From: Gulosibacter sp. 10
GTDB lineage: Bacteria > Actinomycetota > Actinomycetes > Actinomycetales > Microbacteriaceae
Length of the DNA stretch: 64,000 nucleotides
Direction of reading: 5' to 3'
Assembly: GCF_900163695.1 (NCBI RefSeq)
Contig: NZ_FUIC01000014.1
Coordinates: 1 to 64,000, forward strand
The translations under genes were made by a program, and so were the position numbers. A model generated the notes under the pieces. That model was not told the origin of the DNA. It did no database searches and saw only the letters and a program-made list of their open reading frames with translations. Below are positions 1 through 64,000 of the stretch, piece by piece. How positions within the stretch are numbered: position 1 is the stretch's first letter; each line of letters begins with the position of its first letter.

Positions 1-1
1 C

Positions 2-61
2 TCCTACACGGACAGCGACGCGCTCAACGGACTACACCCTCGTTCGAGAAGAGCCCGTTAA
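2..61 (+). CDS. possible C-terminal tail of a gene entering from the left
   Basis: Frame 2 is open from the window edge and ends at TAA (59-61), giving a 19-residue tail SYTDSDALNGLHPRSRRAR. The first codons have G or C in third position, as expected of coding DNA here, but the last ones do not. No family can be recognised from this length, and chance is a real alternative. Positions 62-236 hold nothing else I can identify. Confidence 0.25.
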   Translation, partial: SYTDSDALNGLHPRSRRAR

Positions 62-236
62 GCCAGCTGACGAGGCAGAAGAGCCCCATCCTCGGCCTGC
101 AAAACGGCATAAGGGCGCAGTCGACTCTCCTCGCCGCCCGGCTGGGAACCTCATCCCCCATGCTGAACGCGCTTTCGGGGTGGCTGCGTACCCTGCAGTC
201 GACCGCGAGTGAAGGAGCCGCGAGAGGAGAATCGCC

Positions 237-920
237 ATGTTGATCGCCGAAGACCTCTATCTTCTGCTCACGAAGGGCACCGGCACTCAGGAGGCGCCGG
301 GGACCCAGCGAGGGACCGGCCTGACCGCCGCGCTCGTCGCGGACCTCGTGTTCGCGGGCCGCGCGACGCTGACCGAGGAGAAACGACCGCGCATCCACAT
401 CACGGCGCCCGAACCGATCGGCAATCCGGTACTGGACTTCGGCCTCGCGCGCCTCGCGGAGAAGAACGGCAAGCGGCTCGATCAGCTCGTCACCTGGTCG
501 AAGCTGGACCCCGAGGGCATCGTCGTGGAGTCGCTCGTCGCCCAGGGCGTGCTCGCGTACGGAGAGCGCACGTTCCTGGGCATGGGCAAGCCCCGCACCC
601 CGGAGGTCGACCCCGGGCCGGAGCGGCAGCTGCGAGACCGCCTCGCCGCGGTGCTCGCCGGCGCCGCACCCGCGTCGCCCGCCGATGCCACGCTGCTGTC
701 GATCCTGCAGGGGCTCGGCGTCGCGCGGAAGGTGCTCGCCGTCGAATCGGGCGATCTGCGCGCCCGCGACCTCAAGGCCAGGATCGAGCAGATCGTCGAG
801 CACTCGCCCACCGGCGAAGCCGTGGACCGCGCCATCCAGGCGATGAACGCCGCGTTCATGGCCGCCGCGATGGTCCCCATCATGGCGGCCGGCGGCGGGG
901 CCGCCGCCGCAGGAGGCTGA
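237..920 (+). CDS. GPP34 (GOLPH3/VPS74) family phosphoprotein
   Basis: The 227-residue protein has the pattern of bacterial GPP34-domain proteins, relatives of the eukaryotic Golgi PI4P-binding protein GOLPH3. It opens with MLIAEDLYLLL, followed by TGLTAALVADLVFAGRATL, an LTEEKRPRIHI strand and a helical second half, and it ends in an Ala/Gly-rich hydrophobic tail (about residues 200-227). These proteins are frequent in actinobacteria, where their role is poorly defined; membrane association is the usual inference. The ATG at 237 follows a GAGGAGA Shine-Dalgarno (SD) sequence. The gene stands alone and converges on the lipoprotein gene at 956. Family assignment is firm; function is not. Confidence 0.8.
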   Translation: MLIAEDLYLLLTKGTGTQEAPGTQRGTGLTAALVADLVFAGRATLTEEKRPRIHITAPEPIGNPVLDFGLARLAEKNGKRLDQLVTWSKLDPEGIVVESLVAQGVLAYGERTFLGMGKPRTPEVDPGPERQLRDRLAAVLAGAAPASPADATLLSILQGLGVARKVLAVESGDLRARDLKARIEQIVEHSPTGEAVDRAIQAMNAAFMAAAMVPIMAAGGGAAAAGG

Positions 921-923
921 CGG

Positions 924-939
924 CCTGCGCGGGCGCAGG
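924..939. terminator. short hairpin between convergent genes
   Basis: CCTGCGC-GG-GCGCAGG forms a perfect 7-bp stem between the stop codons of two convergent genes. There is no T-run on either side, so it is at best a weak bidirectional terminator. Confidence 0.4.
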
Positions 940-955
940 AGGCGGCGCCCTCGGA

Positions 956-1600
956 TCAGCGGTTCCCGACCTCGGCGTCCTGCGCGTAGGGCGGAAACTC
1001 GCCCGACATCGTGAACGTGCCGGCGGGCTCGTCCCACGTGTACTCCGCCGTCGCCCGGCCGCTCGCCTCGGCGTTGGCCTCGTCGTCCTCCGGATAGCGG
1101 AACGCGACCCGGATGGTGAGCTCGTCCACGCGCTCGACCTCCGGCCAGAAGCCGATCGCGGGCTCCGCGGCCGTGCCGACGTACTCGCCGTGATGGAAGA
1201 AGACGACCTGCGAGGGCGACGAGACCGTGCCGCCCTCGACCGAGACGACCATCCAGGTGAACGGCTCGCACGGGTCGTAGCCCTCCGTGTCGGCGTATTC
1301 GGCCGACCAGGCGACATCCGCCATGTGCTCGTCCTCGAACGGCGGCGGCATCTGCGCGAGGGCGTCGTCCAGCGCCCCGGATGCCTCGAGACCGCAGTCG
1401 CGGGCGTCCGGCTCGGTCGACGGCGGCTCCTGCGCGGGCGACTCCTCGGGCTCGCCCTCGTCCGATTCGGGAGAGCGCTCCGCAACGGTCTCCTCGGCCT
1501 CGGGGCGCTCGAGCGCCTCCTCGTCCGGGCCGTCGGCACAGCCCGTGAGCGCGAGCACTCCGGCCACGACCAGCGCGAGGAGTCCCTTGCCTCCTCGCAT
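956..1600 (-). CDS. LppP/LprE-like lipoprotein
   Basis: From the ATG at 1600 the product is 214 residues. It has a Lys/Arg N-terminus, a hydrophobic segment and a lipobox ending LTGC, so it should be exported, lipidated and anchored on the outer face of the membrane. A long acidic Glu/Ser/Pro linker follows. The folded part (from about residue 75: GALDDALAQMPPP, the W-S-A-EY region, VVFFHHGEYVG) resembles the LppP/LprE lipoproteins of actinobacteria, whose function is unknown. I chose 1600 over the upstream in-frame ATG at 1624 because AAGGGGAG sits 5-6 bases before it. That SD lies in a 21-base leader nearly identical to the one before the kinase gene at 7696. Confidence 0.65.
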   Translation of the reverse strand: MRGGKGLLALVVAGVLALTGCADGPDEEALERPEAEETVAERSPESDEGEPEESPAQEPPSTEPDARDCGLEASGALDDALAQMPPPFEDEHMADVAWSAEYADTEGYDPCEPFTWMVVSVEGGTVSSPSQVVFFHHGEYVGTAAEPAIGFWPEVERVDELTIRVAFRYPEDDEANAEASGRATAEYTWDEPAGTFTMSGEFPPYAQDAEVGNR

Positions 1601-1673
1601 CGCTCTCCCCTTCATCGCGGTCATCGGCGCTCCTCCTCGTCGCAGGGGGCTGCATTGCCCCGTCGGCTCCCCG

Positions 1674-2798
1674 TCATCCCGGGTCCTCGTCGTGGTCGAT
1701 GCCGCTCACGACGACCTCGACGCCGTCGAGCTCGACGAAGCGGACGCGCTCGATGTCGTCTCCGGCGCCCGCATGATCGAGTACATCCACGCGGCATTCC
1801 CGGCCCTCCGGGCAGAAGCGCCAGGCGATGGCGATGGTCGAGCGCTCGGGCACGGCCCAGCCGGTGTCGCCGTGCCGATCGCCGCCCCAGCCCTCGGGGC
1901 GCAGCTCGCCCCACTCGACTCCGCCCTCGCCGATGCTGAGGATCTGCACGTGCCCGGTGAACGTCGCGGAGCCGTCGGCGGCGACCTGCAGCGGTTCCAC
2001 CTCGAGTCTGAGCCCGTTGCCGTCGAGGACCGTGCAGATGCGGCCGCACTCGGCCGCGAGCGCCGCCACCGCGTCGTCGATCCGTGCCGAGCTCGGCTCG
2101 ACCTCCGGGAAGTCGCCCTCCACGATGAACGGGTCGGCGACGACCGTGTACTCGAGCGCTTCCGCCGTCAGGAAGTGCTTCGGCACGGTGACGGCGTGCG
2201 TGCCCGGCGGCAGGATCCAGCCACCGGCCTCGGGGAATCCCTCGACCGCGAAGTACTGCCCGCCGGGGATCTCGGGGACCAGGCCGGGATACTGCTCCGG
2301 CTGCCAGTTGATCGGCGCGCGGCGGATCCGCCACTGCCCGTCCTCGCGCACGGCGGCGACCTCCTGCGAGAAGGCCTCCCCGTAGCACTGCCCGGACAGG
2401 GAGACCACGGCGCCGTCGCCCGACTCGTCGTATTCGACGGCGTCGACCGCGACCGCCGGGTCGACGTCGACGCCCTGCTCACGGAGCTCCTCGAGACGAG
2501 CGGCCGCGAGCGCCTCCGCGCTCGCGAGATCCCGTTCGGGGCTGGAGTACCAATCGTCGTCGATGCGGTGCTCGCCCGACACGAGGTCGTGCGCCGCCGT
2601 GAGCTCCCCGGAGGCGAGATCGTTCGCCGCCGAGTACTCCCCCGAGCAGAGATGCTCGGCCCAGGCGACGGCGACGAGCGCCTCCGGCGCATCCGGATTG
2701 ACCGCCTCGGATGCGCCCGGGGCCGAGCAGCCGGAGAGCGCCAGCGCCGCGACCGCCGATGCCGCCGCGGCGCAGGATCCGCGCCGTCCTCGCCCCAT
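1674..2798 (-). CDS. hypothetical lipoprotein
   Basis: The product has 374 residues, with a basic N-terminus (MGRGRRG), a hydrophobic stretch and a lipobox LALSGC, predicting an anchored extracytoplasmic lipoprotein. After the Cys comes a region with a near-repeat (SGEYSAANDL, SGELTAAHDL, SGEHRIDDDW), then a beta-rich domain with conserved-looking Cys residues (SGQCYGE, ECGRICTVLDG, FCPEGRECRVDV). I do not recognise the family. The ATG at 2798 follows CTGGAGG. The frame is accidentally open far upstream through neighbouring genes, so the true start must come from the SD and signal peptide rather than the longest ORF. It lies 49 bases before the LppP-like gene in the same direction. Confidence 0.65.
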   Translation of the reverse strand: MGRGRRGSCAAAASAVAALALSGCSAPGASEAVNPDAPEALVAVAWAEHLCSGEYSAANDLASGELTAAHDLVSGEHRIDDDWYSSPERDLASAEALAAARLEELREQGVDVDPAVAVDAVEYDESGDGAVVSLSGQCYGEAFSQEVAAVREDGQWRIRRAPINWQPEQYPGLVPEIPGGQYFAVEGFPEAGGWILPPGTHAVTVPKHFLTAEALEYTVVADPFIVEGDFPEVEPSSARIDDAVAALAAECGRICTVLDGNGLRLEVEPLQVAADGSATFTGHVQILSIGEGGVEWGELRPEGWGGDRHGDTGWAVPERSTIAIAWRFCPEGRECRVDVLDHAGAGDDIERVRFVELDGVEVVVSGIDHDEDPG

Positions 2799-2986
2799 GC
2801 CTCCAGTGGAGCACGAGCCGTCCGCGCCGCGCCATGGCGGCAAGGGAATTGCGGCCGGAAGCGTGACGGCGGCTGCGACTCGGGGATGAGCGGCCCGATA
2901 TGCCGCAGCACCGGTCCAGGACGTCCGCGATGCGACGTGTCCACCATCACCGGCGATCAGCGCGACGGGGGGCGATGCCCGCCCCG

Positions 2987-3619
2987 TCACGGCGAGGGGA
3001 TCACCCGGGTCGAGGCGTCCTCGACGAGCAGCGCCTGGTCGTCCTCGAGGAACACGAGCGGATACGCGTCGCCGTACGTCCGGGCGATGCGGTCGATCAG
3101 CTCGGGCGGATAGGGCGGCAGCGCCCCGTCCGCATGAGGGATGACGACGGCGTCGACGAGGCCGAGCCCGGCGCGATCCGACAGGTCCGGAGCCTCCGCC
3201 GGGTCGTCCATGAGCGAGGCGGGCTCCGCGCTCGGCCCGGTGACGATCGAGCCCGCGCTCGACCCGATGTACGGCAGCCCCGCCCGCACCCGCTCGACCA
3301 CGACGGCGTCGCTCCCGCGGCGCCGCAGCGCCTCGAGCAGCACGAACGTGTTGCCGCCGGCGGCGTACAGCGCGTCGACGCCGTCGAGCGCGGCGCGGAA
3401 GGCATCGGCGTCCTCGAACTCGCCCGCGGCGATGTCGATCAGCCGGTACCCGAAGGCCGCGAGCTGCTCCCGTTCGGCGGCGGCGAACCACTCGGCCGGG
3501 TAGGAGCGCGCGGCATCGTTCAGGTACCCGACGCGGACCTCGGCCGCAGGACGGTCGACGCACGAGGCGATGAAGCCGGGCACCGCCCCGGCGCCGAGCG
3601 AGAGCAGCAGGAGGTTCAT
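2987..3619 (-). CDS. peptidase E-like (S51) class I glutamine amidotransferase-fold protein
   Basis: The 210-residue protein fits family S51. It carries AAGGNTF (about 87-93) and the nucleophile elbow GSSAGS, with Ser121 as the probable catalytic residue, then a downstream GLGLVDAVVIPHADG segment as in aspartyl dipeptidases and cyanophycinase relatives. These are cytoplasmic Ser hydrolases on the DJ-1/GATase1 fold; PepE cleaves Asp-X dipeptides. Length is slightly under the usual 220-230. The start MNLLLLSLGAG is typical. It is flanked by the MFS gene upstream and a lipoprotein downstream, with no clear operon. The fold is confident; the exact substrate is not. Confidence 0.75.
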   Translation of the reverse strand: MNLLLLSLGAGAVPGFIASCVDRPAAEVRVGYLNDAARSYPAEWFAAAEREQLAAFGYRLIDIAAGEFEDADAFRAALDGVDALYAAGGNTFVLLEALRRRGSDAVVVERVRAGLPYIGSSAGSIVTGPSAEPASLMDDPAEAPDLSDRAGLGLVDAVVIPHADGALPPYPPELIDRIARTYGDAYPLVFLEDDQALLVEDASTRVIPSP

Positions 3620-3843
3620 CCCCCGACCCTATCGGGCGCATCGCCCCGGATGCTCTGGTCGCGCACCGCGCCGGCGCAGCCGGTCCGAGGGCCGAGCATG
3701 AGCAGCAGCCGGCGCGACCAACTCGCCGACGGAGCCTCGACCCGTTTAAGAGGTGATCAGCTCGACGCTTGGGAAATACGTCGAGCACCGTCCTCGATCT
3801 CTCGTCAGAAGCCGATGTCCCGATACCGCGGCGTGCGCGCGGG

Positions 3844-5240
3844 TCAGGCCGCGACGCGCCGCGACGGCGCGAAGGCCCCGCAGCCGAGCAGGACCAGGCC
3901 GCAGATCGCGACGGCCGCCCACCCGGCAGCAGCTCGTCCGCCGCGAGCCGAGCGCCGCCGCCCGCGGCGATGCTCCCCGCCAGGGCGATGCCGATGGCCG
4001 TGCCGAGCTGCCGCGCGGTGGACGCCATGCCGCCCGCAACGCCCGCCCGGTCGCGCGGCAGGCCGTCGACGGCGGTGTTCGTGATGGGCGCGTTCGCGAA
4101 GCCCACTCCGACGCCGAGCACCGGGTATGCCGCGAACAGCCACGCCGGCGAGGAGGTCAGGCCGAGGCCGACGAGCAGCGCACCGCCGAGCGCGATGCAG
4201 CAGCCCGCGATGAGCATCGGCGCGCGGGGGCCGATCCTGCCGACGAGATAGCCCGACACCGGGGCGCAGAGCGTCGCCGCGACCGCCATCGGGAGCGTGG
4301 CCGCGCCTGCCGCCAGCGCGCTCCATCCCTCGCCCCGCTGGAGCAGCAGCGTGGTCAGCAGGAGCGCGCCGCTGAAGGCGATGAACACGGCGATCGCGCC
4401 CGCGATCGCGGCGGCGAGGCTCGGGATCCGGAGCAGCCGGGGGTCGATGAGGGGTTCGCCGATGCGCGACTCGAGGAGGACGAAGCCGATCACGGCCACG
4501 AGCAGCGCACCGCCGGCGAGCAGCATCGGCGGCGCTCCCCAACCGACGCGCGGTCCCTCGATGAGCAGGCCCACGCCGGTCGCGAGGATCAGGATCAGCA
4601 GCACCTGCCCCGGCACGTCCACCCGACGGGGCGAGCCGGACCGCGATTCGGGGACGAGCAGCATCGTGAGCACCAGCGCGATCGCGACCACGGGCAGGTT
4701 GATCCAGAACAGCGCCCGCCAGTCGAAGACCGCGAGCAGCGCCCCGCCCGTGACCGGGCCTGCCGCCATGCTGAGTCCGAACATCGCGCCCCACACGCCG
4801 ATCGCCTGCGCCCGCTCGCGCGGATCGGGCATCGCGTTCACCACGATCGAGAGCGCCACCGGGGTGAGCATCGAGGCGCCCGCGCCCTGGAGCGCCCGCG
4901 CCGCGACCAGCGTCTCCGCCGAGCCCGCCGCCGCGCAGGCGAGCGAGGCGGCGCCGAAGACGAGCAGGCCGGTCACGAACACCCGGCGCCGGCCGAACCG
5001 GTCCGCGAGCGCGCCGGCGGTGATGAGCAGGCTCGCGAACGACACCGTGTACGCGTCCACCACCCAGGCCAGCCGCCCTTCGTCGACGTCGAGGCCGACG
5101 CCGATCGCGGGGAGCCCGACCGTGACGATGGTCGTGTCCAGCCCCACGAGGAAGAGGGCGAGGGCGCAGACCGCCAGGATCGTCCATCGCCGGCGGGCGC
5201 TCGGCCCGGGGCCGCTCGTGGCGGTACTCGTCTGGTGCAT
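3844..5240 (-). pseudogene. DHA2-type MFS drug transporter, apparent 1-nt frameshift near the 3' end
   Basis: From the ATG at 5240 the frame encodes a 14-helix MFS exporter of the EmrB/QacA type. It starts ILAVCALALFLVGLDTTIV, contains the motif A region GALADRFGRRRVF, and has motif C-like GPVTGGALL. At about 3921-3926 the good coding pattern jumps frame. The original frame turns into Ser/Arg-rich noise, while the next frame gives AAVAICGLVLLGCGAFAPS and a stop at 3844, exactly the expected last helix and a normal length near 465. One missing base explains it: a real mutation or a sequence error. The unshifted frame stays open to 1674 only by GC bias. It is divergent from the XRE-cupin regulator at 5337, the likely controller. 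Confidence 0.75.
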
Positions 5241-5309
5241 GGTCGGCGGGCCTTCCTCTCGGGGCGGATGCGTTCATGCTCCGGCCGCGGCGGGTCGAAC
5301 CCCAAGCGA

Positions 5310-5328
5310 TTTTGCGAAAACTGCAAAA
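5310..5328. promoter_or_regulatory. palindromic operator between MFS gene and XRE-cupin regulator
   Basis: TTTTGC-N7-GCAAAA is a perfect 6-bp inverted repeat. It lies 9 bases before the regulator start and 70 bases before the MFS start. XRE-cupin regulators commonly autoregulate from such TTGC/GCAA palindromes; binding here is inferred. Confidence 0.6.
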
Positions 5329-5336
5329 TGGGAGGC

Positions 5337-5924
5337 ATGGACGAGGACACGGATTCGACGCTGCGCGCCATCGGCCCGCGGCTGCGCCGACTGCGGCGGG
5401 CGCGGGGGCTCACCCTGACGGAGCTCTCGGAGCGGACGGGGCTCTCCGTGAGCCTGCTCTCGCGGCTCGAGACCGGCCTGCGCCGGCCGACGCTCGACGC
5501 GCTCATCCCGCTGGCGCGCGCGTATCGCGTATCGCTGGACCGGCTGGCGGGGATGCCCGAGCTCGGCGATCCGAGGATCCATCTGCAGCCGCGCCGTCAC
5601 GCCGCCGGCGGCGTCGTGGTGCCACTCACCCCGCATCGCGCACCGGTGCAGGTGTTCAAGCACGTGCTCGGCCCGCGCGCGCCGAGGCTCGTCTCCCACG
5701 AGGGATACGCCTGGCTGTACGTGCTCTCGGGCCGGCTCCGGCTGCTGCTCGACGACGAGGAGCATGAGCTCGGCGTCGGCGAGACCGCCGAGTTCGACCC
5801 CGTGACGCCGCACTGGTTCGGCCCGGCGGGCGACGCGGTCGAGATCCTGCACATCTTCGGCCCGCGCAGCGACTCGCCCCTGAGCAGGGTGTCGCCGGCG
5901 GAGCGCCGGGACGCCGCCGGATGA
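5337..5924 (+). CDS. XRE-family regulator with C-terminal cupin
   Basis: The 195-residue protein has an N-terminal HTH_XRE (about 11-70; recognition helix SLLSRLETG) and a C-terminal cupin (about 105-175; HEGYAWLYVLSG, PHWFGPAGD). This is the architecture of small-molecule-responsive repressors that control metabolism or efflux. The start at 5337 has GGAGG immediately before it; an in-frame ATG at 5328 is possible but lacks an SD and would lie in the operator. The divergent MFS exporter and the shared palindrome suggest it represses that exporter and itself. The ligand is unknown. Confidence 0.85.
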   Translation: MDEDTDSTLRAIGPRLRRLRRARGLTLTELSERTGLSVSLLSRLETGLRRPTLDALIPLARAYRVSLDRLAGMPELGDPRIHLQPRRHAAGGVVVPLTPHRAPVQVFKHVLGPRAPRLVSHEGYAWLYVLSGRLRLLLDDEEHELGVGETAEFDPVTPHWFGPAGDAVEILHIFGPRSDSPLSRVSPAERRDAAG

Positions 5925-5960
5925 CCGGCCGCCTCCGGATGACCGGCCGCCGCGCCCCGC

Positions 5961-6560
5961 TCAGATCCAGCCGAGCCGGTGCGCCTCCATCGCCGCCGCG
6001 TGGCGGTTCGGCGCGCCGAGCTTGGTCATGGCGTCCGAGAGGTAGTTGCGCACGGTCCCCTGGGCGAGATGCAGCGTGCCCGCGATGTCCGCGATCGCGA
6101 GCCCGCGGTGCGCGAGCCGGAGCACGTCGAGCTCGCGGTCGGTGAGCGGGCAGTCGAAGCCGAGCGCCGTGACCGCGAGCTCGGGATCCACGTACCGGCT
6201 GCCCGCGTGCACCCGCGCGATGATGCGCGCCAGCTCCTCGGCCGGGGTGCTCTTCGGGACGAATCCGCGCACGCCGGCCGCGAGCGCCGAGCGCAGGATG
6301 CCGGGCCGCGCGTGCCGGGTGATCATCACCACCGCGGCGTCGGGGTCGCGGGCGCGCAGCGCCCTCGTCGTGTCGACGCCGTCGAGGCCGGGCATCTCGA
6401 GGTCGAGCACGTAGACGTCGACCTCGGCCGGGTCGTGACCGAGCGCGGCCTGCCCATCGGCGCCGTCGCCGACCACGGCGATGGCGTCCTCCAGCTCGAG
6501 GAGCGAGACGAGCGCCGTGCGCAGCATGTCCTCGTCGTCGGCGAGGAAGACCCGGATCAT
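5961..6560 (-). CDS. NarL/FixJ-type response regulator (module 1)
   Basis: The 199-residue protein has an N-terminal receiver (MIRVFLADDEDML; phospho-acceptor Asp in YVLDLEMPGLDG; conserved Lys in FVPKST) and a C-terminal LuxR HTH (PLTDRELDVLRLAHRG ... TVRNYLSDAMTKLG). It should bind DNA after phosphorylation by the kinase encoded just upstream, whose end overlaps its start by 4 bases (ATGA). It is strongly similar to the regulator at 57383, down to shared MPGLDGV, TRHARPG and GTVRNYLS strings. The likely target is the divergent small membrane-protein pair at 7911-8722. Confidence 0.9.
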   Translation of the reverse strand: MIRVFLADDEDMLRTALVSLLELEDAIAVVGDGADGQAALGHDPAEVDVYVLDLEMPGLDGVDTTRALRARDPDAAVVMITRHARPGILRSALAAGVRGFVPKSTPAEELARIIARVHAGSRYVDPELAVTALGFDCPLTDRELDVLRLAHRGLAIADIAGTLHLAQGTVRNYLSDAMTKLGAPNRHAAAMEAHRLGWI

Positions 6561-7696
6561 CCGTCGCCCCCGCCCCGGCCGACGAGGATGAACCGCTCCC
6601 CGTCGCGGCGCCATTCGAAGGCCCCGCCCCGCTCGTCGAACCGGCGGCGGAGCCCGACCAGCCCGCTCCCCTCGCGGCGGGGCTCCTCCCCGCCCGATGC
6701 GCCGTCGCTCTCGACGCGCACCTCGGCGCGGGCGAGCGCGATGCGCACCGCGCTCGCGGAGGAGTGCCGGAGGATGTTCGTCGTCGCCTCGCGGACGACC
6801 GCGGCGAAGAGCTCCTCCCAGTCGGGGTCCGGGGCGCCCTCCCGCTCGATGGCGACGGCGGCCCCCGCGGCCTCGAGCAGCTGCTCGGCGTTCGCGAGCT
6901 CCGCGGCGAGGGTCAGCGCGCGATAGCCCTGCGCGAGCTCCCGGGTACGGTCGTCCGCCTCCGCTGCGAGGCGCTCGATATCGGCGAGCTCGTCGTTGGC
7001 CCGCGCGGGGTTCCGCTGCAGGCTGCGCCGGGCGAGCTCGGCCTTGACCTTGATGGTGAGCAGCGTGTGGCCCTGGATGTCGTGCAGGTCGGTGGCGAAC
7101 CGCAGCCGCTCGCGCGCCACGGCGAGCTCGCGCTGATCCTCGTGGTGCTGCTCGAGCCGCTGCTGCGCCTGCCACCCGATGGCCCCCGCGAGGAACGCGA
7201 TGCAGGCCGAGCCGGAGAGCGCGAGCATCGCGAACCCCTCGGCGGCGGGATAGCCGGTCGCACCGGGGAGGAGCCCCGCGATCGCCACAGCGGCGGCGAT
7301 GGCGAGGACCAGTCCGAGGATCGACAGCCAGCGGGGACGGTGCCAGGCGATCGAGAAGGCGAACGGGAGCGAGGTCGCGAACACGGCGGTCTGGTCGCCG
7401 CCGACCGCGAACGCGAGCACCAGGATCGCGCCCGCGATCACGAGCAGCGCGCCGCGCGCAGCCGCCGCTCGGGGCCGGTCGCGCATCCGCACCAGGATGA
7501 GCGCGAGCAGCACCGCGACGAGGCAGCACAGGGCGCCGATCGCGGCCACGGAGCCCTCCGCGGCGGCCGCGGCGCTGCGCGCCAGCCCCGCGATGCCGAA
7601 GATGATCGTCATCGTCAGGAGCAGCCGGCCGAGGTCGATCTCGGTGAGCCGCAGCAGCGGCGCCTTCGCCGTCTCGCCGGATCCGGCATCGCCCAT
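6557..7696 (-). CDS. DesK-like sensor histidine kinase (module 1)
   Basis: The 379-residue protein has about five membrane-spanning segments in residues 20-175 with only short loops, so it probably senses a membrane or intramembrane signal. It then has a HisKA_3 dimerisation helix with the acceptor His in TDLHDIQGHTL, followed by an HATPase with an N-box (VVREATTNILRHS) and a G-box (GSGLVGLRRR). The ATG at 7696 follows AAGGGGAGG, within a 21-base leader shared with the lipoprotein gene at 956-1600. It is co-transcribed with the regulator at 5961 and paralogous to the kinase at 56130. Confidence 0.88.
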   Translation of the reverse strand: MGDAGSGETAKAPLLRLTEIDLGRLLLTMTIIFGIAGLARSAAAAAEGSVAAIGALCCLVAVLLALILVRMRDRPRAAAARGALLVIAGAILVLAFAVGGDQTAVFATSLPFAFSIAWHRPRWLSILGLVLAIAAAVAIAGLLPGATGYPAAEGFAMLALSGSACIAFLAGAIGWQAQQRLEQHHEDQRELAVARERLRFATDLHDIQGHTLLTIKVKAELARRSLQRNPARANDELADIERLAAEADDRTRELAQGYRALTLAAELANAEQLLEAAGAAVAIEREGAPDPDWEELFAAVVREATTNILRHSSASAVRIALARAEVRVESDGASGGEEPRREGSGLVGLRRRFDERGGAFEWRRDGERFILVGRGGGDG

Positions 7697-7778
7697 GCGC
7701 GCACCTCCCCTTCATCGCCGTCATCCGAGTGTTCCACTCCAGCATGCCGCGCGCGCGGCGACGCCCCAAGTGGGCCGC

Positions 7779-7804
7779 GTCACGCGGACGTATGACACGT
7801 GTCA
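7779..7804. promoter_or_regulatory. conserved GTCAC/TGACA element, module 1
   Basis: GTCACGCGGACG runs into the perfect 12-bp palindrome TGACACGTGTCA (7793-7804) between the divergent kinase and membrane-protein genes. The same element, with a 1-bp change in spacing, occurs at 56061-56087 in the equivalent gap of module 2. Predicted response-regulator site; binding not shown. Confidence 0.55.
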
Positions 7805-7910
7805 GATGCGGACCCGCGAGGCGTCATCCGCATCCCTGACTCGCGGCGCTGCCGCGGGAAGCCGCGGCTCGGAAGGCTGGAAGCACGAAGAACCGAGGAA
7901 AGGAATACCG

Positions 7911-8192
7911 ATGACCGCCGTACTGATCTGCACGATAGCCGTCGCCGCGCTGCTGGTGATCCTCATCACCGTCGAGGCGATCCGCACGGGGCGCTGGGAG
8001 CTGGGCGGCGGCGGAGTCGCCGACCGGATCCCGGACGGCTTCTACTCCGACTCGCTGCTCCCCGACGCCCTCCTCGACGGCGCGGGCTGGATCGTCTTCG
8101 CCGCCATCGTCTGGATCGTCGTCGCGGCGCTCCTCGCCGCCTCGACGAGCGCGCGGAGGCGGACGGCCGAGCACCGCGACCCGACGGCCTAG
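7911..8192 (+). CDS. small two-helix membrane protein
   Basis: The 93-residue protein has a first hydrophobic segment (VLICTIAVAALLVILITV, about 4-21), a short loop containing GRWELGGGGVADRIPDGFYSDSLLPDALLDGAG, and a second segment (WIVFAAIVWIVVAALLAA, about 60-78) with a basic tail. The ATG follows AGGAAAGGA. I do not recognise the family. It is the first gene rightward from the kinase-facing promoter and is probably co-transcribed with the next gene, 30 bases on. Its 5' leader can form a GATGCGGA/TCCGCATC stem (7805-7834). It has no counterpart in module 2. Confidence 0.65.
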   Translation: MTAVLICTIAVAALLVILITVEAIRTGRWELGGGGVADRIPDGFYSDSLLPDALLDGAGWIVFAAIVWIVVAALLAASTSARRRTAEHRDPTA

Positions 8193-8222
8193 CACCGACC
8201 CTCTCACGACAGGAGCACACCA

Positions 8223-8722
8223 TGAACTTCGACTTCGTCACCGACATCTTCGCCTGGCTCGCGCAGTTGGCCGTCGCCGCCGAGCCCTGGCAGCAGGGCG
8301 GCGTGCTGCTGCTGGCAGGCGCGATCCCCTTCATCGAGTCCTACCTCGGCAGCTTCCTCGGCGTGCTGCTGGGCGTGCCGCCGGTCCTCGCCGTCGCCGC
8401 GGCGGTGCTCGGCAACCTGGCCAGCACCTTCCTCGTGACCGCGATCGCGGGAGGCGCGCGCGGCGCGGTGATGCGCAACCGCTCGGAGCAGCAGGAGCCC
8501 TCGCCGCGCCGTCGGAAGGTGGCGAAGTATCTGGACCGCCTCGGCGTGCCCGGTGTCTGCCTCCTCGGACCGCTCGTGCTCGCGAGCCAGATCACCGCGC
8601 CCGCACTCGTCGCCCTCGGCGCGAAGAAGCGCAGCGTGTTCCTCTTCCAGGGGCTGTCGATCGTCGTCTGGGGCATCCTCTTCGGCTTCTTCGGCAACGC
8701 CGTCATCGCCTGGTTCCTCTGA
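8223..8722 (+). CDS. small multi-drug export-type membrane protein (module 1)
   Basis: The 166-residue protein has about four hydrophobic segments and resembles actinobacterial proteins annotated as small multidrug efflux/export proteins. Diagnostic stretches are GAIPFIESYLGSFLGVLLG, a basic central loop (RRRKVAKYLDRLGVPG) and a C-terminal FQGLSIVVWGILFGFFG. The protein at 55466 aligns along its length (AAIPFVESYFGSAIGVLAG; RQRIGRMLDRFGVPV). An SD (GACAGGAG) precedes the ATG. Each copy sits divergent from its own DesK/NarL-like pair, so it is probably the regulated output. The substrate is unknown, and direct evidence for drug transport by this family is thin. Confidence 0.75.
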
Positions 8723-8824
8723 GCCGGCCGGCGGGGTGCCGGCTTCCGTCCCGGTTCGGCGTCCTGCCGGATCGGGACGGATGGCGTTCTGCGGGTTCGG
8801 GATCCTGCAGGGCCGAGGCGGCGG

Positions 8825-9580
8825 GGCCAGACCGGGACGGCTGGGCCGGACCGGAACAGGCAAACCGGATTGGGACAGATAGCAGCGCCGAGACGGCTAT
8901 CCGGATGACGCGGCCATCCGACACATCCCGGCAGCTACCGCACACCGGCAACCCGAAACCCGACAACCCGAATCGGGACGAATAGCCTTGCGGACACGGA
9001 TATCTGCATGGCGCGGCCATTCCACACATCTCCGCCACGACCGCAGCCCAATCACCAGCACCCAACACCTCCATCGGGACGGATGACAGCGCCAAGACGG
9101 ATATCCGGATGACGCGGCCATCCGACACATCCCGGCAACTGCCGCGGACCAGCAGCCCGAAAGCCGGCATCCCAGAACCTGTCGAATAGCCCTGCGGACA
9201 CGGATATCTGCATGGCGCGGCCATTCCACACATCCCCGCCACGACCGCAGCCCGATCACCAGAACCCAATACCTCCATCGGGACGGATGACAGCGCCAAG
9301 ACGGATATCCGGATGACGCGGCTATCCGACACATCCCGGCAACTGCCGCGGACCAGCAGCCCGAAACCCGACATCCCACATTGAGACGGGCCGGACCGGG
9401 ACAGGCAAACCGGATTGGGGCAAATAGCGGCGCCAAGGCGCATATCCGGATGACGCGGCCATCCGACACATTCCGGCAACTGCCGCAGACCAGCAGCCCG
9501 AAAGCCGGCATCCAGGGACGTGTCGAATAGCCCTGCGGACACGGATATCTGCACGGCGCGGCCATTGGCCGCATTGCGGC
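8825..9580. repeat. mosaic array of about 100-bp imperfect repeats
   Basis: Two related units alternate: A (hairpin cores at 8902, 9106, 9310, 9447) and B (cores at 9008, 9212, 9553). Core spacings are 106, 98, 106, 98, 137 and 106 bp, so A+B forms a 204-bp composite. A third segment, C (about 8825-8892 and 9381-9436, sharing GGACAGGCAAACCGGATTGG-like sequence), replaces a B unit once, giving the order C-A-B-A-B-A-C-A-B. Each A core reads CGGATG-N7-CATCCG; each B core reads ATGGC-GCG-GCCAT, so pairing is kept although the sequence differs. No transposase, CRISPR spacing or convincing ORF is present. Together with flanking sequence this fills the 1.0-kb gap between 8722 and 9745. Confidence 0.85.
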
Positions 9581-9618
9581 ACCACGCCCGCCACAGCACC
9601 GCGGCACCACGGCCCTGC

Positions 9619-9660
9619 GGCACCCGGCACCCGGCACCCGGCACCCGGCACCCGGCACCA
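9619..9660. repeat. 7-bp tandem repeat (GGCACCC)x6
   Basis: Six consecutive GGCACCC units begin at 9619, 9626, 9633, 9640, 9647 and 9654, the last reading GGCACCA. They are surrounded by looser GCGGCAC/GCAGCACC variants (about 9575-9710). A simple-sequence tract of this kind can change length by slippage. It lies 85 bases before the MazG-like gene and is a poor candidate for regulatory DNA. Confidence 0.9.
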
Positions 9661-9744
9661 CAGCACCGCGGCACTGCGGCGCCGGGCACTGCAGCACCGC
9701 GGCACCGGGGATGCACGGCCGACCGTCCGGCGAGGTGGAGGAGA

Positions 9745-10083
9745 ATGGCCGGCATGAGCACGGAGCGGATTTCCCAGGGCATCGCCGAGCTGAGCCGCTG
9801 GATCGACGAGAGCAACGCCGGGCGCGATCCCGAGGCCGCCACGTGGGCGCGCCTGGCGAAGATCACCGAGGAGGCCGGAGAGGTGGTCGCCGCCCACATC
9901 GGCGCCACCGGGCAGAATCCGCGCAAGGGCGTCACGCACACGAGAGCGGATGTCGAGGAGGAGCTCCTCGACGTCGCGCTCACCGCACTCGCCGCCCTCG
10001 AGCATCTGCGCGGTCACGACGCCCGTTCGCTGGAGCTGCTCGACGACAAGCTCCGGCGCACGCTCGACCGCGCCGGGCGCTGA
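9745..10083 (+). CDS. MazG-like nucleotide pyrophosphohydrolase
   Basis: The 112-residue all-alpha protein has the metal-binding pattern of the MazG/dUTPase superfamily: KITEEAGEVVAAHIG (E-x2-E type) and DVEEELLDVALTALAALEHL (E-x3-D type). Such proteins hydrolyse NTPs or dNTPs to NMP and pyrophosphate for housecleaning; the single-domain form points to a small MazG-like enzyme rather than two-domain MazG. The ATG at 9745 follows GGTGGAGGAG; the ATG at 9754 would sit too far from it. It stands alone directly after the repeat array. Confidence 0.8.
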   Translation: MAGMSTERISQGIAELSRWIDESNAGRDPEAATWARLAKITEEAGEVVAAHIGATGQNPRKGVTHTRADVEEELLDVALTALAALEHLRGHDARSLELLDDKLRRTLDRAGR

Positions 10084-10089
10084 CGCCGG

Positions 10090-10613
10090 CTACTCGGCTC
10101 CCGGGCTCCGCCGCGCCGCCTCGACCCGCGCGAGCACCTGCCGCGGCGGCTCCGCGAGCAGCGGAGCCGCGTAGCTTCGCGGGGCGAATCCGGGACAGCG
10201 CAGCTGCAGCAGCTCGCCCACGAGCGGCCGATGCACGACGGCCGCGCTCGTCCGCTCCAGCGGCCATGCCTGCGCGGCGTGACCCGGCAGCTCCGGGAAG
10301 ATCAGCCCTCCTTCGCCGATCGCGAAGCAGTGGGACGCCGGGATGAACGGCTCCTCCGCCTTCCTGCCGCGCAGCTCCGCGAGCCGCTTCCGCCCTTGGC
10401 GACCAGCATGCCGAAGAGCGCTCCCATGACCACGCACGCCGCGAGCCCCTCGAAAGACCCGTAGCCGCCGAACAGCAGCGCTCCGACACCGGCGGCGACC
10501 ACGATAAGACCGAGCACTCCCAATCCGATCGAGCGGTGCGCGCGCCTGCGCATCGTGCGCACCGGCACCGCAGCGCGCCGGACCGCGGAGGCGCTCGACT
10601 CGACGAGATGCAT
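10090..10613 (-). pseudogene. hypothetical membrane protein gene with apparent 1-nt frameshift
   Basis: Translation should begin at the ATG at 10613 after a strong GAGGAGGT. The first 75 or so codons encode a basic N-terminus and two hydrophobic helices (IGLGVLGLIVVAAGVGALLF; LAACVVMGALFGMLVAKGG). At about 10393-10396 this frame turns to Ser/Arg noise, while the adjacent frame continues naturally (KRLAELRGRKAEEPFIPASH ...) to the stop at 10090. One missing base joins the two parts into a protein of about 174 residues. Intact start signals argue for recent breakage or a sequencing error. I do not recognise the family. Confidence 0.6.
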
Positions 10614-10732
10614 GCCGATCGGACCTCCTCATCGTCTGTCCGGTTCATCCTCTCCCACACTCGGCTGGAGCGCGCAGCCGGGATGCACGGATGCGGGTAT
10701 CCGTGCGGACGCGCTCCCCCTCAATCCACCAA

Positions 10733-10757
10733 TTCCTGTACCGATCCGGTACAGGAA
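10733..10757. promoter_or_regulatory. perfect 25-bp palindromic operator of the TetR gene
   Basis: TTCCTGTACCG-ATC-CGGTACAGGAA has perfect 11-bp arms and a 3-bp spacer. It lies immediately upstream of a -10-like TAGGCT (10762-10767). This is a classic TetR-type operator position, so self-repression of the TetR-glycosyltransferase unit is expected. Confidence 0.75.
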
Positions 10758-10761
10758 CAGA

Positions 10762-10767
10762 TAGGCT
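10762..10767 (+). promoter_or_regulatory. -10 element of TetR operon, predicted leaderless start
   Basis: TAGGCT is followed after 6 bases by an ATG (10774) that opens a 23-codon reading frame. Its TGA (10843-10845) overlaps the TetR ATG as TGATG. The spacing puts the transcription start at or next to the first ATG, so the transcript would begin with a leaderless upstream ORF coupled to TetR. Confidence 0.45.
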
Positions 10768-10844
10768 GCGGGTATGACGCACATCCTCCCAGGGGCGCGG
10801 AGCGCCGAACCGCCGCGAAACGCCTCGCCCGCGAGGGCACGCTG

Positions 10845-11444
10845 ATGGCGCGCCCGCCCGCGCCGATGCCTCCCGAGGCGCTGGCCCGCCTGCACCTCGC
10901 CGCGGCGCAGGAGTTCGGCGCGCTCGGCCTCGACCGCGCCTCGCTGAATCGCATCCTCGCGAACTCGGGAACCGCCAAGAGCACCTTCTACCACCGCTAC
11001 GAGAGCAAGCGGGCGCTCTACGACGAGCTGATCGGCAGGGTGGAGGACGCCGTCGCGTCCGCGCTCGCGCGGCTCGACGCCGAGCCGAGGAGCAGGGCCG
11101 AGTTCTGGCGGGGCGTGCTCGATGCGCTCGCCGAACTCGACCGGGCCGTCGCCGAGCACCCGGAGCTCAAGGCCGTCGCCGGGCTGATCTACCGCCCCGA
11201 CGCCACGGCGGAGCTGGGGCGGCTCCGACGAGGGCTCGCGGATCGGATCCGCGCACGGCTCGTGCAGGGGCAGTCGCTCGGCGCGGTGCGCACCGACCTG
11301 CCCGTCGACCTCCTCGCCGAGATGGCCGTCGCCATGCTGCTCGCGGTCGACGCCTGGGCACTCGAGCACGCCGAGGACGAGCACGCCGCGGCGAGCGTCT
11401 CACGCGCCCTGGACTCGATCCGCGCCACGATCGGAGGGGGCTGA
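10845..11444 (+). CDS. TetR-family transcriptional regulator
   Basis: The 199-residue protein has an N-terminal HTH (about 30-62: SLNRILANSGTAKSTFYHRYESKRALYDEL) and a helical ligand-binding domain. The ATG at 10845 is used because no other start codon occurs in frame upstream before the promoter; GAGGG lies 7 bases before it. The 25-bp palindrome upstream is its likely operator. The glycosyltransferase starts 2 bases after its stop (GTG at 11446), so the two form one unit and the regulator probably responds to a substrate of that enzyme. Confidence 0.88.
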   Translation: MARPPAPMPPEALARLHLAAAQEFGALGLDRASLNRILANSGTAKSTFYHRYESKRALYDELIGRVEDAVASALARLDAEPRSRAEFWRGVLDALAELDRAVAEHPELKAVAGLIYRPDATAELGRLRRGLADRIRARLVQGQSLGAVRTDLPVDLLAEMAVAMLLAVDAWALEHAEDEHAAASVSRALDSIRATIGGG

Positions 11445-11445
11445 C

Positions 11446-12672
11446 GTGGCCGCGATCCTCTTCGGCGCCGTGATGTTCAACCTGGCCGAGGTCACGCGCA
11501 TGATCGAGGTCGCCCGGGCCATCGATCGCCGCCACACCGCCGTGTTCTTCGGCTACGAGGAGGACTACCGGCACCTCGTCGAGACCGCCGGGTTCGAGTA
11601 TCGCGCTCTGTCCCCGGCCTGGACGCCCGCCCAGCGTCGGCAGGCGCTGCGATTCGACCAGGCGAAGACGCTCCGCAACCCGTTCACCGCCCCGCTCGTC
11701 GCCGCTCGCGTCGCCGCCGAGCGCGAGCTCATCCGCGAGACCGGCGCCGAAGCGGTCGTGATCGGCACGAACGTCACCTCGATGATCTCCGCCCGCGCGG
11801 AGGGCGCGACGCTCTGGTACGCGGTGCCGTTCGCGCTCACGCGCCCTCACGTCGAGCAGACGCGCAGGCTCGGCCTGGTCCGCGGCGACGGGATGCCGGC
11901 GCGGACCCTGGACGCCCTCGCGACCCGCGCGTTCCGGTGGGCCTACGGCCGCGCGCCGCTCGCTCCCCGCGCGTTCTCGCGCGTCGCCCGCGCCAACGGC
12001 GTCCGCCCGCTCAAGACGATCGTTTCGCTGCTCGAGGCGGACAGGAATCTGCTCACCGTCATGCCGGGCGAGTTCGAGGGATACGCGCTGCCGGAGGGCT
12101 ACGAGCGGGTCGGGCCGATCTTCGCGCACCTGGATGCACCGCTGCCGGGTATCGTGCACGAGCTCGCCGAGCGGGAGGAGCCGCTCGTCTACCTGGGGCT
12201 CGGCTCCTCCGCCGACCGCGGCATGGCGCTGGCGGCCGCCCGGCGCCTCGGCGCGCTTCCCGTGAACGTGCTCGCGCCGATCCGCCACTACCTCCGCCCC
12301 GATGATGTGCTTCCGGCCAACGTGCACGTCACCGACCTCCTCCCCGCGCACCGCCTCGGCGGGCTCGTGGACGCCGCCGTGCTCCACGGCGGCCAGGGCA
12401 CCGTGCAGACCGCCTGCGCCACGGGCATCCCCTTCGTCGGCATGGGGCTGCAGCCCGAGCAGGCGTGGAACGTCCGGGTCTGCGCGGCCCGCGGCAATGC
12501 GATCGCCCTCTCCCCGCGCGCCGCCGGCACCCGGGCGCTCTCGGATGCGGTGCGGCGACTGCTCTCCGACTCGTCGTTCCGCCGAACCGCCGAGAAGGTG
12601 CGCCGGGAGTACGCCGGCGAGGACGGCGCCGCCGCATGCGCCCGGCGCATCGAGGCGGCGCTCGGGAGCTGA
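11446..12672 (+). CDS. MGT/GT1-type glycosyltransferase
   Basis: The 408-residue enzyme has a GT-B fold of the UDP-glycosyltransferase/macrolide glycosyltransferase class. It has an N-terminal acceptor half (AILFGAVMFNLAEVTRMIEVARAI), a linker, and a C-terminal donor half with VYLGLGSSADRG and the signature HGGQGTVQTACATGIPFVG (His314), then QPEQAWN where the sugar is usually contacted. Such enzymes attach glucose or another sugar to hydrophobic acceptors and can inactivate macrolides. GTG start at 11446, tightly following tetR. Repression by a 25-bp operator suggests an inducible detoxification enzyme, but the acceptor is unknown and a terpenoid or phenolic substrate is equally possible. Confidence 0.8.
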   Translation: MAAILFGAVMFNLAEVTRMIEVARAIDRRHTAVFFGYEEDYRHLVETAGFEYRALSPAWTPAQRRQALRFDQAKTLRNPFTAPLVAARVAAERELIRETGAEAVVIGTNVTSMISARAEGATLWYAVPFALTRPHVEQTRRLGLVRGDGMPARTLDALATRAFRWAYGRAPLAPRAFSRVARANGVRPLKTIVSLLEADRNLLTVMPGEFEGYALPEGYERVGPIFAHLDAPLPGIVHELAEREEPLVYLGLGSSADRGMALAAARRLGALPVNVLAPIRHYLRPDDVLPANVHVTDLLPAHRLGGLVDAAVLHGGQGTVQTACATGIPFVGMGLQPEQAWNVRVCAARGNAIALSPRAAGTRALSDAVRRLLSDSSFRRTAEKVRREYAGEDGAAACARRIEAALGS

Positions 12673-12730
12673 GCGCGCGCAGCCCGCGGGCGCCATCGGC
12701 CCCGTCGAGGCGCCGCCGAGCCCGCCCCGG

Positions 12731-12736
12731 TAGGCT
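12731..12736 (+). promoter_or_regulatory. -10 element of glsA, predicted leaderless start
   Basis: TAGGCT ends 7 bases before the glsA ATG (12744), and there is no SD between them. The spacing predicts transcription starting at the start codon. Confidence 0.45.
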
Positions 12737-12743
12737 GCCGCCC

Positions 12744-13979
12744 ATGGAATCGCCAGTCCCCGGGTATCTCGCCGATGTGCTCGACTCCTCCGCCGCCTTC
12801 GCCGACGGCGCCGTGGCGGACTACATCCCCGAGCTGGCCGGGGTCGACCCCGACCGGGCGGCGATCGCGCTCGCCACCGTGGACGGCACGGTGTACGCGC
12901 AGGGCGACGCCGACGCGGTGTTCACCATCCAGTCGATGTCGAAGCCGTTCACCTACGCGCTCGCGCTGTCCGATCTCGGCATCGACGGCGTGGGCGAGAA
13001 GGTCGGCGTGGAGCCCTCCGGCGAGGCCTTCAACGAGATCTCGCTCGAGCCGGACACCGGCCGCCCGCGGAACCCGATGATCAACGCCGGGGCGATCTCG
13101 ACGCACGGCCTCGTCGCCGGCGCGGACGCCGCCGACCGGCTGCGCCGCATCCTCGACTTCTACTCGGCGTTCGCCGACCGGCCCCTCGAGCTCGACGACG
13201 CCGTGGCGGAGTCGGAGCTCGAGGAGGGGCACCGCAATCTCGCCTTCGGGCACCTGCTGCGGTCCGTCGGGAACATCGAGGGCGACCCGGTCGCCGTGGT
13301 CGAGGGGTACATCCGGCAGTGCGCCGCGAAGGTCGCCGTGGCCGACCTCGCCCTCATGGCGGCCACGCTCGCGAACGGCGGCGTGCAGCCCCGCACGGGC
13401 CGGCGGCTGCTCGATCAGCGCATCGTCCGCCACGTGCTGAGCGTCATGATGTCCTGCGGCATGTACGACGCCGCGGGCGACTGGCTCACCACCGTGGGCA
13501 TCCCCTCGAAGAGCGGCGTCTCGGGCGGCATCGTCGGCGTCCTGCCCGGCCAGGTGGGGCTGGCGGTGTTCTCGCCGCGGCTGGACCGGCACGGCAACAG
13601 CGTGCGGGGCGTGAAGATGATGGAGCGGCTCTCGGAGGACATGGGCATGCACGTGATGGAGGCGGCCCGGCCGGCGCGCTCCGCCATCCGGGACGTGCAT
13701 CGGGTGGACTACCGCGGCGAGGAGGCCACCGTGTACGAGCTCCACGGCGACCTCGTGTTCTCGAGCACCGAGTCGCTCATCCGCAGGCTCGTCGAGGATC
13801 CTCCCGCGACCAGGCGGGTGATCTTCGACCTCGATCGCGTCGACGAGATCGAGGACGTCGCGCGGCGCATGGCCGTCTCGGCGGGGCGCTCGCTGCTCGA
13901 CGACGGCCACGCGCTGACGATCACCGACCGCAACGGCGTGCTCGGCGAGACCGACCTGCCGCGGGAGACGGACGCCTGA
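12744..13979 (+). CDS. glsA: glutaminase with C-terminal STAS domain
   Basis: The 411-residue protein catalyses glutamine to glutamate plus ammonia. Residues 1-305 are a serine-type glutaminase: the beta-lactamase-like S-x-x-K catalytic pair lies in SMSKP (Ser64, Lys67), followed by NPMINAGAI, EEGHRNLAFGHLL and GIPSKSGVSGGIVGV. Residues from about 315 form a STAS domain (YELHGDLVFSSTESLIRRL; VIFDLDRVDEIED), an addition known in some actinobacterial glutaminases and thought to be regulatory. The ATG at 12744 has no SD and lies 7 bases after a TAGGCT -10. The gene stands alone. Confidence 0.92.
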   Translation: MESPVPGYLADVLDSSAAFADGAVADYIPELAGVDPDRAAIALATVDGTVYAQGDADAVFTIQSMSKPFTYALALSDLGIDGVGEKVGVEPSGEAFNEISLEPDTGRPRNPMINAGAISTHGLVAGADAADRLRRILDFYSAFADRPLELDDAVAESELEEGHRNLAFGHLLRSVGNIEGDPVAVVEGYIRQCAAKVAVADLALMAATLANGGVQPRTGRRLLDQRIVRHVLSVMMSCGMYDAAGDWLTTVGIPSKSGVSGGIVGVLPGQVGLAVFSPRLDRHGNSVRGVKMMERLSEDMGMHVMEAARPARSAIRDVHRVDYRGEEATVYELHGDLVFSSTESLIRRLVEDPPATRRVIFDLDRVDEIEDVARRMAVSAGRSLLDDGHALTITDRNGVLGETDLPRETDA

Positions 13980-14149
13980 CGAGGGCTCCGCCCGGCGCGA
14001 ACGCGCCTGCGGCGCACCCGCGGGATCGCGTACACTCTTCCTCTGCCCACGAACGCCTCGGGATCCGGAATGCGCCGGCTCTCGGGGCGTTGTACTGTCT
14101 CCCGGCTCCGCGCCGGCTCCCGACCACGTCGAAAGAGGCGAAGCCCGAC

Positions 14150-15970
14150 TTGTCCACCCTCCTGCGCATCCTGCGGTTCACCCGCTCCCTCACGCCGTAC
14201 TACCTCGGCATCATGATCGCGGCGGCCGTCGTCACGGGCGCCGGCATCGCCGTGCCGTTCATCACCGGCGCCGCGACCGACACGGTGGTCGCCGCCGTCG
14301 GCTCGGTCGCGGAGGGGAACGGCGTGCCGGAGACCGCGATCCGCACGGTGCTGCTGCTCGCCCTCGCGCTGCTCGCGGCGAGTCTCGTCGAGACCGTCGT
14401 GAGCAACGTCGGCGGCTACTGGGGCGACGTGATGAGCGCGAAGATGCGCACCATCCTCTCGACCCGCTACTTCGAGCAGCTGCTCGCGCTCCCCCAGCGC
14501 TACTTCGACGGCGAGCTCACGGGCACGGTCGTCGCGCGCCTCAACCGGTCGATCGCCGAGGTCACGAACTTCATGAAGTCGTTCTCGAACATGTTCGTGA
14601 CGATGCTCATGACCACGGTCGCCGTGCTCGTCATCAGCGCGTGGCACTACTGGCCGCTCGCGCTGCTGCTCGCGGTCGCCTACCCCGTCTACCTGTGGCT
14701 CACGGCGCTCACGAGCCGCAAGTGGCAGCGCATCGAGGACGACAAGAACCGCTATGTGGACGAGGCCTCGGGACGGTTCTCCGAGGTGGTCGGGCAGATG
14801 CGCGTGGTCAAGTCGTTCGTCCGCGAGCGCGGCGAGCTCTCGCACTTCTCGACCCGGTTCGACGAGACGGTGCGGCTCACGCGGGAGCAGTCGATGCACT
14901 GGCACCGCATGGATGCGCTGCGCCGGGGCGCGCTGAACGTCATCTTCTTCGGACTCTACGTCATCATCTTCGTGCGCACGGTGACCGGCCACTTCACCCC
15001 CGGCGAGATGGTGATGCTCGTGCAGCTCATGGCCATGGCGCGGGAGCCTGTGCAGAACCTCAGCTGGGTGGTCGACACCGCCCAGCGCGCGGTCGCCGGC
15101 TCGCGCTCGTACTTCGAGGTGATGGACCTCGACCCGGCGGCCGTGGACGGCGGCGGCGCCCGCCCCGAGGAGGCGCCGGCCGCCGAGGTCGAGGAGGGGC
15201 CGCGCGTTCCCGCCGTCGCCTTCGACGACGTGAGCTTCAGCTACGACGGCCACGAGGATGTGCTGCGGCACATCTCGTTCGAGGTGCGGGCGGGCGAGCG
15301 GGTCGCGTTCGTCGGCGAGTCGGGCGGCGGCAAGACCACGCTCATGAACCTGCTGCTGGGCCTCTACGCGGCGCGCTCCGGCAGCATCCGCGTGGCGGGT
15401 GCTGGGAACGATCTCGCCTCGCTGCGCCGCAGCATCGCGGTGGTGTTCCAGGACCCCTCGCTGTTCTCGGGCACCATCGCCGAGAACATCGCCTACGGCC
15501 GCCCGGACGCCACCCGCGAGGAGATCGAGGCCGTGGCCGGCCGCGCGGCGGTCGACGGCTTCGTCGCGAAGCTGCCGAACGGCTACGACACCGTCGTCGG
15601 CGAGCGCGGCATGAAGCTCTCGGGCGGGCAGAAGCAGCGCATCGCCGTGGCGCGGGCCATGCTCAAGGACGCGCCGCTCCTCGTGCTCGACGAGGCGACC
15701 TCGGCGCTCGACACCAAGTCGGAGCGGCTCGTGCAGCAGGGGCTCGACGACCTCATGAGCGATCGCACGAGCCTCATCATCGCCCACCGGCTGTCGACGA
15801 TCGCCGAGGTCGACCGCATCATCACGCTGCGCGACGGGCGGGTGGATGAGATCGGCACCCCGGCGGAGCTCGCGACCTCGGGCGGCATCTACGCCGAGCT
15901 CCTCGCCCTGCAGCACTCGGCCTCGAAGGCCGACCGCAAGCGGCTCAAGCGGTTCGGCGTGGTGCTCTGA
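14150..15970 (+). CDS. ABC exporter half-transporter (TMD-NBD)
   Basis: The 606-residue protein has an ABC_membrane domain of six helices (about 15-310) and a cytoplasmic ATPase with Walker A GESGGGKTT, Q-loop VVFQDPSLF, signature LSGGQKQ, Walker B LLVLDEATS and H-loop IAHRLST. It should work as a homodimeric exporter of the MsbA/LmrA class, probably for lipids or drugs. The start is probably TTG at 14150 (LSTLLRILRF), with AAAGAGG 11 bases before; the next in-frame Met would cut into the first helix. A strong hairpin follows the stop. No partner half-transporter is adjacent. Confidence 0.82.
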   Translation: MSTLLRILRFTRSLTPYYLGIMIAAAVVTGAGIAVPFITGAATDTVVAAVGSVAEGNGVPETAIRTVLLLALALLAASLVETVVSNVGGYWGDVMSAKMRTILSTRYFEQLLALPQRYFDGELTGTVVARLNRSIAEVTNFMKSFSNMFVTMLMTTVAVLVISAWHYWPLALLLAVAYPVYLWLTALTSRKWQRIEDDKNRYVDEASGRFSEVVGQMRVVKSFVRERGELSHFSTRFDETVRLTREQSMHWHRMDALRRGALNVIFFGLYVIIFVRTVTGHFTPGEMVMLVQLMAMAREPVQNLSWVVDTAQRAVAGSRSYFEVMDLDPAAVDGGGARPEEAPAAEVEEGPRVPAVAFDDVSFSYDGHEDVLRHISFEVRAGERVAFVGESGGGKTTLMNLLLGLYAARSGSIRVAGAGNDLASLRRSIAVVFQDPSLFSGTIAENIAYGRPDATREEIEAVAGRAAVDGFVAKLPNGYDTVVGERGMKLSGGQKQRIAVARAMLKDAPLLVLDEATSALDTKSERLVQQGLDDLMSDRTSLIIAHRLSTIAEVDRIITLRDGRVDEIGTPAELATSGGIYAELLALQHSASKADRKRLKRFGVVL

Positions 15971-15980
15971 GACGGATGGG

Positions 15981-16019
15981 GCTCCTCGGTGCGCGGCCGG
16001 CGTTCACGGGCCGAGGAGC
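15981..16019 (+). terminator. hairpin after ABC exporter gene
   Basis: GCTCCTCGG (15981-15989) pairs with CCGAGGAGC (16011-16019), a perfect 9-bp stem 10 bases after the stop, with no T-run. It probably terminates the rightward transcript. The rest of the gap to 16165 shows nothing recognisable. Confidence 0.55.
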
Positions 16020-16165
16020 GAGAGCGGGACTACGGCGATGCCGTCCCCGCGACGGTAGGCGCTGGGACGGTGTTCACAACCACCAGGCCGGATGAACCTC
16101 GCCGTGAAACGCCCACGCCTTGCGCGCAGATCATCAAGAGTCGTACCGAACTGCCGACTCGGCTG

Positions 16166-17917
16166 TTACCCGTCGAGGGCATCCGAATCGTGCGCGATCC
16201 GCCATCCCGTGGCTTCGGCCTTCTCGACCCAGAAACCACGATAGCGGTCGCTTGATTCGAGCAGCTCCTCGTGCGTGCCGACCGCTTCGAGCTCGCCTTC
16301 GGGACTGAGGACGACGATCTGGTCAGCGCCGATGATGGTGTGCAGACGGTGCGCGATGACGATGGTGGTGCGCTGCGCGGCGAGTTCCTCGAGGCCTTTC
16401 AGGATGAGGTGCTCGTTGTCGATGTCCAGCGAGCTGGTCGCCTCGTCGAGCAGCACGATCGGGGCGTCCTTGAGCAGGGCTCGGGCGATGGACACCCGCT
16501 GTCGCTGCCCGCCCGAAAGACTCTGCCCGCCCTCGCTGATGACGGTCTCGAAGCCCAGCGGGAGCTGCTCGGCGATCTCGGTCACCCCGGCGAGCTCTGC
16601 CGCGCGCAGGACCTCATCGCGGGTCGCGTCGAGCCGTCCGAGGCGGATGTTCTCGTAGAGGGTGTCCTCGAAGAGGTAGACGTCCTGGAACACCATCGCG
16701 AGGGAGTCGAGCACGTGGCGGCTGCCGAGTTCGCGCACGTCGACCCCGCCGATGCGCACGGCGCCGCCGTCGACGTCGTAGAAGCGGGCGGCGAGCTTGA
16801 CGAGGGTGCTCTTGCCGGAGCCGCTGGGGCCGACCAGCGCAGTCGTCGTGCCGGGCCCGACGCGAAAGCTCACTCCTCGTACGACTGGGGTACTGGGCCG
16901 GTAGCCGAAGGTCACGTCGTCGAACTCGATGCCGTACCCCTCGGGCGATGCCGGAGCGGCGGGCTCGGGCAGCGCCTCGGCGTCGAGCACCTTCTGCACC
17001 TCGTCGAGAGTGTTGTGGGCCATCTGCAGCCCTTCTCCGAACGGCACGGCCTGCGTCGCGAGCTTGGCCAGCATGAAGACGAGCACGATGAGGCCCACGA
17101 ACATGCCGGGCGCCAGCTGGCCGGCCAGCAGGAGCCCGGTCGCGGCCGCGTGGACGACGACAGTGCCGAGCATGATGATCGAGCTGAGACGGGACAGGAC
17201 GGCGTGCCCGCTGGCCTGCGTGCGCTGCAGCACGAGCAGCTGCTCCCGCATCGCCTCGCGCACGGCGCGCTCACCGATCGAGTCGGGGCCCGCGGCACGG
17301 AGCACCGGCTGCACCTGGGCGAACTCGTACACCTGTGCTGCGGTGCGCTCCTCGTGCTCCGCCTTGACCTGCTCCGCCGCTCTGGCGCGCGCGAACAGGA
17401 TACGGAAGGCGACGACGGTCACGATCGACACGATCGCGGCGAGCACCCCGATGCGCCAGTCGACGAGCACCAGGAAGACGCTCGCGAGCGCGGCGGAAAC
17501 CCCGCCGTTCAGGATCGGGCGCAGCATCATCCCCGGCGCGTTCGCCGCGAAGACGGCGCCGGTGCTGACGGTGACGCCGAGCTGCCCGGAGCGGTCGGTC
17601 TCGAAGAACCCGAGCGGCAGCTCCACGGCCCGGTTCGCCAGCAGCTCGTGGATGCGCTGGATGTATTCGTTGCCGACGTTCTGCGCGATCACCTCGATCA
17701 GCCAATCGGAGGCCGCGTAGACGGCGAAGGCGACCCCCGTCCAGATCAGGAACGTCATCGTCTGCCCGGCGGCGCCGCCGAAGAGCGCGTCGAGGAAGAG
17801 GGCGATGCTCACGAGCCCGGCCGCGAGTGCCGCCGAGGAGATGCCCAGGAGAGCGAGCAGTATCGTGAGCGTCCGGCGGTTCCGGGCGCTGCCGATCGCA
17901 TAGAGGATGCGGATCAT
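16166..17917 (-). CDS. ABC half-transporter, IrtB/YbtQ-like
   Basis: The 583-residue protein has an exporter-fold TMD of six helices (about 15-300) and a C-terminal NBD: Walker A GPSGSGKST, Q-loop MVFQDVYLFEDT, signature LSGGQRQR, Walker B IVLLDEATSSLD, H-loop IAHRLHTI. The pairing with the next half-transporter and the TMD style match the IrtAB/YbtPQ group, exporter-fold proteins that import ferric siderophores. ATG at 17917 overlaps the stop of the preceding gene (ATGA), so translation is coupled and a heterodimer is expected. It is the last gene of the leftward ECF operon. Substrate is inferred from family and context only. Confidence 0.78.
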   Translation of the reverse strand: MIRILYAIGSARNRRTLTILLALLGISSAALAAGLVSIALFLDALFGGAAGQTMTFLIWTGVAFAVYAASDWLIEVIAQNVGNEYIQRIHELLANRAVELPLGFFETDRSGQLGVTVSTGAVFAANAPGMMLRPILNGGVSAALASVFLVLVDWRIGVLAAIVSIVTVVAFRILFARARAAEQVKAEHEERTAAQVYEFAQVQPVLRAAGPDSIGERAVREAMREQLLVLQRTQASGHAVLSRLSSIIMLGTVVVHAAATGLLLAGQLAPGMFVGLIVLVFMLAKLATQAVPFGEGLQMAHNTLDEVQKVLDAEALPEPAAPASPEGYGIEFDDVTFGYRPSTPVVRGVSFRVGPGTTTALVGPSGSGKSTLVKLAARFYDVDGGAVRIGGVDVRELGSRHVLDSLAMVFQDVYLFEDTLYENIRLGRLDATRDEVLRAAELAGVTEIAEQLPLGFETVISEGGQSLSGGQRQRVSIARALLKDAPIVLLDEATSSLDIDNEHLILKGLEELAAQRTTIVIAHRLHTIIGADQIVVLSPEGELEAVGTHEELLESSDRYRGFWVEKAEATGWRIAHDSDALDG

Positions 17918-19680
17918 CGGTTCTGCTCCTTCCGGGTGCGCTGCCTGGATGCTTCGTAGCGCTGCCACATGCCTGCGTAGCTGCCGCCGGCGGCGACGAG
18001 CTCTTCATGGCGGCCGCGCTCGGTGACGCGGCCCTCCTCGAGCACAAGGATGGTGTCGGCGTCGGTGATCGTGTGCAGGCGGTGCGCGATCACGAGGAGT
18101 GTGCGGCCCTGTACCAGTGCGGTGATGGCCTGCTGGATCGCGGCCTCGGAATCGGGGTCGGCGAACGCGGTCGCCTCGTCGAGGACGAGCACGGGGGCGT
18201 CGCGCAGAATCGCCCGCGCGATCGCGACGCGCTGCTGCTCGCCGCCGGAGAGCTGGGCGTCCTCGCCGATCACGGAGTCGTAGCCTCGTGGCAGCGTGAG
18301 GATGCGGTCGTGGATCTGCGCCGCCCGGGCGGCGCGGAGCACGTCCTCCTCGCTCGCATCGGGATCGGCGAGGCGGATGTTGTCGCGCACGCTGAGCTGC
18401 ATGAGATAGGCGTCCTGGAACACGAATCCGACCTGGTCGTACAGCTGCTCGGCGGTGAGGTCCGTGGTGGCGATGCCGCCGATGCGCACCGCGCCGCTCG
18501 TCGGGTCCAGCAGGCGCGGGATGAGCTGTGCGAGGGTCGACTTGCCCGCTCCCGAAGGGCCGACGAGCGCGGTGACCGAGCCGGGATCCAGACGCGCGGT
18601 CACGCCCTCGAGCACCGTGGCGTCCTCGACGTAGGCGAAGCTCAGCTCGTCGAAGCCGATGCTGTTGTCGGCAGGACGCCGGCTCCCCGCCGCTTCGGGG
18701 AGGACGGGGATGTCGAAGAATCCGGTGATCTCTCCCGCGGCCTGACCGGCCTCCTTGAACATCATGCCCATCTGCGCCAGCTGTTTGATGGGGCCGGCGA
18801 TGTTGCCGATGAGCAGGAGTCCCGCGAGCACGGCGAGCACGCTGACGTCGTAGGTCGAGAGCAGCCAGGGGCCTGCGAGAACGACGACGAACAGCCCGAA
18901 CAGCGGCGACGAGACGACTTGGATGAGGGCTGCCGGGTGCACGGTCGCGCGCACCCAGGCGAGGTAGGACCTCGCGAAGTCGCGGGAGCGTGCGAGGAAC
19001 GCGCCCTGATTGCGCCCCTCCGGCTGAAACACCTTGATCACGCCGATGCCGCGCACCAGCTCCACGATCGCGGAGTTCAGATCCGCCAGGCCTCGCGTGT
19101 ACCGCTGCGCCTGTTCGTCGTAGTCGCGCATCATGAACGGCATGAGGCCGAACGCGAGCACGGTCGGGATCAGGGCGATGAGTCCCATCCGCCACTCGAT
19201 GACGAACAGATAGACCAGGCTCAGCAGCGGCACGAGTGCGGCAGAGGTGATATCCGGTGCGCCGTGCGCAACGATCATGTGGATCTTGTTCACGTCGTCC
19301 TGCACGAACTTCTTCACCTTGCCCGATGAGGTGGTGCTGAACCACGACAGGGGCAGCTGCAAGAGCTTGGTGAGCTGGCGTTGGCGGATGTCCTCGGCCA
19401 GCACCCCGTCGGCGCGATGGCTCGTGAGGTAGCTCTGGTTCATGCACAGCGCTTGCAGCAGCGTCGCGACGGCCAGCCCGGCGATCAGCCCCCACACGAG
19501 CGCGGGGTTCACGGCGCCGCCCGAGAATGCGGGCAGCACGGCGCGGGCGAGCTCGATGAGCACCACCACGGGCGCCAGGGAGAGCACTGCTGCGAGCACT
19601 GCCAGCAGCCCCGAGAGCAGGAGCCGGCGATGCGCGGGCTTCGTGATCTGCCAGAACGTGGTGCGATGCGGATCGTTCAT
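17914..19680 (-). CDS. ABC half-transporter, IrtA/YbtP-like
   Basis: The 588-residue partner of the downstream half-transporter has a TMD (about 20-305) and an NBD with Walker A GPSGAGKST, Q-loop FVFQDAYLM, signature LSGGEQQR and Walker B VLVLDEATAFADPDS. The DEATAFADP wording is typical of the siderophore/heme-associated IrtA/YbtP-like subunits. The ATG at 19680 is preferred because AAAGGA lies 5 bases before it; an upstream ATG at 19701 is possible. It lacks the siderophore-reductase domain fused to mycobacterial IrtA. It follows the ECF T-component gene by 34 bases in the same operon. Confidence 0.78.
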   Translation of the reverse strand: MNDPHRTTFWQITKPAHRRLLLSGLLAVLAAVLSLAPVVVLIELARAVLPAFSGGAVNPALVWGLIAGLAVATLLQALCMNQSYLTSHRADGVLAEDIRQRQLTKLLQLPLSWFSTTSSGKVKKFVQDDVNKIHMIVAHGAPDITSAALVPLLSLVYLFVIEWRMGLIALIPTVLAFGLMPFMMRDYDEQAQRYTRGLADLNSAIVELVRGIGVIKVFQPEGRNQGAFLARSRDFARSYLAWVRATVHPAALIQVVSSPLFGLFVVVLAGPWLLSTYDVSVLAVLAGLLLIGNIAGPIKQLAQMGMMFKEAGQAAGEITGFFDIPVLPEAAGSRRPADNSIGFDELSFAYVEDATVLEGVTARLDPGSVTALVGPSGAGKSTLAQLIPRLLDPTSGAVRIGGIATTDLTAEQLYDQVGFVFQDAYLMQLSVRDNIRLADPDASEEDVLRAARAAQIHDRILTLPRGYDSVIGEDAQLSGGEQQRVAIARAILRDAPVLVLDEATAFADPDSEAAIQQAITALVQGRTLLVIAHRLHTITDADTILVLEEGRVTERGRHEELVAAGGSYAGMWQRYEASRQRTRKEQNR

Positions 19681-19714
19681 CGGCATCCTTTCGTCAGACA
19701 TGCGGCGAGTACGG

Positions 19715-20530
19715 TCATGCTCCGGTGTATCCGTAGATGTTGCCGCTCCACCGGGCGAGGCCGAGGACGGCCATGACGGCGAAGACGGCGGCGAGGAGCA
19801 GCCAGAACAGGATGAGGAAGACGACGTCTCGGCGCCGCATCAGGACGGGATGTCGGTCGGTGCGCGTCGGGTGCGCGCCGAAACCGCGGGCGTCCATCGC
19901 GAGCGAGAGTCGTTCGGCATAGCGGGCGCCGCCGGCCAGCAGCGGGATCGCGGATCGGCTGCTCCGGCGGAGGAATCCGACCGGCCCCCGTGGGTCGATG
20001 ATCCCCCGTGCACGGTGTGCGGCGCGAAGCGTGACGAGATCGTCGCGGTATCGGGGGGCGAAGCGGGCGGCGGCGAGGGCGCCGTGGGCGAAGCGGTAGG
20101 GGATGCGGAGCTGCCGGACGAGCGCACTCGAGAGTCCGGCGATCGTCGTCCCCGCCGACCCCAGGAGGGCGAGCATCGAGACGGCGATCAATCGGAGCGC
20201 GGTGGCCGTCCCGATCTCCAGCGCCCCTGCGCGGAGCGTGACCCAGCCGTCGAACACTATCGGCGTGGAGGAGACGAGCTCCGGCCGTACCAGCAGGGCG
20301 AACAGCAGCGCCGTCCACGCCCCGACGATCAGGACGGCCAGCGCGCCGACGAGGAGCGTCCGCGCCCTGATCCGCAGGCCGGACAGCAGCACGACCAGCG
20401 CGAGCACGGTGATCGACGCGGGGGTGGCGACATCGCGGGTGAAGAACACGAGTATCAGCGGCGGCAGGGTCGCGGCGAGCTTGACGAGGGGGTTGATCGC
20501 GGTCAGCCAGCCGCGCATCGTCTGCGTCAT
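19715..20530 (-). CDS. ECF transporter T component (EcfT/YkoC-like)
   Basis: The 271-residue integral membrane protein has about five to six helices and the coupling helices of ECF T subunits, with Arg motifs AHRARGI (about 185) and DARGFGA (about 223). It links the S component to the ATPase in energy-coupling-factor transporters. ATG at 20530 overlaps the ATPase stop by 4 bases. The order S-A-T with one double ATPase matches the ykoEDC layout. Confidence 0.88.
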   Translation of the reverse strand: MTQTMRGWLTAINPLVKLAATLPPLILVFFTRDVATPASITVLALVVLLSGLRIRARTLLVGALAVLIVGAWTALLFALLVRPELVSSTPIVFDGWVTLRAGALEIGTATALRLIAVSMLALLGSAGTTIAGLSSALVRQLRIPYRFAHGALAAARFAPRYRDDLVTLRAAHRARGIIDPRGPVGFLRRSSRSAIPLLAGGARYAERLSLAMDARGFGAHPTRTDRHPVLMRRRDVVFLILFWLLLAAVFAVMAVLGLARWSGNIYGYTGA

Positions 20531-22263
20531 GTCTGTGCCTCCAACAGCTGGTCCGAGCGGGTGAGGTGCTCCCATCCCCGCCCGCTCCGGGCGAGCATCC
20601 GGGCCAGACGCGGGATCGGCGGCTGCCTGAGCCCGGCGCGCTCGATCAGGTCCGCATTCCGAAGAAGCGCCGCAGCGGGGCCGACTTCCAGGAGATGCGC
20701 GTCGGCGAGGATGGCGAGACGGTGGGCGTGGTCGGCCACGAGCTGCAGGTCGTGCGTGACCATGACGATCGTGATCCCTGTCGCGTTGAGCTCGTCGACG
20801 AGCGCGATGATCTCCTCGGCCCGTGCCCGATCCTGCCCGAAGGTCGGCTCGTCGAGGATGAGGATGCCCGGCTCGGTGATCAGTGCGGTGGCGACCGAGA
20901 GACGGCGCTTCTCTCCGTGGGAGAGCAGGAACGGGTTCACCTTCGCGTAGCGTGCCAGATCGAACCGCTCGAGCATCGCCGCGACGGCCGCGGCGATCTC
21001 ATCCTCGTCGCGACGGCGAACCCGGAGCCCGTAGCCCAGCTCGTCGGCGACGGTGCGGGTGACGAACTGGTGCTCCGGATTCTGGAACACGTACCCGACC
21101 CGATCGCCGATCTGCCGCGCGTCCAGCGATCCGAGCGGCACGCCCTCGAGCTCGACGCGTCCCGATCTCAGGGGTGCGAGACCTGCCAAGGCACGGGTGA
21201 GGGTGCTCTTGCCGGCCCCGTTCGTCCCGGCGACCGCGAGGAATTCGCCCCGACGGATCTCGAGGTCGACGCCCTCGAGCACGACCTGACCGCCGAGTGC
21301 CACCGCGGCGTCCACGGTGCGGGCGACGACATCGGTCCGCTCGCCATCGCGTCCGGTCCGGTCGCCGCCTCGCGGCGTCTCGACCGGCGTGTCCGTGGCG
21401 ATGCTCTTCGCCGCGAGCCGGTCTGCGAGCTCCGGGAGCGTCAGCGGGAGCGGGAGCGCGTCGGGCGCGGATCGGAGGGCGATCTCGGTTGCGGTCGGAA
21501 GCCAGACTCCGTGCCTGCGCAGCAGCGCTGCATGTCTGCCGAACACGTCGGCCGGTGCGCCGTCCGCGATCAGCTCCGCGGCGTGGTCGAGCACGATCAC
21601 GCGATCGGCGAGCGGCAGGGCATCGTCGAGTTCATGCTCGACGAGGATCGTCGTGCGTGTGCCGTCGCGGAGTTCCGCCAGGGTGGCGTAGAACTCCGCG
21701 GATGCAGCCGGGTCGAGGTTCGCCGTCGGCTCATCGAGGATCAGCAGCTCGGGGTCGAGGGCGAGGGCGCACGCGATGGCGAGCCGCTGTCGGCCACCGC
21801 CCGAGAGCGCGGCGGGACTGAGCAGCGCCTCCTCGCGTGTGTTCGCGAGTCCCACACGTTGCAGGGCGGGCAAAGCGCGCGCCTCGATCTCCGGCGCGGG
21901 AACCAGCAGGTTCTCCAGGCCGAAGCAGACCTCGTCGAGCAGGGTGTTCGTGACGACCTGCGCATCGGGGTCCTGGAACACCATCCCGACGTGCGCGGCG
22001 AGCTGCCCGGGATGCGCGGTCGCGGTGTCGATCCCTGCGCAGACCACACGCCCGCGCAGTTCCGCGTCGGCGCTCGTGGGGATGAGGCCCGACATCGCCA
22101 GCAGCAGTGTCGACTTCCCGCAGCCGGAGGGCCCGAGGAGCAGCACCGTCTCGCCGGCCGCGATGTCGAGGTCGAGTCCTGATCCGACCCAGTCCTCGGC
22201 GGTGTCGTAGCGCACGCTCACGCCGCGCAGCGTGAGCACCGGCTCCCGGTCCGGCTCACGCAT
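20527..22263 (-). CDS. ECF transporter duplicated ATPase (YkoD-like)
   Basis: The 578-residue protein carries two ABC ATPase domains. Domain 1 (about 8-250) has GPSGCGKST, VFQDPDAQVVT and LILDEPTANLD; its signature reads SGGGRQR. Domain 2 (about 315-545) has GTNGAGKST, VFQNPEHQFVT and LILDEPTFGQD, and its signature is changed to LSHGEKRR. Fused EcfA-EcfA' proteins power YkoEDC-type vitamin or precursor importers. The QDP/QNP plus Q-V-T motifs are characteristic of ECF ATPases. It overlaps the S gene (8 bases) and the T gene (4 bases). Confidence 0.9.
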   Translation of the reverse strand: MREPDREPVLTLRGVSVRYDTAEDWVGSGLDLDIAAGETVLLLGPSGCGKSTLLLAMSGLIPTSADAELRGRVVCAGIDTATAHPGQLAAHVGMVFQDPDAQVVTNTLLDEVCFGLENLLVPAPEIEARALPALQRVGLANTREEALLSPAALSGGGRQRLAIACALALDPELLILDEPTANLDPAASAEFYATLAELRDGTRTTILVEHELDDALPLADRVIVLDHAAELIADGAPADVFGRHAALLRRHGVWLPTATEIALRSAPDALPLPLTLPELADRLAAKSIATDTPVETPRGGDRTGRDGERTDVVARTVDAAVALGGQVVLEGVDLEIRRGEFLAVAGTNGAGKSTLTRALAGLAPLRSGRVELEGVPLGSLDARQIGDRVGYVFQNPEHQFVTRTVADELGYGLRVRRRDEDEIAAAVAAMLERFDLARYAKVNPFLLSHGEKRRLSVATALITEPGILILDEPTFGQDRARAEEIIALVDELNATGITIVMVTHDLQLVADHAHRLAILADAHLLEVGPAAALLRNADLIERAGLRQPPIPRLARMLARSGRGWEHLTRSDQLLEAQT

Positions 22264-22846
22264 CGGTGCGCGGGCGGCGGCCGCCGGCGATCCCGGTGCG
22301 GGCGAGGCCCTTCGCGATCGTGAGCGACAGCAGGCTGCAGGCGACGAAGGAGAGGATCTGGATGCCGATAATGCCGATCACGACCCCGGTGTCCATGCTC
22401 AGCAGGTTGAGCGACGACGTGCTGCCGAGCAGGGAGATGACGCCCGAGACCATGCCTGCGACCGTGAACGTCCTCCACCCCCACAGCCGGTACCGGGTGA
22501 CGAAGAAGGGCGCCTCCATGAGCACTCCCCAGAGGAGCATCATGATCACCATGAACACCCCGTACGGGGAGATGATCGTGACGATCCCCGCGGCGGTGGA
22601 CCCGATGATGCCCGTCCCTGCACGACGCAGCAGCGCCAGCGGGATCAGCGCCGACATGCCCCAGAGCCCGTAGCTGATGACCCCGACCATGGGGGCGGCC
22701 GCCGTCACCGCCCCCTGGGCGAAGTTGATCGGGATCAGGATCACGCCCACCGCCGCACCGAGTGCGACCGCCGTGAGGATCGTGCGCGTCGTGTACCGGC
22801 GTCGCTGCGGCATAGGGCTCTGCGTGGGCGTGGGGGTCTCCGGCAT
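22256..22846 (-). CDS. ECF transporter S (substrate-binding) component, YkoE-like
   Basis: The 196-residue membrane protein has six hydrophobic segments. After a Pro/Thr-rich N-terminus comes RTILTAVALGAAVGVILIP, then YGLWGMSALIPLALLRRAGTG and a helix leading to MEAPFFVTRYRLWGW, a layout like YkoE-type S components. ATG at 22846 follows GGAAGG. It is the first gene of the leftward operon and sits behind a Fur-like palindrome. YkoE relatives are linked to thiamine-precursor uptake, but co-transcription with IrtAB-like half-transporters suggests a metallophore, heme or metal ligand. The substrate cannot be settled from sequence. Confidence 0.75.
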   Translation of the reverse strand: MPETPTPTQSPMPQRRRYTTRTILTAVALGAAVGVILIPINFAQGAVTAAAPMVGVISYGLWGMSALIPLALLRRAGTGIIGSTAAGIVTIISPYGVFMVIMMLLWGVLMEAPFFVTRYRLWGWRTFTVAGMVSGVISLLGSTSSLNLLSMDTGVVIGIIGIQILSFVACSLLSLTIAKGLARTGIAGGRRPRTDA

Positions 22847-22883
22847 CGTGGGCCTTCCGGGGTCGAGACTTCCAGAACGTAAC

Positions 22884-22898
22884 TGAGAATAATTCTCA
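22884..22898. promoter_or_regulatory. Fur-family-type 7-1-7 box
   Basis: TGAGAAT-A-ATTCTCA is a perfect 7-1-7 palindrome matching the Fur/Zur pattern TGAnAATnATTnTCA. It lies between the divergent ECF operon and tetR. It differs from the DtxR-type boxes at 36215 and 55328, so a Fur or Zur protein rather than DtxR is the predicted reader. Confidence 0.65.
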
Positions 22899-22903
22899 AT
22901 GAT

Positions 22904-22922
22904 ACACTGTTGCAATCAGTGT
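22904..22922. promoter_or_regulatory. probable TetR operator
   Basis: ACACTG-N7-CAGTGT is a perfect 6-bp inverted repeat 22 bases before the tetR start and 5 bases from the Fur-like box. It probably lets the TetR protein control both arms. Confidence 0.5.
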
Positions 22923-22944
22923 TTCAATCACGAGAGGAAGCGGG

Positions 22945-23691
22945 ATGACCAAACGTGAGACCGAGCCGTTCCATGTCGGGCTGACCGCCGAGGCCGTCAT
23001 CGACGCGGCGGTCGAGCTGACGCGCGAGTCGCATCTGCTCTCGTGGTCGATCCGCGATCTTGCGAAGCGTCTCGGCGTGAACCCGTCGGCGATCTATCAC
23101 CATGTCGGCGGCAAGGATCTGCTGTGCCGGCGCGTGGCTGAGCGTGTCGGCGAGGGACTCGTCGTCCCCGATCCCGGCCTCGAGTGGCAGGACTGGTTCC
23201 GGGAGCTCCTGCTCACGATGGGGCCGATGGTGATGCAGTACCCGGGCGTCGCGAAGTGGATGCTCCTGCACGGCCCGAACACGCAGGCCGTCATGCCGGG
23301 GTTCACCGCCGGGTTCGCGGCGCTCACGCGAGCAGGGTTCGGCGAGCAGGCGGGCCACGCCTTTGCGCTGCTGATGAACAATCCCCTGCTGTCGATCGCG
23401 CTCGGCGACGACCGGCTCCTGCATGAGGAGGACGGGCCTCGGGATCACGCCTCGATGATGCGGGAGTTCGAGCGGATCTCCACGGGCCAGCCCGGCATGG
23501 ATGTCTTCAAGAACTCGCTCATGCGCCCCTATGCCGAAGGCGGCGAGTCGGCGGTCCGCGCTCGCTTCGGCTACTTCCGGTTCTGCATCGACATCACCAT
23601 CACCGGTCTGAACGCCTGGCTCGAGGCAGGGCTGCCCGACGGGTCGACGCCCACCGCATCGGCGACGCCCACGCAGGAAGGGGGCGACTGA
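22945..23691 (+). CDS. TetR-family regulator (TetR-class C-terminal domain)
   Basis: The 248-residue protein has an N-terminal HTH (about 18-60: LSWSIRDLAKRLGVNPSAIYHHVGGKDLL), close in wording to the tetracycline-repressor class, and a long helical C-terminal domain. The ATG follows GAGAGGAAG. It opens the rightward arm of the divergon and is followed 1 base later by the ABC ATPase gene, so it very likely regulates the efflux-type genes and possibly the ECF arm through the shared 100-bp promoter region. Confidence 0.88.
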   Translation: MTKRETEPFHVGLTAEAVIDAAVELTRESHLLSWSIRDLAKRLGVNPSAIYHHVGGKDLLCRRVAERVGEGLVVPDPGLEWQDWFRELLLTMGPMVMQYPGVAKWMLLHGPNTQAVMPGFTAGFAALTRAGFGEQAGHAFALLMNNPLLSIALGDDRLLHEEDGPRDHASMMREFERISTGQPGMDVFKNSLMRPYAEGGESAVRARFGYFRFCIDITITGLNAWLEAGLPDGSTPTASATPTQEGGD

Positions 23692-23692
23692 C

Positions 23693-24724
23693 ATGGGCAT
23701 ACCGCTGAGACGATCGCCGTCCGCCGGGCACGGCGCCGACCCGGTATTGGTCGTCGAAGACCTGCACAAGTCGTTCGGCAAGGCCGCCTCGCGCAAGGAT
23801 GTGCTGCGAGGGCTCAGCCTCACGATCCCCGCGGGCAGCATCCTCGCCCTGCTCGGCGCGAACGGGGCCGGAAAGACCACGCTCGTGAACATCCTCTCCA
23901 CCCTGATGCTCCCCAGCACGGGATCCGCGAGCGTCGACGGTCATGACGTGGTGCGCGATGCCCGCACCGTACGGGAGCTGATCTCGCTCACCGGCCAGTT
24001 CGCGGCCGTCGACGCGGAGCTCACCGGCCGGGAGAACCTGATCTACTTCGCAAGACTCCGCGGTCTCACGAGCACCGCGGCGCGGTCACGGGCCGATGAG
24101 CTCCTGGCGCAGTTCCGGCTCACCGAGGCCGCGAGGCAGCTCGTGGCGAGCTACTCCGGGGGTATGCGCCGACGCCTGGACATCGCCGCTTCGCTCATCG
24201 TCACCCCGAGGCTGCTGTTCCTCGACGAGCCGACCACCGGCCTGGACCCCCTCTCACGTCGGGAACTGTGGGAGATGGTCGAAGAACTCCGCGACGCGGG
24301 AGTCGCGATCCTGCTCACCACCCAGTATCTCGACGAGGCCGAACGGCTCGCCGACACCATCGTGCTGCTGCGCGGCGGTCGCAGCGTCCTCGAGGGCTCG
24401 CCGGTACAGATCCGCACGCAGTTCGGCACCCAGGTCTGCCGCCTCGAACTCGATTCCCCCGCCGAAGCCGCCCGTGCCCGCACCGACGTGCTGCCCGCCG
24501 CGCTGGGGATCGCCCCGGGGAGCTTCACCATCGAAGGTCTCGGCGCGTCCTTCCCCGCAGCGAGAGGCGCGGACGATCTCACCGCGGCACTCGACGCCCT
24601 CCGCGAAGCGGGGATCACCGTGAACTCCGCGCAGCTGAGCGCCCCTTCGCTCGACGACATCTTCCTCGAACTCGCGTTCGAGAACGCCGATACCGCAACG
24701 CCGGGAACGGCGGATGCACCGTGA
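23693..24724 (+). CDS. ABC transporter ATPase (DrrA/CcmA type)
   Basis: The 343-residue ATPase has Walker A GANGAGKTT, Q-loop LTGQFAAVD, signature YSGGMRRRLDIA, Walker B LLFLDEPTTGLDP and switch His replaced by Gln in LLTTQYLDEA, which is the normal state of DrrA-like ATPases. An extension of about 100 residues follows the NBD, as in the daunorubicin-resistance group. With the two permeases it should form an ABC-2 exporter. The stop overlaps the first permease GTG (GTGA). Confidence 0.88.
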   Translation: MGIPLRRSPSAGHGADPVLVVEDLHKSFGKAASRKDVLRGLSLTIPAGSILALLGANGAGKTTLVNILSTLMLPSTGSASVDGHDVVRDARTVRELISLTGQFAAVDAELTGRENLIYFARLRGLTSTAARSRADELLAQFRLTEAARQLVASYSGGMRRRLDIAASLIVTPRLLFLDEPTTGLDPLSRRELWEMVEELRDAGVAILLTTQYLDEAERLADTIVLLRGGRSVLEGSPVQIRTQFGTQVCRLELDSPAEAARARTDVLPAALGIAPGSFTIEGLGASFPAARGADDLTAALDALREAGITVNSAQLSAPSLDDIFLELAFENADTATPGTADAP

Positions 24725-25494
24725 CTACCGCGAGCGACCACCATGCGCCGCTGACCGGACTGGCGGGCGGCCTGTGGCGCAATACCCTCAGGCTCGGCCG
24801 CAACCGGGCCTCGCTCGTCTCCGCGTTCGTGATCCCCGGCACGATCTTCCTGGCCTTCTGGGTCGTCTTCGGACACGCCGCCGCGCGGGCCGGCGTCGAC
24901 TACGCCCTGTTCCTGCTGCCCGCGGTCATGTTCCAGGCGGCGCTCTTCAGCGCCGGCGGCTCGGTGATGGCACTCGCGGTCGACGCCGAGAGCGGGATGC
25001 TGGCAAGACTCCGCGCGATGCCGATCTCCGCATCGGTCATCGTCGCGAGCCGCCTCGGCACCGACCTGATCCGATCCTTCGCTTCCCTCGCCGCTGTGAT
25101 CCTCCTCGCGCTCCTCTGCGGGGCGAAACCCGACAACGTCGGCGGCCTCGCGCTCGCCTTCCTGCTCGCGCTCATCATCGGCGAGATCCTCGCCATGCTG
25201 TTCTGCGGCCTCGCCCTGCGCACCAGACACCCCGTCGCCGCAGGCGGCATCATCCAGGGCATCGAAATGCCGTTCCTGATGATCTCCACCGGGTTCGTCC
25301 CGGCGGACACCCTGCCCGACTGGCTCCGCCCCGTCGTCGTCCACCAGCCCGTCTCCCCGATCATCGACACCCTCCGAGCTCTCCTCGAGGGCGCATCTCC
25401 GGGCTCAGCCGGGTGGGAGGCCACCGGCTGGCTGCTCATCGGCGCCATACTCGGCGGCATCTGGGTCACCCGCGCCCTCCGGAGGACGCCATGA
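24721..25494 (+). CDS. ABC-2 type permease 1
   Basis: The 257-residue membrane protein has six predicted helices in the ABC-2/DrrB pattern (LVSAFVIPGTIFLAFWVVFG; ALFSAGGSVMALAVDAESGMLARLRAMPIS coupling segment). The GTG start at 24721 overlaps the ATPase stop. It works with the ATPase at 23693 and the permease at 25491 as an exporter. Confidence 0.82.
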   Translation: MTTASDHHAPLTGLAGGLWRNTLRLGRNRASLVSAFVIPGTIFLAFWVVFGHAAARAGVDYALFLLPAVMFQAALFSAGGSVMALAVDAESGMLARLRAMPISASVIVASRLGTDLIRSFASLAAVILLALLCGAKPDNVGGLALAFLLALIIGEILAMLFCGLALRTRHPVAAGGIIQGIEMPFLMISTGFVPADTLPDWLRPVVVHQPVSPIIDTLRALLEGASPGSAGWEATGWLLIGAILGGIWVTRALRRTP

Positions 25495-26285
25495 GCGAAA
25501 CGACCCCGGACATGCCCCCGCCGCGGCCCGCATCCTGGCCTGCCGCCGTCGCGATCCACACCGGCAGGATCCTCAGACGGTGGCTGCGGTCGCCGGTGAT
25601 GCTGTTCACCGCAGTCGCCTTCCCCGTGATGATGATGCTGATCTTCGTCGTCATGTTCCGCGGCATGATCGAGCGGTTCACCGGCGCCCCCGTCGATCTC
25701 CCCCGCATCTGGGTCATGATCGTGGTGTCATCGATGCTCACCGGGGCCATCATGGGTGCGGGCAGCACCGTGCAGGAGCGCCGGGAAGGGTTCATGGACC
25801 GCATCCGCACTCTCCCCGCGCATGCCTCCGCCGGCTATGCCGGGCGCATCCTCGCGGAATCGCTTCGCGCGTTCCTCGCCGCGCCCCTCACGATGCTCAT
25901 CGCTCTCGTTTTCGGCGCCGATTTCGGCAGCCCGGCAGCGGTGCTGCGCATGCTCGCCGTGCTGCTGATGGTCGCGATCGCGAGCGGCGCGTTCGGCGTG
26001 ATGATGGGGTATCTCGCAGAGACGCCACAGGGAGCCGTGGCCGCATCGCCGGCCATCATGGCGGCGATGTTCTTCAACACGGCGATGATGCCCAGCGAGC
26101 GCTACGCCGCGCCGCTGCGGCCTATCGTGGACGTCTCGCCGATCACGGCCGTCGCGAACCTGTCTCAAGATGCCCTCGCCGGAGGAACGAGCATCTCTCA
26201 TATCACGCTGTTCGTCCTCTGGTTCGGCGGACTCGTCCTGCTCAGCGTCGCGGTCATCGCTTTCAAGGCTCGACTACGACGCTGA
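25491..26285 (+). CDS. ABC-2 type permease 2
   Basis: The 264-residue membrane protein is homologous in layout to permease 1, with SPVMLFTAVAFPVMMMLIFVVMF near the N-terminus, the coupling segment TVQERREGFMDRIRTLPAHAS, and four more hydrophobic stretches. ATG at 25491 overlaps the previous stop by 4 bases. It ends the rightward arm and overlaps the 3' end of a convergent small gene by 12 bases. Two different permeases suggest a heterodimeric channel. Confidence 0.82.
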   Translation: MSETTPDMPPPRPASWPAAVAIHTGRILRRWLRSPVMLFTAVAFPVMMMLIFVVMFRGMIERFTGAPVDLPRIWVMIVVSSMLTGAIMGAGSTVQERREGFMDRIRTLPAHASAGYAGRILAESLRAFLAAPLTMLIALVFGADFGSPAAVLRMLAVLLMVAIASGAFGVMMGYLAETPQGAVAASPAIMAAMFFNTAMMPSERYAAPLRPIVDVSPITAVANLSQDALAGGTSISHITLFVLWFGGLVLLSVAVIAFKARLRR

Positions 26286-26591
26286 CCAGAGCAGTGTGGA
26301 ACCGGGAGCGGGCCTGCGGGCCGCCTCGACGACCGGGGAGCCCGGGCCTGCGAGGATTGTCCCGGAAGCTGCGGCGCCCTCGATCACCCACAGCCCGGTA
26401 CGCCACCGGTGCGCCAGCCACCCAAGCGATAGCGCGGTCGACGACTGCGCGAGCAGTCGCTCCGCAAGCTCCTTCTGACCGATGATCGCCCCGGCCACGG
26501 GACCAATCGTCTCGTCGTCAACGATGACATCGGCCATGTCGGCCTCGGTCATCTCCTCTCGGACCGAGCCGGACCCTCGGATACCGTTCAT
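26274..26591 (-). CDS. hypothetical small protein
   Basis: The 105-residue product starts at the ATG at 26591 after AAGGGGGGA. It has a hydrophilic start (MNGIRGSGSVREEMTEADMADV), a middle GPVAGAIIGQKELAERLLAQSS, and ends LLWSAS. There is no signal peptide or clear transmembrane segment, and I do not recognise the family. Its last 12 bases overlap the convergent permease gene. A peptide-precursor role was considered but nothing in the neighbourhood supports it. The gap to 26744 shows no other gene. Confidence 0.45.
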   Translation of the reverse strand: MNGIRGSGSVREEMTEADMADVIVDDETIGPVAGAIIGQKELAERLLAQSSTALSLGWLAHRWRTGLWVIEGAAASGTILAGPGSPVVEAARRPAPGSTLLWSAS

Positions 26592-26744
26592 CAGGCAGTC
26601 CCCCCCTTCGGTCGCTTCCCGCTCAAGGGACGCATACCAAGCATCACGTTGCCGAGAGGCGACGCCGGGTACGCTCTCGTCTCGGAGCGACCGCCGCCCG
26701 CTATCGGAGCGCCGCGCACGGCCGCAGGAGGAGGGGACCGCCGG

Positions 26745-27452
26745 ATGACGAGATATTGGGACCGGCAGAACTCCGTGCTCGCATTCTGGACCGACCCGGT
26801 CTCCGAGACGCCGGAGTGGATCGCGGACCGCATCGACGCGTTCGTCGAGCGCGCATCGGCCAGCACCGGCATCGCCGCCTGGCGGTTGGGCGATGGCGCC
26901 CAGTGGCGCGGCTCGCGAGCAGAGCGGGCGGCGCTCATCCGGAGGTTCCCGAGCCCCGGCGCGACGGGAGCGCCGGATGGCGAGGACGGCTATGCGCTGT
27001 CGGTGGCGGGGACCACCGCCGACCGGGTGTTCATCCAGTGCACCGTGATGGCCGGCGACCCCTATCCCGGGCGGCGCACGCCGATGCACAGCGTCTCGGT
27101 CCGGCTGCAGAAGCTCGAGGCGCGGGGCCAGGACCCCGAGCTGGGACTGCGACTGCTCGGGGACGTGGCGGTGGCCTTCGACCCGGCCGCGGCGAGGTGG
27201 AGCCTCGACGGCATGTCGGCGTTCGCGACGAGGCGCGGGTTCCAGGTCCCGGAGGGCAACGCCACCTGGGTCAACGACGCCGTCGCAGCGGTCACGACCG
27301 TCGCGGAGGGCGTCGCCGCCGACCGCGTCGGCAACGGCGTGCTCCTCACCACCCCGGCGGATTGGAGCGGCGAACGCATCGCCGCGGCCATCCGCGCCAC
27401 CCTCGACGCGAACGGCATCGCCGACGTGCCGCGCCGACCTGCGGGTGCATAG
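26745..27452 (+). CDS. hypothetical soluble protein
   Basis: The 235-residue protein starts at the ATG at 26745 after AGGAGGAGGGG. It begins MTRYWDRQNSVLAFWTDPVSETP, has no membrane segment or signal, and shows mixed alpha/beta composition with Trp-rich strands (WRLGDGAQWRGS; ARWSLDGMSAFA; ATWVNDAVAAV). The size and N-terminal pattern faintly recall immunity-type proteins (Imm52-like), but I cannot support that. It stands alone, next to the small convergent gene at 26274. Confidence 0.6.
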   Translation: MTRYWDRQNSVLAFWTDPVSETPEWIADRIDAFVERASASTGIAAWRLGDGAQWRGSRAERAALIRRFPSPGATGAPDGEDGYALSVAGTTADRVFIQCTVMAGDPYPGRRTPMHSVSVRLQKLEARGQDPELGLRLLGDVAVAFDPAAARWSLDGMSAFATRRGFQVPEGNATWVNDAVAAVTTVAEGVAADRVGNGVLLTTPADWSGERIAAAIRATLDANGIADVPRRPAGA

Positions 27453-27593
27453 CGACGCGGAAGAGGGTGCAGCAGTCGGAAGGCGAGAGCGCGTCCGGCT
27501 GTCGATCCCGTCACGCTCGGCTACGACGCACCCGGTGCGAACATCACACAGTCGTACCCGACGCCGTTGCGCGGGCCTCGACGGCTCGGCGGA

Positions 27594-28391
27594 TCAATCG
27601 CCGGCTCGTCCAAGCGCGTCGAGCCTCCCGGTGTCCGCGGGACGCCTGGCTTCGATGAGGTGCCGGGTGGAGTGCGCGATGAACGGCCCGTCCCGCTGGA
27701 TGCGTTCGTGGAGGTCGCGGAGCCGATCGCGATGCCGCTCGATCGTGAACCCCGGAACCCACCAGATCACCTTCCGCAGCAGGTACACCACGGCTGCGAC
27801 ATCGTGGATCTCGATGCGCAGCCTCGCCGTCCGCAGGCTCACGATCTCGAGCCCGGCCGCCTCCGCCGCGGCCGCCTCGTCGTCGGGATGGCGCTCGCGC
27901 CGCGCCTCGGGCTGGGGGCCGAGGAAGAACTCGATCAGCTCGAACGCGCTCGCAGGCCCGACGTGCTGGGCGAAATAGACACCGCCGGGCCGGAGCACTC
28001 GGGCGATCTCCTCCCACCAGATCGTCGCGGGATGCCTGCTGGTGACCAGGTCGAAGGCGGCATCCGCGAACGGCAGCGGCGGCTCGTCGGGGTCGGCCAC
28101 GACGACCACGCCGCGCGGATGCAGCAGCCGGGCGGCTTTGCGGACGTTCGGCGGCCACGACTCCGTCGCGACCGCAGTGACCGGGAACACCTCGGCCTCG
28201 GCGAGCACTTCGCCGCCGCCCGTCTGGATATCGAGCGAAGCAGTCGCGCGGCCGAGCCGATCGGCCAGCTGCCGGGCGTAGCCCCAGGCCGGGCGCTCCT
28301 CTGCGGCCCGCCCGTCCAGCCAGGAGAAGTCCCATCCGGATACGTCCGCGGACGCCCCGGCCTCGATCAGCGAATCGAACGTGTCACCCAT
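27594..28391 (-). CDS. class I SAM-dependent methyltransferase
   Basis: The 265-residue enzyme has a Rossmann-like core (Methyltransf_11 type): DIQTGGGEVLAEA as motif I, VVVVADPDEPPLPFADAAFDLVTSRH around motifs II-IV, and IARVLRPGGVYFAQHVGP as the post-IV segment. Motif I is unusual (TGGGE where DxGxGxG is common). The C-terminal part carries WWVPGFTIERHRDRLRDLHERI, as in several uncharacterised actinobacterial methyltransferases. ATG at 28391 with GGGAG about 10 bases before; 28400 is an alternative start. Substrate unknown. Confidence 0.75.
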   Translation of the reverse strand: MGDTFDSLIEAGASADVSGWDFSWLDGRAAEERPAWGYARQLADRLGRATASLDIQTGGGEVLAEAEVFPVTAVATESWPPNVRKAARLLHPRGVVVVADPDEPPLPFADAAFDLVTSRHPATIWWEEIARVLRPGGVYFAQHVGPASAFELIEFFLGPQPEARRERHPDDEAAAAEAAGLEIVSLRTARLRIEIHDVAAVVYLLRKVIWWVPGFTIERHRDRLRDLHERIQRDGPFIAHSTRHLIEARRPADTGRLDALGRAGD

Positions 28392-28469
28392 ACCCGCCAT
28401 TCTCCCGCCCCGCAGCCGCCGGCGACGCTCACCGGGCCGGCCTCGGGGCGTTCTCCGAGCGCCCGGGGG

Positions 28470-28498
28470 TTGACGCCCGCCCGGGACGGGCGCACAAT
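28470..28498 (+). promoter_or_regulatory. sigma-70-like promoter of the marR operon
   Basis: TTGACG (28470-28475) and CACAAT (28493-28498) are separated by 17 bases, directly upstream of a palindrome at 28501. Confidence 0.5.
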
Positions 28499-28500
28499 AA

Positions 28501-28514
28501 GTCAAGCGCTTGAC
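28501..28514. promoter_or_regulatory. MarR-type operator palindrome
   Basis: GTCAAGCGCTTGAC is a perfect 14-bp palindrome at the predicted transcription start of the operon that encodes a MarR protein. Autorepression is the straightforward reading. Confidence 0.65.
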
Positions 28515-28549
28515 GAATTATGCCGAGCGCCCCTCCGAAGGGAAATGCC

Positions 28550-28963
28550 ATGAACGGAAACCGGATCGTCGCACGCATCGGCGTGGTCGCGGCGGGCGCC
28601 GCGGCCGCACTCGTCATCTGGGCGCTCGCACTGATCGGCGGCGGCATCCAGGTCGCACTCGGCAGAGGCGAGCCCGCGGACATGCCCTGGTGGCAGGTGC
28701 TGGCCGCATCGGCGGTCGCCGGCCTCGCGGGCTGGGCGCTGCTCGCGGTGCTCGAGGCGCGCCTCGGCGCTCGAGCCCGCCGGATCTGGACGGTGATCGC
28801 GGTCGTCGTCGCGGTCCTCTCCCTGGCCGGCCCGTTCGGCACGCCCGGCATCGAGACGGGCGACCGCTTCTGGCTGGCAGCCGTGCACCTCGCGCTCGCC
28901 GGCGCGTACATCCCCCTGATGGCGAGCACGGCGGCCCGAGCCGCATCCCTCCGCGACGCGTGA
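28550..28963 (+). CDS. four-helix membrane protein (DUF6069-like)
   Basis: The 137-residue protein has four hydrophobic segments (about 10-34, 50-70, 80-98 and 108-130) joined by short loops such as GRGEPADMPWWQVL and GPFGTPGIETGDRFWL. The pattern fits small actinobacterial proteins grouped as DUF6069, with no known function. The ATG has GAAGGGA before it. Its stop overlaps the marR start as TGATG, so the two are co-translated under the palindromic operator at 28501. Confidence 0.65.
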   Translation: MNGNRIVARIGVVAAGAAAALVIWALALIGGGIQVALGRGEPADMPWWQVLAASAVAGLAGWALLAVLEARLGARARRIWTVIAVVVAVLSLAGPFGTPGIETGDRFWLAAVHLALAGAYIPLMASTAARAASLRDA

Positions 28964-29394
28964 TGCGCTACCCCCTGGGCGCGCTGCTCGCGCAAGCCCA
29001 CGCGCGATTCGTGGCCGACTGCGAATCGCGCCTGGCCGATGCGGGATATCCGGACGTCGCGATCTCGCACGGCACGAACATCCTGCGCCACCTCTCCCCC
29101 GGGACTCCGATGCGCGTCGCCGACCTCGTGCCGCGCTCCGGCGTCACGAAGCAGGCGATCAGCCAGCAGGTGGCCTATCTCGCGGAGCACGGGTACCTCG
29201 CGGTCTCTCCCGATGAGCGCGACCGTCGCAGCAGAGTCGTCCTCCTCACCGAGCGGGGCGTCGCGAGCCGGCGCGCGGTGCGCCAGGCTTTCGTCGAGGT
29301 CCACCGCGCCTGGCGGGAAAGCTACGGCGAGAATCGGATGCGCGAACTCTTCGACACTCTCGCGGCGATCACCGAGTTCGAACCGGCCTCCTGA
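28963..29394 (+). CDS. MarR-family transcriptional regulator
   Basis: The 143-residue winged-helix protein has a recognition region RVADLVPRSGVTKQAISQQVAYLAEHGYL and a wing SPDERDRRSRVVLLTERG, both typical of MarR. It probably represses its own operon through GTCAAGCGCTTGAC and responds to a small phenolic or lipophilic ligand, as family members do. The only co-transcribed gene is the four-helix membrane protein, which is therefore the likely regulated output. Confidence 0.85.
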   Translation: MRYPLGALLAQAHARFVADCESRLADAGYPDVAISHGTNILRHLSPGTPMRVADLVPRSGVTKQAISQQVAYLAEHGYLAVSPDERDRRSRVVLLTERGVASRRAVRQAFVEVHRAWRESYGENRMRELFDTLAAITEFEPAS

Positions 29395-29445
29395 GCGCTC
29401 CGGCGAGTCGGGGTCGACGCGCCCGCCGCGCATCGGCCGGGGCGG

Positions 29446-30678
29446 TCATCCCCCGCCCGCGCGCCCGGACGCCCGCGGGCCCGCCCCGGCATCCCCCGCC
29501 CGCAGCAGCAGGAGCGCCCGCTCGCCGTCGTTGGCGGCGCTCTCCGCGGCGCGGCGGAACAGCCGCTCGGCCTCGGCCTCCCGGCCGAGCCTGGCGAGCA
29601 GGTCGGCGCGGACCGCGAGCGCGTACCGGTCGTCCTGCGCGGGCTCCAGCCCGTCCAGCTCGTCCAGCGCCTCCTGCGGGCCGTCGACGTGCGAGCGCGC
29701 CACGAGGCGCGCCGTGCGCACCGCCGCGGTGGGCACGAGCGGCACGAGCATGTCGTAGAGGGCGAGGATCTGCCGCCAGTCGGTGTCCTCGTCGCGCGCG
29801 GCATCGCAGTGCACCGCCTGGATGGCGGCCTGCAGCTGGTAGGGGCCGGGGCGGTTCGCGGCGAGGCATTCGCGCACCAGCGCGTGCCCCTCGGCGACCA
29901 TCGAACGGTCCCAGCGTCCGCGGTCCTGCTCGGGCAGCGCGATCAGCCCGCCGTCCTCCCCGATCCGCGCCGGCCGGCGCGCCTGCAGGAGGAGCAGCAG
30001 CGCGAGCAGCCCCTTGGCCTCGGGCTCGCCCCTCGCGCGGGCGGCGACGAGTCTCGCCAGCCGCACCCCCTCCTGGCTGAGGTCGAATCGGCTGAGCGCG
30101 CCGGCGGTGGCGACGTAGCCCTCGTTGGCGATCGCGTAGACGACCGCGAGCACGACGTCGAGCCGGTCGTGCAGCCGCCCCGGCTCGGGCAGGCCGATGC
30201 GGGCGTCCCGGATCTTCCGTTTGGCGCGCGCGAGGCGCTGGGCGACGGACGACTCGGCGGCGCCGAACGCCCGCGCGATCTCCGCGGCCGTGAGCCCGCC
30301 GACGTAGCGGAGCGTCAGCGCCACCTGCGACTCCGCAGAGAGGCTCGGATGCGCGCAGAGCAGGATCATCCGCAGCTCGTCGTCCTCGCCCTCGTCCGGG
30401 AAGGTCTCGGCGGGCTGCACGAGCCGCGGCGCGTACCGCTGCTCCGTCTCCGCGCGCCGGATGCGGTCGATCGCGCGCCGGCGGGCCGTCGTGACGATCC
30501 AGGCCTGCGGGTTCGGCGGCACGCCCCGGTCGGGCCAGGTCTCGGCGGCCGCGACGAACGCCTCCTGCACGGCGTCCTCGGCCGCCTCGAGGTCGCCGAT
30601 CGCGCGCATGAGGATCGCGACGGTGCGGCCGTACTCCGAGCGGAACGCCCGGCGCACGGCCGCGATCGCGTCGTCCAC
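29446..30678 (-). CDS. ECF sigma factor with long C-terminal TPR-like extension (ECF42-like)
   Basis: The 410-residue protein has sigma2 (about 10-75: LEAAEDAVQEAFVAAAETWP) and sigma4 (about 105-160: ALTLRYVGGLTAAEIARAFG, then SSVAQRLARAKRKIRDA) regions. An extension of some 250 residues follows, rich in helical repeats and containing the DGPQEALDELDGL block characteristic of the ECF42 group. That group has no classical anti-sigma factor and is linked to DGPF/YCII proteins, exactly the gene found 9 bases upstream. The extension is thought to control activity. Target promoters are unknown. Confidence 0.88.
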   Translation of the reverse strand: MDDAIAAVRRAFRSEYGRTVAILMRAIGDLEAAEDAVQEAFVAAAETWPDRGVPPNPQAWIVTTARRRAIDRIRRAETEQRYAPRLVQPAETFPDEGEDDELRMILLCAHPSLSAESQVALTLRYVGGLTAAEIARAFGAAESSVAQRLARAKRKIRDARIGLPEPGRLHDRLDVVLAVVYAIANEGYVATAGALSRFDLSQEGVRLARLVAARARGEPEAKGLLALLLLLQARRPARIGEDGGLIALPEQDRGRWDRSMVAEGHALVRECLAANRPGPYQLQAAIQAVHCDAARDEDTDWRQILALYDMLVPLVPTAAVRTARLVARSHVDGPQEALDELDGLEPAQDDRYALAVRADLLARLGREAEAERLFRRAAESAANDGERALLLLRAGDAGAGPRASGRAGGG

Positions 30679-30687
30679 GGCGCGCCC

Positions 30688-31038
30688 TCAGCCGCCGAAG
30701 CTCGGCGCGGGGCGGACCTCGATGTCCAGCCCGGTGGCCTCGGAGACCTTGCCCGCCCATGCGACCGCCGCGTCGAGGTCGGCCACGTCGATGACGGTGA
30801 TGCCGCCGACGTACTCCTTGAGCTCCGCGAACGGCCCGTCCGCCAGGGTGATCGCGCCGTCCCGGCTCGACACCACCGTCGCGGAGGCCGGGTCGGCGAG
30901 CGGCATCGCGAACACCCAGACGCCGGCGGACTGCATCTCCCCGGTGACCGCGGTGACGTCCTGGATCACCTGCTGGAGCTGCTCGGGCGCGAGGGTTCGG
31001 CCGGCGGGGGTGATGTTGCTCAGCATGTACTGGACCAT
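30688..31038 (-). CDS. YCII-related (DGPF) protein
   Basis: The 116-residue single-domain protein belongs to the YCII/DGPF superfamily (ferredoxin-like dimer): MVQYMLSNITPAG at the start and TLADGPFAELKEYVGGITVIDV, which contains the DGPF signature. ATG at 31038 follows AAGGAGA. It is co-transcribed with the ECF42-like sigma gene, a widely conserved pairing in which its biochemical role is unknown. Confidence 0.85.
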   Translation of the reverse strand: MVQYMLSNITPAGRTLAPEQLQQVIQDVTAVTGEMQSAGVWVFAMPLADPASATVVSSRDGAITLADGPFAELKEYVGGITVIDVADLDAAVAWAGKVSEATGLDIEVRPAPSFGG

Positions 31039-31236
31039 GATCTTCTCCTTCGTCGCGGCATGGCCTCGATGCCATGCTCGCCATCTACACGTTCGGGAGC
31101 GGTCGGATTCGACATTGTCCTCGAGAATTCTCGAGATAGCCGGAGTCAGCCTCCACGACGATTCCCGCACCATCGTCCCTCCGTTAGCATCGCCTCCAGA
31201 GCCGCGACCGGCGCGGCCGATGTTGGAGGTACTCCC

Positions 31237-31530
31237 ATGAAGAAGCTCGCCGTGCTCCTCGGAGCCGTGGCCCTCGCACTGGTCGGATGCAGCTCGTCGG
31301 TGTCGGCGGACGACCTCGCCGACGAGGTCAAGAGCGCCCTGACCGAGCAGGTGGGGATCGAGCCCGACTCGGTGGAGTGCCCCGATCCGCTGCCCGCGGA
31401 GGAGGGGTCCGAGGTGCGCTGCACGCTCACCCACGAGGGCACCTCGTTCGGCGTCACCGTCACCTCCAAGGGAGAGACCGACGGCAACATCGAGTTCGAC
31501 ATCCAGGTCGACGAGACGCCCGAGGGATAG
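31237..31530 (+). CDS. DUF4333 lipoprotein
   Basis: The 97-residue lipoprotein has a signal MKKLAVLLGAVALALVGC ending in a lipobox. The mature part is one DUF4333-type domain with two Cys (VECPDPLPAEEG, VRCTLTHEGTSFGVTV) that probably form a disulfide. It acts on the outer face of the membrane; function unknown. GGAGGT precedes the ATG. It is monocistronic. Confidence 0.8.
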   Translation: MKKLAVLLGAVALALVGCSSSVSADDLADEVKSALTEQVGIEPDSVECPDPLPAEEGSEVRCTLTHEGTSFGVTVTSKGETDGNIEFDIQVDETPEG

Positions 31531-31591
31531 TCGTCGCGCGCCTGCCGCGCAGCGACGGGACTGCACGGCCTCGGCAGGCGCGGGAAACCGC

Positions 31592-31712
31592 ACACCCGCC
31601 ACGCACCGCGGATGTGAGGCATTTCGCGGCTACCGGCCCGGATGTGAGACTCCTGCCGGGTAACAGCGTTCCATTCCCGGCGTTCCCCTCACATCCGCGC
31701 GAAACACGGGCA
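31592..31712. repeat. dispersed GATGTGAGG element, copy 1
   Basis: About 120 bp, roughly 80 percent identical to 41658-41776. It contains CGCGGATGTGAGG (31607-31619) and its perfect inverse CCTCACATCCGCG (31687-31699), with an inner copy GGATGTGAG at 31640-31648. Both copies lie in gene-free DNA, in the same orientation. Confidence 0.75.
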
Positions 31713-32208
31713 TCCGGCCCTCCACGCCAAGCCCTGCCGCGGAACGCTGACGCCGGCCGGCGGCTACCGGCTCGTCAACCTCGTCACGCCGCTCCCGGGA
31801 GCCGAGACCGCCGCGTAGCAGCCGGCACGCCGGCGTCACCGGCACACCGGAATCACGGAGCACCGCGGCTCGGGCCGGGCTACCCTCGTTCCTCGGAGTT
31901 CCGGCTCGAGCGCGGGGGACGTTCGGATCGCGGCCGAGGTCGGTCTGCGGGCGATGACCAGCACGAGCACGATAGCGGCGAGGAGCGCGGAGATCGGCGG
32001 GGCCAGGCGAAGGAGCAGGCAAGGATCGGTGCGCCGAGCGCCGACCCCGCGGATGCCGATCTGGACGCGCTGGCGCAGCGGCTCGCCGAGAAGGAGGCCG
32101 AGGTCCGGCGCGCGCGAGGGCGGCTGCATCGGCTCGCCGCCCGGGACGCGCCGACGGCACCGTGACGCCCCCATGATGCTCCGACCCCGCTCGCATAGGG
32201 TGAACCGC
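31713..32208. other. gene-poor stretch with a possible coding remnant
   Basis: No confident gene. Codons in the + frame ending at the TGA at 32163-32165 show strong G/C third-position bias from about 32010 and encode a heptad-like tail (DLDALAQRLAEKEAEVRRAR). No start codon, SD or plausible N-terminus joins it. On the minus strand a hydrophobic stretch (ISALLAAIVLVLVIA) is read just beside it. This may be the remains of a small coiled-coil or membrane protein. Confidence 0.35.
32196..32201 (+). promoter_or_regulatory. -10 element of the GTPase gene, predicted leaderless start
   Basis: TAGGGT ends 7 bases before the ATG at 32209, with no SD between. Confidence 0.4.
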
Positions 32209-33384
32209 ATGGCACGGAAACAGACGGCGCTCGAGCAGCACATCGCCGTGTTCGGCGAGAGCGGCAGCGGCAAGACCGTGCTGCTCTCCTCGTTCTACGG
32301 CGCCACGCAGGAGCCCCAGTACAGCCGCGAGCACCTCTACCGCCTCTACGCCGACGACACCGGGGTGGGCAACCGGCTGCACCAGAACTACCTCGGCATG
32401 AAGCAGGAGGCGCAGGCGCCGCCCGCCACCCGGTTCGAGTCGACCGCCTACTCCTTCTCGATCAAGCTCAAGGAGGACTCGAACGCCAAACGGGTCAGGG
32501 GCAGGCCCTTCGACGCCATGCGGCTCGTGTGGCACGACTACCCCGGCGAATGGTTCGAGCAGGATGCGAGCGGCCCCGCGGAGCAGGCCCGCCGGGTCGA
32601 CGGCTTCCGGTCGCTCCTCGGCTCCGATGTCGCGCTCTTCCTCGTGGACGGCCAGCGCCTGCTCGACTACGCCGGCGAGGAGCAGCGGTACCTGAAGTCG
32701 CTGCTCGGCAACTTCCGCAACAGCCTGCTGTCGCTGAAGGGCGAGCTGCTGCGGGGCGGCGAGCCGCTCATCCGATTCCCCCGCATCTGGATCATGGCGC
32801 TGTCGAAGTCCGACCTGCTGCCGGAGACCGACGTGTACGCCTTCCGCGACCTCATGATCGGCAAGGTCGCCGAGGAGATCAACGAGCTGCGCGAGGTGCT
32901 CTCGGAGTTCGTGGCCGGCAGCGAGGCGCTCGCCGTGGGCGAGGACTTCCTGCTGCTCTCCTCCGCGAAGTTCGAGACGGGCCGCATCGATGTGGATACG
33001 CGCGTCGGCGTCGAGCTCATGCTGCCGCTCGCCGCGATGCTGCCCTTCGAGCGCCACGTGCGGTGGGCCCGGACCAAGCAGCTCCCGGGCAAGGTCGCCG
33101 AGTCGCTCGTCGGCGCCGGAGCCATCGGGGTCACGGCCCTCGCGGGGGCGCTGCTCGGCAACCGGCGGCTGCCGGGCCCGCTGCGGCTCGTCCAGGGCGC
33201 CGTCGGCGGCCTCGTGTCGAAGGAGGCGGTGGACCAGGCCGCGCGGCTCGCCGGCGATGCGCTCAAGTCGATGAACGCCGGCGCACAGGCCCGGCACGAC
33301 TACCTCGCGGCCACGCTCACGCAGTTCAAGCTGGACCTCGCCCGCGGCGAGCAGGAGCGCGTCCTCCTCCGGAGCCCGCGATGA
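32209..33384 (+). CDS. TRAFAC-clade GTPase
   Basis: The 391-residue protein has a P-loop GESGSGKT (16-23), a switch II-like WHDYPGEW (D110, G113) and SKSD (199-202) in the place of the NKxD guanine-specificity motif. A C-terminal part with hydrophobic, Gly/Ala-rich segments (about 300-330: GAGAIGVTALAGALLG) may contact membrane. Proteins of this type are annotated as TRAFAC-clade GTPase-domain proteins, and relatives occur in multi-component NTPase conflict systems. Its last codon overlaps the start of a small partner gene (ATGA). Function unknown. Confidence 0.7.
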   Translation: MARKQTALEQHIAVFGESGSGKTVLLSSFYGATQEPQYSREHLYRLYADDTGVGNRLHQNYLGMKQEAQAPPATRFESTAYSFSIKLKEDSNAKRVRGRPFDAMRLVWHDYPGEWFEQDASGPAEQARRVDGFRSLLGSDVALFLVDGQRLLDYAGEEQRYLKSLLGNFRNSLLSLKGELLRGGEPLIRFPRIWIMALSKSDLLPETDVYAFRDLMIGKVAEEINELREVLSEFVAGSEALAVGEDFLLLSSAKFETGRIDVDTRVGVELMLPLAAMLPFERHVRWARTKQLPGKVAESLVGAGAIGVTALAGALLGNRRLPGPLRLVQGAVGGLVSKEAVDQAARLAGDALKSMNAGAQARHDYLAATLTQFKLDLARGEQERVLLRSPR

Positions 33385-33728
33385 CCCTGATCTGGGCCAC
33401 TCGCGGGCGGGAGTGGGGCTTCCGATTCCTCCGCGACGGCGGCCTCGACGATCCGCTGCCCGTCTACGACGAGGCCTTCGCGGGCATGGGCGCCGCCGCT
33501 TCCGGCGTCCGGCGCAGCGCCCGCGGCTGCGCCCTGCGCTTCCCCGACCCCGAGGGTCGGCGGGACCGGTCCGGGCGGGTCATCCCCCACGACTTCGTCC
33601 TCCTCGGCGCGGATGCGGAGGACATCGGCACGCTCGAGGACGGGATGCGCGCGGTCTGGCCCCGGGTCGCCGAGGAGTTCGCCCGCGTCTGGCGCTCCCC
33701 CGAGCCGCCGAGCGCCGCGACCGGCTGA
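33381..33728 (+). CDS. hypothetical partner of the TRAFAC GTPase
   Basis: The 115-residue soluble protein starts [21 protein letters not shown] and contains [20 protein letters not shown]. It overlaps the GTPase gene by 4 bases, so it is translationally coupled and probably acts with it. I do not recognise a domain. Confidence 0.6.
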
Positions 33729-33781
33729 TCCGGGCGGTCCCGCCCGCACGGTCCCCGCGCATCCCCGCTCCGATAGACTGA

Positions 33782-36073
<2,292 letters not shown>

Positions 36074-36080
36074 CGATGGT

Positions 36081-36105
36081 CCCCGCCCGCCTCGAGCGGG
36101 CGGGG
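36081..36105 (+). terminator. icd terminator hairpin 1
   Basis: CCCCGCCCGC-CTCGA-GCGGGCGGGG, a perfect 10-bp GC stem 7 bases after the icd stop codon. Confidence 0.65.
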
Positions 36106-36112
36106 CCTCACG

Positions 36113-36160
36113 CAACAGGCGGGGCGTTCAACTCAGTGCAGTTGAGCGCCCCGCCTGTTG
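36113..36160. terminator. icd terminator hairpin 2 (21-bp stem)
   Basis: Arms 36113-36133 and 36140-36160 pair over 21 bp with one G-T wobble and a 6-base loop. The left arm begins CAACAGGCGGGGCG. A T5 run follows 14 bases downstream. It insulates icd from the iron-regulated gene next door. Confidence 0.7.
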
Positions 36161-36214
36161 TGATGCGAGAGACATTTTTCGAGATTCGGTTCACAGCAAC
36201 CGCCCCTCGATAGA

Positions 36215-36233
36215 TAAGGTTAGCCTTACCTGA
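36215..36233. promoter_or_regulatory. DtxR/IdeR-type iron box upstream of the SIP gene
   Basis: TAAGGTTAGCCTTACCTGA matches the 19-bp DtxR/IdeR consensus (TTAGGTTAGSCTAACCTAA) at most positions, including both AGGTTAG/ACCT cores. It lies 75 bases before the siderophore-interacting protein start. Iron-dependent repression is predicted. Confidence 0.85.
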
Positions 36234-36307
36234 TGCATTCGGCAAGAGGTGTGCCAGATTTTTTTTCGCAGCCCGCCGAGCACCCCGTCGGCCCGTAAGG
36301 AGCTCAC

Positions 36308-37207
36308 ATGACCACGCCGTTCCGGTTCTTCCCCGTCCGGGTGAAGGCGATCGAGGACCTCACCCCCGGTTTCCGCCGCTTCACCTTCGCCGATCCGTCG
36401 CTCGCGTCCTTCGCCGACCCCGGCTTCGACCAGCGCATCAAGCTCCTGTTCCCGATCGAGGGCATCGGCTACGAGGCGCTCATGGGCGCCGAGGACTGGT
36501 ACGGGACCTGGCGGGCGCTGCCCGACGGCGAACGGCATCCGCTGCGCACCTACACGACCCGGTACGTGCGAGCCGGCGAGCAGGAGCTCGACGTGGACGT
36601 GGTGGTGCACGGCGTGGTGGGGCCGGCATCCCGCTGGATCGAATACGCCGAGGTCGGCGACGAGCTGCTCATCCTCGGCCCCAACGCCGAGTACGAGGGC
36701 GAGCCGGGCGGCGTGGACTTCGTGCCGCCCGAGCGCACCGACCGATTCCTGATCGCGGGCGACGAGACCGCCGCGCCCGCGATCGCCGTGGCGCTCGAGC
36801 AGTTGCCCGACTCCGCCCGCGGCATCGCCGTCGTGGAGGTGCCGGAGACCGCGGACGCGGCCTACCTGCCCGCCCATCCCGGCATCGAGGTGCGCGCCGT
36901 TGCCCGCGACGGACGCGAGCACGGCGAGGCGCTCATCGACGCCACGCGCGCGGCCGTGGCCGAGCTCGCGCCCGCGGGCGAGCCGCAGCAGGTCGAGGAG
37001 ATCGACATCGACTCCACCACGCTCTGGGAGGTGCCCCGGCACGCGAAGGGCGGCGCCGCGCTCAAGCGCACCTCGCTCTACGCGTGGCTCGCGGGCGAGG
37101 CGGGCGCCGTGAAGACGCTCCGCCGCCACCTCGTGAGCGAGCGCGGCATCGACCGCCGCTCCGTCGCCTTCATGGGCTACTGGCGCATCGGCAAGGCCGA
37201 GAACTAG
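36308..37207 (+). CDS. siderophore-interacting protein (ferric-siderophore reductase, SIP/ViuB)
   Basis: The 299-residue protein is of the SIP family: an FAD-binding beta-barrel (LTPGFRRFTF; HPLRTYTTRYV with the RxYT flavin motif) and an NAD(P)H-binding half (RFLIAGDETAAPAIAVALEQLP), closing with the signature YAWLAGEAGAVKTLRRHLV and GYWRIGKAE. These cytoplasmic enzymes reduce Fe(III)-siderophore to release Fe(II). AAGGAG precedes the ATG, and a DtxR-type box lies upstream. The partner importer is probably the siderophore ABC system at 51229-55242, which has its own iron box. Confidence 0.93.
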   Translation: MTTPFRFFPVRVKAIEDLTPGFRRFTFADPSLASFADPGFDQRIKLLFPIEGIGYEALMGAEDWYGTWRALPDGERHPLRTYTTRYVRAGEQELDVDVVVHGVVGPASRWIEYAEVGDELLILGPNAEYEGEPGGVDFVPPERTDRFLIAGDETAAPAIAVALEQLPDSARGIAVVEVPETADAAYLPAHPGIEVRAVARDGREHGEALIDATRAAVAELAPAGEPQQVEEIDIDSTTLWEVPRHAKGGAALKRTSLYAWLAGEAGAVKTLRRHLVSERGIDRRSVAFMGYWRIGKAEN

Positions 37208-38073
37208 TCCTCCGGAGCGGCCTCGTAGGCGCTCGCGAGGCTCGCCAGGCGGCCGCGGGGATGCTTGGCCGCCGCCCGGTCCCAGGTCTCCTCGACGCCC
37301 GGCAGGAGCGCGCTCTCGATCCCGGCGTCCTCGAACGCCCCGCCCACGAGTCGCAGGATCTCGCGGAACAGGTCCAGGTCCGCGCCGTCCGGGCCGTACT
37401 CGCCACGCACCGAGTCGACGAGCTGCAGCTCGAGCCGGCGCGATCCCGCCCATCCGCCCATGAGCGCCTCGAGCGCGCCCTCCGGCTCGATCCCCGCATC
37501 GCGGATGAGCGCGGCCGCCTCCGCCGCCGCGACCGAGTGCGCCACCACGAGGTGCTGGTTCACGAGCTTGAGCGCGACGCCCGAGCCGGGGCCGCCGATG
37601 TGCACGATCCTGCCGCAGGTGGGCTCGAGATACGGCCGCGCGAGCGCCATCGCCTCGCCGCTGCCCCCCACCATGGTCACGAGGCTGCCCTCGGCCGCCC
37701 CCGCCGGCCCGCCCGAGACCGCCGCATCGAGGTAGTGGATGCCGCGCTCCGCCAGGTGCGCATGCACCTGGCGGCTCACGCGCGGCGCGATGGTCGCGTG
37801 CTCGATCACCAGCTCGGCCGCGAGGTGCTCCGAGAACGCCTCGTTGCGCAGGAACAGCTCCTCCACCGCGGCGGTGTCGCGCAGGCAGGACACGATCACC
37901 GGGCAGGCGGCGACCTCCTCGAGCGTCCCCGTGCGCAGTCCCGCCGCCTCGAGCTCCGCGGCGCGCTCCGCCCGCCGCGCCCAGGCCACGACCTCGTAGC
38001 CCGCTCCGCGCAGCCGCTGCGCCATGGGCTCGCCCATGACTCCCGGCGCGATGAATCCGATCTTCTGTGCCAT
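37204..38073 (-). CDS. 3-hydroxyisobutyrate dehydrogenase-family oxidoreductase
   Basis: The 289-residue NAD(P)-dependent beta-hydroxyacid dehydrogenase has a Rossmann N-terminus (KIGFIAPGVMGEPMAQRLRGAGYEV), the substrate motif DAAVSGGPAGAAEGSL, and a helix with the catalytic-Lys region (GVALKLVNQHLV). The usual GLGxMG is altered to GFIAPGVMGEP. It could act on hydroxyisobutyrate, tartronate semialdehyde or related acids. Its 3' end overlaps the convergent SIP gene by 4 bases; it faces guaB head-to-tail across an 81-base gap. Confidence 0.82.
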   Translation of the reverse strand: MAQKIGFIAPGVMGEPMAQRLRGAGYEVVAWARRAERAAELEAAGLRTGTLEEVAACPVIVSCLRDTAAVEELFLRNEAFSEHLAAELVIEHATIAPRVSRQVHAHLAERGIHYLDAAVSGGPAGAAEGSLVTMVGGSGEAMALARPYLEPTCGRIVHIGGPGSGVALKLVNQHLVVAHSVAAAEAAALIRDAGIEPEGALEALMGGWAGSRRLELQLVDSVRGEYGPDGADLDLFREILRLVGGAFEDAGIESALLPGVEETWDRAAAKHPRGRLASLASAYEAAPED

Positions 38074-38154
38074 TCTCGGCTCCTTTCACACGACTGCCCC
38101 GCCGCTCCGGTCGGAGCCGCGGGGCAGGTCGTTCAGCATCGCGTCGTGCGACGG

Positions 38155-39762
<1,608 letters not shown>

Positions 39763-39872
39763 TCATCCTACGCGCACGGCACGGTTTCGGCACCCGTCGC
39801 CCCGCCCTCCGGCCACCCGCGGTCGCGGCGGCTGCCGACCGCTCCGGTCCGCGGTCTTCCACCCCCGTCTCT

Positions 39873-39944
39873 GCACTAGGAGGGCGATGACGGGGCCATC
39901 CCCCGCTCCCGGCGGGGATGGCGCTCCCACTGCCCTCCTAGTGC
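39873..39944. repeat. nested palindromic element
   Basis: Outer arms GCACTAGGAGGGC (39873-39885) and GCCCTCCTAGTGC (39932-39944) are perfect over 13 bp. Inner arms GCCATCCCC (39895-39903) and GGGGATGGC (39914-39922) are perfect over 9 bp. It is followed by a direct repeat of GATCCGCCGACCG (39946 and 39967). Confidence 0.8.
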
Positions 39945-40008
39945 GGATCCGCCGACCGATGATGCAGATCCGCCGACCGCGTTCACGGACGGCGTTCCGC
40001 GCAGCGGA

Positions 40009-40014
40009 TACCGT
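40009..40014 (+). promoter_or_regulatory. -10 element of the methyltransferase gene, predicted leaderless start
   Basis: TACCGT ends 6 bases before the ATG at 40021, with no SD. Confidence 0.4.
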
Positions 40015-40020
40015 AGACGC

Positions 40021-41235
40021 ATGGATCGCGACGAACTCTCCGCCCTGCTCACCCGCGAGACGCTCGACCTGCTCGACCGGTTCGCGACGCTGGACAGCGC
40101 GGCGGACGCCCTCGGCGCGGTGACGACGCTCCGGAAGGCGGGGGCCGATGCGCGCACCTCCGCGGCGGTGCTGACCCAGCTCAAGCTGCGTCGCCGCGCG
40201 GTCGCCAAGTTCGGCGACTTCGCCGACAGGATGCTCTTCACCGAGGACGGCCTCGCGCAGGCCACCCGGCTGCAGGTCGCCGCGCTCCACGGGCAGCGCT
40301 TCCGCAGCGCCGGGGTGCGGCGCATCGCCGACCTCGGCTGCGGCATCGGGGCGGATGCGATGACCTTCGCGGCGCTCGGCTTCGAGGTCGCGGCCGTGGA
40401 CATCGACGAGGTCACCGCCGCCATCGCCACCTACAATCTCGCGCCCTTCCCCAATGCCAGGGTCGCGCACGGCGCCGCGGAGGAGTTCGATCTCGAGGGA
40501 TTCGACGGGGTCTTTCTCGACCCCGCCCGCCGCACGGGCCGGGAGGGCGCGACCGAGCGAGGCGGTTCGCGGCGGCTGGCCGATCCCGCCGATTGGCGCC
40601 CCTCCCTCGAGTTCGCGTTCGGGCTCGCCGCCCCGGAGCGCTCGGTGGGCGTCAAGCTCGGGCCGGCCTTCGCGCACGAGCTGATCCCCGCCGGCGCCGA
40701 GGCCCAGTGGGTGTCCTCGGGCGGCGAGCTCGTGGAGTGCACCGTCTGGCAGGGCGGGGCCGCGCTTGCGGGCGTGGCGCGTTCGGCGCTCGTCATCCGC
40801 GACGGCGCGGCGCACGCGATCTCCGCACCCACCCCCGCCGAGGAGGCGGGCGACGCCGCGATCGGCGAGCTCGGGGCCTGGCTGCACGAGCCGGATCCCG
40901 CGATCATCCGCGGCCGCTTCATCGGCAACCTCGCGCACAGCGTCGAGGGGCGGATGATCGCGCCGGAGATCGCGTGGATCACCACCGACGAAGCGGTCGA
41001 GACCCCGTTCGCGCAGTCCTTCCGCGTGCTCGAGCGGTTCAAGCTCGATCGCGCACTGCTGAAGAAGGCGCTGCGGGCGCGCGGCATCGGCGCGCTCGAG
41101 ATCAAGGTGCGCGGAGTCGACCTCGATCCGGCGCAGTTCCGCAAGGAGCTCGCGCTCAAGGGCGATGCGTCCGCGACGCTGATCTGCACGCGCATCGGCG
41201 AGCAGCGCGTCGCGATCCTCGCCGAGCGCCCTTGA
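40021..41235 (+). CDS. class I methyltransferase with THUMP-like C-terminal domain
   Basis: The 404-residue protein has a central SAM-binding fold (motif I DLGCGIGADAMTFAALG; acidic VDIDEVTAAIA; motif IV region GVFLDPARR) and a C-terminal THUMP-like region (LDRALLKKALRARGIGALEIKVRGVDLDP). Members are widespread in actinobacteria and are presumed RNA methyltransferases. The N-terminal helical block LTRETLDLLDRFATLDSA is typical. No SD; the ATG lies 6 bases after a TACCGT -10. Confidence 0.8.
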   Translation: MDRDELSALLTRETLDLLDRFATLDSAADALGAVTTLRKAGADARTSAAVLTQLKLRRRAVAKFGDFADRMLFTEDGLAQATRLQVAALHGQRFRSAGVRRIADLGCGIGADAMTFAALGFEVAAVDIDEVTAAIATYNLAPFPNARVAHGAAEEFDLEGFDGVFLDPARRTGREGATERGGSRRLADPADWRPSLEFAFGLAAPERSVGVKLGPAFAHELIPAGAEAQWVSSGGELVECTVWQGGAALAGVARSALVIRDGAAHAISAPTPAEEAGDAAIGELGAWLHEPDPAIIRGRFIGNLAHSVEGRMIAPEIAWITTDEAVETPFAQSFRVLERFKLDRALLKKALRARGIGALEIKVRGVDLDPAQFRKELALKGDASATLICTRIGEQRVAILAERP

Positions 41236-41657
41236 CCCCAGCGGTGCCGCGGCCGTTCGACCGAGGCGTCGGTCGTAGCCGCGCCCGCGCTTGGGCCTCG
41301 GCGACTTCGTGAGACGCTTCGGTCGTAGCCGGGCCGACACCTGTGCGCCGTGGCTCAGAGCTGGTCCGGGCGCATCCCACGGCCCGAATATGAAGCCATC
41401 GTCTTCATCATCGCGGTTGAGACGCCCTACGGTTCCTGACGAATGAAGCGTTCATCTTCATCGTCTGTGAGCGTTCGGCCTGCCCGTGGAGATGAGCACC
41501 CGACGGGATCGTCGCGACCCGGCAGCGAGCGCTCGGCCTGCCTAGAACGCTGAAGCCGGCGTGCTTCGGCCCGCGACGGCACAAGCGCGAGGCGCGGCAA
41601 TTCTGGCAGGCACGATCCCTGGCAGGCGAGGAAAGCTGCGCCCCCTTCCCCTTCATG
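41236..41657. other. gene-free stretch with degenerate 50-59 bp direct repeats
   Basis: No credible gene. Three short words recur once each: GGTCGTAGCC (41271, 41321), the TGAAG-N7-CTTCA hairpin word (41390-41412, 41443-41465), and GAGCGYTCGGCCTGCC (41469, 41528). The spacings are 50, 53 and 59 bp, suggesting decayed repeats. Confidence 0.5.
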
Positions 41658-41776
41658 CCCGCCACACCCCGCGGACGTGAGGTATTTCGCAGTTGCCGAC
41701 GCGGATGTGAGGCTCCTGCCGGGTATCCGCGCCCCATTCCCGGCACTTCCCTCACATCCACGCGAAACACACATTC
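41658..41776. repeat. dispersed GATGTGAGG element, copy 2
   Basis: This copy matches 31592-31712 at about 80 percent: CGCGGACGTGAGGTATTTCG, an inner GCGGATGTGAGG (41701-41712), CTCCTGCCGGGTA and CCCTCACATCC. The outer inverted repeat is less perfect than in copy 1. The gap from here to 41917 (141 bases) shows nothing else. Confidence 0.75.
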
Positions 41777-41917
41777 GCACGCGTGGAAGCGGGGCAAGGT
41801 TCCGTTGGCATGAGGCCGATCGACGTCCGAGCCCCTTCGCGGCACAACACGGGCGCCCGCGGACGCGAAAACGGGCGGGCCAGCCGATGGCTGACCCGCC
41901 CGCGTGCGAAGCGTCGC

Positions 41918-42214
41918 TTAGGCGCCGACCTTCGCGAGCACGTCGCGTGCCGAAAGGATGAGGTACTCGCCACCGCCGTACTTCACCTCGGTGCCGCCGT
42001 ACTTCGAGTAGATGACCTTGTCACCGACTGCGATGTCGAGGGCGATGCGGTTGCCGTTGTCGTCGACGCGACCCGGGCCGACGGCCACGACTTCGCCCTC
42101 CTGGGGCTTCTCGGTAGCGGTGTCAGGAATCACGAGACCCGACGCGGTGGTCTGCTCGGCCTGGACCTGCTGGATGACAATGCGATCTTCGAGCGGCTGG
42201 ATGTTCACCGACAC
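41918..42214 (-). CDS. groES: co-chaperonin GroES (Cpn10)
   Basis: The 98-residue protein caps GroEL. It has typical GroES sequence: [18 protein letters not shown], the mobile loop [33 protein letters not shown], and [18 protein letters not shown]. The start is GTG at 42214 preceded by AAGAGGT. A CIRCE element lies 44 bases upstream. No groEL follows (the THUMP-like methyltransferase gene lies downstream on the other strand), so groEL must be elsewhere. Confidence 0.96.
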
Positions 42215-42257
42215 TGTTGACCTCTTTCTAGGCATAACGATGTGTTTGGTTCGAGAC

Positions 42258-42284
42258 TTAGCACTCTCACCCTGAGGGTGCTAA
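42258..42284. promoter_or_regulatory. CIRCE element (HrcA operator) of groES
   Basis: TTAGCACTC-N9-GGGTGCTAA matches the CIRCE consensus TTAGCACTC-N9-GAGTGCTAA with one mismatch. HrcA repression with heat-shock release is expected. Confidence 0.9.
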
Positions 42285-42368
42285 GTCGAGTGTATGTGGC
42301 CGAGCCCGATGGTGCCACCTCAGGAGCGGGTCGGATGCGTACGCGGAGAGCGTACGCGCCGGTTCCCG

Positions 42369-43085
42369 CTAGACGAGGTACACCACGACCGCCGTCGCGA
42401 TCGCGATGAGCACGGCCACGCCGCCCGCGATGACCCCCAGCAGCGCGAGGAAGCGGCTCGAGCCGTTCAGGCGCATCGCGCCGAGCACGACGCCGATGAG
42501 GCCGAGCACGCCGCCGACCATCCAGGCCCAGTTCGGGATGAGCATGCAGCCCGCGCCGACCACGCCCAGGAAGAGGGCGAGCAGCGCGAGCGTGTCGCGG
42601 CCCTGCTGCGCCGTGCTCGTACCGCCGTACTGCGGCGGCACCATCTCCGGAGTGCCGGCCGGGGGCGCGAAGCCGCCGTACTGGGCCGGCTGCGGCGTGC
42701 CATAGGCGGGCTGCTGCTCGAACGGAGCGGCGCCGGGCTGGCCCGCGGCGGCCCGGTAGCCGGACTGGTCGTGCGTGACGCCGAACGTGCCGCCGTGGGC
42801 GGGCACCGCGCCATCCGCCGGGACGTTCGGCAGCGGAGGCATCTCGTCGTCCGAGGAGCCCACGTCGATCAGGTCGTCCTGCTCGTCGCCGGGCAGCGAG
42901 CGCCCCTCGCCGTAGCCGGAGTGGTCGCTGTCGACGCCGAACGTGCCGCCCGCCGCGGGCACCGCGGCGTCGTCCTCGGGTCGGGGATCCGCCGCGCCCA
43001 CGGCCGCGGCGTGCTCGGCGTTCGGCTCGCGGGTCTCCCCGGCCGCGGACAGCGAATCGTCCTTCGCACCGTTGGTTTCGGTCAT
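42369..43085 (-). CDS. membrane protein with long disordered N-terminus
   Basis: The 238-residue protein has about 165 residues of low-complexity, acidic then Pro/Gln/Tyr-rich sequence containing a near-repeat (GGTFGVDSDHSGYGE and GGTFGVTHDQSGYRA), followed by three helices (LALLALFLGVVGAGCMLIP; GVLGLIGVVLGAM; FLALLGVIAGGVAVLIAIATAVVVYLV). It resembles DUF4190-type actinobacterial membrane proteins with a disordered cytoplasmic tail. Function unknown. It lies just after the tsaD part of the t6A gene set in the same direction. Confidence 0.7.
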   Translation of the reverse strand: MTETNGAKDDSLSAAGETREPNAEHAAAVGAADPRPEDDAAVPAAGGTFGVDSDHSGYGEGRSLPGDEQDDLIDVGSSDDEMPPLPNVPADGAVPAHGGTFGVTHDQSGYRAAAGQPGAAPFEQQPAYGTPQPAQYGGFAPPAGTPEMVPPQYGGTSTAQQGRDTLALLALFLGVVGAGCMLIPNWAWMVGGVLGLIGVVLGAMRLNGSSRFLALLGVIAGGVAVLIAIATAVVVYLV

Positions 43086-43116
43086 ATCGCCGAGGCTCCT
43101 CCCCTGGTCTCTGCGC

Positions 43117-44730
43117 TCATCTTATGGTGCCCCGGAGTGAAGAACCTCGACTAGCTACTGAAGTTGCAGATTTCGCGCCCTCCGGATCCACCTGCGAGGT
43201 GGTCATCGGCAGGGTCGAGTCGGCCCCGAGCGCGAGCGAGGAGGGGCCGTTTCCGGCCATCACGAGCTGCGCGCCGAGCGCCGCGATCATGGCGCCGTTG
43301 TCGGTACACAGCCGCAGCGGCGGGATGTGCAGCGAGACCCCGGCCGCCGCGCAGCGCTCCGCGGCAAGCTCCCGCACCCGCGCGTTCGCCGCCACGCCGC
43401 CGCCGAGCAGCAGCCTCGGGATGCCGTGGGCCTCGCACGCGTCGAGCGCCTTGGCCACGAGCACGTCGGCCACGGCCTCGCGGAAGGATGCGGCGATGTC
43501 GGCCACGGGCACGGCCTCGCCCGCGTCCTCGAACCGCTCGACCTCGCGCGCCACCGCGGTCTTCAGGCCCGAGAAGGAGAAGTTGAAGCGATGCCGGTCG
43601 CGATCCTTCGGATGCGTGAGCCCGCGTGGGAAGCGGAAGCGCCTCGGGTCGCCCCCGGCGGCCGCCCGATCGATCGAGGGCCCGCCCGGGTACGGCAGCC
43701 CGAGCACCCTGGCGACCTTGTCGAAGGCCTCGCCGGCCGCGTCGTCGATCGTCTCGCCGAGCAGCTCCGATTCCCCCACCAGCGACTCCGCGCGCAGCAG
43801 CGAGGTGTGCCCGCCGGACACGAGGAGCGCGATCGCGGGGAACTCGACCGGCTCGCCCTCCTCGCGGAGCAGGTCAGCGGCGATGTGCCCCACGAGGTGG
43901 TTCACGCCGTAGAGCGGCGTGGAGCCCGCCACCGCGAGCGCCTTGGCCGCGCCCACGCCCACCATGAGCGCCCCGGCGAGCCCGGGCCCGCTCGTGACCG
44001 CGATCGCGTCGAGGTCCTCGAGGCCGACGCCCGCGGTCTCGAGCGCCTCCCGCAGCACCGGCACGAACGAGTCGACGTGCGCGCGGGCCGCGACCTCGGG
44101 CACGACGCCGCCGTACTTCGCCTGCTCGTCCATGGACGAGGCCACGGCGTTCGCGAGCAGCCGGGTGCCGCGCACGATACCGACGCCGGTCTCGTCGCAG
44201 CTCGTCTCGATGCCGAGCACGAGCGGGGCGCCCGAAGGCTTCGGATCGAGCCGGTCCCGCGCGGCCTCGATGGCCCGGTCGATATCGGCGCGCATCAGCA
44301 GCGCGCTCTCGCCGCTGCCGGCGTAGTAGTTCTCGCGCCGGCCGATGCGCTCGAAGCCGAGCCGCTCGTAGAGGATGCGCGCGGGGTCGTTGCCCTCGCG
44401 CACCTCGAGGAACACGAGCCTCGTGCCACGGGCGCGCGCCCATCCGAGCGCCTCGAGCAGCAGCCGGGTGCCCCAGCCGCCGCGGCGCGCCGACGGCTCG
44501 ACCGTGATGGTCTGCACGTCCGCCTCACCAGCGCCCTGGCCGGCGAGCACGCCCGCGTAGCCCGCGATCCGCTCGCCGTCGACGAGCACCCAGTAGCCCG
44601 TGTGGTCGCTCTCGAGCTCGGCCCGGAAGCTGTCCTCGCTCCACGCGTCCTCGGGGAACGCCTCTCCCTCGAGGCGCATGATCGCCTCGAGGTCGCCGAG
44701 CTCGGCCGGCCGGATGCGGAATTCGGTCAT
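43117..44730 (-). CDS. tsaD: fused RimI N-acetyltransferase - TsaD threonylcarbamoyltransferase
   Basis: One 537-codon frame with no stop encodes two enzymes. Residues 1-150 are a GNAT acetyltransferase of the RimI type ([18 protein letters not shown] acetyl-CoA site; [22 protein letters not shown] ending). An 18-residue linker leads to TsaD at about 169 ([16 protein letters not shown]), with metal-binding H278 and H282 in [15 protein letters not shown] and [13 protein letters not shown]. TsaD transfers the threonylcarbamoyl group to A37 of tRNA together with TsaB and TsaE. RimI normally acetylates the N-terminus of ribosomal protein S18. The only Met near the junction has no SD, so a true fusion is likely. 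Confidence 0.88.
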
Positions 44731-45335
44731 GAGGTCACCCGCTTGGGTACTGCGCCCGGCTTCGCGTCGGGCGCGCGGAGGTAGAGGACTTCGTCGGGCT
44801 CGGCCGGCACGCCCAGGAGCTCGCGGTCGAGCCAGGCGAGGGCGAGGTGCGCGGCCGAGACCTGCGCGGCGGGGACGTGCACGACGTCGGCGGGCACCGC
44901 ATCCGGCGCGACCAGCTCGAAGGCGCCCGCGAGGGCCTCCCCCGCGGGGAAGTGCGTGAGGGCGAGCTCGCGGCGCTTCGCGTCGGTCGTGACGTTGATG
45001 GCGCCGGCGTGCTCGGGATGCTCGTGGCGCCACTCGTGCGCGATGGCCTCGTGGCTGGGCATGGGGTGGAGCGGCAGCCCCCGCGCGAAGGCGAAGGCGC
45101 GCGCCGCAGCGACGCCCACCCGGAGGCCGGTGAAGGATCCCGGCCCTATGCCGCACACGACCTGCGTCACGTGCTGCGGGCCGATGCCCGCCTGCTGCAG
45201 GACCTCCGCGATGGCGGGACCGATGGACTCGGCGTGGTGACGCGTGTCGGCGATGCGCGACTGCGCGAGCACCCGACCTGCCTCGGAGACCACGGCCACG
45301 TCGGATCCGGCTGACGTGTCGATTGCGAGGAGCAT
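44727..45335 (-). CDS. tsaB: t6A complex dimerisation subunit TsaB
   Basis: The 202-residue protein is an ASKHA-fold partner and activator of Tsa[40 protein letters not shown] at 45335 follows GCGAGGAG. It overlaps the fused rimI-tsaD start by 4 bases. Many actinobacteria have tsaB, rimI and tsaD as separate genes or a TsaB-RimI fusion; here RimI is joined to TsaD instead. Confidence 0.92.
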
Positions 45336-45385
45336 GCTCGCCAGTCTACGCCGCGAGCCTCGACGCCCCGTACCCGGTCCCCTCT

Positions 45386-45450
45386 CCGAATCCTGGCCGC
45401 GAACCGTCGCTTCCCGCCCCTCGTACCGACATCTTGCGGCCAGGATTCGG
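45386..45450. repeat. palindromic AATCCTGGC element, copy 1
   Basis: CCGAATCCTGGCCGC (45386-45400) and GCGGCCAGGATTCGG (45436-45450) are perfect 15-bp arms. It lies inside the tsaE-tsaB gap of an operon, so it is unlikely to be a full terminator. A related, longer palindrome occurs at 58009-58069. Confidence 0.75.
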
Positions 45451-45459
45451 CGAGGGCGG

Positions 45460-46038
45460 TCAGTGCTCGAGCAGCGCGCCCAGGTCGACGTCGCGCCAGC
45501 GCTCGCCCATCGCGCGGATGCGCACGGCGCGGGGCTCGTCCTCGGGGGCGTCGGCTGCATCGGCTTCGTCGGCGGAGACAGCGGAGCCGGCAGCGGCAGA
45601 GGCGGCAACGGGCCCCTCCCCGCCGGCCCGCGGGCGGTCGATGACGACCTCGAGCCAGTCGTCCGCGAGCGCGGCCACGTACTCCGCCCCCCACTCGATC
45701 ACCGTGACCGAGGCCTCGAAATCCAGGTCGAGGTCGTCGAGCTCAAGCGCCGAGCCGAGCCGGTAGGCGTCCACGTGGATGAGCGCGGGCCCGCCCTCGA
45801 GCGAGGGGTGCGTCCGGGCGATCACGAACGTCGGGCTCGCGACCGTGCCCCGCACGCCCAGCGCCTCCCCGAGTCCCCGCACGAGCGTCGTCTTGCCTGC
45901 CCCGAGCGGCCCGGTGAGCACGAGCACGTCGCCCGCGCCCAGCAGTCCCGCGAGCCGGGCGCCGAACCGCTCCATCGCCTCCGCGGTGCGGAGCTCGCCC
46001 GCCGCCTCGCCCTGCGCTCCCCCGCCTGCCGTCGTCAT
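45460..46038 (-). CDS. tsaE: t6A ATPase TsaE
   Basis: The 192-residue P-loop ATPase has Walker A GPLGAGKTT (43-51), then SPTFVIARTHPSLEGG and IHVDAYRLGSALELDDLDLD, the standard TsaE block, and VIEWGAEY. It cycles the TsaBD complex. The C-terminal 50 residues are an Ala/Asp/Glu-rich extension beyond the usual 150 or so. ATG at 46038 overlaps the alr stop by 4 bases. Confidence 0.92.
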   Translation of the reverse strand: MTTAGGGAQGEAAGELRTAEAMERFGARLAGLLGAGDVLVLTGPLGAGKTTLVRGLGEALGVRGTVASPTFVIARTHPSLEGGPALIHVDAYRLGSALELDDLDLDFEASVTVIEWGAEYVAALADDWLEVVIDRPRAGGEGPVAASAAAGSAVSADEADAADAPEDEPRAVRIRAMGERWRDVDLGALLEH

Positions 46039-47894
46039 GCCTGCACCCCCTGGCTGCGGCTGCCGAAGCCGCGCGCGTCCACGTACGGCTCGCCGCTGTA
46101 GGCGCGCTCGACCCGCGAGCCGAGCGCGCCGCACAGCGCCTCCGCCGGCTGCCCCGTCCAGTCCGCCCAGTCGTGCAGGTCGGGCTCCCCGTCCCCGGAA
46201 CCCCACACCGTGACGAGCGCGCCGGGCCAGCAATCGATGTCGCCGAGGTCGACGACCACCTGGTCCATCGCCACGCGCCCCACCACGGGCACCGGGACGC
46301 CGTCCACGCACACCCGAGCGCGGCCGAACGCCGAGCGCGGGATCGCGTCCGCGTAGCCGAGCGGCACGAGCCCCAGCGTGGTCGGCGCCGCCGCGCGCCA
46401 CGCGTAGCCGTAGCTCACCGCCTGGCCGGGCTCGACGCGCTTGACGCCCAGCAGCTCGGTGTAGAGGCGGATCGCGGGGGCGCCGGCGGCGCGGTCGAAG
46501 CCGTAGATCGTCCGCGTCGCGTCGGGGGCGTCGGGCAGCAGCCGCGGATCGGATGCGCCGAGCTCGCGGAGCGCCTCGACCCCCGCCAACGAGCGCGCGA
46601 CGGGGCTCAGCCCCGCCTCGAGCACGAGCGGGAGCAGCACGTCGGCGCCGTGCCCGTACGCGTCCTCGCCGAGATCGACCGCCGCGCTCCAGCCGTCGAA
46701 CCGGGACCGGATGAGGTCGAGGTCGACGACGGCGCGCCGCACCGGGGCGAGCACGCCGGGCACCCGGTTGCCGTCCCCCAGCGCGAGCTGCAGCGGCTCC
46801 GGCTCGAGATAGGCCCGGTGGATGCGCCCGCTCAGCCGCGTGGTCACCTCGTAGTTGATGGTCCCGGCGGCAGCGGCCCAGTCGTCGGCCGTGGCCGAGC
46901 GATCCGGCGCGCGGTCGATGAGGACGACGGTGCGTTCGGCGCCGTCGTCCACGAGCTCGAGGGCCGGCGCCGCGGCGGGGTCGTCGGCGGGCTCGAGCAG
47001 CGTCCGGGACGGCTCGACGCGCACCGCGCGCCAGCGCTCGCCGCGGTCGTCCGCGAGCGCGGGCAGGTCGTGGAGGATGGGCGGCAGCCCGGCCGCGCTG
47101 CCGACGGGGGTGCACCACCCGGCGCCGGCCGTCTCCGCGTCCTCCGCCGAGAGCCTGCGGATGGGGGCGCGCAGCTGCAGCGCCGGGCGCAGCTCGATCC
47201 CCGGGTCCTGCTCGGGGCCGAAGGGCGAGAGGCCGTAGAGCCCGATCCCGAGCCGAACGAAGTCGTATCGCGCCTGGGGGTACTGCAGCGCCGCGCCCGT
47301 GGCGGCGAGGTGGCGCCGCTCGGGCTCGAGCCCCACCTCGTGCGCGAGCCGCCAGGCGCGGTCGAACTCGGCGATCTGCGCGAGGTCGGCGTCGGCCCCC
47401 GCGCCCGCGAGGTGGCTGAAGACCCCCGCGACGCGGATGCGCCCGGCCCGCTCGAGCTCGAGCGCCTGGGCGAAGAGCGCCCGCCAGTCGCAGGCCCGGG
47501 CGCCGTTGCGCCCCAGCCCCGTGTCGAGCTTGAGGTGCACGCGCGCCGGACGGCCCGCGGAGGCGCTGTCGCCGAGCAGCGCGAGCGAGTCGAAGGAGGA
47601 GAGGCCCACTTCGAGGCCGGCCTCGAGCACCGCGTCCCAGTCCTGCTGCGGCGAGTGCAGCCACGCGAGGATCGGGGCGGCGATGCCCGCGTCGCGGAGG
47701 GCGATGCCCTCGCGCGCGTCCGCGACGCCGATCATGGGCGCCCCGGCGCCCGCCACGGCCTGCGCGACCGCGAGCGCGCCGTGCCCGTACGCGTCGGCCT
47801 TGACCACGGGGACGATGTCGACGTCGAGCACCCGCCGGAACTCGCGGTAGTTGGCTCGGATGGCGTCGAGATCGATTTCGATGACCGGATTCAC
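46035..47894 (-). CDS. alr: alanine racemase, fused tandem form (N1-C1'-N2'-C2)
   Basis: This PLP enzyme interconverts L- and D-alanine for peptidoglycan. At 619 residues it is far longer than the usual 360-400. Residues 1-225 are an intact Alr barrel (Lys32 in VVKADAYGHG, Arg129 in LKLDTGLGRNG, VRLGIGLYG at 213-221). Residues 230-363 look like a worn Alr C-domain: the catalytic-Tyr motif is absent, but the closing block DDWAAAAGTINYEVTTRLSGR survives. Residues 387-446 resemble a second, shortened barrel N-terminus where Lys is lost (LGEDAYGHG). Residues 475-600 are an intact C-domain (Tyr495 in VSYGYAW; AMDQVVVDLGD). Because Alr active sites use Lys of one subunit and Tyr of the other, N1 and C2 could make one complete site. 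Confidence 0.88.
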   Translation of the reverse strand: MNPVIEIDLDAIRANYREFRRVLDVDIVPVVKADAYGHGALAVAQAVAGAGAPMIGVADAREGIALRDAGIAAPILAWLHSPQQDWDAVLEAGLEVGLSSFDSLALLGDSASAGRPARVHLKLDTGLGRNGARACDWRALFAQALELERAGRIRVAGVFSHLAGAGADADLAQIAEFDRAWRLAHEVGLEPERRHLAATGAALQYPQARYDFVRLGIGLYGLSPFGPEQDPGIELRPALQLRAPIRRLSAEDAETAGAGWCTPVGSAAGLPPILHDLPALADDRGERWRAVRVEPSRTLLEPADDPAAAPALELVDDGAERTVVLIDRAPDRSATADDWAAAAGTINYEVTTRLSGRIHRAYLEPEPLQLALGDGNRVPGVLAPVRRAVVDLDLIRSRFDGWSAAVDLGEDAYGHGADVLLPLVLEAGLSPVARSLAGVEALRELGASDPRLLPDAPDATRTIYGFDRAAGAPAIRLYTELLGVKRVEPGQAVSYGYAWRAAAPTTLGLVPLGYADAIPRSAFGRARVCVDGVPVPVVGRVAMDQVVVDLGDIDCWPGALVTVWGSGDGEPDLHDWADWTGQPAEALCGALGSRVERAYSGEPYVDARGFGSRSQGVQA

Positions 47895-47926
47895 GCGGCG
47901 CTCCCTTTCTCACGTCGCAGCAAAGC

Positions 47927-48298
47927 CTACGCCCGCGACCTGTCCGGATCGCCGCGCTCGGCCACCACGAAGGCGGTCGCGAAGCTGCGATCGTGCGAGA
48001 GCGAGAGGTGCAGCTCGGCGACGCCGAGCCGGCCCAGCACCTCGCGCAGCCGCGGGCCCATCGCGAACTCGGGCGCCTGCAGGTGGTTGCGGCGCACCTC
48101 GAGGTCGAGCAGCGTCAGGCCGTTCAGGCCGCGGAGCGCCTTGACGGCCGCCTCGCGCGCCGCGAACCGGGCCGCGACCGAGGCGAGCGGGAGCTCGAGC
48201 TCGGCCGACGTGAACACGCGCCCGCGGAATCTCTCATCCGCGAGCGCGCGCTCCACCCGGCTCAGCTCGACGGTGTCGACGCCGATGCCGAAGATCAC
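47927..48298 (-). CDS. acpS: holo-[acyl-carrier-protein] synthase
   Basis: The 123-residue enzyme transfers 4'-phosphopantetheine from CoA to acyl carrier proteins. The Mg-binding and core motifs are present: GIGVDTVELSRVERAL near the start and RFAAREAAVKAL in the middle. LHLSLSHDRSFATAFVV closes the fold. It lies between glmS and alr in one leftward run. Confidence 0.9.
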   Translation of the reverse strand: MIFGIGVDTVELSRVERALADERFRGRVFTSAELELPLASVAARFAAREAAVKALRGLNGLTLLDLEVRRNHLQAPEFAMGPRLREVLGRLGVAELHLSLSHDRSFATAFVVAERGDPDRSRA

Positions 48299-48304
48299 TG
48301 CCGG

Positions 48305-50155
48305 TTACTCGACCGTGACGGACTTCGCCAGGTTGCGCGGCTGGTCCACGTCGAGGCCCTTCGCGGTCGAGAGCTCGAGCGCGAAGATCTGCAGCGGCAC
48401 GACCCGGAGGAAGGGCTCGAAGAACTTCGAGGTCGGGGGCATCGCGAAGACCTCGTCCGAGTACGGCAGCACCGAGGCGTCGCCGGCCTCGGCGACCGTC
48501 AGCACGCGGGCGCCGCGGGCGCGGATCTCCTCGATGTTCGAGACGATCTTGGCGTGCAGGCCGTCCTCGTGGCGGGGGCTCGGGACGAGCACGAACACGG
48601 GCTGGCCGGGCTCGATGAGCGCGATCGGGCCGTGCTTGAGCTCGCCCGCGGCGAAGCCCTCGGCGTGGATGTACGCGATCTCCTTGAGCTTGAGCGCGCC
48701 CTCGAGCGCGATCGGGTAGCCCGTGTGGCGGCCGAGGAAGAGCACCGAGCGGGTGTCGGACATCCAGTTCGCGAGCGTCGCGATGCGCTCGTGCTCCTCG
48801 AGCGCCTCGCGGAGCTTGTCGGGGATGGCCTGGAACTCCTCGGCGATCTCGGCGATCGCCTCATCCGCGAGCGTGCCGCGGACCTTCGCGACGTGCAGGC
48901 CGAGCAGGTAGATCGCGGCGATCTGCGCCACGAACGCCTTGGTCGAGGCCACCGCGACCTCGGGGCCGGCGTAGGTGTAGACGACCGCGTCGGATTCGCG
49001 CGGGATGGTGGCGCCCTGCGTGTTGCAGATCGAGATGGTCTTGGCCCCGGCCTCGCGCACGTAGCGCACGGCCATGAGCGTATCCATCGTCTCGCCGGAC
49101 TGCGAGAGCGACACGACGAGGGTGCGGTCGTCGATGACCGGGTCGCGGTAGCGGAACTCGTGCGCGAGCTCGACCGAGACGGGGATGCGGCTCCACTGCT
49201 CGAGCGCGTAGGCGCCCGTGAGGCCCGAGTAGTAGGCGGTGCCGCAGGCGATGAGCAGGATGCGGTCGATGTCGCGGAAGTACTCCTCCGAGAGCGACTC
49301 GAGGTCGGGCAGGTGCACCGTGCCCTCGGCGATGCGGCCGCGGATGGTGTTCTCGACGGCCTCGGGGTCCTCGGCGATCTCCTTCGCCATGAACGAGGAC
49401 CAGCCGCCCTTCTCGGCGGCGGAGGCGTCCCAGTCGACCTCGAAGGCCTCGCCCTCGGCCGGCTGCCCGTCGAAGGTGGTGATCTCCACCGAGTCCTTGC
49501 GCACGACCACGACCTGCGCCTGACCGACGGCGATCGCGCGGGGGGTGTGCTCGACGAAGGCCGCGACGTCCGAGCCGAGGAAGTTCTCGCCCTCGCCGAG
49601 GCCGATGACCAGCGGGGAGTTGAGGCGCGCGCCGACGATGACGTCGGGCTGGTTCGCGTGCACGGCGAGCAGCGTGAACGCGCCCTCGAGGCGGGTCACG
49701 ACGGCGCGGAACGCCTGCTCGAGGTCCTGCGTGCGCGCGTACTCGCGGCCGATGAGCTGCGCGGCGACCTCGGTGTCGGTCTCCGAGAGCAGCTCCACGC
49801 CGGCGTCGAGGAGCTCTTCGCGGAGCTCCGCGAAGTTCTCGATGATGCCGTTGTGGATGACGGCCAGGTTGCCGCCGTCCGCGAGGTGGGGATGGGCGTT
49901 CTCATCGTTCGGCGCACCGTGGGTGGCCCAACGGGTGTGCCCGATGCCGATGTTGCCATCCGCCAGCGGGTGAGCCTGCAGATCGTCCCGGAGGACCTGC
50001 AGCTTGCCGGCGCGCTTGCGGTGGTGCAGCGCGCCTTCGGCATCCACTACGGCGATTCCCGCCGAGTCGTAGCCACGGTATTCGAGTCGGCCGAGGCCGC
50101 CGAGAAGGATGTCCTGGCTGAGCCGGTCTCCGACATATCCAACGATTCCACACAT
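48305..50155 (-). CDS. glmS: glutamine-fructose-6-phosphate aminotransferase (isomerizing)
   Basis: The 616-residue enzyme makes glucosamine-6-phosphate from fructose-6-phosphate and glutamine. The Ntn glutaminase half starts MCGIVGYVG (Cys2 nucleophile) with HTRWATHG and HNGIIENF. Two SIS domains follow (IACGTAYYSGL; SLSQSGETMDT; FLGRHTGYPIALEGALKLKE), and the protein ends NLAKSVTVE as expected. It is first in the glmS-acpS-alr-tsaE-tsaB-rimI/tsaD run and is divergent from coaA across 93 bases. Confidence 0.96.
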   Translation of the reverse strand: MCGIVGYVGDRLSQDILLGGLGRLEYRGYDSAGIAVVDAEGALHHRKRAGKLQVLRDDLQAHPLADGNIGIGHTRWATHGAPNDENAHPHLADGGNLAVIHNGIIENFAELREELLDAGVELLSETDTEVAAQLIGREYARTQDLEQAFRAVVTRLEGAFTLLAVHANQPDVIVGARLNSPLVIGLGEGENFLGSDVAAFVEHTPRAIAVGQAQVVVVRKDSVEITTFDGQPAEGEAFEVDWDASAAEKGGWSSFMAKEIAEDPEAVENTIRGRIAEGTVHLPDLESLSEEYFRDIDRILLIACGTAYYSGLTGAYALEQWSRIPVSVELAHEFRYRDPVIDDRTLVVSLSQSGETMDTLMAVRYVREAGAKTISICNTQGATIPRESDAVVYTYAGPEVAVASTKAFVAQIAAIYLLGLHVAKVRGTLADEAIAEIAEEFQAIPDKLREALEEHERIATLANWMSDTRSVLFLGRHTGYPIALEGALKLKEIAYIHAEGFAAGELKHGPIALIEPGQPVFVLVPSPRHEDGLHAKIVSNIEEIRARGARVLTVAEAGDASVLPYSDEVFAMPPTSKFFEPFLRVVPLQIFALELSTAKGLDVDQPRNLAKSVTVE

Positions 50156-50233
50156 GGCGACCAGTATTGCACCCGTTGCCGTGCGCAACGGCATCCGGCT
50201 CCCCGGCCGGTCGGCATCGGCCGTCCGCGGCAC

Positions 50234-50239
50234 TAGACT
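50234..50239 (+). promoter_or_regulatory. -10 element of coaA
   Basis: TAGACT ends 9 bases before the coaA ATG, leaving room for a leader of only about 2-3 bases and no SD. Confidence 0.4.
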
Positions 50240-50248
50240 GGGTGCATC

Positions 50249-51202
50249 ATGTCCCTTCTCGGCCGACGCGAAGCCCCGCGGTGGTCGACGCCTTTCCTCG
50301 AGGTGGAGCGCGCCGACTGGGCCGAACTGGCGCCCGCGACTCCGCTCGCCCTCGACGAGACCGACGTCGCCCGACTGCGCGGGCTCGGCGACCCCATCGA
50401 CATCGACGAGGTGCGCGAGGTGTACGTGCCGCTCTCGCGGCTGCTCAACATCCACATCGCCAACGCGCGGGAGCTGCGGCGCTCCACGACCTCCTTCCTC
50501 GGCAAGCGCGCGGCGCCGACGCCGTTCGTGATCGGCGTCGCGGGATCGGTGGCCGTGGGCAAGTCGACCGTGGCGCGCCTGCTGCGCGAGCTGCTGCGGC
50601 GCTGGGAGGACACCCCGAGGGTCGAGCTCATCACGACCGACGGCTTCCTCTACCCCAACGAGGAGCTGCAGCGGCGCGGCATCATGCACCGCAAGGGCTT
50701 CCCGGAGTCCTACGACCGGCGCGCGCTGCTGCGCTTCGTGACGCAGGTGAAGTCGGGGGCGCCCGAGGTGCGCGCGCCGTTCTACTCGCACATGGTCTAC
50801 AACATCGTGCCCGACGCCGAGATCGTCGTGAACTCGCCCGACGTGCTCATCGTCGAGGGCCTCAACGTGCTGCAGCCGCCTGCGAAGGAGCACGGGCTCG
50901 CGCTCAGCGACATGTTCGACTTCTCGATCTACGTGGATGCGCGCACCGACGACATCTCGCGCTGGTACGAGGATCGCTTCCTGCGGCTGCAGAAGGGCGC
51001 CTTCGCGAACCCCTCCTCGTACTTCCGCCGCTACGCGGACCTCTCCCAGGAGGAGGCGCTCGCCACCGCGCGGCGGATCTGGCGGAGCATCAACCTGCCG
51101 AACCTCGAGCAGAACGTGCTGCCCACCCGTTCCCGGGCGCGCCTGATCCTGCGGAAGGCGCCCGATCACTCGGTGGACCGGGTGCTGCTGCGCAAGCTGT
51201 AG
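50249..51202 (+). CDS. coaA: type I pantothenate kinase
   Basis: The 317-residue kinase phosphorylates pantothenate, the first step of CoA synthesis. It shows the CoaA pattern: [25 protein letters not shown], a P-loop [12 protein letters not shown] (96-107), [32 protein letters not shown] and VEGLNVLQP. The short -10 to ATG distance predicts an almost leaderless mRNA. Confidence 0.95.
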
Positions 51203-51228
51203 CCCGGCGGCGGCCCCGCCAGGCCCCG

Positions 51229-51990
51229 CTACACCCTGTGGTAGGCGACGTAGGGGCCCTCCGGCCCCTCGAGCACGCGCACCGGGGTGCAGAAGACCTC
51301 GCTGAGCACCTCGTCCTTGATGATGGTGTCCGGGGCGCCGTGCCGCACGATCTTGCCGTCCGCCATCGCGACGATGTAGTCGGCGTAGGAGGCGGCGAAG
51401 TTGATGTCGTGCAGCACGATGACGATCGTGCGGCCGAGCTCGTCGGCGGCCTCGCGCAGCATCCGCATCATCTGCACCGAGTGCTGCGCGTCGAGGTTGT
51501 TGAGCGGCTCGTCGAGCAGCAGGTACTCGGTGTCCTGCGCGAGCACCATCGCCACGTAGGCGCGCTGGCGCTGCCCGCCCGAGAGCTCGTCGAGGAAGCG
51601 GTTCTCGAGGGCCGTGAGGTTGAGGAAGTCCACCGCGCGCGAGATCTGGTCCTCGTCCTCCTGCGTCAGCCGGCCGCCGCTGTAGGGGAAGCGCCCGAAG
51701 CTCACGAGCTGGCGCACCGTCAGGCGGGTGACGAAGTGGTTCTCCTGCCGGAGGATCGAGATGACCTTCGCGATCTCCTTCGAGGGCGTCGCGTGCACGT
51801 CCCGGCCGCCGACCTCGATGGTGCCGTCGTCGGGCCGCTGCAGCCGCCCGATCATCGTGAGCAGGGTGGACTTGCCCGCGCCGTTCGGCCCGACGAGGGC
51901 GACCACGCCGCCCCGGGGCAGGTCGATCGAGACCGGTCCGATCTCGGTCTCCGCGCTGTACCGCTTCACGACATTGCTGACCCGGATCAC
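51229..51990 (-). CDS. ferric-siderophore ABC importer, ATPase
   Basis: The 253-residue FepC/FecE-type ATPase has Walker A GPNGAGKST, Q-loop LRQENHFVTRLTV, signature LSGGQRQRAYVA, Walker B LLLDEPLNNLD and H-loop LHDINFAASYAD. The GTG start at 51990 overlaps the permease stop by 4 bases. It is last in the operon binding protein-permease-permease-ATPase. It converges on coaA across 26 bases. Confidence 0.92.
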   Translation of the reverse strand: MIRVSNVVKRYSAETEIGPVSIDLPRGGVVALVGPNGAGKSTLLTMIGRLQRPDDGTIEVGGRDVHATPSKEIAKVISILRQENHFVTRLTVRQLVSFGRFPYSGGRLTQEDEDQISRAVDFLNLTALENRFLDELSGGQRQRAYVAMVLAQDTEYLLLDEPLNNLDAQHSVQMMRMLREAADELGRTIVIVLHDINFAASYADYIVAMADGKIVRHGAPDTIIKDEVLSEVFCTPVRVLEGPEGPYVAYHRV

Positions 51991-53078
51991 AGGCGTCCCT
52001 TTCTGAGTACGACGATGAGGAAGACCCCGCCGCCGATGAGTTCGATGATGATGCCGACCGCGTCGACGAGCGTGAGCACGTGGCGGAGGAGGAAGTATGC
52101 GCCGGCGAGCATGCAGTAGCCCACGAGCCAGGCCACGGGCAGGATGCGCCGGTGGTCGTAGGAGTCCACCAGCGAGTACGCGAGGGTGGCGCTGAGGAAC
52201 CCGAGGAAGGTGAGCGGGCCGACGAGCGAGGTGGACATGGCCATGAGGATCGCGACGAGGGTGAGCATGAGCATCACCTGGCGCTTGTGGTTCAGGCCGA
52301 GGTTGGCCGAGATGTCCGCGCCAAGCCCGATGACGTTGAGCCGCGGGGCGAGCAGCCAGATGCTCAGGCCCACGAGCGCGCACACGGGGATGACGACGAT
52401 GAAGTTGTCGGTGTCTGCGTTCGACACGTTGCCGAACATCTTCGCCGAGAGGATGTCGAATTCGTTCGGGTCGAGCATGCGCTGCATGAACGAGGAGATC
52501 GCGCCCATGCCGCCGCCGAGCACGATGCCGACGAGCAGCATCACGTGGAGGTTGCCGAACCGGCCGCTCAGCAGCCATGAGTACAGGAGCACCGCGAAGA
52601 GCACCATCACCGACACCTGCAGCACGAAGGTGCCGATATTCGACATGCCGCTCAGCCCGGTGACGCCGAAGAAGTACACCACCGAGGTCTGCACGAGGAC
52701 GTACATCGACTCGAAGCCGATGATGGATGGCGTGATGATGCGGTTGTTCGTCGCGGTCTGGAACGCGACCGTGCCGAAGGCCTGGCAGAAGGTCACCACG
52801 AGGATCACGACCACCGCCGTCACGCGCATCTTCGCGACGCGCCACCACTTCTCGGTGAGGAACTCCTGCTTGTTGTCCCAGCCGAGGAGGCCGATGGTGA
52901 TGAGCACCGCCAGCACGGCGAGGCCGATGAGGATCGCGTAGTAGCGGCGCCGGCGCTTCGCGCTGACGAAGGGGCCGACCGAGCGGGTCTCGTCGGCGGC
53001 GGCGAACGCGTCGGTCGCGCGGCGCTCGACGGAGGCGCGAGTCGCGCCGGCCGGAGCGCCCGGTGTGGTCTCAGGCAT
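51987..53078 (-). CDS. ferric-siderophore ABC importer, FecCD-type permease 2
   Basis: The 363-residue permease has a 50-residue cytoplasmic N-terminus and nine or ten helices. Family markers are QTATNNRIITPSIIGFESMY and GADISANLGLNHKRQ in the coupling loop, then GPLTFLGFLSATLAYSLV. It pairs with the permease encoded at 53071, with an 8-base gene overlap. In order and wording the system is close to the YclNOPQ/FatBCD type for catecholate or petrobactin-like siderophores. Confidence 0.9.
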   Translation of the reverse strand: MPETTPGAPAGATRASVERRATDAFAAADETRSVGPFVSAKRRRRYYAILIGLAVLAVLITIGLLGWDNKQEFLTEKWWRVAKMRVTAVVVILVVTFCQAFGTVAFQTATNNRIITPSIIGFESMYVLVQTSVVYFFGVTGLSGMSNIGTFVLQVSVMVLFAVLLYSWLLSGRFGNLHVMLLVGIVLGGGMGAISSFMQRMLDPNEFDILSAKMFGNVSNADTDNFIVVIPVCALVGLSIWLLAPRLNVIGLGADISANLGLNHKRQVMLMLTLVAILMAMSTSLVGPLTFLGFLSATLAYSLVDSYDHRRILPVAWLVGYCMLAGAYFLLRHVLTLVDAVGIIIELIGGGVFLIVVLRKGRL

Positions 53079-54114
53079 GGTTGGGCTTTCGCTGGTTCAC
53101 GAGCATGAGGATGAACACGGCGGCGCCGACGACGCCGAGGACGAGCGATACCGGCACCTCGAAGGGCATGATCACGACGCGGCCGATGAGGTCGCAGACC
53201 GTGACGATCCAGATGCCGGCGAGGAACACCCACGGGATGTTCGTGCGCAGGTTGTCGCCCCGGACCATCGAGACGATGTTCGGCACGATCAGGCCGATGA
53301 AGGGCAGGTTGCCGATGACGACGGTGACGACGCCCGTGACGATCGAGACGAGCCCCACCCCGAGCAGCACGACCCGCTCGTAGTTGAGGCCCACATTGGT
53401 GGCGACCTCCTTGCCGAGGCCGGCGACCGTGAACCGGTCGGCGATGATCACGATGAGGATCGCCACCGCGAGCACGATCCACAGCGGCTCGTAGCGGCCG
53501 ACCTCGATGCCGCCGAAGCGTCCCTGGAACCAGGCGCCGATGACCTGGAGCAGGTTGAGCTGCATCGCGATGAAGGTGGACACCGCGCCGATCACCGCGC
53601 CGAACATGATGCCGACGATGGGCACGATGAGCGAGGACTTGAGCGTGACCCGGCGCAGGAAGGCGAAGAAGATCATGGTACCGATGAAGGCGAACACGAT
53701 GGCGACGACCATCTTGGTCATCACCCCGGCGCCCGGCCAGACGGCGTAGGTGAGGAGCAGGCCGAGCCCGGCCCACTCGGTCGTCCCGACGGTGGAGGGC
53801 TCGACGAACCGGTTCTGCGTCATGAGCTGCATCACGAGTCCGGCCATCGCCATGCTCGCGCCCGCGAGCACGAGCGCGACGGTGCGGGGGATGCGGGTGA
53901 TCCAGAGGAACTCGTGCCCGCGGCCCTCGGTGTCGCCGAGGTCGGCGACACCCGTGAGCACCGAGACCACCAGCAGGCCCAGGGTTGCGATGATCGCGAT
54001 CGTGAGGGGCATCGCCCGGCGGATGGGCGAGCGCGGCGGCGCATCCGCCCGGACGAGGGCTCGGCTGTGCGCGTTCGTGACGCGCGGCGCCGGCGTGCTG
54101 TTCGGTGAAGTCAT
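53071..54114 (-). CDS. ferric-siderophore ABC importer, FecCD-type permease 1
   Basis: The 347-residue permease has a basic N-terminus followed by nine or ten helices. It carries RIPRTVALVLAGASMAMAGLVMQ, QNRFVEPSTVGTTEWAGLG, GKEVATNVGLNYERV (ATPase-coupling loop) and LPFIGLIVPNIV, all standard for FecCD permeases. It follows the binding-protein gene after a hairpin that may reduce expression of the distal genes. Confidence 0.9.
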   Translation of the reverse strand: MTSPNSTPAPRVTNAHSRALVRADAPPRSPIRRAMPLTIAIIATLGLLVVSVLTGVADLGDTEGRGHEFLWITRIPRTVALVLAGASMAMAGLVMQLMTQNRFVEPSTVGTTEWAGLGLLLTYAVWPGAGVMTKMVVAIVFAFIGTMIFFAFLRRVTLKSSLIVPIVGIMFGAVIGAVSTFIAMQLNLLQVIGAWFQGRFGGIEVGRYEPLWIVLAVAILIVIIADRFTVAGLGKEVATNVGLNYERVVLLGVGLVSIVTGVVTVVIGNLPFIGLIVPNIVSMVRGDNLRTNIPWVFLAGIWIVTVCDLIGRVVIMPFEVPVSLVLGVVGAAVFILMLVNQRKPNHA

Positions 54115-54180
54115 AGTGGTGTGTGCGGGTTCTGTGAGAGCCGAGAACCGGCGGCGATGGGCATGGCGCCGAACGGCCCG

Positions 54181-54220
54181 GCGGCACCGTCTCGGCTCGG
54201 ACGAGTCGGGACGGTGCCGC
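54181..54220 (-). terminator. intra-operon hairpin after the binding-protein gene
   Basis: GCGGCACCGTC (54181-54191) and GACGGTGCCGC (54210-54220) form a perfect 11-bp stem between the binding-protein and permease genes. Such partial terminators or RNA-stabilising stems let the binding protein be made in excess. Confidence 0.55.
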
Positions 54221-54243
54221 AGGGGTGGTTCAACGGAGCGGGA

Positions 54244-55242
54244 TCAGTTCGCCGCGCTGAAGGCCTCCGCCAGGCCGTTGATGACGTCGATGTGCGCGTA
54301 GACGTCCTCGGTGAGGTAGTAGTCGCCGGGCATGACGTAGATCGCGTCGTTCTGGACCGCGGGCACGTTGGCGAGTGCCGCCGACTCGGTGATGAGCTGG
54401 GTCGCGGGGGTGTACTCCTCGTCGTCGAAGGCCGCGTCGCGGTCCAGGACGAGGAAGAAGTCGGCGTTCGCCTCGGCGATGGACTCGATCGAGATCTCGT
54501 CGCCCTGGTGGTCGCTGCTGCCCTCGGCCTCGAGCGCCGGGGTGAGCTCGAGCAGGTCGAAGTAGTCGCTCGCGCCGCGTCCCTCGGTGGGCGAGGAGTA
54601 GTTGATCTCGTTGCCCGAGGTGACCAGGCCCATGACCGTCATCTCCGGGTCGTAGGCCTCCTTGGCGTCCGCGATGGCGGTGTCGAGTTCCTCGACGAGC
54701 GCGGCGGCCTCGTCCTGCTTGCCGAAGATCTCGCCGAGCAGGGTGAGCGACTGCTCGGTGTACTCGTAGAGCGACTGGTCCTCGGGGCCGGTCATCGACA
54801 CGAAGGCCGCGTCGGGGGCGGCGTTCTGGATGTCCTCGGCGTGGCTGTCGTAGCGGTAGCCGTTGATGATGAGGTCGGGGTCGGCCGTGACGACCTGCTC
54901 GAGGTCGGGCTCGCGGTGGTTGCCGGTGTCGAGGATCTCCTCGTTCTCGGTGTACGGGTTGTTCGGGCTCATGAGCGAGACCGGTGCGGCGGTGGGCACG
55001 ACGCCCCACTCCTCGAGCACCGCGAAGAAGCGGTTGTCGGTGACGACGACGCTGTCGGCGCTCTCGATCGTGACTTCGTTGCCCGCCATGTCGGTGACGG
55101 TCAGCGGGTACTGCGCGCTGCTCTCGGCGGCGGCCTCCGTCTCCCCGGGGGCGGATTCGGTGCCGGCGCACCCGGTGAGCGCGAGCGCGGCCAGGGCAAG
55201 GCCCGCGATGGCGGTGATACCTCGACGCTTGAGGATGGTCAT
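54244..55242 (-). CDS. ferric-siderophore ABC importer, substrate-binding lipoprotein
   Basis: The 332-residue lipoprotein has a signal with lipobox LALTGC, an acidic linker, then a class III periplasmic-binding fold (YPLTVTDMAGNEVTI; VTADPDLIINGYRYDSH; NADFFLVLDRDAAFDDEEY; AIYVMPGDYYLTEDVYAHIDVI). The style is that of FatB/CeuE/YclQ proteins, which bind ferric catecholates. It is first in the four-gene operon and carries a DtxR-type box 86 bases upstream. The released siderophore could be handled by the SIP reductase at 36308. Confidence 0.93.
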   Translation of the reverse strand: MTILKRRGITAIAGLALAALALTGCAGTESAPGETEAAAESSAQYPLTVTDMAGNEVTIESADSVVVTDNRFFAVLEEWGVVPTAAPVSLMSPNNPYTENEEILDTGNHREPDLEQVVTADPDLIINGYRYDSHAEDIQNAAPDAAFVSMTGPEDQSLYEYTEQSLTLLGEIFGKQDEAAALVEELDTAIADAKEAYDPEMTVMGLVTSGNEINYSSPTEGRGASDYFDLLELTPALEAEGSSDHQGDEISIESIAEANADFFLVLDRDAAFDDEEYTPATQLITESAALANVPAVQNDAIYVMPGDYYLTEDVYAHIDVINGLAEAFSAAN

Positions 55243-55327
55243 AGAGTCGTACTCCTCGAATTGGGCTGACGAATGAGGCTCTTCGCGGGATCTCGGCAGT
55301 CAGAAGCGAGCGGATTCCCATGAGCCT

Positions 55328-55346
55328 TTAGGTTAGGCAAAACTAA
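55328..55346. promoter_or_regulatory. DtxR/IdeR-type iron box upstream of the siderophore importer
   Basis: TTAGGTTAGGCAAAACTAA has a perfect left half and a degenerate right half of the 19-bp DtxR/IdeR consensus. It precedes the binding-protein gene, so iron-dependent repression is predicted. Confidence 0.75.
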
Positions 55347-55465
55347 CTTGTAGTACTCAAGCATCTTTTTGGACCGGGTGTCAACTCCCGTACGCCGAAC
55401 GGCGGGCGGGATTCCCGCCGGACCATCCGGCATCCCACCCGCCGCTCCGCCGCGGCCGGCGCGCG

Positions 55466-55951
55466 TCAGCCCAGCACGCTCGCCCCCGCATAGGCGAGCG
55501 CGGCGAAGATCGCGCCCCACAGGATGATCGAGACCACCTGCCAGCCGATCACGTGGTTGCGGCGGGCGCCGAGCGAGACCATGGTGCCCGAGACGATCTG
55601 GCTCGGCAGCACCGTCTGCCCCGCGAGGCTGACGACCGGCACGCCGAAGCGGTCGAGCATCCGCCCGATGCGCTGCCGGCGCGGCGACTGCTCCACGGGC
55701 TCCCGGTTGGCGAGGGCCCGCTCGCGCACGGCGCTCGCGCCGAAGACCATCAGCAGCATCGTCGCGGTGTTGCCGAGCACGGCGGCGGTGAGCGCGAGCG
55801 GCACCGGGAGGCCGGCGAGCACCCCGATCGCGGAGCCGAAGTAGGACTCGACGAAGGGGATGGCGGCGACGAGCGCCACCCCGAGGAACTGCACCACGGC
55901 GGGCAGCCCCTCGACGAAGAGCTGCAGGTGCTGGACGAGATCGGCGATCAT
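55466..55951 (-). CDS. small multi-drug export-type membrane protein (module 2)
   Basis: The 161-residue paralogue of the protein at 8223 has about four hydrophobic segments, AAIPFVESYFGSAIGVLAG, a basic loop RRQRIGRMLDRFGVPVVSLAG, and a final helix IILWGAIFAALAYAG. ATG at 55951 with AAAGGA before it. It is divergent from the kinase at 56130, mirroring module 1. Predicted function is as uncertain as for its paralogue. Confidence 0.75.
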   Translation of the reverse strand: MIADLVQHLQLFVEGLPAVVQFLGVALVAAIPFVESYFGSAIGVLAGLPVPLALTAAVLGNTATMLLMVFGASAVRERALANREPVEQSPRRQRIGRMLDRFGVPVVSLAGQTVLPSQIVSGTMVSLGARRNHVIGWQVVSIILWGAIFAALAYAGASVLG

Positions 55952-56060
55952 CGGGGATCCTTTCGGTCGTGCCGCGGCAGGCGCCGCGGCCATGACTCCA
56001 GGCTCTCGGATCCGGGCGCCGCCCGGCAGCGCCGCATCCGCCCCTCTTTCCGGGGCCGTT

Positions 56061-56087
56061 GTCACGCGGGCGCCGTGACAAGAGTCA
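56061..56087. promoter_or_regulatory. conserved GTCAC/TGACA element, module 2
   Basis: GTCACGCGGGCG is followed by TGACA-AGAG-TCA. It matches 7779-7804 in module 1 apart from 1 bp of spacing and a few bases. CCGTGAC-AAGA-GTCACGG (56073-56090) is a perfect 7-bp inverted repeat within it. It ends 30 bases before the kinase -10, suggesting activator or repressor binding by the paralogous response regulators. Confidence 0.55.
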
Positions 56088-56116
56088 CGGTTCCGGGAGG
56101 CCCGCCGCGGCTCCCG

Positions 56117-56122
56117 TACACT
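56117..56122 (+). promoter_or_regulatory. -10 element of the kinase gene (module 2), predicted leaderless start
   Basis: TACACT ends 7 bases before the ATG at 56130. No good -35 is visible, but the conserved GTCAC element lies where an activator would bind. Confidence 0.45.
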
Positions 56123-56129
56123 CGGCGCT

Positions 56130-57386
56130 ATGCCACGGCCACCGCGCTCCAAGACCGAACGAGGCGTGTTCGCGAGCTGGCTCTACAACGTCACCTCGTT
56201 CGTCTCCCTCCTCATCTTCATCGCGATCGTGACGATCGTGAACCTGCACCAGAACGGCATGCCGTCCTGGGCGCAGATCCCCGTCCTCGCGGCCCTGGTC
56301 GGGCAGTGCGCGCTGCTGCTGCCGCTGCGGGGCGGCCTGCACTCCGGGCTCCGCGCCGAGCCCGACGGCGGACCGGGCGCCGCCCCGGACGCCGGCGCGA
56401 GGCGGCGCACCCTGCTGCTGCGCGCATCCGCGGTCGCGACGCTCATCGCCTCCGCCATCCCCTTCGCGCTCTCCTTCGCCGGCTACCCGGGCGCGCGCCT
56501 GAGCCCGCTCCCCCTCGCCGCCTCGCTCGCGCTGCTCGCGTGCGTCCTGTCGCGGCCGTGGGCGCTCGCCTCCGTGGCGGCGCTGATGCTGCTCGCCGCC
56601 CTCAACCTGGCGCTCCCGCTCGAGCACGCGCTGCTGCCCGTCGTCATGATCCTCGGGCTGCTCGCGACCTTCTACGCCTCCACCTGGGCCTGGACGGTCG
56701 TCCGCCGCCTCGACGCCGCCCGACGCACCGAGGCGGATCTCGCGCGGGCCCGCGAGCGCCTGCGCTTCGCCTCCGAGCTGCACGACGTGCAGGGGCACAC
56801 GCTCCAGGTGCTCGCGCTGAAGACCGAGCTCGCGCAGCGGCTGCTCGACCAGGACGTCGACGCCGCCCGCGCCCAGCTCGCCGATGCCCGCTCGCTGGCG
56901 GCGGACGCGCTCGCGCAGACCCGCGAGATCGCGCGCGGCTACCGGCACGCCTCGCTCGACGAGGAGCTCGAGAACGCCGTGGACGTGCTCGAGGCGGCGG
57001 GCACGAGCTGCGAGCTCGTGCTCGCGGGAGCCCCGCGGGAGGCGGCCGACCGCGAGCCGCTGGGGCGCTTCGTGCGCGAGGCCACCACGAACCTGCTCCG
57101 CCACGCGCCGCAGGCGAGCCTGGCCCGCCTCGAGCTGCGGCGCGAGGGGCCGCACTGGCGCATCCGGATGTGGAACGACGGCGTCGCCGGGGAGGAGCCC
57201 GGCAGCGGCTCTGGCCTGGCCGGGCTCGAGCGGGCCTTCCGCGAGCGCGGCGGCGAGGTGGTCGCGGGGCGCGAGGAGGGCGGCTTCGCCCTGACCGGCG
57301 TGCTGCCCGCGAGGGTGGGAGCGGGCTCCCCCGCCGAGCGCGCCGACCGGCGCTCGACGGCCGCCGCGGACGGGGCCGGGCGATGA
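56130..57386 (+). CDS. DesK-like sensor histidine kinase (module 2)
   Basis: The 418-residue protein has five to six hydrophobic segments in residues 15-195, then HisKA_3 (acceptor His in SELHDVQGHTLQVL) and an HATPase (N-box FVREATTNLLRHAP; G-box GSGLAGLERAF). It is paralogous to the kinase at 6557, including the wording around the phospho-site and the N-box. It has no SD and is probably translated from a leaderless mRNA. The regulator start overlaps its stop (ATGA). Confidence 0.88.
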   Translation: MPRPPRSKTERGVFASWLYNVTSFVSLLIFIAIVTIVNLHQNGMPSWAQIPVLAALVGQCALLLPLRGGLHSGLRAEPDGGPGAAPDAGARRRTLLLRASAVATLIASAIPFALSFAGYPGARLSPLPLAASLALLACVLSRPWALASVAALMLLAALNLALPLEHALLPVVMILGLLATFYASTWAWTVVRRLDAARRTEADLARARERLRFASELHDVQGHTLQVLALKTELAQRLLDQDVDAARAQLADARSLAADALAQTREIARGYRHASLDEELENAVDVLEAAGTSCELVLAGAPREAADREPLGRFVREATTNLLRHAPQASLARLELRREGPHWRIRMWNDGVAGEEPGSGSGLAGLERAFRERGGEVVAGREEGGFALTGVLPARVGAGSPAERADRRSTAAADGAGR

Positions 57387-57985
57387 TCCGCGTGCTCCTC
57401 GCCGACGACGAGGAGCTCATCCGCACCGCGCTCGAGGCGCTGCTCGGCCTCGAGGAGGACCTCGAGATCGCGGCGAGCTGCGGCGACGGCGCCGAGGCCG
57501 TGCGCCTGGCCGAGGAGGTGCGCCCCGACGTCTGCGTGTTCGACCTCGAGATGCCCGGGCTCGACGGCGTCCAGGCCGCCGAGCGCGTGCTGCGCTCGCT
57601 GCGCACGAAGGCGATCATCGTCACCCGCCACGCCCGCCCCGGCGTGCTGCGCCGCGCGCTCGAGGCGGGCGTCGCGGGGTTCACGCCCAAATCGGTCTCG
57701 GCCGCGGAGCTCGCGCGCATCATCCGCCGGGTGGCCGGGGGCGGCCGCTGGGTGGACCCCGAGATCGCGGCGAGCGCGCTGGCCGGCGAGCGCTGCCCGC
57801 TCACCGCGCGCGAGCGGGACGTGCTGCGGGTGGGCCGCTCTGCGCCGACCGTGGATGCGATCGCGGCCGAGCTGCGCCTCGCGCCGGGCACGGTGCGCAA
57901 CTATCTCTCCCAGGCCATGGGGAAGCTCGGCGTCCGCACCCGGCACGAGGCGAGCGACCTCGCCTGGGAGCAGGGCTGGATCTGA
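57383..57985 (+). CDS. NarL/FixJ-type response regulator (module 2)
   Basis: The 200-residue protein has a receiver (MIRVLLADDEELI; Asp in CVFDLEMPGLDG; Lys in FTPKSV) and a LuxR HTH (PLTARERDVLRV ... GTVRNYLSQAMGKLG). It is very similar to the regulator at 5961, so the two may recognise the same GTCAC-type element. It is translationally coupled to the kinase. Likely target: the divergent membrane protein at 55466 and its own operon. Confidence 0.9.
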   Translation: MIRVLLADDEELIRTALEALLGLEEDLEIAASCGDGAEAVRLAEEVRPDVCVFDLEMPGLDGVQAAERVLRSLRTKAIIVTRHARPGVLRRALEAGVAGFTPKSVSAAELARIIRRVAGGGRWVDPEIAASALAGERCPLTARERDVLRVGRSAPTVDAIAAELRLAPGTVRNYLSQAMGKLGVRTRHEASDLAWEQGWI

Positions 57986-58008
57986 CACCCCCTCCCCCGC
58001 CGCACGCA

Positions 58009-58069
58009 GAATCCTGGCGGCGAACGGTCGTTCCGCCGGGGCGGAACCGACCGTTCGCCGCCAGGATTC
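58009..58069. repeat. palindromic AATCCTGGC element, copy 2 (29-bp stem)
   Basis: Perfect 22-bp arms (58009-58030 and 58048-58069; each contains AATCCTGGCGGCGAACGG or its complement) are extended inward by TTCCGCC/GGCGGAA with one bulge. It lies between convergent genes and can act as a bidirectional terminator. The related copy at 45386 lies inside an operon, which argues for a mobile or repeat-type element. Confidence 0.8.
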
Positions 58070-58086
58070 GGAGGGTGGGCGAGGGG

Positions 58087-59226
58087 TCAGGCCTTCTGCT
58101 GGACCTCCAGGACCACCTTGAGGAGCTCGTCGTAGAGGGGCCGGCCCTCGTCGAGGTCGAACACGCGGGTCAGGATGCTCTCGGCGCTGCACGTGTCGAG
58201 CAGCTGACCGAGCTCCTGCGACTGCGGGTCGCTCTCGGAGCGGAACCGGAGCCCCGCGCCGATCGCCCGCACAAGCGCCTCGTGGCTCATCTCGCGCTCG
58301 GCCAGCTCGTACGCGGGCTTCACGAAGCGGTCGTTCCTGCCGAGCTTGCGCAGCGGCTGCCGCCCGATGCGCACGGGGGTGTCCGGCAGCTCGGGGTTCT
58401 CGAAGCGCTGGATCGTGCGGTCCACGTACGCCTGGTGCTGCTCGCGGGAGAAGCCGTACTTCGCGATGAGCAGCGCGCTCGTCTCGGCGAGCACCGCATC
58501 CACCTCCGCGCGCACGCGGGGGTTCGCGAGCGCCTCGGCGATCGACTCGGCGCCCTCGAGCGCCCCCCAGTAGGCGGCCGTGGCGTGTCCCGTGTTCACC
58601 GTGAACAGCTTGCGCTCGATGAACGGGGCGAGGTCGTCCACGAAGTGCGCGCCCGCGAGCGGCGGCTCCTGGCCGTCGAACGGCTTGCGCTCGATGGCCC
58701 ACTCCGAGAAGTCCTCCACGACCACGTCCACGCCCTCGGCGTCCACGGCCGGGATGATCCTGTCCACCGCGGTGTTCGCGAAGATCGCGCGCTCCGCGAG
58801 CTCCGGGGCGCCGGCCAGCACCGACTCCGCGAGGATGTCGGTGGCGCCGATCGCGTTCTCGCAGGCCATGACCACGAGCCGGGGAGCATCCGTCGCCCGG
58901 GCCGCGAGGCCCTTGGCGATGACGGGCGCGATGAACTTGAGGATGCCCACGCCGACCGCGCAGGTGACGACCTCGGCCTCGGCGACGGCCGCGACCGCCG
59001 CGGCCTCGTCCTGCGCCGAGTTCACCGCGCGGAAGCGGTCGACGGTGTGCGTGCGCGCCTCCGCGCCGACCTCGCGCACCTCGTAGCTCGGCGCGGCGTC
59101 GAGCGCGTCGACGAGCTCGGCGTTGACGTCCGAGAAGACGACGTCGTAGCCGGATTCGTGCAGGACGAGGCCGATGAAGCCGCGGCCGATGTTGCCGGCC
59201 CCGAAGTGGACTGCAGTGGCATTCAT
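58087..59226 (-). CDS. mtlD: mannitol-1-phosphate 5-dehydrogenase
   Basis: The 379-residue enzyme oxidises mannitol-1-phosphate to fructose-6-phosphate with NAD+. It has the N-terminal [27 protein letters not shown] Rossmann motif, then [24 protein letters not shown] and the mannitol dehydrogenase C-domain with [15 protein letters not shown]. It is translationally coupled to mtlA (TAATG) and completes mannitol uptake and catabolism. Confidence 0.95.
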
Positions 59227-61277
59227 TATTCGTTCACCTTTCCGAGGAGTGCGTAGAGGGCCTCGGCGTCGGGCGCGGCGAGCAGCTGCTCGACCTTCGC
59301 CTCGTCCGAGAAGATCGTCGCGATCTTCGAGAGGATGTCGATGTGGCCGCCGTCCTTGCCGGCGATGCCGACGACGAAGCGGACCTCGTTGCCGTTCCAG
59401 TCGATGGGCTGCGCGGTGCGGATGAACACGAGCGCGGAGTCGCTCACCTCGTCCTTCGCCTCGTTGGTGCCGTGCGGGATCGCGAGCAGGTTGCCCATGT
59501 AGGTGGAGACGGTCTCCTCGCGGTCGAACATCGAGTCGGCGTAGGCCTGCGTGACCGCGCCCGAGGCGACGAGCTGCCGGCCCGCCTCGCGGATCGCCTC
59601 GTCCCGGTCGGTGATCGGGCTCTCGGCGAAGACCCGCTCCGGCACGAGCACGCTCGGCCCCGCCTCGGCGGCGGCGGGCTCCGCGGCGACAGGCTCCGCG
59701 GCGGGCGCCTGCGCAGCCGGTGCCGGCTCGGCCGCCGCCGGGGCCCCGCCCTCGCGCTGGGCGAGCAGCAGGTCCACGACCTCGTCGTAGCGGGGCGAGT
59801 TCATGAAGTTGTCCACCGAGACGTGGATGGAGTCCGGGTTCTTGCCCTCGGCGCGCGAGGTGAGCTCCTTCTGCGTGATGACGAGATCGGCCGAGGGGTC
59901 GAGGTTGGCGATCGCGAGGTTCGTCACGTCGACGCCCTCGATGCCCGCCTGCCTGATCTTCTTGCGCATCACGTTCGCGCCCATCGCGCTCGAGCCCATG
60001 CCCGCGTCGCACGCGAAGACGATCTTCTCGACCGTCCGGGTGGCCGTGGCCGTGGCGGTCGCGCCGCCTGCGGCGCCCGAGAGGCCGGACAGCGCGTCCG
60101 ACTTCTTGCCCTTGTTCGCCTCGGTCTTCGCGACCGCCTCGGCCAGCGCGTCCTCGTTCTCGAGGTCGTTCTTGCGGGAGGCCCGCAGGATGACCGCGGC
60201 GATGAGGAAGGAGACCGCCGTGGACAGCACCACCGACAGGATGACGCCGAGGTAGCTGTCGTTCGCCGTCTGCGCCATGATCGCGATGATGCTGCCGGGC
60301 GAGGCGGGGGCCCGGAGTCCGGCGTCGAAGAGCATGTTGGTCGCGACGCCGGTGGCGCCGCCCGCGATGACGGCCACGAGCAGCGCCGGCTTCATGAGCA
60401 CGTACGGGAAGTAGATCTCGTGGATGCCGCCGAAGAAGTGGATGATCGCGGCGCCCGGGGCGGTCGCGCGGGCCGCGCCGACGCCGAAGATGGTGAAGGC
60501 GAGCAGGATGCCGAGGCCCGGGCCGGGGTTCGCCTCGAGCAGGTAGAGGATCGACTTGCCGTCCGCCGCCGACATCTGCGTGCCGAGCGGGGTGAGCACG
60601 CCGTGGTTGATCGCGTTGTTGAGGAAGAACACCTTCGCGGGTTCGATGATGACGCTCACGAGCGGCAGCCAGCCGGTCTCGATGAGCCAGCCCACCGCGG
60701 CGCCCAGGACGTCCATGAGCCAGTTCACGACGCGGGCGATCGCGAAGAAGCCGACGAGCGCCATGCCGAACGCGACGATGCCGGCCGAGAACATGTTGAC
60801 GAGCATCTCGAAGCCCGCCCTGATCTTGCCCTCCCAGAGCTTGTCGAGCTGCTTCATGACCCAGGCGCCGAGCGGGCCCAGGATCATCGCGCCGATGAAC
60901 ATGTGCGTGTACGGCAGCGCGTCCGCGCCGGCGGGGAGCGTCTCGTTGAACAGGTCCACGAGGTGATCGGACCCGACGATGGCGCCGACCGTGGCGACGG
61001 TCCCGACGACCCCGCCTCGGGCCTCGTAGACCATGCGGCCGCCGGTGTTCGCGATCAGCAGCGGCAGCAGGTAGTGGATGGTCGGGTCGACCAGCTTGGC
61101 GAGCCCCTCGTTGGGCGTCCAGCCGTCCGGGATGAAGAATGCGGTGATGATGCCCCACGCGATCAGCGCGGGGATGTTCGGCATGATCATTCCGGATAGG
61201 AAGGTGCCGAACTTCTGAATCGCGACTCGGAATCCGCCTCTGCCGGCGTCCTCCGTCGTCGTCGCCGTGTCAGCCAT
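59226..61277 (-). CDS. mtlA: PTS mannitol transporter EIICBA
   Basis: The 683-residue protein imports and phosphorylates mannitol. The EIIC membrane domain (about 15-345) contains [16 protein letters not shown], a [18 protein letters not shown] signature and NAINHG. EIIB (about 412-510) has the phospho-Cys in [14 protein letters not shown] Pro/Ala-rich linker (about 510-540) leads to EIIA with the phospho-His in [12 protein letters not shown]. The full C-B-A fusion means no separate EIIA (mtlF) is needed. No mtlR-type regulator is adjacent. Confidence 0.95.
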
Positions 61278-61361
61278 CGTTGTCCTCCTCGACTGTGCGC
61301 AGGATGCGCGCGTTGCGTGTCCGCATAGCCTACTCCGCGACGGCCTTCGGGAGGGACGCGG

Positions 61362-61391
61362 AACGGGCCACCGCCGAGGCGATGGCCCGTT
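61362..61391 (-). terminator. glmM terminator hairpin
   Basis: AACGGGCCA (61362-61370) and TGGCCCGTT (61383-61391) with an inner CGCC/GGCG pair form a strong stem after the glmM stop, read leftward. Confidence 0.65.
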
Positions 61392-61418
61392 GCGCCGAGA
61401 GGACTCGGCCGGGAGGTC

Positions 61419-62786
61419 TCAGAGGGAGAGGCGGCCGCGCACGACCTCCGCGAGGCGGTTCGCGCAGTCCTGCGCGCGCTCGAAGGTCTCGGCCTCGACC
61501 ATGACGCGCACCACCGGCTCGGTGCCGGAGGGGCGCAGCAGCACCCGGCCGGTCTCGCCGAGCTCCGCGGCCATGGCCACGACGGCCTCCTGCAGCCCCT
61601 CGTCCGTGTCGCAGTCGTCCTTGCGGACGTCGCGCACGTTGATGAGCACCTGCGGGTAGACCTTCATGGCCTGCTTGAGCTCCGAGAGCGGCTTGCCGGT
61701 CTGCGCCATGACGGTGGCGAGCATGAGGCCCGTGAGCAGGCCGTCGCCCGTGGTGGCGTAGGTCGTGAGGATCACGTGTCCCGACTGCTCGCCGCCGAGC
61801 GTGAGCCGGCTCTTGTTGAGCTCGGCGAGCACGTAGCGGTCGCCGACCTTGGTCTCGACGAGGCGGATGCCGTGCTCCTGCATCGCGAGCCGCAGGCCGA
61901 GGTTGGACATGACGGTGGCGACGAGCGTGCTCTCCGCGAGCTGGCCCCGCTCCTTGAGCGAGATGGCCAGGATCGCGAGGATCTGGTCGCCGTCGACGAC
62001 CTCGCCGTTCGCGTCGACCGCGAGGCAGCGGTCGGCGTCGCCGTCGTGCGCGATGCCGAGATCGGCGCCGAGGCCGACCACGACCTCCTGCAGGCGCTCC
62101 AGGTGGGTCGAGCCCACCTGGTCGTTGATGTTCAGGCCGTCCGGCTCGTTGCCGATGACGGTCACCTCGGCGCCGGCGTCCTTGAACACCTGCGGCGAGA
62201 CGCCTGCGGCGGCGCCGTTGGCCGCGTCGATGACCACGTGCAGGCCGTCCAGCGCGGGCCGGCCGTCCTCGTGGACCACCGGGATGGAGCTGAGCAGGTG
62301 CAGCGCGTAGCGGTCCTCGGCATCGGCGAACCGCTCGATGTGGCCGACGTCGCCCGCGACCGGCCGTGCCGGCTCGCGGTCGAGCTGCGCCTCGATCTGG
62401 TCCTCGAGCTCGTCGGCGAGCTTGAGCCCGCCGCGGGCGAAGAATTTGATCCCGTTATCGGGAGCGGGGTTGTGGGAGGCGGAGATCATGACGCCGAAGT
62501 CGGCGCCGGTGTCCGCGGTGAGGAACGCCGCGGCGGGCGTCGGGATCACGCCCGCGTCGAACACATCCACCCCGGAGGATGCGAGTCCGGCCGCGACCGC
62601 GTGGGAGAGGAACTCGCCGGAGATCCGCGGATCGCGGGCGAGCACCGCGACGGGTCGCCGGTTGTGCTCGCGCGATTCACGCGCGAGCACAACCGCGGCG
62701 GCCTGTGCGAGAGCCGTTGCGAGTTCTACTGTGAGCAGTTGATTAGCAAGACCACGCACCCCGTCGGTGCCGAAAAGGCGAGCCAT
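61419..62786 (-). CDS. glmM: phosphoglucosamine mutase
   Basis: The 455-residue enzyme converts glucosamine-6-phosphate to glucosamine-1-phosphate for UDP-GlcNAc. It starts [14 protein letters not shown], has the phosphoserine loop [17 protein letters not shown] (Ser104), metal-binding [21 protein letters not shown] and phosphate-binding [12 protein letters not shown]. It follows rpsI by 14 bases. Its pathway partner GlmS is encoded at 48305, beyond the accessory segment. Confidence 0.96.
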
Positions 62787-62800
62787 AGCGGAATCGAGGC

Positions 62801-63289
62801 CTAGCGCTTCGAGTACTGGGGCGCCTTGCGGGCCTTCTTGAGACCGGCCTTCTTCCGCTCCTTGACGCGCGGGTCGCGGGTCAGGAAGCCTGCCTTCTTG
62901 AGGTCGGGGCGGTTGTGCTCGCGGTCGACCTCGTTGAGCGCACGGGCGATGCCGAGGCGGAGCGCGCCGGCCTGGCCCGAGGGGCCGCCGCCGCGGATCG
63001 TCGCGATCACGTCGTACGCGCCGCCCAGCTCGAGGAGCGTGAACGGGTCGTTGATGAGCTGCTGGTGCAGCTTGTTGGGGAAGTACTCCTCGAGCTCGCG
63101 GCCGTTGACCACGAACCTGCCGGTGCCGGGAACGATGCGCACGCGGGCGATGGCCTGCTTGCGGCGTCCGACTGCGGCGCCCGACACGGTGAGTGCGGGG
63201 CGGGGAGTCGAAGCCTCGACCTGGTCGGCCGGGGTCTCGGTGCTGAAATTGGTGGGCTGCTCCTCGATGGAGTCTGCGATCGTCGCCAC
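62801..63289 (-). CDS. rpsI: 30S ribosomal protein S9
   Basis: The 162-residue protein has an N-terminal acidic extension common in actinobacteria, then the S9 core ([48 protein letters not shown]) and the universal tail [12 protein letters not shown] ... APQYSKR. Downstream partner of rplM in one operon. Confidence 0.97.
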
Positions 63290-63318
63290 TTCTCTAAATC
63301 CTTCGTCGATTCCTGCCG

Positions 63319-63762
63319 CTACTGGGCAACCTGGTCAAAGGTGTAGGGCTTGGGCTGCTGAGCCGCGTGCGGGTGCTCGGGCCCCGCGTACACCTTGAGC
63401 TTCTTGAGCATTTCGCGGCCGAGGGTGTTCTTCGGCAGCATGCCGCGGATCGCCTTCTCGACGGCGCGATCGGGGCGCTTCGAGATGAGCTCCTCGTAGC
63501 TCTCCGAGCGGAGGCCGCCCGGGTAGCCCGAGTGACGGTAGGCGCGCTTGTCCTGGAGCTTCGAGCCCGTGAGCGCGACCTTGTCGGCGTTCACGATGAT
63601 GACGAAGTCGCCCGTGTCGACGTGCGGGGCGAAGATGGCCTTGTGCTTGCCGCGCAGCAGCGCGGCGGCGTGCGAGGCGAGACGGCCGAGGATCACGTCG
63701 TTGGCATCGATGACGTGCCATTCGCGGGTGATCTCACCCGCCTTCGGGGTGTAGGTACGCAT
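63319..63762 (-). CDS. rplM: 50S ribosomal protein L13
   Basis: The 147-residue protein has the standard L13 sequence: [51 protein letters not shown] and [22 protein letters not shown]. First gene of rplM-rpsI-glmM. Its promoter lies about 140 bases upstream, leaving a leader long enough for autoregulation, although I cannot assign a known leader structure. Confidence 0.97.
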
Positions 63763-63910
63763 TGATATGCATCTTTCGGTCGAAGGGATTGGTCGTGAGT
63801 CCCGCTCTGTCGCGATGGTTTCGGCATCCGGTACGTCGGGGACGCGGTGCCGGGAACGTCGCGGTCGAGGGTCCACTTCGATGCCCGAATACGATTTGGG
63901 CAACCTGTGT

Positions 63911-63939
63911 AGTGTATGCGCTGCCTCGCGCCGGGTCAA
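63911..63939 (-). promoter_or_regulatory. consensus-like promoter of the rplM operon
   Basis: Reading leftward, TTGACC (63934-63939) and TACACT (63911-63916) are separated by 17 bases. The transcription start should be near 63904, giving a leader of about 140 bases. Confidence 0.75.
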
Positions 63940-63948
63940 TGCCGCCCG

Positions 63949-63970
63949 GCCGGGGCGGGCCCGCCCCGGC
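63949..63970. terminator. perfect 22-bp GC palindrome
   Basis: GCCGGGGCGGG and its complement form a perfect inverted repeat with no spacer, just after the probable truA stop (leftward) and just upstream of the rplM promoter. It probably ends the preceding transcript. Confidence 0.6.
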
Positions 63971-63973
63971 GTC

Positions 63974-64000
63974 TCACTCCCCCACCAGGCGCAGCGACGG
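63974..64000 (-). CDS. C-terminal end of a gene, possibly truA
   Basis: The minus strand reads PSLRLVGE then stop at the window edge. A tail of this kind, directly upstream of rplM-rpsI, fits tRNA pseudouridine synthase A, which commonly sits between rplQ and rplM in actinobacteria. Eight residues are too few for proof. Confidence 0.4.

Follow-up and report, generated by a model that had tools for sequence, protein, structure and literature searches.

A fused alanine racemase gene of Gulosibacter that probably encodes a one-site pseudo-heterodimer in a single chain

The alr locus and the domains of the fused protein

The window, the 64,000-nucleotide stretch of DNA analyzed here, comes from the draft genome of Gulosibacter sp. 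10 (55 contigs). On its minus strand, as for all features described below, lies a fused A-B alanine racemase (Alr) gene at 46035..47894. The gene starts with GTG and runs as one open frame of 619 codons and a stop; an earlier note on this DNA had described the 619-codon frame without giving the strand. Its upstream neighbor is acpS (47927..48298; TIGR00516), common to most alr-locus relatives, and the stretch downstream (45460..46125) holds tsaE (TIGR00150), which is common to alr-locus relatives. The protein scores above the curated cut-offs for TIGR00492 (261.1 against 168), PF01168 (195.9 against 24.1) and PF00842 (136.9 against 25). Pfam places Ala_racemase_N at residues 7–224 (E = 9.6e-58) and the best stretch of Ala_racemase_C at residues 475–599 (E = 3.7e-40), with a gap of 250 residues between the two matches.

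These 250 residues are Alr too: they comprise the last part of a worn C-domain, followed by a second, shortened barrel from about residue 380. The A half opens with an intact PLP barrel (47160..47894; residues 1–245), in which 44 of 245 columns are invariant over 19 fused rows. It is followed by the worn C-domain (46806..47159; residues 246–363), where the catalytic tyrosine and the MD motif are unrecognizable and the GTINYE tail is retained. A linker of varying length with no invariant column (46758..46805; residues 364–379) leads into the B half, made up of the shortened barrel (46473..46757; residues 380–474) and an intact C-domain (46095..46472; residues 475–600; 31 of 126 columns invariant). 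In phmmer searches against solved structures, residues 5–245 and 473–601 align to Alr. Two of the three alignments listed contain a third stretch that corresponds to the C-terminal end of Alr: residues 321–363 against 1vfh (i-Evalue 1.5e-4) and, as a weak match, residues 334–366 against 1xfc (i-Evalue 0.029). The end of the worn C-domain is also matched by positions 85–127 of the Pfam Ala_racemase_C model (E = 4.8e-7). Homology to Alr in residues 230–475, on which the earlier note had staked its reading of the protein, is thus present in phmmer, Pfam and structure alignments alike.

The second barrel retains the DAYGHG motif, with Gly409 (46668..46670) where the PLP lysine would be. Despite the lost lysine, the AYG of this motif is kept in B (window positions 46650–46680; Tyr413 in 19/19 rows), perhaps in a structural or interface role.

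Division of the active site and the predicted fold

In solved Alr, Lys39 and the PLP ligands Tyr43, Ser204, Arg219 and Tyr354 are contributed by one subunit and Tyr265′ and Met312′ by the other, according to excerpts of PMC3485190 and PMC3245724. Equivalent residues (BsAlr numbering) were tallied in 19 intact fused proteins, ten from the Gulosibacter group, including that of the window, and nine from the Pseudoclavibacter group. The copy in genome G007, which spans two frames, was excluded from tallies and alignments, the fused protein of Pseudoclavibacter terrae (L085) from the full-length tally, and a reverse fusion (L024, see below) from the residue tallies.

The A half of the window protein carries Lys32, Tyr36, Arg129, His161, Thr199, Arg214 and Tyr348, and the B half Tyr495, Arg520, Met543 and Asp544. 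The PLP lysine, Lys32 (47799..47801; BsAlr Lys39), and Arg129 (47508..47510; Arg136) are conserved in 19/19 fused rows, as are Tyr43, His166, Arg219 and Tyr354; position 204 is Thr in 17 and Ser in two. The Tyr354 equivalent is Tyr348 (46851..46853), the PLP phosphate ligand, which belongs to the same subunit as Lys39 in the same two excerpted sources (PMC3485190; PMC3245724). In B, the second catalytic base Tyr495 (46410..46412; Tyr265′), Arg290 and the Met543-Asp544-Gln545 loop (46260..46268; Met312′-Asp313′) are each present in 19/19 rows. Neither Lys39 nor Tyr354 occurs in any of the 19 B rows, the place of the lysine being taken by Ser in 16, Thr in two and Gly in one. All 19 A rows have a gap at the Tyr265 position, and no invariant Tyr is found in residues 246–333. 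Given the subunit origins of these residues in solved Alr, one whole site is retained and the other has been lost on both sides. It also follows why the GTINYE block at the end of the worn C-domain is untouched, since its tyrosine is the PLP phosphate ligand of A's own site.

The catalytic Lys and Tyr and the PLP ligands of an alanine racemase are therefore all there, though split over two halves, and Tyr354, which is linked with alanine specificity, is kept as Tyr348 in 19/19 fused rows. The usual architecture, a chain that holds both catalytic residues and pairs with itself, is replaced by 619 residues in complementary halves; because of this the protein is filed as a variant of Alr and not as a plain member. 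The earlier note had recognized an intact barrel with Lys32 and Arg129, a worn C-domain without its Tyr motif that keeps the tail block, a shortened second barrel with Gly409 for the PLP lysine, and an intact C-domain with Tyr495 and Met543-Asp544-Gln545. Each of these parts is recovered by the domain matches and residue counts given here. Its broader reading, a tandem dimer with complementary degeneration, gains support from the one residue set split over the halves, its conservation in relatives and the selection on it in the closest pairs.

Conservation differs along the chain. Over the 19 fused rows, the share of invariant columns is 18% in the A barrel, 6% in the worn C-domain, 27% in the GTINYE tail, 11% in the short barrel and 25% in the B C-domain. 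For the two closest pairs (L028/L066 and L029/L059, respectively), dN/dS is 0.12 and 0.06 in the A barrel, 0.00 and 0.04 in the tail and 0.05 and 0.03 in the B C-domain; values of 0.24 and 0.28 were obtained for the worn C-domain and 0.24 and 0.18 for the short barrel. Both halves are under purifying selection in these pairs, and the segments that make up the one site are the most strongly constrained. L011/L012, a third pair at greater distance, is constrained as well, but the active-site parts do not stand out there: dN/dS is 0.25 in the barrel, 0.20 in the worn C-domain, 0.17 in the tail, 0.49 in the short barrel and 0.42 in the B C-domain. For distant pairs, ratios of 1 or more occur in several regions and are read as saturation.

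AlphaFold predicts the whole chain with a pLDDT of 91.9 and a pTM of 0.92, the latter being an indirect measure of half-to-half pairing in a program that may echo known Alr dimers by habit. In the full model, residues 3–365 match a single Alr subunit (8ahw_B; Z 30.6, rmsd 2.3 over 342 aligned residues), which places the worn C-domain as the C-domain of its own subunit. Predicted alone, the B half (residues 366–619) reaches a pLDDT of 87.0 and a pTM of 0.83 and aligns to a single Alr chain (1vft_A; Z 21.5, 227 aligned, rmsd 2.2) over chain positions 4–385, a large part of the barrel being absent. Among Foldseek rows, those of 602–615 columns, read by their length as the A barrel and B C-domain superposed on one Alr chain, have an rmsd of 16–18, against 2.8–3.7 in those of 366–401 columns. 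The B C-domain therefore does not lie in the cis position. The predicted folds of both halves fit a pseudo-dimer.

Relatives of the fusion, a second locus and the order of events

A survey of relatives, proposed in the earlier note, found the A-B fusion in 11/11 Gulosibacter-group genomes, ten of them in one frame and G007 over two, and in 9/9 sampled Pseudoclavibacter-group genomes, all in one open frame. In G007, a draft genome, the two frames (L014/L020, on G007:C26) are accompanied by no other C-domain Alr that was found. Among 398 sampled genomes of the family, the fusion is present in g1 (10/10) and g73 (9/9); the matches listed show it in no further genus. In a class sample of 282 genomes from other families, no match begins before position 20 of the B profile among the matches listed; both searches give best matches, so weak B-type proteins could be missed.

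In Agreia (g77), seven of eight sampled genomes encode the halves separately at this same acpS-tsaE locus, with gene A ahead of gene B. The start of B overlaps the stop of A by four bases at 7/7 loci (six by script, L034 from the bases directly), and none of the seven A rows has a Tyr aligned at position 265. Genes of the window's neighborhood, tsaE included, flank all 27 A-B loci with Tyr354 (19 fused, seven of Agreia and L088, a repeat record), 27 of 28 loci with a single full-length frame (the exception being L016) and 22/22 tandem loci (L158 and L203 being one pair counted twice). Four arrangements thus share the acpS-tsaE locus: one gene alone, two copies in tandem, a complementary pair that is unfused, and the fusion. 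Tandem full-length copies are seen at L203–L214, L216–L221, L097, L104, L119 and L158, in Herbiconiux, Clavibacter and other groups; copy 2 retains all catalytic residues and has Asp (20) or Glu (two) at position 354 in the 22 rows, L158/L203 again being one pair. Away from the tsaE locus, an Alr-like group (L086, L089, L093, L112, L130, L134 and L151) has His at position 354 in 7/7 and Phe in place of Tyr43 in 6/7.

Complementary pairs also occur at a second locus, in the order B then A, unfused and in many genera. The window-neighborhood genes flank none of the 47 second-locus loci, a count that includes the reverse fusion L024 and some repeat records. Of 40 loci selected by a match to the B profile, 39 carry a B frame with an A-type frame immediately after it (L182 and L186 are cut by a contig end); the remaining one, L203, is a tandem of full-length copies. 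The A start lies four bases before the B end in 35 of 39 pairs (37 second-locus loci together with L018 and L019). Second-locus A rows have Lys39 in 40/40 and Tyr265 in 0/40 (34 without an aligned residue), with Asp in 30 and Glu in nine at position 354 and one row not covered there, and second-locus B rows have Tyr265 in 41/41 and Lys39 in 0/41. Tyr265, Arg290 and Met312 are retained in all 67 B rows tallied. With L166 as the reference for 41 other loci and neighbor families named by Pfam on examples, gyrB-type frames are found around 38–39 of the 41, and GatD, MurT and sigA-like frames around 28–29.

The window's genome (G000) and G002 carry an extra pair. In the former this second-locus pair is unfused and lies at about 7886–9633 of L224 (G000:C9:3000-21000), with Asp at position 354 of A. 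An ATP-grasp-like protein, recognized by eye, follows this pair (L002, 69–1085, minus strand, on G000:C9), where L166 has GatD-MurT. A reverse-order B-A fusion, one frame of 595 residues, is present in G006 (L024; G006:C1:879251-882622); in an alignment made for it (A4), the rows of B fell on the half A, and this alignment was left out of the folding. Gulosibacter peptidoglycan contains DAB or D-ornithine, according to an excerpt of PMC6113628, which makes a D-diamino acid racemase a candidate role for the second-locus pair.

A joint clade of the fused A and second-locus A barrels is rejected (AU p = 3.6e-8, from quick trees of 63 rows with groups named after a first tree was seen), so that complementary decay would have occurred at least twice unless barrels were exchanged. 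Under the same conditions, the test does not reject a clade that unites fused A and Agreia A (p = 0.32), or clades of fused B with Agreia B (0.68), with tandem copy 2 (0.56) or with all B (0.45); deep support in the FastTree trees is weak. Since unfused complementary pairs exist, in Agreia at the same locus and at the second locus in many genera, decay as separate genes before fusion is probably the simpler and better-fitting order. Fusion followed by splitting, or independent decay in Agreia, are orders that the data would still accommodate. The earlier note had placed duplication and fusion ahead of reciprocal decay, and on this point it was probably wrong, because in Agreia the complementary halves are separate overlapping genes at the same locus and the second-locus pairs are unfused.

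Tentatively, and at somewhat less than even odds, it may be that Microbacteriaceae made obligate heterodimers of the Alr fold at least twice. One would be the alanine-type pair at acpS-tsaE, later fused A-B; the other the B-A pair with Asp or Glu at position 354, mostly beside a gyrB-type gene and GatD-MurT, which would make the D-Orn or D-DAB of peptidoglycan and was once fused in reverse.

Function, rival readings and meaning

The fused protein was the only Alr with a C-domain found in eight of 11 Gulosibacter-group genomes by a PF00842 search, which matched eight of 14 control genomes and missed Corynebacterium glutamicum, a species with a solved Alr (2dy3). Weaker matches to the N-domain, none better than E = 3.4e-19, also occur in every one of these eight genomes. 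D-amino acid transaminase (TIGR01121) exceeds its curated cut-off in 0/11 Gulosibacter-group genomes, with weak matches below it in eight, and in one of 14 control genomes. Taken together, the sole C-domain Alr and the want of a transaminase above cut-off make the fused protein probably the source of D-alanine in those eight genomes. It need not be so in G006, where a canonical Alr (L016, away from the tsaE locus) is present beside the A-B fusion (L006).

The explanation that we consider very probable is that the alanine racemase of this Gulosibacter-group actinobacterium has become a pseudo-heterodimer within one chain, with a single active site. From the observations above we infer a single intrachain site, the synthesis of D-alanine and an order of events. 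Half A would bind PLP through Lys32, Tyr36, Arg129, His161, Thr199 and Arg214, and its C-domain, though otherwise worn, would add Tyr348 of the tail as phosphate ligand. Across the inner interface, Tyr495 would come from half B as the second catalytic base, together with the Met543-Asp544 loop; B's barrel would be a scaffold only, and the site that paired B's lysine with A's tyrosine would be gone. In this history alr would have been duplicated at the acpS-tsaE locus, the overlapping copies would have decayed complementarily into an obligate heterodimer, and its halves would then have been fused in the Gulosibacter and Pseudoclavibacter groups.

Cis and trans working are not separable by sequence alone, and the linker is short and variable, so two 619-residue chains might pair with A of one facing B of the other, giving a domain-swapped dimer with two sites. 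We regard this as unlikely, as the single chain is predicted confidently without a partner (pTM 0.92). The model gives A a complete subunit fold, and A might act as an ordinary A-A pair with another base, leaving B merely a stabilizer or regulator; the lack of Tyr at 265 in A rows (0/19 fused, 0/7 Agreia and 0/40 second locus, mostly with nothing aligned) and the three residues that B keeps in all 67 rows make this very improbable. A substrate other than alanine is a slim prospect: Alr-fold enzymes do differ in substrate, and paralogues in the family have Asp or Glu at 354, but Tyr348 and the alr locus are retained and no other C-domain Alr was found in eight of 11 genomes.

The worn C-domain and shortened barrel, the G007 copy over two frames, the canonical Alr and reverse fusion in G006 and the extra pairs in G000 and G002 are what a decaying paralogue or pseudogene might look like, with D-alanine coming from elsewhere. 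This is hard to reconcile with active-site residues retained in 19/19 proteins, the low dN/dS in the two closest pairs, a single open frame in 10/11 and 9/9 genomes and the fused protein being the sole C-domain Alr found in eight of 11, and we give it very little weight. An assembly or frameshift artefact might be suspected in a draft of 55 contigs; with the fusion seen in 20 genomes from two genus groups, it deserves almost no credence.

With ordinary Alr (TIGR00492, PF01168 and PF00842; Mycobacterium 1xfc and 8ahw, Streptomyces 1vfh and 5fac), the window protein shares both domains, the full residues of one site, the acpS-alr-tsaE locus and the predicted folds of its halves. It differs in being one chain of 619 residues with unequal halves and one residue set, whereas Alr has two identical chains and two sites. 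Pepsin-like single-chain aspartic proteases, compared with the retroviral homodimeric ones, are likewise a duplicated and fused dimer with one site between the halves. In pepsin, each half gives one catalytic Asp, and neither is worn to the degree seen in the window protein. A catalytic paralogue that works with a dead one is known from Trypanosoma AdoMetDC and its prozyme, for which the title and abstract of PMC5201418 describe relief of autoinhibition; the window's B half would instead donate catalytic residues, and the halves are fused. As in prozyme-type systems, the gene for a dead partner is conserved next to that of the active half at the seven Agreia loci and at 39/40 of the second-locus sample. 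Lysine and broad-spectrum racemases (4dza and 4dyj), in the portion of PMC3485190 that describes them, have the same fold and draw Lys and Tyr from different subunits, but they are not fused and have Thr or Ala for Tyr354, where the window protein has Tyr. Among the papers listed in searches of one open-access library, none was, by title and abstract, on a heterodimeric, split or fused alanine racemase.

Alr is a standard homodimer and an antibiotic target. With living relatives that show the lone gene, the tandem, the separate complementary genes and the fusion at a single locus, a one-site single-chain form would allow each stage on the path from homodimer through heterodimer to fused enzyme to be tested singly. 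The second-locus pair is a testable candidate for the D-diamino acid racemase of these cell walls. If the single-chain reading is confirmed, one Alr site would suffice in vivo.
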